Shown: positions 1 to 22,152 of the stretch, piece after piece
Numbering within the stretch: position 1 is the stretch's first letter
Layout: the number at the start of each line of letters is the position of its first letter
NCBI RefSeq assembly: GCF_003324165.1
Contig: NW_025407907.1
Location: forward strand, 1 to 22,152
Source: Naegleria lovaniensis
Lineage: Eukaryota > Heterolobosea > Eutetramitea > Acrasida > Naegleriidae
Length of the DNA: 22,152 bases
Reading direction: 5' to 3'
The notes under the pieces: generated by a model
What the model saw: only the letters and a program-made list of their open reading frames with translations
Database searches by the model: none
Told to the model about the DNA's origin: nothing
Position numbers and translations under genes: made by a program

Positions 1-69
1 ACAACCAGTTGAATTTTCACTCGTTAATACTGTTGAACCCAAAAATTTCACATTTTAGTCTCTCATCCC

Positions 70-920
70 ATGTTGACGGACATTGTTTTTGAGAGAACAT
101 GCTTTGTTATGACTGACAACAAGCAACGTGTGGCTTCAATTTTGGGAAAGAGAGCACATGAGCTTCGAAGAAAAAAGAAAAGAAAGAAAAACCAAAAGCA
201 ATTGTTACCCTCCATGATAGAAGAGCATATTCCTCAAACGTCCAATGCCGGTGACGGGAGTGATTCGAGTGTGTCAACTGCTCCTGTGTCCAATTCAGAA
301 AGCAGTTCAGTAACAACAGACCATATTCAACAAGAGTTCTCGAAATCACTCGAGGCAAATATTGAGACATTTCCAAACGACCCTAATTTACTTAAATCAA
401 AAATTCCTCTTACCATTACTCCTGTAATGCCATTGCAAACACATGATACTTTCGAATATGATGATGACAATAATTTTTCAAACAATCCTGAGGATGACTA
501 CGATCCAAATGACGAATATGACGATAGTACTGATTCTAATGAATATGAATATGAACCTGAAGATACTATTAATGATGAGATGCTTTCAACCTTAGAAGAA
601 GAGGGTAATCGATATCTTGAAAATTTATTAAAAGAGCTTGAAGCAAGACAACGTTTAGCCTCATGGAGGAAGGGACAACTGTCATCAGAAATTCAACATG
701 GTAAGTTTGAAACATCCATATGGAATCATTTGGTTCATTGTTACTGATAATAATAGGCACGTGGCTGGTAGTAACAGTTGATAATCCGTCTCAACTCCTG
801 TCGATAGCAAATTCCAAACCTCATTGGCAAGTATGGGAGTATGTTGTAAAGAGGTTGGCTTCCTCGTATCCTGAACTCGAGAGCTGGCTTGATTTTCCAT
901 TCAATCCTCCAATGAAATAA
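70..920 (+). CDS. Unrecognised acidic, probably nuclear protein (2 exons)
   Basis: I do not recognise this protein. Exon 1 is 70-700 and exon 2 is 757-920. A 56-bp intron (701-756, GTAAGT...TAATAG) joins them in phase and gives 264 residues; without splicing the frame stops at 747. Visible parts: a strongly basic stretch at about residues 27-43 that looks like a nuclear localisation signal, a Ser/Thr-rich linker, a very acidic Asp/Glu/Asn/Tyr segment at about 134-175, a predicted helical or coiled-coil stretch at about 180-208 rich in Leu and Glu, and a C-terminal tail rich in Trp, Tyr and Pro. A second ATG at 109 could be the real start (251 residues). It ends 40 bp before the left inverted repeat of the neighbouring transposon, so it appears to be a host gene outside the element. 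The exon structure is well supported; the function is unknown. Confidence 0.7.
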
Positions 921-921
921 A
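916..921 (+). terminator. Polyadenylation signal AATAAA overlapping the stop codon
   Basis: AATAAA at 916-921 contains the TAA stop (918-920) of the upstream gene. This suggests a very short 3' UTR ending before the transposon at 960. The hexamer is common in AT-rich DNA, so its use is inferred. Confidence 0.4.
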
Positions 922-959
922 CATGATTGTTGCGGACAAAATACAATAGGAATCTTCAT

Positions 960-974
960 CTGGCGTTCCCAACT
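960..974 (+). repeat. Left terminal inverted repeat
   Basis: CTGGCGTTCCCAACT, exactly complementary to 4829-4843. It is GC-richer than its surroundings. I saw no other copy in the window. Confidence 0.75.
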
Positions 975-1101
975 CCCAGAAATAGTGTTACAATAGCATT
1001 TGGAAAGCACTTTATTTTTTAGAATCCTAACCATTTTAAAAAAGGTCGAGCAGGCTGTCGAAGTTTTGTTCTGGTGTTTGCTGGAGGTTTTTTCAATAAA
1101 A

Positions 1102-4100
1102 ATGTTAAAACATGAACGAAACGCCTTTGTCGGTCTGTTGAGACCGGAATATCATGTTGCCATCAAAACAATGCTATTCGCAGTCCATCAATATATTAAT
1201 GTCGAACATTTAATAGAAGATATTATTGATCAATGTGGATTTCATCGCAAGGATTTTAATACCATCCATCGCCATCTCGAACTATATTTCTCATACCTCA
1301 TCACACACAACAAACGAGTCCCATTTGTTCTATACTGTTGCAAATTCCAGGTTGACAATTCAACAAAGATTGCACAATATGTTACTGATTGCATTGACCC
1401 GGACGAGGATAGTGCTATCTATAACATTTACTCTGACCCAAAATTTCAAAATCAAAGACAAAATCAAGAGTTAACATCAGAATGGATCAACAAACTACAT
1501 TTTCAAGGCTATTTGAAATTGAAAGAGTGTCATGACGAGCTGATGCGAATTCGTCAAAAACGTAAACACTCCAAAACAAGTACAGCTTGCGAAGACCCAC
1601 CTCAAACCTCAACAACGTCACAACGTTATTCTAGTTCAACCATCATGAAATTACTCGAACCAGAAAAAAATGTCGGCGTTATTGAATTACATAAAATCCT
1701 GGATCATGGTTTTGCTGAAGACTACATCACGTTGTCATATTCAACAAAAGAACAAACAGCACCGTATTACATGCTGCAACAACTAATTAACAACAAATTT
1801 ATTCCAACACACTCATCAATTGTAAATACCAAGTCCGACACCATCTCTCATAATTTTGTAGACCATGCTGATTTTAAATCACAAAATAACGATGATGATA
1901 GTTATTATTCGGAATGTGATATATTTGATGAGGATATTCAAGAATTGAAAAAATTGTTTTTTCAGGTGTTAGGTAGTCGCAAATTAGTACCTCGAACTTT
2001 CTTTTTCACATATCTTCGTGATGCTTTTTCACAATTAATTTGCAAAGACAGTAGAGGCCATAGATGGAGCCCATCTGTTCTTTGTTTTGCTCAAGATTTA
2101 TTGGTTATCATGGGATACAATGCGTATGAAGCATTGGCGAGAGGGTTGAAACGAGGACAAGAATTTGAACCCTCTTCTGAAAGATGTAACTTAGTCCTAC
2201 CTTGTTCATCCACACTCGACCATCATTTTCACACCGCATCATATGGAGAAGGGAATACTAAACTAGACAAAGATGACTTTGATAAGCTAGTAGAAAAAAT
2301 GAAGGTTATTGAAAATCAAAATTTTGGTCTTGTTCAAATTGATGCAGTAGATGTAACACCGCATTTAGGAATCAATACCAAGCTTGGGCTTGTATACGGT
2401 GCCAATGAAGGTCCATTGAAGATTAGTGATTGTACTGCACTAGCTCAGAGTCCGAATTTTCCACCCAAGGGTTTTTTAGCTGAAAAAATTGTTCAAACTT
2501 TATATTGCAGTATTAACGGTGAAGTTCGAATTCCTGGAAACTTCAAAGTATGCACTACTGAAACTGAACAAACCATTAGAGACACGATTTCTGAATTTCG
2601 TGACACATATACTCGAAACATCGTCTGTACTGTGTCAGATGCAGGGTCTGCTAATTACAAATATTTCACATCGAGCCCAAATGAACTACATCATTTTTGC
2701 TACAGTCACCATTGCAAAAACATGAGGAATGCAATTAATGGGAGACCAAAATTATATCCGGTTGCCACTAAAGTAGGTGCTCCAAACCTTCAAATTGCAC
2801 GCCATTCCTCTGCTTGTATTTCTTCCAACGACAACGGAAACGGTTGCCATTTGATGAAAATTGTTATTCAAAGAACACAAGCGACCAACATACCACTTTC
2901 CTTCATAGTGAATGACAAAGACACAATTTCATTTGAATGGAAAGAAAAAGAACCACGGAATTTTAACTCTGGAGGCATTTCTTTCTATCATAGCAGCAAT
3001 GACAACGAATTAAGTGTTACGTTGTTGAGTGAAACCCTTCATACTAACATTGGTAAAGTGTGTGTGGCAAATTTTAGCAATCAAGACATAGCTGTCACCA
3101 AAATTTCTTGTTCTATTTTACAACGATTTGAATTGAACACACTCGATGAAATATATAGACAACAACCTTTAGAGTGGTGTAAAATAGTTAAACGGAGCTC
3201 GTTTATCAAATATGATGATCAATCTGAGGATGTATTACGTGATGTATGCAATTTACAGTTACTTGAAAAATTACGATTATTGAACGAGAGAACCAACTAT
3301 CGATATTTAGGATTCTATAAGTACTTAAAAGCGATACATGATTTATTTCATGTTTACGATGACAAAAATCATGATGGAACATCTTCACACAATTTGCACG
3401 AAGTGTTGCAAGTTCTTAAGGAAAATTTGGACTATTTGAATGAGTGGGATACCGTTTTCCAAGACGTCATTATTTCCAATAAGAATAATAATTTTACATT
3501 ATCCGGAACCCTCACAAAAAACATCATTATCCATAACATCAAAACAATTCAGAAATTGATCAGAATTATTCCACAAGATGCAGTTTTTGATTTGTCTTTA
3601 TTGGGAACACGTTCTCTTGAAGGATTTTTCGGAGAGTCACGTGATTATTCAAAAAGAACCACAGTATTGGACTATCATAGAAGTTACTCAAACATGAAAA
3701 TCAAATTAGTGAAAAAAGAATGTGTATATCTTTCATACAATAACGATAGAAAGAGGAAATATTGTGATGCCCCTAGTCAAATTAACCAACAAATTTTGAT
3801 GAGAATGACTGAAAAACAATTTGTTGACTTTAATAATGAAAGAAAGCAAGCTAGAGAAAGCGTGACATCCATTTCTTATAGTTTTACAGATCAAGATTTA
3901 ATTTGTGCGAAAGACTTACAATTGCGATGTTTACAACATCGTGTCAACTCCATCCGTCAATCATACCATCAGTCAAGACATGACTATAGGGCCGGATTTG
4001 CCACCGATTTCATGGAGACAAGCATTTCCAATTACTACAACATTTCACTTCCTGTTTTCCATATTGAAACAAGTGAAGTTTTGCCAAACTTAACAGAACG

Positions 4101-4542
4101 ACTTACATTAACCGACGACATCAGTTTTACCATTATTCAAACACACGACTCATTAATTCATGCTCAAAATCATATTGCGGCATTTTTGCTTAAAAAGCCC
4201 GTAGAATTTGAAATTAAGACTAATCATATTTCTTTGAGCAATGCAACCGTAGAGGTTCGCAATTTCAATGAGAACAATGAAAATGCATCTCGACATTCTG
4301 AACCAATTAACTCATTTAAAATATTTGTGGCACCAAATCAGACGGATCCATTCAAATTTAAATTAATTGGACAATTTTCATCAACAACCAGCACCAAGCT
4401 TTATCAAAAACAAATTGCTGTGATTGTTGGAAATTATCAGTTGTTGTCACCTCCTTTTTACGTATTTGCAAAGAAAACAAAAAACCTCGTTTCGTATTCC
4501 CAGCTGAGCCAGGTGGTGGCTTCGTCTCAAGACATGCAATAA
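1102..4542 (+). CDS. P-element/THAP9-like DDE transposase
   Basis: Predicted transposase of 1,146 residues in one uninterrupted exon. The frame is open back to about 1000, but the first ATG is at 1102. Landmarks of the P-element family appear in order. A pre-catalytic block at about residues 325-376 has Trp-Ser, Phe-Ala, Tyr-Glu-Ala and ends in LPCSSTL. The first acid is probably Asp414 (IDAVDVTPH). The second is Asp513 (VSDAGSANYKYF), followed by the His-Lys-Arg-Asn motif HHCKNMRNAI. The third is Glu840 (SLEGFFGESR). The 327-residue gap before the last acid fits the large insertion typical of P transposases. No N-terminal THAP zinc finger is visible, so how it recognises DNA is unclear. A beta-rich C-terminal region (about 970-1130) has no counterpart I know. 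The frame has no stop or frameshift, so it may be recently active or domesticated. AATAAA overlaps the stop. Confidence 0.75.
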   Translation: MLKHERNAFVGLLRPEYHVAIKTMLFAVHQYINVEHLIEDIIDQCGFHRKDFNTIHRHLELYFSYLITHNKRVPFVLYCCKFQVDNSTKIAQYVTDCIDPDEDSAIYNIYSDPKFQNQRQNQELTSEWINKLHFQGYLKLKECHDELMRIRQKRKHSKTSTACEDPPQTSTTSQRYSSSTIMKLLEPEKNVGVIELHKILDHGFAEDYITLSYSTKEQTAPYYMLQQLINNKFIPTHSSIVNTKSDTISHNFVDHADFKSQNNDDDSYYSECDIFDEDIQELKKLFFQVLGSRKLVPRTFFFTYLRDAFSQLICKDSRGHRWSPSVLCFAQDLLVIMGYNAYEALARGLKRGQEFEPSSERCNLVLPCSSTLDHHFHTASYGEGNTKLDKDDFDKLVEKMKVIENQNFGLVQIDAVDVTPHLGINTKLGLVYGANEGPLKISDCTALAQSPNFPPKGFLAEKIVQTLYCSINGEVRIPGNFKVCTTETEQTIRDTISEFRDTYTRNIVCTVSDAGSANYKYFTSSPNELHHFCYSHHCKNMRNAINGRPKLYPVATKVGAPNLQIARHSSACISSNDNGNGCHLMKIVIQRTQATNIPLSFIVNDKDTISFEWKEKEPRNFNSGGISFYHSSNDNELSVTLLSETLHTNIGKVCVANFSNQDIAVTKISCSILQRFELNTLDEIYRQQPLEWCKIVKRSSFIKYDDQSEDVLRDVCNLQLLEKLRLLNERTNYRYLGFYKYLKAIHDLFHVYDDKNHDGTSSHNLHEVLQVLKENLDYLNEWDTVFQDVIISNKNNNFTLSGTLTKNIIIHNIKTIQKLIRIIPQDAVFDLSLLGTRSLEGFFGESRDYSKRTTVLDYHRSYSNMKIKLVKKECVYLSYNNDRKRKYCDAPSQINQQILMRMTEKQFVDFNNERKQARESVTSISYSFTDQDLICAKDLQLRCLQHRVNSIRQSYHQSRHDYRAGFATDFMETSISNYYNISLPVFHIETSEVLPNLTERLTLTDDISFTIIQTHDSLIHAQNHIAAFLLKKPVEFEIKTNHISLSNATVEVRNFNENNENASRHSEPINSFKIFVAPNQTDPFKFKLIGQFSSTTSTKLYQKQIAVIVGNYQLLSPPFYVFAKKTKNLVSYSQLSQVVASSQDMQ

Positions 4543-4543
4543 A
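4538..4543 (+). terminator. Polyadenylation signal AATAAA overlapping the transposase stop
   Basis: AATAAA at 4538-4543 contains the stop codon TAA (4540-4542), the same arrangement as in the gene ending at 920. Confidence 0.4.
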
Positions 4544-4694
4544 ATGTCAAGCATTTTTCATCACAAAAAAAGTTCGTCCAAAAATTGGAACACGTTTAAA
4601 ATTGTTCACCTATTTATTTCTTCCGACCACAATTACACCGTATTTTTCTAATCACAACAACATACCTCAAGTCGTTTTATTATTCATTATAGCT

Positions 4695-4742
4695 CCAGCA
4701 GAAGCCTTTGTCCTTCAACAAAGACAAAGCAGCTTTTGCTGG
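4695..4742. repeat. Imperfect hairpin inside the right end of the transposon
   Basis: Arms 4695-4712 and 4723-4742 pair almost completely (CCAGCA-AAGC-CTTTGTC against its complement) with one mismatch, a 2-nt bulge and a 10-nt loop. It lies downstream of the transposase gene and about 90 bp inside the right inverted repeat. It could be a subterminal transposase-binding site or a 3'-end structure in the transcript. Confidence 0.55.
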
Positions 4743-4828
4743 GCGAACAACAAAAAGCTAATGTAACAAAAACACTGAGACGTAGCCCGAATGAACCAAA
4801 TAAAGGAATGTTACACCAGCGAAGTGGT

Positions 4829-4843
4829 AGTTGGGAACGCCAG
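4829..4843 (-). repeat. Right terminal inverted repeat
   Basis: AGTTGGGAACGCCAG, the exact reverse complement of 960-974. The flank outside it (CGTGAGGG) does not match the left flank. Confidence 0.75.
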
Positions 4844-5119
4844 CGTGAGGGACCTTTTTCAATTTTTTGAATTTTACAAGTTCATCCAAGAGTTTACAAA
4901 ACATAGGTGGTACGGCTGAGTAATGAAAGGGATACGGTGCAGTTTGTTGCCCCATCATTTTGTGGTTTTCAGTGCAGGAATGACAATTGAGCTGAAATAC
5001 GTCAAAGACAATGCCATGGTTTTACACTGGTTGTTTCATTCCACAAGAGATATCATGACTTTCCCATTCTCATTCGAGAGATTCATCTTGTCTATTTTGC
5101 ACGAAATGACATCTTGAGA
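4844..5119. other. Spacer between transposon and membrane-protein gene
   Basis: No gene is seen here. A 64-codon frame (4923-5117) ends just before the start of the next gene, is in another frame and resembles nothing known. The spacer presumably holds the promoter and 5' UTR of the gene starting at 5120. Confidence 0.4.
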
Positions 5120-6814
5120 ATGGACACATTCACCAAAACCTGGAGATGTTTTACAGATCTAGTCTTCACTCGCATTGTGTCATTGACAAATTTGTTCCTG
5201 TCAGAGTTCATTCTTGCTCTCCTTCGCCTAACCATTGTGACATTAATTTTCAACAAAAACAATCATCCGACTCTCCCTGCTGGTTCAATATCTCTTCATC
5301 GGTTACCAATGCCGTTCAAGACTGACGGGTTGCTCTTTGAATCTTTCCTTACAACCACCATGTATCACATGTTGCAACAGAGCAACAACAACAACTCTTC
5401 ATCATCTGCGAATACCAGCTCACAACAACCTCCTCCCATCACACTAGGACAATTAGACAAGCTATCTTTCTCCATTCCCGACCTTATATTAGCTTCCCTG
5501 CTTGCATGTACTCTCCTACTAGTGACCATCTTTATCATCCTCTTCAACACGTGTTGGCAAAAGAAAGCTTTACGATCATCCAAAGGACACCATCACTCCG
5601 AGAATGCCATGAAACGAAATCAACGAATCATGATTGGTCTGATCCTTCTCCTCGTTCTCGTTCAAGCACTCGGAATGACTTGTCGATGTATTTACACTTC
5701 CATCAACATGTCCATTGTTTCTCTTGCACGACAATTTGTTTCCACTCATTACCCTACCAACAGTACACTCTATATGGAAACCTTTCTCTATGAGAATAGC
5801 TCTCTCATCATTACGGATGCCAATATTCCATACTCTCATCTCGTGGGAATGAATGTGGCCAATACTCTCGAGTTGTTGTTTACCTTATCGAATTTGAGTG
5901 TTCTCATGTCCATCATGTGCTTTATTGGTAATGTGTTCATTCGGACCGTGAAATTAGCCAATGCTCAAGAATCATTCCTAGGTGCTGGCTACAAGACTGC
6001 AACATTCATCTTTAATGTTTCAACAGTTATATTTTCCTTAACAGTGTTGGCAGTGGTATGGACAGTTGCCATCATGTCCTCCTTCATCCGATTGAAATTA
6101 GTTCAGGATATTCAAATTTACTTGTACGTCATTGGATTTCTGATCTTTCTCTTCCAAATATTACTCCAATTAGCTGCAACCATTGTAAGTATTCTTACAT
6201 GTATTTTTTTGTAAAGTACTTACCTTCATGAACACGACAAGGCCATTTCCTTCAAAGTTTTACAAGTTATCAACTCGAATCGTTCCAAACACATCAAAAA
6301 CAACTCTCAAATGAAACGTGCCTTCATTAAGGTCGTGATTTTACAAGTGACTCTCACGCTGAGTGCCTTGCTTCAAATTATTGCTGTGGCTTTTGGTGCT
6401 GTCATTTCCGAATGGAAATATTTTAGTTTGTTTTATTTGGTATTGAATAATTTGGGAATTTTAATATTTGCAGTGGTGGCATTGGCCTTGTATCATCCCA
6501 TCTTTCATTTTGGAAATACCAAAGAGCAACCAATTCCCACCTCGGACTATCCGTATCATGAAAGTATTTATAGTACGAGAAAACGAAATTCAAGTGCATT
6601 GCCGAATTCGACTGTTTCTTCGACAACGAGTACAAATGCTGCAACCGTGAATTCTCCATGTTTGAATGGAGCAATGGAAACAACAGACTCCAACTCGCAT
6701 AGTTTGAATGCTCCTTCTTCAACTTTACAAGAGCAACAACAATTTGAAACACCTCCTTTCGAAAATGGGACGCCATGCCGTCCTGTCATCAAAAGTGAAG
6801 ACGCTCATGTATGA
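5120..6814 (+). CDS. Polytopic membrane protein with GPCR-like topology (2 exons)
   Basis: Exon 1 is 5120-6184 and exon 2 is 6242-6814, joined in phase 0 over a 57-bp intron (GTAAGT...ACAAG), giving 545 residues. Without splicing the frame ends at 6214 and the last membrane helices are lost. Hydrophobic segments lie at about residues 25-44 (signal anchor or signal peptide), 122-145, 170-192, 247-275, 296-319, 331-355, 384-407 and 414-440. Taking the last seven as the bundle, the loops between helices 1-2, 3-4 and 5-6 are basic, and the long loop between helices 2-3 holds several N-glycosylation sequons. This is the positive-inside pattern of a 7TM receptor with an outside N terminus. A 105-residue Ser/Thr/Asn-rich tail follows. 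I see no family signature, so a GPCR, a TOM1-like protein or an unrelated transporter remain possible. The first ATG of the frame is at 5120. Confidence 0.72.
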
Positions 6815-7015
6815 AATTTGTTACAGCAACAAGTGGATTTTAATACTAATTTTTATCGAAACATAATCAATATGTTTTGAATGAATTGAGGAAATGACAG
6901 GAGTAGGAAGTTGAACTGTTGCAAGTTCCCTCACTGAGCTTTCTCGGATTTGTTCAAAACCTTAATATTCGAATGGAACCATTCTCGATCCAACGAACAA
7001 TCTTGTCACAGACTG

Positions 7016-7021
7016 AATAAA
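7016..7021 (+). terminator. Possible polyadenylation signal for the membrane-protein gene
   Basis: AATAAA at 7016-7021 is the first such hexamer after the stop at 6814, about 200 bp downstream and just before the SAM gene at 7050. It would leave almost no intergenic space, so it may be chance. Confidence 0.25.
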
Positions 7022-7049
7022 TGATGGCTTCCTTTTTTAGAAATTTGAT

Positions 7050-8270
7050 ATGGAACAAGACCTTTTGTTCTTTAAAGGACACAGGAAAAACCAACAGAAA
7101 AAAATGAATCTATTCAAATTAAAGAGTACAACATCCACGCATGAATTTGTGCCAGATGTCACACACATCGCTATCAAAAACTGGACCAGCGAGAATTTCA
7201 AACATTGGCTGATGAGTGAAAAATATGACCAAAAAACTGTCATTGATGGTATGTTTTCCACGCAATCTTGTATTCAATCATTCAATACTCTACGTTTTAC
7301 GTGGAAATAATTGAAATAATATTCATTCCGACATCATTTGATGATTATTTTTCATTTGAATCTATCTCATTGAATCAATTTCAAATTTTATATTAAATAT
7401 TTAAAACATGTCCAAATGCATGGACATTCGACACTCATGGCTCAACATACAGTCCTCATGAAACAACAACTCACTGGAAATGCCATTCTCTGTTTAACCA
7501 AAGATTTAACTGAATTCAAAGTTCCAACAGGAGCTGCCATTTCCATTATTGCCAAATTGGACAAACTCAGACAAGAACAAGAAGAATGGATGCAACAACC
7601 TCAAACCAAACAACTCTTTTCCTTGTCCTATCCGTCTGCAACAACCACAACAGAACCATTTTCAAATTCGGAAAATCATGAATCTATTTCTGTTGTGGAT
7701 TCTAATGAGAATGTTGATTCACAAACTTCTCCGAGAGCAATTCCAAAACAACCTCAAACTCCAACTGTTCAGCCCATCATTCATCATGCTGAACAAGATC
7801 ATCCTGGGTCGAGCATGCACTCACTGAGCGGTCATTCCTCAACAATTCAACAAATTTCTCCCCGTAATCATCATTGTGCTCAGGAAGAACAACTACACTC
7901 GACAGACAAAGTAAGTCCGAGAAGGGATCATCATCCTAAACCTTTGCCAACACTTCCTCATTCAGCATCATCTTCAACAAAACCAAATACTCCAATTCCT
8001 CCCATGAAGAGATCAAGTTCTGTTCAAGCGAATGGGACCAATCCAAACAACAACAGGCTGAATTCTTTCAGCACTACAACGACGACCACTACGACTCAGC
8101 AACAACAACCCATACTTCAACAGACTCAACAACAATCTCCTCGACAGACCCCTCCTCAATATCAACCACCTCCACAACAATCAAGTCCAACGAATGTGCA
8201 ACAAGACCACAAGAATACGAGATCAAAGAAATTTGTAGATGCTGGCTTCTTCCCTGAGGATGAATTGTAG
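7050..8270 (+). CDS. SAM-domain protein with disordered Gln/Pro/Ser-rich tail (2 exons)
   Basis: Exon 1 is 7050-7248 and exon 2 is 7453-8270. The 204-bp intron (GTATGT...ACATACAG) splits the SAM domain after the first base of a codon, and splicing restores a continuous domain of 338 residues in total. The SAM signature is at about residues 44-105: an NWTSENFKHWL start, a leucine-rich middle (QQLTGNAILCLTKDL) and the final FKVPTGAAISII helix. SAM domains mediate protein-protein and sometimes RNA or lipid binding, often as scaffolds in kinase or Rho signalling. The remaining 230 residues are low complexity, with Gln, Pro, Thr and His runs and several Ser-Pro-Arg sites open to phosphorylation. 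The intron is much longer than most others here. A possible splice acceptor (TTTTTTAG, ending at 7040) just before the ATG means a 5' non-coding exon could exist. It is convergent with the large minus-strand gene; 91 bp separate the two stops. Confidence 0.8.
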
Positions 8271-8299
8271 CAGTCGCAGAACTTGTTGTTAGTTGAGGT

Positions 8300-8305
8300 T
8301 TTATT
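8300..8305 (-). terminator. Polyadenylation signal of the large receptor gene
   Basis: AATAAA on the minus strand, 56 bp after the receptor stop (8362-8364) and only 30 bp from the stop of the convergent SAM gene. Confidence 0.5.
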
Positions 8306-8361
8306 TGAGGAGATCTTTGAGGAACGATTATGTAACACAACGTTACAGACTTCATCTCCTC

Positions 8362-11300
8362 TTACATTGAAAAGACATCCATTTGAATCAAATCAATTTG
8401 ACTTTGCTCCACGGTATAAATAGATGGTTTTTTCTTGTTTTCTCTCTTTTTCTTGTACTTCTTCCTCAAAATGAATAGGACACACATGCAACACATGATG
8501 ACGAGACACATTAGCAGCAGACCAACAGGTAAAAGGAACCACAAAAACGTGGTGCCAACGGTAGACGAAGAATTTTGTGGCTTTGGATGAGAAGATTTTT
8601 CTGCTTCTGGCAGATTATCAATTGAAACCTTGACATTTGTTGTAACTGTGGTGTCTTTGGTAATGGCAAACAAACCAAAATGGAGGCATTGACATGTCAT
8701 CACTTGGTCAGTAATAGGCATCACTAAATTACAAGTTGTGTCAGAAATCCACATTCCCTGTTGGAGATATCTGCAGGAAAAGGTCTCCTCGATTTGTATC
8801 GTCTTGTTGAATAAGGTGCCATTGTTGTTAAATAATGTAGTACTGCTAGAAGCTTTCTTAATTTGGCCTGTAGTGTTTATGTCTATTACAGGAATAGAAA
8901 CACTAATCTTACTATCATTAAGAGAGGGTGAGGCTATTTGTGATGATTCAATGGATACAAATACAAAATATTTGGAAACAAAGTAGGAATAAGTATCAAC
9001 CGTGGTGTTCAAAGAGCCCGCTTGAGAGGAGCGTGGTAATGTGCTATTCCAATTATAAAAATCGTTCATAGTATAAACAACATGCTCGACAGGTGTTTTT
9101 GTTGATTTCTGATTGATCGATTGAATAATATTCTCTGGATATAAAACAGTTCGTTCCTTGTTAGAAGAATCCATGAAATATGGTACAACAAGGCTTGGGA
9201 AGTCTTTTCTCCACAATTTGTTAGTGGTTAGCGTGGAAAATTTTGCTTTCAAATGTACATTCTTCTCACCCACTTGCTGACCTCTCAGCAATAACTTTCC
9301 GACACACTGAATGATATTCAATAACTTCTCTTGAATATAAATGTAGGGACCATTATTTTTGTAGAGGATGTAATTGTAGATTGAGTTCATTGCCTCAATG
9401 ATCAATTGGTCCACTCCATATGGTAATACTAGATTGGTAGTATTTAACGCAAGCTGAACAATATCTTCAGTAACTTCGACAACACTTGTTATGGATGAGT
9501 CATTAAATTCATCATAATTGAAAGTAAGAGATTGTAGACCATATGCTTGCAATGTCAAATACACGTCACTTAATTTCTCCAAACGATTTCTATTGGTATA
9601 GCTTGAAATAAATGTTTGTGTCTCATTGAACTTTAAGTCAATCAAGTATTGATAGGTACTTTTAGATACGCTACAATCACGTTTGAAGTAGCCTGTATTG
9701 CAATCACACATTTCTTTTTCTTCGTTGTAACTGCCTTGTCCATTACACTTGTCACTTGTGGTCATTCTTCTCCGTTGTACATTTTCATTCAGTTGCTTTA
9801 AAACTCCAATAGTTGTTCTTGAAATGGTTCCTGCATTGTAAATACTCTTGCCAGAATCTCCATCTCTTAAATTATTTTCAATCGTTTTCCATTGCATGGT
9901 CTTGGCCCGAAGTTCAGCCATGGAGATCACTTGTGGATTATAAATTTTAACATTGATATTTTTAGTGTTTCTACTCATGGTTTGAGGGTCAAAAACATCT
10001 AAAAATACCTTCATTGTATTTCCTTGGAAAGGCAATGGGAGTTTTGTGGAGTATCTTTCTCCTGCATGATAGAGTGGTACATTAGCCCCAGATCTATCGT
10101 CTACAAAGCCGAACGAGTATTCTACCAGTTTTGTTGGATTGTTACAATTAATACATTTGAATAAAAAATCGGTTTCTAAGGCCACTCCTTCTGTAGGGGT
10201 TAATGAACATATGCAAGAATTGGGACTTCGAGCTATTTGGAAGCGATGTGTTCGAGTTGCTGACAATGTTGTACGTAAATCAAGGGCAGTAAGAGAAACT
10301 GAATGATTAGAACCCTCTTCCAGCTTGGAAGAATCAATGAGTATGTAATCTGAATGATTGAGGCTCTTATCAGGCATTCTATTGATAAGTATTTCATCAA
10401 TGTATTTTCCATTAAGAGCCCACTGTGTTAAAACATCATTTGCACTTGCAATGGAATATTGAATACTCAATATTGTGCCTTGAGTAATCGAGGGCTTGGA
10501 AGGTTTGATTTCAATAATGTTAATGATTGGAGAATTATCAAATGCAATCATAACACTGGATTGTGCGCTTCGTGTTCCTTTAGTTACTTTCAGAGAAATC
10601 TCAAGTTGCTCCGCATATTCGTTTGTTATTTGAATGGAGTTATTTTGGAAAACAGAAGCATCTGATAGTAATTGTTGAATGCTGTCCGAGCATAATCCAT
10701 TGTAAACTACATCTCTGCACGTCCATTGATAAAATAAGGTGTCCGTAGTTTCATCCGGATCATTCATTTCAGCAATAATATTAATGGTAGATGATGTCAA
10801 TTTTTCTGAAGAAATATCCAATATGAGGTCTTGTGGTACTGTATAAATGGTAACTAATTGCTCTGAGAGAAGAGAATTGTCGGTTACTCTTAAAAGTTGA
10901 AGAGCATATTGGTATGAACGTTCTCCAGAAAAGTAAAATTTGGAAATTAACAAATTATTGAAAGAGTCTGATTGGTAGTCGGTTTTTGGTCCACTCAGTT
11001 GTTTCCAAACCAATTTTACAGATGTGGCAAGGTCTCCATTATCGCATACAGGTAATTTCAGAGACTTCTTGATCAATAACGGAAGATCATTAGAGGTAAT
11101 GTTAGCAATAACGTTCTTGCCAACAATTTCAATGGATGGAATGGGTGTTGGCTCTCTTTCAAATGTCACAGTTTTTGCAATACTCAAACTACCAGAGAAT
11201 GTGCTTCGAACTTGCAATGAAATGGTATGAATACCGCTTTGCAATTGAGCGGAAGAGAGTTTGATTGTTGCGTTACCATTAATCTGGTTCAACATTTGTT

Positions 11301-14300
11301 GTAGTATAGATTGTGATGGTGATGACATTGCAGTCCAATTAAACCGTAATTCTCTTCCATCTCCAGAAAATGAAGCACTTCCATCCAATTCAATATCGTT
11401 ACACAATCCAACACGTGTTGAAGAAATATCAACGAATGCCATCGGTTGTATGGGAGTTGTGGCTCCAATGACTTGTACGGATACATAATCAGACACGTTT
11501 ACGCGAATGTTGAAAACATTTCTATTCAATCTAATGAACTGGTTGGGTAAAATCGAAGGATTTTCACCAAATCGAATCATGAATAGCCCGCTATCCTTGT
11601 GTGTCCATCCACAAATAGGGGATGTACCAAATTCATTAGATGTTAATTCTAACAACTTAGAACACTCAATATTGACACTACTGAAAGATGCTGGAGCGAA
11701 CACATGGAATATTAATGCACTACCCAAGTCGTTGAATTGTGGTTGACCAACAAACTTGGTTGCACATTCCTCTCCATAATAACCGTTTAAGCACATGTCG
11801 CACCTATTGCCAGCCCAATAACCTTGTGATGACGATTGATAACATGAACATTGTCCATTCGCAATACAGGCTCCATGTCCAGAGCAGTTAGTTTCTTTGG
11901 AACAATAAATATCACATGACTGTCCAAAATAATTCTCTCTACATTCATCACAAAATCTTCCGTTCCAGTTGTCCCTGCATGCGCATTGTAAATTTTCACA
12001 TTCTCCATGGTTATTGCATGTGGATGTAGAATTACATGTTGGAATATTACATTTTGGTCCAGTATGAGTTGGAAGACAACTCTCACAATTATAACCATAC
12101 CAGAAGCCATCTTGTTCATTGCTCGAGCAGTTACAATAATTATAAGCAATGCATTGGCCATGTCCACCACAAACACTCGAATTTTGAGCGTCAATTCCAA
12201 AGCAACTTGTTAATTGGCAATATTCTCCAGAATATCCGTCGTTACATTTGCATCCTCCTTCACGAGTTGTGGAATTTAAAACGCAGTCTCCATTTCCGTT
12301 AGAACATACTCTTTGATCAGTTGAAGCAAAGTAACGGTTATTAGAACCTTTACATGACAAGTTTTCACATTCAAATCCATCGACTTTTAAAGAATATCCA
12401 GTGGATGTGACACAAGTACAGTGATTCGGAGTCATGCAAAATCCCTTTCCGCTGCAAACGCTTGCATTGTCTGACCCTAATTTGCCAAAACAAATTGGTG
12501 TATCACAAAATTGCCCACCATAATTATTTCCAGAGCATGTGCATGTATCAGGAGAGACACATTCACCATTTCCATTACAAACACGAGTGGAATCATTCGA
12601 CAGGATGGAATTACAAGTAGCAAATTGGCACTGATCACCACTGTATCCGTTCATACATTTACATTTGTTGTGAGCAATGCATTGCCCATGTGAAGAGCAG
12701 GCTGAGCTTACGGTTGTAGAATTGATGCCAAAACATGTTGTCAGTTCACAATTAGTACCTTCATAAAACTCGTTACAGTCACAAGAGTTGAAATCAATAC
12801 ATTGACCAGAACCTGAGCAAACTGCACTTTCATTGCTTGAAATTCCGAAACAACTTGTGAGAGAACAATTTGTTCCAAAATAATTGTGGTCACAAGTACA
12901 ATTATTGAAGCTGGTACATTGTCCATGTGAGTTGCAAGCATTAGAATCATTATTCCAACTATTGAAGCAAGAAGTAATGTTGCAGCTATCTCCAAAATAA
13001 TTCTCATAACAAGTGCAATTGTTAGTACTGGAACAAAATCCATGACCACTACACACATTCCCATCTGTTGAGTTGATTCCAAAGCATTGAACATCAGCTA
13101 CATAGTTGCTGTTATTAGCTGTAGAACCAGTCTCTACTCTAATAGAGCAATTGTTTCCTGTGTAATTTGTGTAGCAAGAGCAGTGATCAAACCTAGAACA
13201 GTTTCCATGGCCGTTGCAAACAAAAGGATCTGAACTATTGATACCAAAACAAGTTGTGGTTTCGCATTCTTGCCCAAAATAATTGAGAGAACAATTACAT
13301 ATATTTGGAGCTGTGCAGTTGCCATTACCATTGCATGTTGTCGTTTCATTCATTCTCACATAAAAGCAGTCATATGTGTTACAACTCTGACCATAGTATC
13401 CATTATTACACGCACAATAGTTTGGCAAGATGCATTCTCCGTTTCCAGAGCACGTGTTAGAGCTGTTGCCATACTGACCAAAACAAATTGGTACAGAACA
13501 GTTTGCACCCACCCAATCTGCATCACAATAGCACACATCTTTTGAAATACATTTTCCATGAGAGTTGCATGCAGAACTTCCTGATATGTTAAAACATGTT
13601 GACTCACTACAGTTACTTGCCAGCCATCCCGAAAAACATTCACATACATTGTTTGAGATGCAGTTACCGTTTCCTGAGCATGTATTAGCAGTGTCGTTGC
13701 CAATAATTCCAAAGCAATAGGGTATCGAACAATTTACACCTGCCCAACCATTATGACAATTGCAAACTCCATCATCTTGACATGTTCCATGTCCTCCACA
13801 AACATTTGAATTGTTTCTCGACAATCCATTGCAATATCTCAATGAACAGTTCATACCTTCATAAAATTCGTGACAGTCACACGAGTTGAAATCAATACAT
13901 TGCCCAGAACCTGAGCAAACTGCACTTTCATTGCTTGAAATTCCGAAACAACTTGTGAGAGAACAATTTGTTCCAAAATAATTGTGGTCACAAGTACAAT
14001 TATTGAAGCTGGTACATTGTCCATGTGAGTTGCAAGCATTAGAATCATTATTCCAACTATTGAAGCAAGAAGTAATGTTGCAGCTATCTCCAAAATAATT
14101 CTCATAACAAGTGCAATTGTTAGTACTGGAACAAAATCCATGACCACTACACACATTCCCATCTGTTGAGTTGATTCCAAAGCATTGAACATCAGCTACA
14201 TAGTTGCTGTTATTAGCTGTAGAACCAGTCTCTACTCTAATAGAGCAATTGTTTCCTGTGTAATTTGTGTAGCAAGAGCAGTGATCAAACCTAGAACAGT

Positions 14301-17300
14301 TTCCATGGCCGTTGCAAACAAAAGGATCTGAACTATTGATACCAAAACAAGTTGTGGTTTCGCATTCTTGCCCAAAATAATTGAGAGAACAATTACATAT
14401 ATTTGGAGCTGTGCAGTTGCCATTACCATTGCATGTTGTCGTTTCATTCATTCTCACATAAAAGCAGTCATATGTGTTACAACTCTGACCATAGTATCCA
14501 TTATTACACGCACAATAGTTTGGCAAGATGCATTCTCCGTTTCCAGAGCACGTGTTAGAGCTGTTGCCATACTGACCAAAACAAATTGGTACAGAACAGT
14601 TTGCACCCACCCAATCTGCATCACAATAGCACACATCTTTTGAAATACATTTTCCATGAGAGTTGCATGCAGAACTTCCTGATATGTTAAAACATGTTGA
14701 CTCACTACAGTTACTTGCCAGCCATCCCGAAAAACATTCACATACATTGTTTGAGATGCAGTTACCGTTTCCTGAGCATGTATTAGCAGTGTCGTTGCCA
14801 ATAATTCCAAAGCAATAGGGTATCGAACAATTTACACCTGCCCAACCATTATGACAATTGCAAACTCCATCATCTTGACATGTTCCATGTCCTCCACAAA
14901 CATTTGAATTGTTTCTCGACAATCCATTGCAATATCTCAATGAACAGTTCATACCTTCATAAAATTCGTGACAGTCACACGAGTTGAAATCAATACATTG
15001 CCCAGAACCTGAGCAAACTGCACTTTCATTGCTTGAAATTCCGAAACAACTTGTGAGAGAACAATTTGTTCCAAAATAATTGTGGTCACAAGTACAATTA
15101 TTGAAGCTGGTACATTGTCCATGTGAATTACACGCAGATGAGTCATTACCAATAATTCCAAAGCAATAGGGTATCGAGCAATTTACACCTGCCCAAACAT
15201 TTTGACAATTGCAAACTCCATCATCTTGACATGTTCCATGTCCTCCACAAATATTTGAATTGTTTCTCGATAATCCATTGCAATATCTCAATGAACAGTT
15301 CATACCTTCATAAAATTCGTGACAGTCACACGAGTTGAAATCAATACATTGTCCAGAACCTGAACAAACTGAACTTTCATTGCTTGAAATTCCGAAACAA
15401 CTTGTGAGAGAACAATTCAATCCAAAGTAATTCAAATCACATGTACAATTATCGAAGCTGGTACATTGTCCATGTGAGTTGCAAACTGATGTGTTATCAG
15501 ATCTAACTCCAAAGCAAGTGGTGAGAGAGCAATTTGTTCCAAAGTAATTCAAATCACAGCTGCAATTATTGAAGCTGGTACATTGTCCGTGAGAATTGCA
15601 GGCAGATGAGTCATTGCCAATAATTCCAAAACAATACGGTATCGAGCAGTTTGAACCAACCCAACCATTATAACAATTGCAAATTCCATCGTCTTGACAT
15701 GTTCCATGTCCTCCACAAACATTTGAATTGTTTCTAGACATCCCATTGCAATATTTAAACGAGCAGTTGTAGCCTTCAAACAATTCTTTACAATTGCAGG
15801 TATTAAAGTCAATACAGACACCATTACCTGAGCAACCATCGCTGTCGTTGCTGGCGTGCCCAAAACAAGTGGTGAGAGAACAATTTGTTCCAAAATAATT
15901 GTGGTCACAAGTACAATTATTGAAGCTGGTACATTGTCCATGTGAATTGCACGCAGATGAGTCATTACCAATAATTCCAAAGCAATAGGGTATCGAGCAA
16001 TTTACACCTGCCCAACCATTTTGACAATTGCAAACTCCATCATCTTGACATGTTCCATGTCCTCCACAAATATTTGAATTGTTTCTCGATAATCCATTGC
16101 AATATCTCAATGAACAGTTCATACCTTCATAAAATTCGTGACAGTCACACGAGTTGAAATCAATACATTGCCCAGAACCTGAACAAACTGAACTTTCATT
16201 GCTTGAAATTCCGAAACAACTTGTGAGAGAACAATTCAATCCAAAGTAATTCAAATCACATGTACAATTATCGAAGCTGGTACATTGTCCATGTGAGTTG
16301 CAAACTGATGTGTTATCAGATCTAACTCCAAAGCAAGTGGTGAGAGAGCAATTCGATCCAAAATAATTCAAATCACAGCTGCAATTATTGACGCTGGTAC
16401 ATTTTCCAAGTGAGTTGCAAACGGAATTATTGTCAGATCTAATTCCAAAACAGGTTGTGATAGAGCAATTCGATCCAAAATAATTCTCATAGCAAGTGCA
16501 ATTATCAAACCCATCACAAGATCCATGACCGCTGCAAACTAATGAATCATTTGACATCGTTCCAAAACATTTCATCAAATCACACTTGTCGCCATAGAAG
16601 TGAGGGTAGCACGAGCAACGGTCATTCTGCAAGCATTCACCATTGTTACTGCAAACAGAATTGTTATCAGATCTAATTCCGAAACAAGTTGTGAGAGAGC
16701 AATTTGCTCCAAAGTAATTATGGTCACATGTACAATTATTGAAGCTGCTACATTGTCCATGTGAGTTACATGCTAGAGAGGAGTTGGATTGCACGCCGAA
16801 ACACAATGTAAACTCACATACATTTCCAAAATATGTTTCGTTACAAGCACAAGTATCTCGAAGAATACATGATCCATGTCCATTACAAACTTTTGTGTCG
16901 TTTGCCAATGTTCCATTACATATTGGAATTTCACATTGATTACCAATATATCCGTCATAACATGTACATTGATCTTTGGAAATACAATTTCCTTTGGACC
17001 CACATACAGATGATTCATTTGAAAATCTTCCAAAGCATGTAGTGATATTGCAAGAGTTTCCATAATAATCTTGCTCACACACACAACTATGCGGACTTGA
17101 ACAATTTCCATTGCCGTTGCAGGTAGTAGGATCAGTACTTAAAACTCCAAAGCAAGTGGTAACGGAGCAATTAGCTCCAAAATAATTGGGAAAGCATTGA
17201 CAATTGTTGGGAGAGCTACAATTTCCATTTCCTGAACAAACACTGGGATCAGAAGCTAAAATAGATGAGCATACTGGAACATCACAAAAATCACCCTGCC

Positions 17301-20155
17301 ATCCGGTAGAACACACCAAATACATTCTTCTAATTCTATACGCTTCGAAAGTAATATATTCTTTTCTTTGAGATGACCATGCAATGCTGTAAATGTAAGT
17401 CAATGCTGTATTAATTGCATTAGCATTTTCAGCTGTTCAACAAGAAGAATTAAGTGATATTAAGTGTTATTATGATATTGAATTAAGCTCTTAAAATCAT
17501 GCACTTACATGTACCCATTCCATTTCCAGCTACAGAATACAGATTTCCAACACTATCTATTTTCTTCAAGTATTGCTGTCCAGTTCCAAAAAATACTTCA
17601 TTATTGATAGAAAATGCCCAACCCATATCAGCAACGTACTGTTAAAAGTAAGAATTATAGTTTGACATTCTATTACTTACTGACAACGATCTGCCAATAG
17701 TGTTTACAATTCCAGAATTGATATTATAAACTCTAATTTTGCTCAATGAGGTGTCCACGTAGTATAGAAGACCATTCGGTGTGATTTGAAGTGTTGTTCC
17801 TTAATTGTAGAAGATTCATGGTGGTTGAAAAATCGTTGTTGTTGTTTTGAAAAATACTTACCACATGTTACCTATATCATTCTCTATTAAAGTAACAAAT
17901 ATGTAGTAAAATAAACTTACACTTGATGCTGTTCCTAATATGTTATCTGTATTTGAACCTCCTCCTCCTACAACAGTATAAACTTTTCCATCTACTTTTG
18001 AAATTTTTCTTATTTTCTGATAGACAGAGAAATATAATTCTCCATCATAAAAAGCTACAGCACGAGGAAACTGCCCGAGTATGATTGTAACTCTTTTCCA
18101 CATTTTCAAACATTAACTTACATTCAACCCACAAGCAGTTGGAGCAGTGCCATCAGCACAGTCTGTACTACTTCCTGATCCAGCAACCAAAATTATAATA
18201 CCCGTTTGTTTTGAAACTTTTTTAATTGAGTAGGTTCCTTGTTCAGCAATAATCAAGTCTCCACTATCATCTATCGCAAGTCCACTTAGTTGGTTAAATC
18301 TGAAAGAGTATGAGAATTCGTGTTGGAAATTGTTAATATGTTTGAACTTTACCTTGCCATAATGGCTGGACCATTCAAACCAGCAGCAGAAGAAGGTGCT
18401 TGATATGATGAAATGAAACATTGTCCTAAATATTGACAAAAAGAGTCTCGTAAATGTAATTGATGAATAAACTTACCTGCATATGTTTTGATTAACTGGC
18501 TTGTCATGTTGTAAAATTTGATGCAAGCGGAATCTGATTCGCTGTAATAAAAGTTTCCATCACGATCCATCACTTGCGCTCTAAAAGAGCTAATTGGTGA
18601 TTGTTTTGCAGGATTATAGTTTACAAAAATACTAGCAGTATTAATGATCGAGCTTAGAATAGAACCGGTATATTTTCTAAGTCTGGATCCAAAAGCTTCT
18701 GAGAAATAAATAACGCCAGCACTATCGATAGCAATACCACGCACATCCGCAAGCGCAACAGATGTACCAGATGTAATAGAGCCATCAGCTTGTTAATGAT
18801 GAAAATGATGATTCCGTAACTAAATTTAATCTATAACAAACATACCTGTTGAGTAATATTGGCCAGTTCCCAGTACATGTGTAAAAGTACCTCCAGAAGA
18901 ATATTTTGAAATGTAATAGTTTCTATGAGCAACTCAATTCAAGTCGACTTATTTTTGCTCATACTAATACTTACTGTGTAATATATAAATCTCCACTAAT
19001 ACTATCATAAAACATTTTAGAAGGATATGCAAGAGATCCAGTTCCTCCAGTTCCAACAAGTGTGTTCACTGTTGTCAATGTTCCACCATTATTTGTAATT
19101 TTTCGTACTCTGAACGTGTCCTTTTTTTCGAAGTATATTAGTAATGTCATAAAAAATTGAATTACTTACTAATACTAAAATGTTTCCTTGGTTGTCCTTA
19201 AATGTTCCTCGTTATCTAAAACAACAATTCAAAGACACTTACAATTTTCAAATCATATATTGAATTAAATAAGGTACTGCTAACAGGACTTCCCTCTACA
19301 ACTGTACCACTACTTGCTCCTCCTGCTACAGTTGTTACTGCCAATGTTGAACCATCTACTTTTCTGATCCTAGAACCATCACATACATAAATGTCATCAT
19401 TTGAATGAACAAATAGGCAAGATATTGAAGAAAATTTTGCAGACAATGGGTTAGTGTGGTCTATTGTTCCAGAAGAAGTACCTCCTATTGGAAGAAATAT
19501 ATGCACAACAATATTCGTTTGATGATGATTGCTATTATTCAACAACAACCTGACTTACCTGCCAATAAGCTAACATATCCAGTAGTCATATCAATTTGTC
19601 TAATGGCAGTATTTTCTCCTACAAGGAGCTTGGAATTCGATCTCCACCATGCAAGTCCATTTGGAGAATATAATGCTTGTGCATTTGCTGCTAGCCCCGT
19701 TGAAGTGCTACATAGAAGTAATGATGTGAGTCTGTATACATGAAACGCAATAACATACCTATAACCTCTAACCCCTGTACCAAGTACCGTAGTCACCATG
19801 TTGGTATTCAAATCAACCCTTCTTAGTCTATAATAGTCTGAATAGTAAATGAAGGATTGAGTGGGATCTAGCAACAAAGATAAGCCTCCGGACATGCCAG
19901 ACTGAGATGAAGTCAAATTTTCTCCAGCAAAGCCATTCCCTCCCTATATCATATCGAATCCGTGTGATGATGAAAAAATTATTCTCATGTTCGCATGATG
20001 AATTGTTACAGGTAACCTACCGTGCCGGCAAGAGTTTCCATATAGTATTCGAAATTAGCACACTGTACCACCTTAGTATTGTGTAGTAGTAAGCAAAAAA
20101 GTAACGAGATTCCAACAAACAACGCTGGAAAAAATATGAGTCCCTTATTTTCCAT
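8362..20155 (-). CDS. Giant NHL-EGF-REJ-GPS single-pass receptor (15 exons)
   Basis: Exons on the minus strand in transcript order: 20155-20021, 19943-19759, 19707-19559, 19484-19243, 19196-19170, 19120-18975, 18922-18846, 18788-18477, 18425-18353, 18299-18122, 18070-17921, 17871-17862 (10 nt), 17799-17681, 17638-17509, 17432-8362. They total 11,004 nt in consistent phase, 3,667 residues. Order: hydrophobic signal peptide (about 5-26); about 12 NHL-like units (about 40-680; cores such as IYVCDGSRIRKVD), enough for two six-bladed propellers; about 45 six-cysteine EGF-like modules (about 684-2535); a REJ region (about 2640-3145, with GRELRFNW and a CxCxLTP...DFLFKC segment); one isolated EGF (about 3206); a GAIN-like region with a GPS motif (about 3526-3568); one transmembrane helix (about 3603-3630); a Lys/Arg-rich tail ending MDVFSM. 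Likely a heavily N-glycosylated plasma-membrane adhesion or recognition receptor; the ligand is unknown. Intron boundaries are predictions; the 10-nt exon is the least certain. Confidence 0.85.
12806..15126 (-). repeat. Tandem duplication with 1,098-bp period (nine EGF modules)
   Basis: Every base from 12806 to about 14028 appears to recur 1,098 bp later, up to 15126. First differences are at 12805/13903 (A/C) on one side and 14029/15127 (G/A) on the other. The period is 366 codons, exactly nine EGF modules, so the frame is preserved. Identity was judged by eye and by identical translated segments in several frames. Confidence 0.85.
15053..16353 (-). repeat. Older block duplication with 819-bp offset (seven EGF modules)
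   Basis: 15053-15534 matches 15872-16353 with only about three differences, among them a Val/Gly change in the NC-Q-N-x-W-A-G stretch. The 819-bp offset is 273 codons, seven modules; about four modules are near-identical. Confidence 0.8.
17862..17871 (-). other. Predicted 10-nt microexon of the receptor gene
   Basis: Between acceptor ...GATATAG and donor GTAAGT lie ten bases (GTAACATGTG). Including them keeps the frame open and reads Val-Thr-Cys-Gly. The Cys-Gly matches the Thr-Ala-Cys-Gly at the same place in the preceding propeller unit. A longer 22-nt exon using the upstream AG would hit a stop. The rival model is a weaker donor (GTGTAAGT) at 17922 spliced straight to 17799, which also keeps frame. 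Confidence 0.5.
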
Positions 20156-20319
20156 TTTGAGGATTTTTTTTGTGTACAACAACACAGGTTGGCTTGCCAC
20201 CAAACGAGTTTTCGAAATTTGAATATTCCTTTTTCGCTCTGCTCCTTGATAAGGCAAACCAGCGTAAATAGAGGCCTAAAAACAACCCACGAAGTGAGCT
20301 CTATACCGTGCTCATTGTG

Positions 20320-20333
20320 AATCGACGTCGATT
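20320..20333. promoter_or_regulatory. Perfect 14-bp palindrome with GACGTC core
   Basis: AATCGACGTCGATT reads the same on both strands and lies 165 bp upstream of the receptor start codon. It could bind a dimeric (for example bZIP-like) regulator. Part of it, GTGAATCGAC, is repeated directly at 20616-20625. Confidence 0.3.
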
Positions 20334-20344
20334 ATGTACACATT

Positions 20345-20392
20345 TGCCGTTCCGTACTTTCTCTACCAATAATTGGAACATTCTTGCAGTGG
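20345..20392 (-). pseudogene. Rac gene fragment, minus-strand arm
   Basis: Twenty-one of 22 bases at its right end match the rac coding region around Lys-Asn-Val-Pro-Ile-Ile. Internal deletions remove the following codons, so it cannot code for a GTPase. It pairs with the plus-strand fragment at 20418-20470. Confidence 0.65.
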
Positions 20393-20417
20393 AGATGATC
20401 ACGCTTTTAATTTTTCA

Positions 20418-20470
20418 CAAGAATGTTCCAATCATTCTCGTTGGTACACGAGAGAAAGTACGGAATGGCA
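20418..20470 (+). pseudogene. Rac gene fragment, plus-strand arm
   Basis: The first 32 bases (20418-20449) are identical to the rac coding strand (complement of 20981-21012) and read [11 protein letters not shown] deletion follows. The tail (GAGAAAGTACGGAA) is shared with the opposite arm but not with the intact gene, so both arms come from one decayed copy. Confidence 0.7.
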
Positions 20471-20544
20471 AAGTAAATCTGCCACCATCTCAAAACTTTC
20501 CGGTGTTCCTATTGATTGGTGTGATTACAACATACGTTATCATT

Positions 20545-20576
20545 CTGCAGTGGTCAAAATCTGCAGTGGTCAAAAT
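20545..20576. repeat. 16-bp unit repeated twice in tandem
   Basis: CTGCAGTGGTCAAAAT occurs at 20545-20560 and 20561-20576 with no spacer. GCAGTGGT also occurs in rac at the end of its conserved segment. Confidence 0.7.
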
Positions 20577-20691
20577 CGATAATCACGATAGAAATGATGG
20601 GAAAAATTTAAAAGCGTGAATCGACCCATTTTTTGACGTGTGTGAGAAGGAAACAACATTGATCTCTTCTCAACAATTACAAAGTTGAGGT

Positions 20692-20697
20692 TTTATT
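20692..20697 (-). terminator. Polyadenylation signal of the rac gene
   Basis: AATAAA on the minus strand, 45 bp after the rac stop codon (20742-20744). Confidence 0.5.
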
Positions 20698-20741
20698 CAA
20701 GATGAAAACATTGTACAATTTTTCATGAACATTTAAATCAT

Positions 20742-21410
20742 TTACAACAAATCACACTTGCCAGCAGGTTTCTTCTCTGGTTCAGTTTGTTTAAACAAGA
20801 ATGCTCGAATGGCCTCATCAAACACTCCCTTCACTCCTTGTTGTGTCTTGGCGGAACACTCGACATATTTCAAAGCTTTGATTTCTTGCTTCAACTTTTC
20901 TCCTTGATCAGCAGTGAGTGGTTGTTTACCCTTCTCACGCAATTTCTGTACGGTACTTTCATTCTCTCTCAAGTCAACTTGTGTACCAACGAGAATGATT
21001 GGAACATTCTTGCAGTGGTGAGAGACTTCTGGATGCCACTTCAAACGAACGTTATCGTAGCTGGATGGATTCACGACAGAGAAGCAAATGAGGAAGACGG
21101 AGGTTCCTGGGTAGGAGAGTGGACGCAAACGATCATATCTGATGACATTGTGTGTGTCGATGAGTGGTGTGTGTCATTGGTTAACGGTTGTCAATGAGAT
21201 TTTGGTTTCAAAAGAAGTGTTGATCCAAAACAGAATAAGAGTACAAAAGCCGTTATCATCATCATCATCATTGGTTACTCATCACGTAAAGAACAACAAG
21301 ATGTTAATACTTACTCTTCTTGACCAGCAGTATCCCACAATCCCAAGTTGATGGTCTTTCCATCAACCATAACGTTTGCAGAGTAGTTATCAAACACCGT
21401 TGGTACATAT
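20742..21410 (-). CDS. Rac/Cdc42-like small GTPase, 5' part missing
   Basis: Two exons are visible, 21410-21315 and 21138-20742, joined over a 176-bp intron (GTAAGT...CATCAG), encoding about 164 C-terminal residues. Rho-family landmarks: end of switch I ([11 protein letters not shown]), switch II ([18 protein letters not shown]), the base-recognition motif VGTQVDLRE (Gln as in Cdc42), the Rho insert region, ECSAKT, and a C-terminal CaaX box (CDLL) expected to be geranylgeranylated for membrane attachment. Rac-type GTPases control actin, phagocytosis and motility. The first exon, with the P-loop GDGAVGKT and about 30-35 residues, is not present on the minus strand up to 22152. The acceptor before 21410 (CCGAATAG) is good and in the right phase, so either a long first intron leads outside the window or the gene is 5'-truncated. 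Confidence 0.85.
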
Positions 21411-22152
21411 CTATTCGGGTCGTCATAACAACATATGGTCATTGTTATTGATGGTTGCGGTATGTGATCATGTGTATGATGATGGGGTGATGATTGAACA
21501 ATGTGTGGAGAGTTCAGCGATGACGATGGTTGGAGAAACGAATCGTTTGTTGTTGTTGTTATTGTTGTAAAGAATCATGAAATTGTTGTTGTAAAAAACC
21601 AAAAGATGATTCGCAACATGACAATTTTGAAAAGTTATGGCCATGTGAGAATTCATATTGAGTTTGCGCACCCTAGGAGCAGAGAATCGCGTCTGTATTT
21701 TACATAGTTATCGTCGGTAGTAAATGAAGCTTATTGAATGCATATTGTGCATAAGTAGTGTCTCCTTATTGCGGTCTGTTATTTCGAAGGTGATTCAAGC
21801 TTGTTTCCGCAGGTACAGCCGACGGTAAAACTCGAGATAAAAAATACTGTCGGGAGTTACTGATGAAAAGAATCCACCAAGACACAAAATACAGCCGGAA
21901 GAAGCATCATGTTAAATATTCTAATAATGGAGGTTTAATGAACGAAATAACGACGGAAATACTGTTGAAATAACCTACCACAACACCTGTGGCTGTTACT
22001 ATCGATGATAATGATGGAAATCTTCTTATTTTATTTTAATTCAATTTGAAATTTTTTTGGTTCAATATTTGATTTAAAATTGTTATTGCAAATGCATTTT
22101 AAATTTTATTGGCATCATAATTTACAACTCAACAACGTTGGCAGGGTTGACA
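21411..22152. other. Non-coding stretch upstream of the visible rac exons
   Basis: No gene is recognised. It contains TTG-rich simple sequence (about 21545-21595), several related CGG-containing motifs (21712-21964) and AT-rich DNA to the end. It is either a long first intron of rac or intergenic DNA. Confidence 0.4.

Follow-up and report, generated by a model that had tools for sequence, protein, structure and literature searches.

What kind of protein does a gene encode when REJ and GPS-like sequences are followed by one membrane helix and then a stop? GPS and REJ have been studied mainly on proteins with many helices. The window, which is the entire 22152-base contig (C85) of Naegleria lovaniensis, carries such a gene. 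Its predicted product runs from a hydrophobic N-terminus through 12 NHL-like blades, 45 EGF modules, a REJ domain and a GPS-like motif to one helix and a basic tail.

Gene model and domain order

The whole gene is predicted on the minus strand at 20155-8362. It has 15 exons and a single open frame encoding 3667 aa, and its introns are 42-77 bp long and all GT..AG. The splice model is an automatic model corrected by hand in the introns of the last frame and in the region near exon 2. Two introns proposed automatically inside the last exon were dropped, since the last frame is open throughout. Two very short exons of 10 nt and 27 nt are present in the corrected model and were retained because both restore the frame and the blade pattern. 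The predicted protein contains 120 N-glycosylation sequons.

Exon 15 begins within the last propeller blade and continues through the EGF array, REJ, the GPS-like segment, the helix and the stop. Because the last blade and the EGF array share this exon, and because one frame of 2280 aa in the paralog L027 spans NHL, EGF, REJ and a C-terminal helix, the propeller and the EGF-REJ part are assigned to one gene, as the preliminary description had assumed. Two separate genes are rejected on these grounds.

Propeller and EGF array

All features of the protein are encoded on the minus strand. The N-terminus is signal-peptide-like over residues 3-30 (20066..20149; hydropathy 2.76). The propeller region covers residues about 35-690 (17296..20053, with introns between the exons) and contains 12 NHL-like blade motifs spaced about 54 aa apart. 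In Pfam, residues 1-697 matched TEN_NHL (4.8e-14) and NHL (5.3e-7), both above their cut-offs, and also SGL. The NHL-like propeller described earlier is confirmed at this level, and a propeller fold is predicted from it.

The EGF array occupies residues about 686-2535 (11761..17310). EGF_2 was found in 40 stretches of the long exon with an E-value of 9.5e-113, above its cut-off; EGF_Teneurin was found in 38 stretches, and EGF_TEN also matched. A count of 45 CxC-type modules agrees with the figure of about 45 given before, but the number is uncertain, as the copy of the gene on contig C17 has 36 modules. The C17 copy has one unit fewer of a perfect tandem 1098-bp unit that lies within the array at 12806..15126, where positions 12806-14028 are identical to 13904-15126.

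REJ region and the GPS-like segment

Residues about 2536-2868 (10762..11760), which separate the EGF array from the best REJ stretch, gave a K319L-like_PKD match of 20 bits, under the cut-off of 27. The best stretch of the REJ domain (PF02010) lies at 9919..10761. With a Pfam cut-off of 25 bits, REJ scored 102.2 bits (E 3.3e-29) on a 767-aa piece, 96.6 bits (1.7e-27) on the 3024-aa frame and 86.3 bits in the genome scan. These scores establish the REJ region that had been proposed by eye. A PDB sequence search with this region returned three weak matches, with no REJ among them. The REJ domain is followed by a single EGF-like module at residues about 3206-3231 (9673..9750), recognized by eye from its Cys pattern; EGF_Teneurin gave it 13.8 bits, below the cut-off of 24.3.

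A GPS-like segment is located at residues 3531-3568 (8662..8775). The stalk reads C, RYLQQGMW, C and then C-Q-C-L-H-F-G-LFAI, so that four Cys, the Trp and CxCxH are present. In excerpts of two papers, the canonical GPS cleavage motif is given as H-X-S/T (PMC13062082) and the GPS motif as CxCxHL|T (PMC13197933). The window protein has H-F-G at the cleavage position (8674..8682), and the S/T required for autoproteolysis is absent there.

In isolation the GPS-like segment reached 17.8 bits (E 0.005) with Pfam GPS, short of the cut-off of 22.5, and was outscored by Sclerostin at 20.9 bits, likewise under its own cut-off. GPS was among the Pfam matches of neither the 500-aa nor the 3024-aa piece of the protein, and the window gene was not among the places listed by the genome-wide GPS profile scan. 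Whole-frame Pfam scans are a weak test for GPS: they missed L029, L031 and L035, which stood above the cut-off in the genome scan. A profile built from 17 GPS segments of the same genome gave 16.1 bits on a 71-aa segment of the window protein, 13.3 bits on the last 160 ectodomain residues and 10.4 bits on 638 aa, and no match to the full-length protein. When the 160 residues were shuffled, one shuffle in 7000 attained 13.3 bits. The best shuffle score was 14.5 bits in a set of 2000 and 9.7 bits in a set of 5000, of which 4384 gave a score.

Three groups of stalks were compared as profiles with hhalign: the window, L027 and L028 (A1), ten 7TM stalks (A2) and the other single-pass REJ stalks (A3). 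A1 and A2 aligned in the GPS alone, over 38 columns, with E 3.8e-4 and a probability of 36%. A1 and A3 gave no match (E 0.52), and the alignment of A2 with A3 (E 8.3e-4, probability 24%) was not centred on the whole GPS. The stretch from GPS to helix of the window protein also matched an HLT-type single-pass gene on C2 (E 1.1e-6, 29% identity). The GPS motif claimed in the preliminary description is thus retained in its four Cys, W, CxCxH and shuffle-tested profile score, but it is below the Pfam cut-off and lacks the S/T. It is a degenerate relative, with H-F-G where cleavage would fall.

The position where a GAIN domain would be expected, residues about 3233-3530 (8776..9669), is 24-25% identical to the C26 and C59 paralogs. 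Pfam GAIN had no match in the window protein or the genome, and the profile was also silent in every control genome. A PDB sequence search with A1 returned four weak matches, with no GAIN among them, and a single-sequence structure model of residues 3225-3600 had a pLDDT of 32, too low for use. A GAIN fold in the window protein is therefore unproven. The A2 profile of the 7TM stalks matched 20 PDB sequences at E <=1, with a best E of 2.2e-8. Because all 20 are adhesion GPCRs, the 7TM stalks with an HTT motif are real GAIN/GPS relatives.

Single helix and tail

The hydropathy threshold was exceeded only by the hydrophobic N-terminus and by one segment before the tail (maximum 3.09), a transmembrane helix at residues about 3607-3633 (8467..8547). 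The basic tail, predicted to be cytoplasmic, comprises residues 3634-3667 (8365..8466), and Pfam recognised no domain in its 34-37 residues. The earlier reading of one helix and a 37-residue basic tail agrees with this result. Across the helix region, 40% identity to the window protein was seen in L044, an EGF protein on C36; neither REJ nor GPS was found in the portion of L044 read.

REJ and GPS relatives in the same genome

The 30.7 Mb assembly was scanned for both domains. REJ was found at 14 places, or 13 if the window and C17 are taken as one, and the number of independent cases may be lower still given near-identical pairs such as L027/L028. GPS was found above the cut-off at 20 places. 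The cleavage motif was read at 17 of these, with C52, C16 and C35:175203 left out: 12 have HTT (L029, L031, L032, L034-L040, L050, L051), and five have HLT before one helix.

Nine of the HTT places have enough frame for a helix count and show 5-8 hydrophobic segments after the GPS; L029, L050 and L051 are too short, the last two being read over about 140 residues. RGS is above the cut-off in L031, L035, L036 and L038, each with 7-8 hydrophobic segments, and below it in L032 and L034; it was not listed for L029, L037, L039 or L040. REJ is carried by L029, L031 and L032; in L031 and L032 the GPS is followed by seven hydrophobic segments. In L036:132-6125, GPS, a 7TM-like stretch, RGS and GAF (just above its cut-off) were found in one frame, with a cyclase-like end seen by eye.

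Among the HLT places, L041, L047, L048 and L049 have one hydrophobic segment and a short tail at the end (for L043 and L047-L049 the helix was assigned by eye). Upstream of L047, L048 and L049 the same strand carries NHL matches, for L049 in a frame of equal length (643 aa). A near-identical TSFAVID-x-NFKKA is shared by L041, L047, L048 and L049, which have only two of the four cysteines usual in a GPS. At C2:994465 (L043, L045), a canonical HLT GPS precedes one helix, and beyond the helix the same strand carries a kinase domain, which scored 145 bits in the genome scan at C2:993053-993763; a 57-aa kinase-like fragment gave no Pfam family. The GPS-helix part and the kinase are likely one gene, probably for a GPS receptor kinase.

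The closest relatives of the window protein are L027 and L028, which count as about one independent case because they are near-identical. L027 has TEN_NHL, NHL, EGF and REJ above the cut-offs, a C-terminal helix (2.78) and a basic tail; weaker hydrophobic peaks occur in its ectodomain (2.16 at residue 418 and 1.62 at 1302). In the 2158-aa frame fetched for L028, NHL and EGF score and the helix is present. At E 0.01 the hmmscan of this frame gave no REJ match; REJ was found only in the six-frame genome scan (48.1 bits), at the same place as in L027. The window protein, L027 and L028 form an NHL-EGF-REJ single-pass group with a common domain order, a C-terminal helix, a basic tail and a degenerate GPS.

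Other REJ proteins differ at the C-terminus. L026, like L027 and L028, has a C-terminal helix and a basic tail. L022-L024 end in a terminal hydrophobic segment; because no tail follows it, they may be lipid-anchored. L033:1-7230 has EGF, a helix and a kinase-like domain, which may be a pseudokinase because HTAVKLSN and GEFG replace the usual catalytic motifs. Its REJ scored 27.5 bits in the genome scan, above the cut-off, and was not listed at E 0.01 in the whole-frame scan. GPS-like segments are degenerate in L022-L024, L026-L028 and L033; L025 and L030 are partial frames. The coexistence of HLT single-pass proteins, a GPS-helix gene with a kinase domain behind it and REJ/GPS 7TM-like/RGS proteins in this genome indicates that the window receptor is not a single-gene oddity.

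Comparison with known receptor families

The window protein is neither an adhesion GPCR nor polycystin-1. It shares with the polycystin-1 and sea urchin REJ family the order of REJ and then a GPS-like segment beside the membrane, but it has a single helix, its GPS is below the cut-off, and Pfam listed neither PLAT nor PKD_channel for it at E 1. Membership in the polycystin-1 family is rejected on the single helix and the lack of PLAT or channel. The only PKD_channel match in the genome is on C12.

In teneurins, EGF repeats precede the NHL propeller, a YD-repeat shell is present and the N-terminus is on the cytoplasmic side. The best propeller profile of the window protein (TEN_NHL) and two of its EGF profiles (EGF_TEN, EGF_Teneurin) are of teneurin type. 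However, NHL comes before EGF, the predicted membrane orientation is opposite, REJ is present and no YD-type match was listed at E 1. A teneurin is rejected on the reversed domain order.

With adhesion GPCRs the window protein shares a modular adhesive ectodomain and a GPS-like segment. In place of a seven-helix domain it has one helix, a tail and a stop, with no 7tm_2 listed, and in place of H-X-S/T it has H-F-G. One-helix forms are described in two animal cases. Drosophila Cirl exists in a 1TM and a 7TM form, and the two seem to pair, according to an excerpt of PMC13197933; its 1TM form is single-pass like the window protein, whereas in the Naegleria genome a separate gene encodes the single-pass form. 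In a one-helix ADGRE2 construct, GAIN cleavage was seen but not quantified (PMC12488864).

Another comparison lies within the genus. For Naegleria fowleri, Bosch et al. 2022 (PMC9283941) describe 28 putative 7TM-RGS proteins; GPS motifs occur in a number of these and EGF-like repeats in several. What such proteins share with the window protein is EGF repeats together with a GPS segment ahead of the membrane. The window protein differs from them in having one helix, no RGS, a degenerate GPS with HFG instead of HTT, and a propeller. Outside animals, REJ and GPS also occur together in Ectocarpus Esi0130_0068 (PMC4700764), which differs in having 6-7 helices; the term EGF is absent from the main text of that paper. 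In literature searches that mostly did not cover subscription journals, PMC9283941 was the sole publication on GPS motifs in Naegleria among the matches listed, and none of those matches concerned Naegleria REJ, single-pass GPS or GPS-kinase proteins.

A 2025 survey, as excerpted, puts the GAIN-7TM link in stem holozoans (PMC12716839), and the HTT 7TM-RGS stalks merit comparison with this origin. A genome that is distant from animals and places GPS ahead of 7TM-RGS, single-pass and kinase ends would reveal which of these combinations had independent origins. Its single-pass GPS proteins would offer a natural test of GPS function without a 7TM domain in the same chain.

Proposed function and alternative explanations

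The balance of these observations tips toward a type I single-pass, uncleaved adhesion or recognition receptor. In such a receptor at the cell surface, the long EGF rod would hold the NHL propeller, either two six-bladed or one twelve-bladed, far from the cell, where it might bind a ligand. The REJ region and the GPS-like segment would form a membrane-adjacent stalk. With the disulfide cysteines kept and the nucleophile lost, the ectodomain would stay covalently attached and bear load and would not be shed; this is expected because the GPS-like segment is without the S/T nucleophile. Any signal would probably pass through partners, because the tail is without a recognised domain. The best candidates would be the 7TM-RGS receptors with a GPS that this genome encodes; the one-helix cleavage of ADGRE2 and the 1TM/7TM pairing of Cirl in animals make this pairing a fair idea by analogy. 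The lineage-specific recognition or adhesion receptor of the preliminary description is still the best reading: its REJ, propeller, EGF array and single helix are borne out, while the GPS is degenerate and GAIN unproven.

A purely adhesive or feeding surface protein, which sends no signal and whose REJ and GPS remnants are structural filler kept by inheritance, is possible but rather unlikely. The short tail without a recognised domain, the degenerate GPS-like segments throughout the REJ group and the tailless, perhaps lipid-anchored L022-L024 are in line with it. It is opposed by the strongly basic tail of the window protein and by the kinase-like domain of L033, which indicates that some relatives are built for signalling.

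Returning to the receptor reading, a broader version would make GPS/GAIN, in this heterolobosean lineage, a portable stalk module across 7TM-RGS receptors, single-pass receptors and a receptor kinase. The single-pass members, including the uncleavable window protein, would bind 7TM-RGS receptors by GAIN or GPS contacts and control their RGS output in trans. We regard this extension as improbable.

It is very improbable that the gene is partly an assembly artefact, its copy number and EGF number being produced by a chimeric contig. The window is a mosaic. Positions 1-959 match C3; positions 958-4843 are a repeated element whose full-length copies, at about 100%, number 18 with this one; positions 4932-13899 and 14050-21671 match C17; and positions 21672-22152 belong to a dispersed repeat, 481 bases or longer, found in 11 places at 99% or more, this one included. 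Both compared stretches have 0 mismatches to C17, and the two 1098-bp units are identical. Contig C85 is probably chimeric or a second, alternative haplotype. However, the whole gene lies within the C17-matching part, and the same last exon, with 36 EGF modules, is present on C17. This limits the problem to copy numbers: the receptor gene itself is sound, but neither the count of its EGF modules nor the count of gene copies is.

Also very improbable is a two-part receptor, cut at the GPS by a fold that still self-cleaves or by another protease: the four Cys and the His of the motif are kept, and HLT is kept in five single-pass GPS proteins of the genome, but H-F-G is without the S/T of the H-X-S/T motif given in the excerpt of PMC13062082.

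Neighbouring sequences in the window

The element at 958-4843 has matching inverted ends (CTGGCGTTCCCAACT) and a 1181-aa frame, for which no Pfam family was above the cut-off; it looks like a recent DNA transposon. Two plus-strand frames at 4991-6814, one with 6 hydrophobic segments and the other with 2, gave no Pfam family at E 0.1 and may be one multi-helix gene divided by an intron. A Rac/Cdc42-like GTPase exon lies on the minus strand at 20745-21173, just upstream of the receptor gene.
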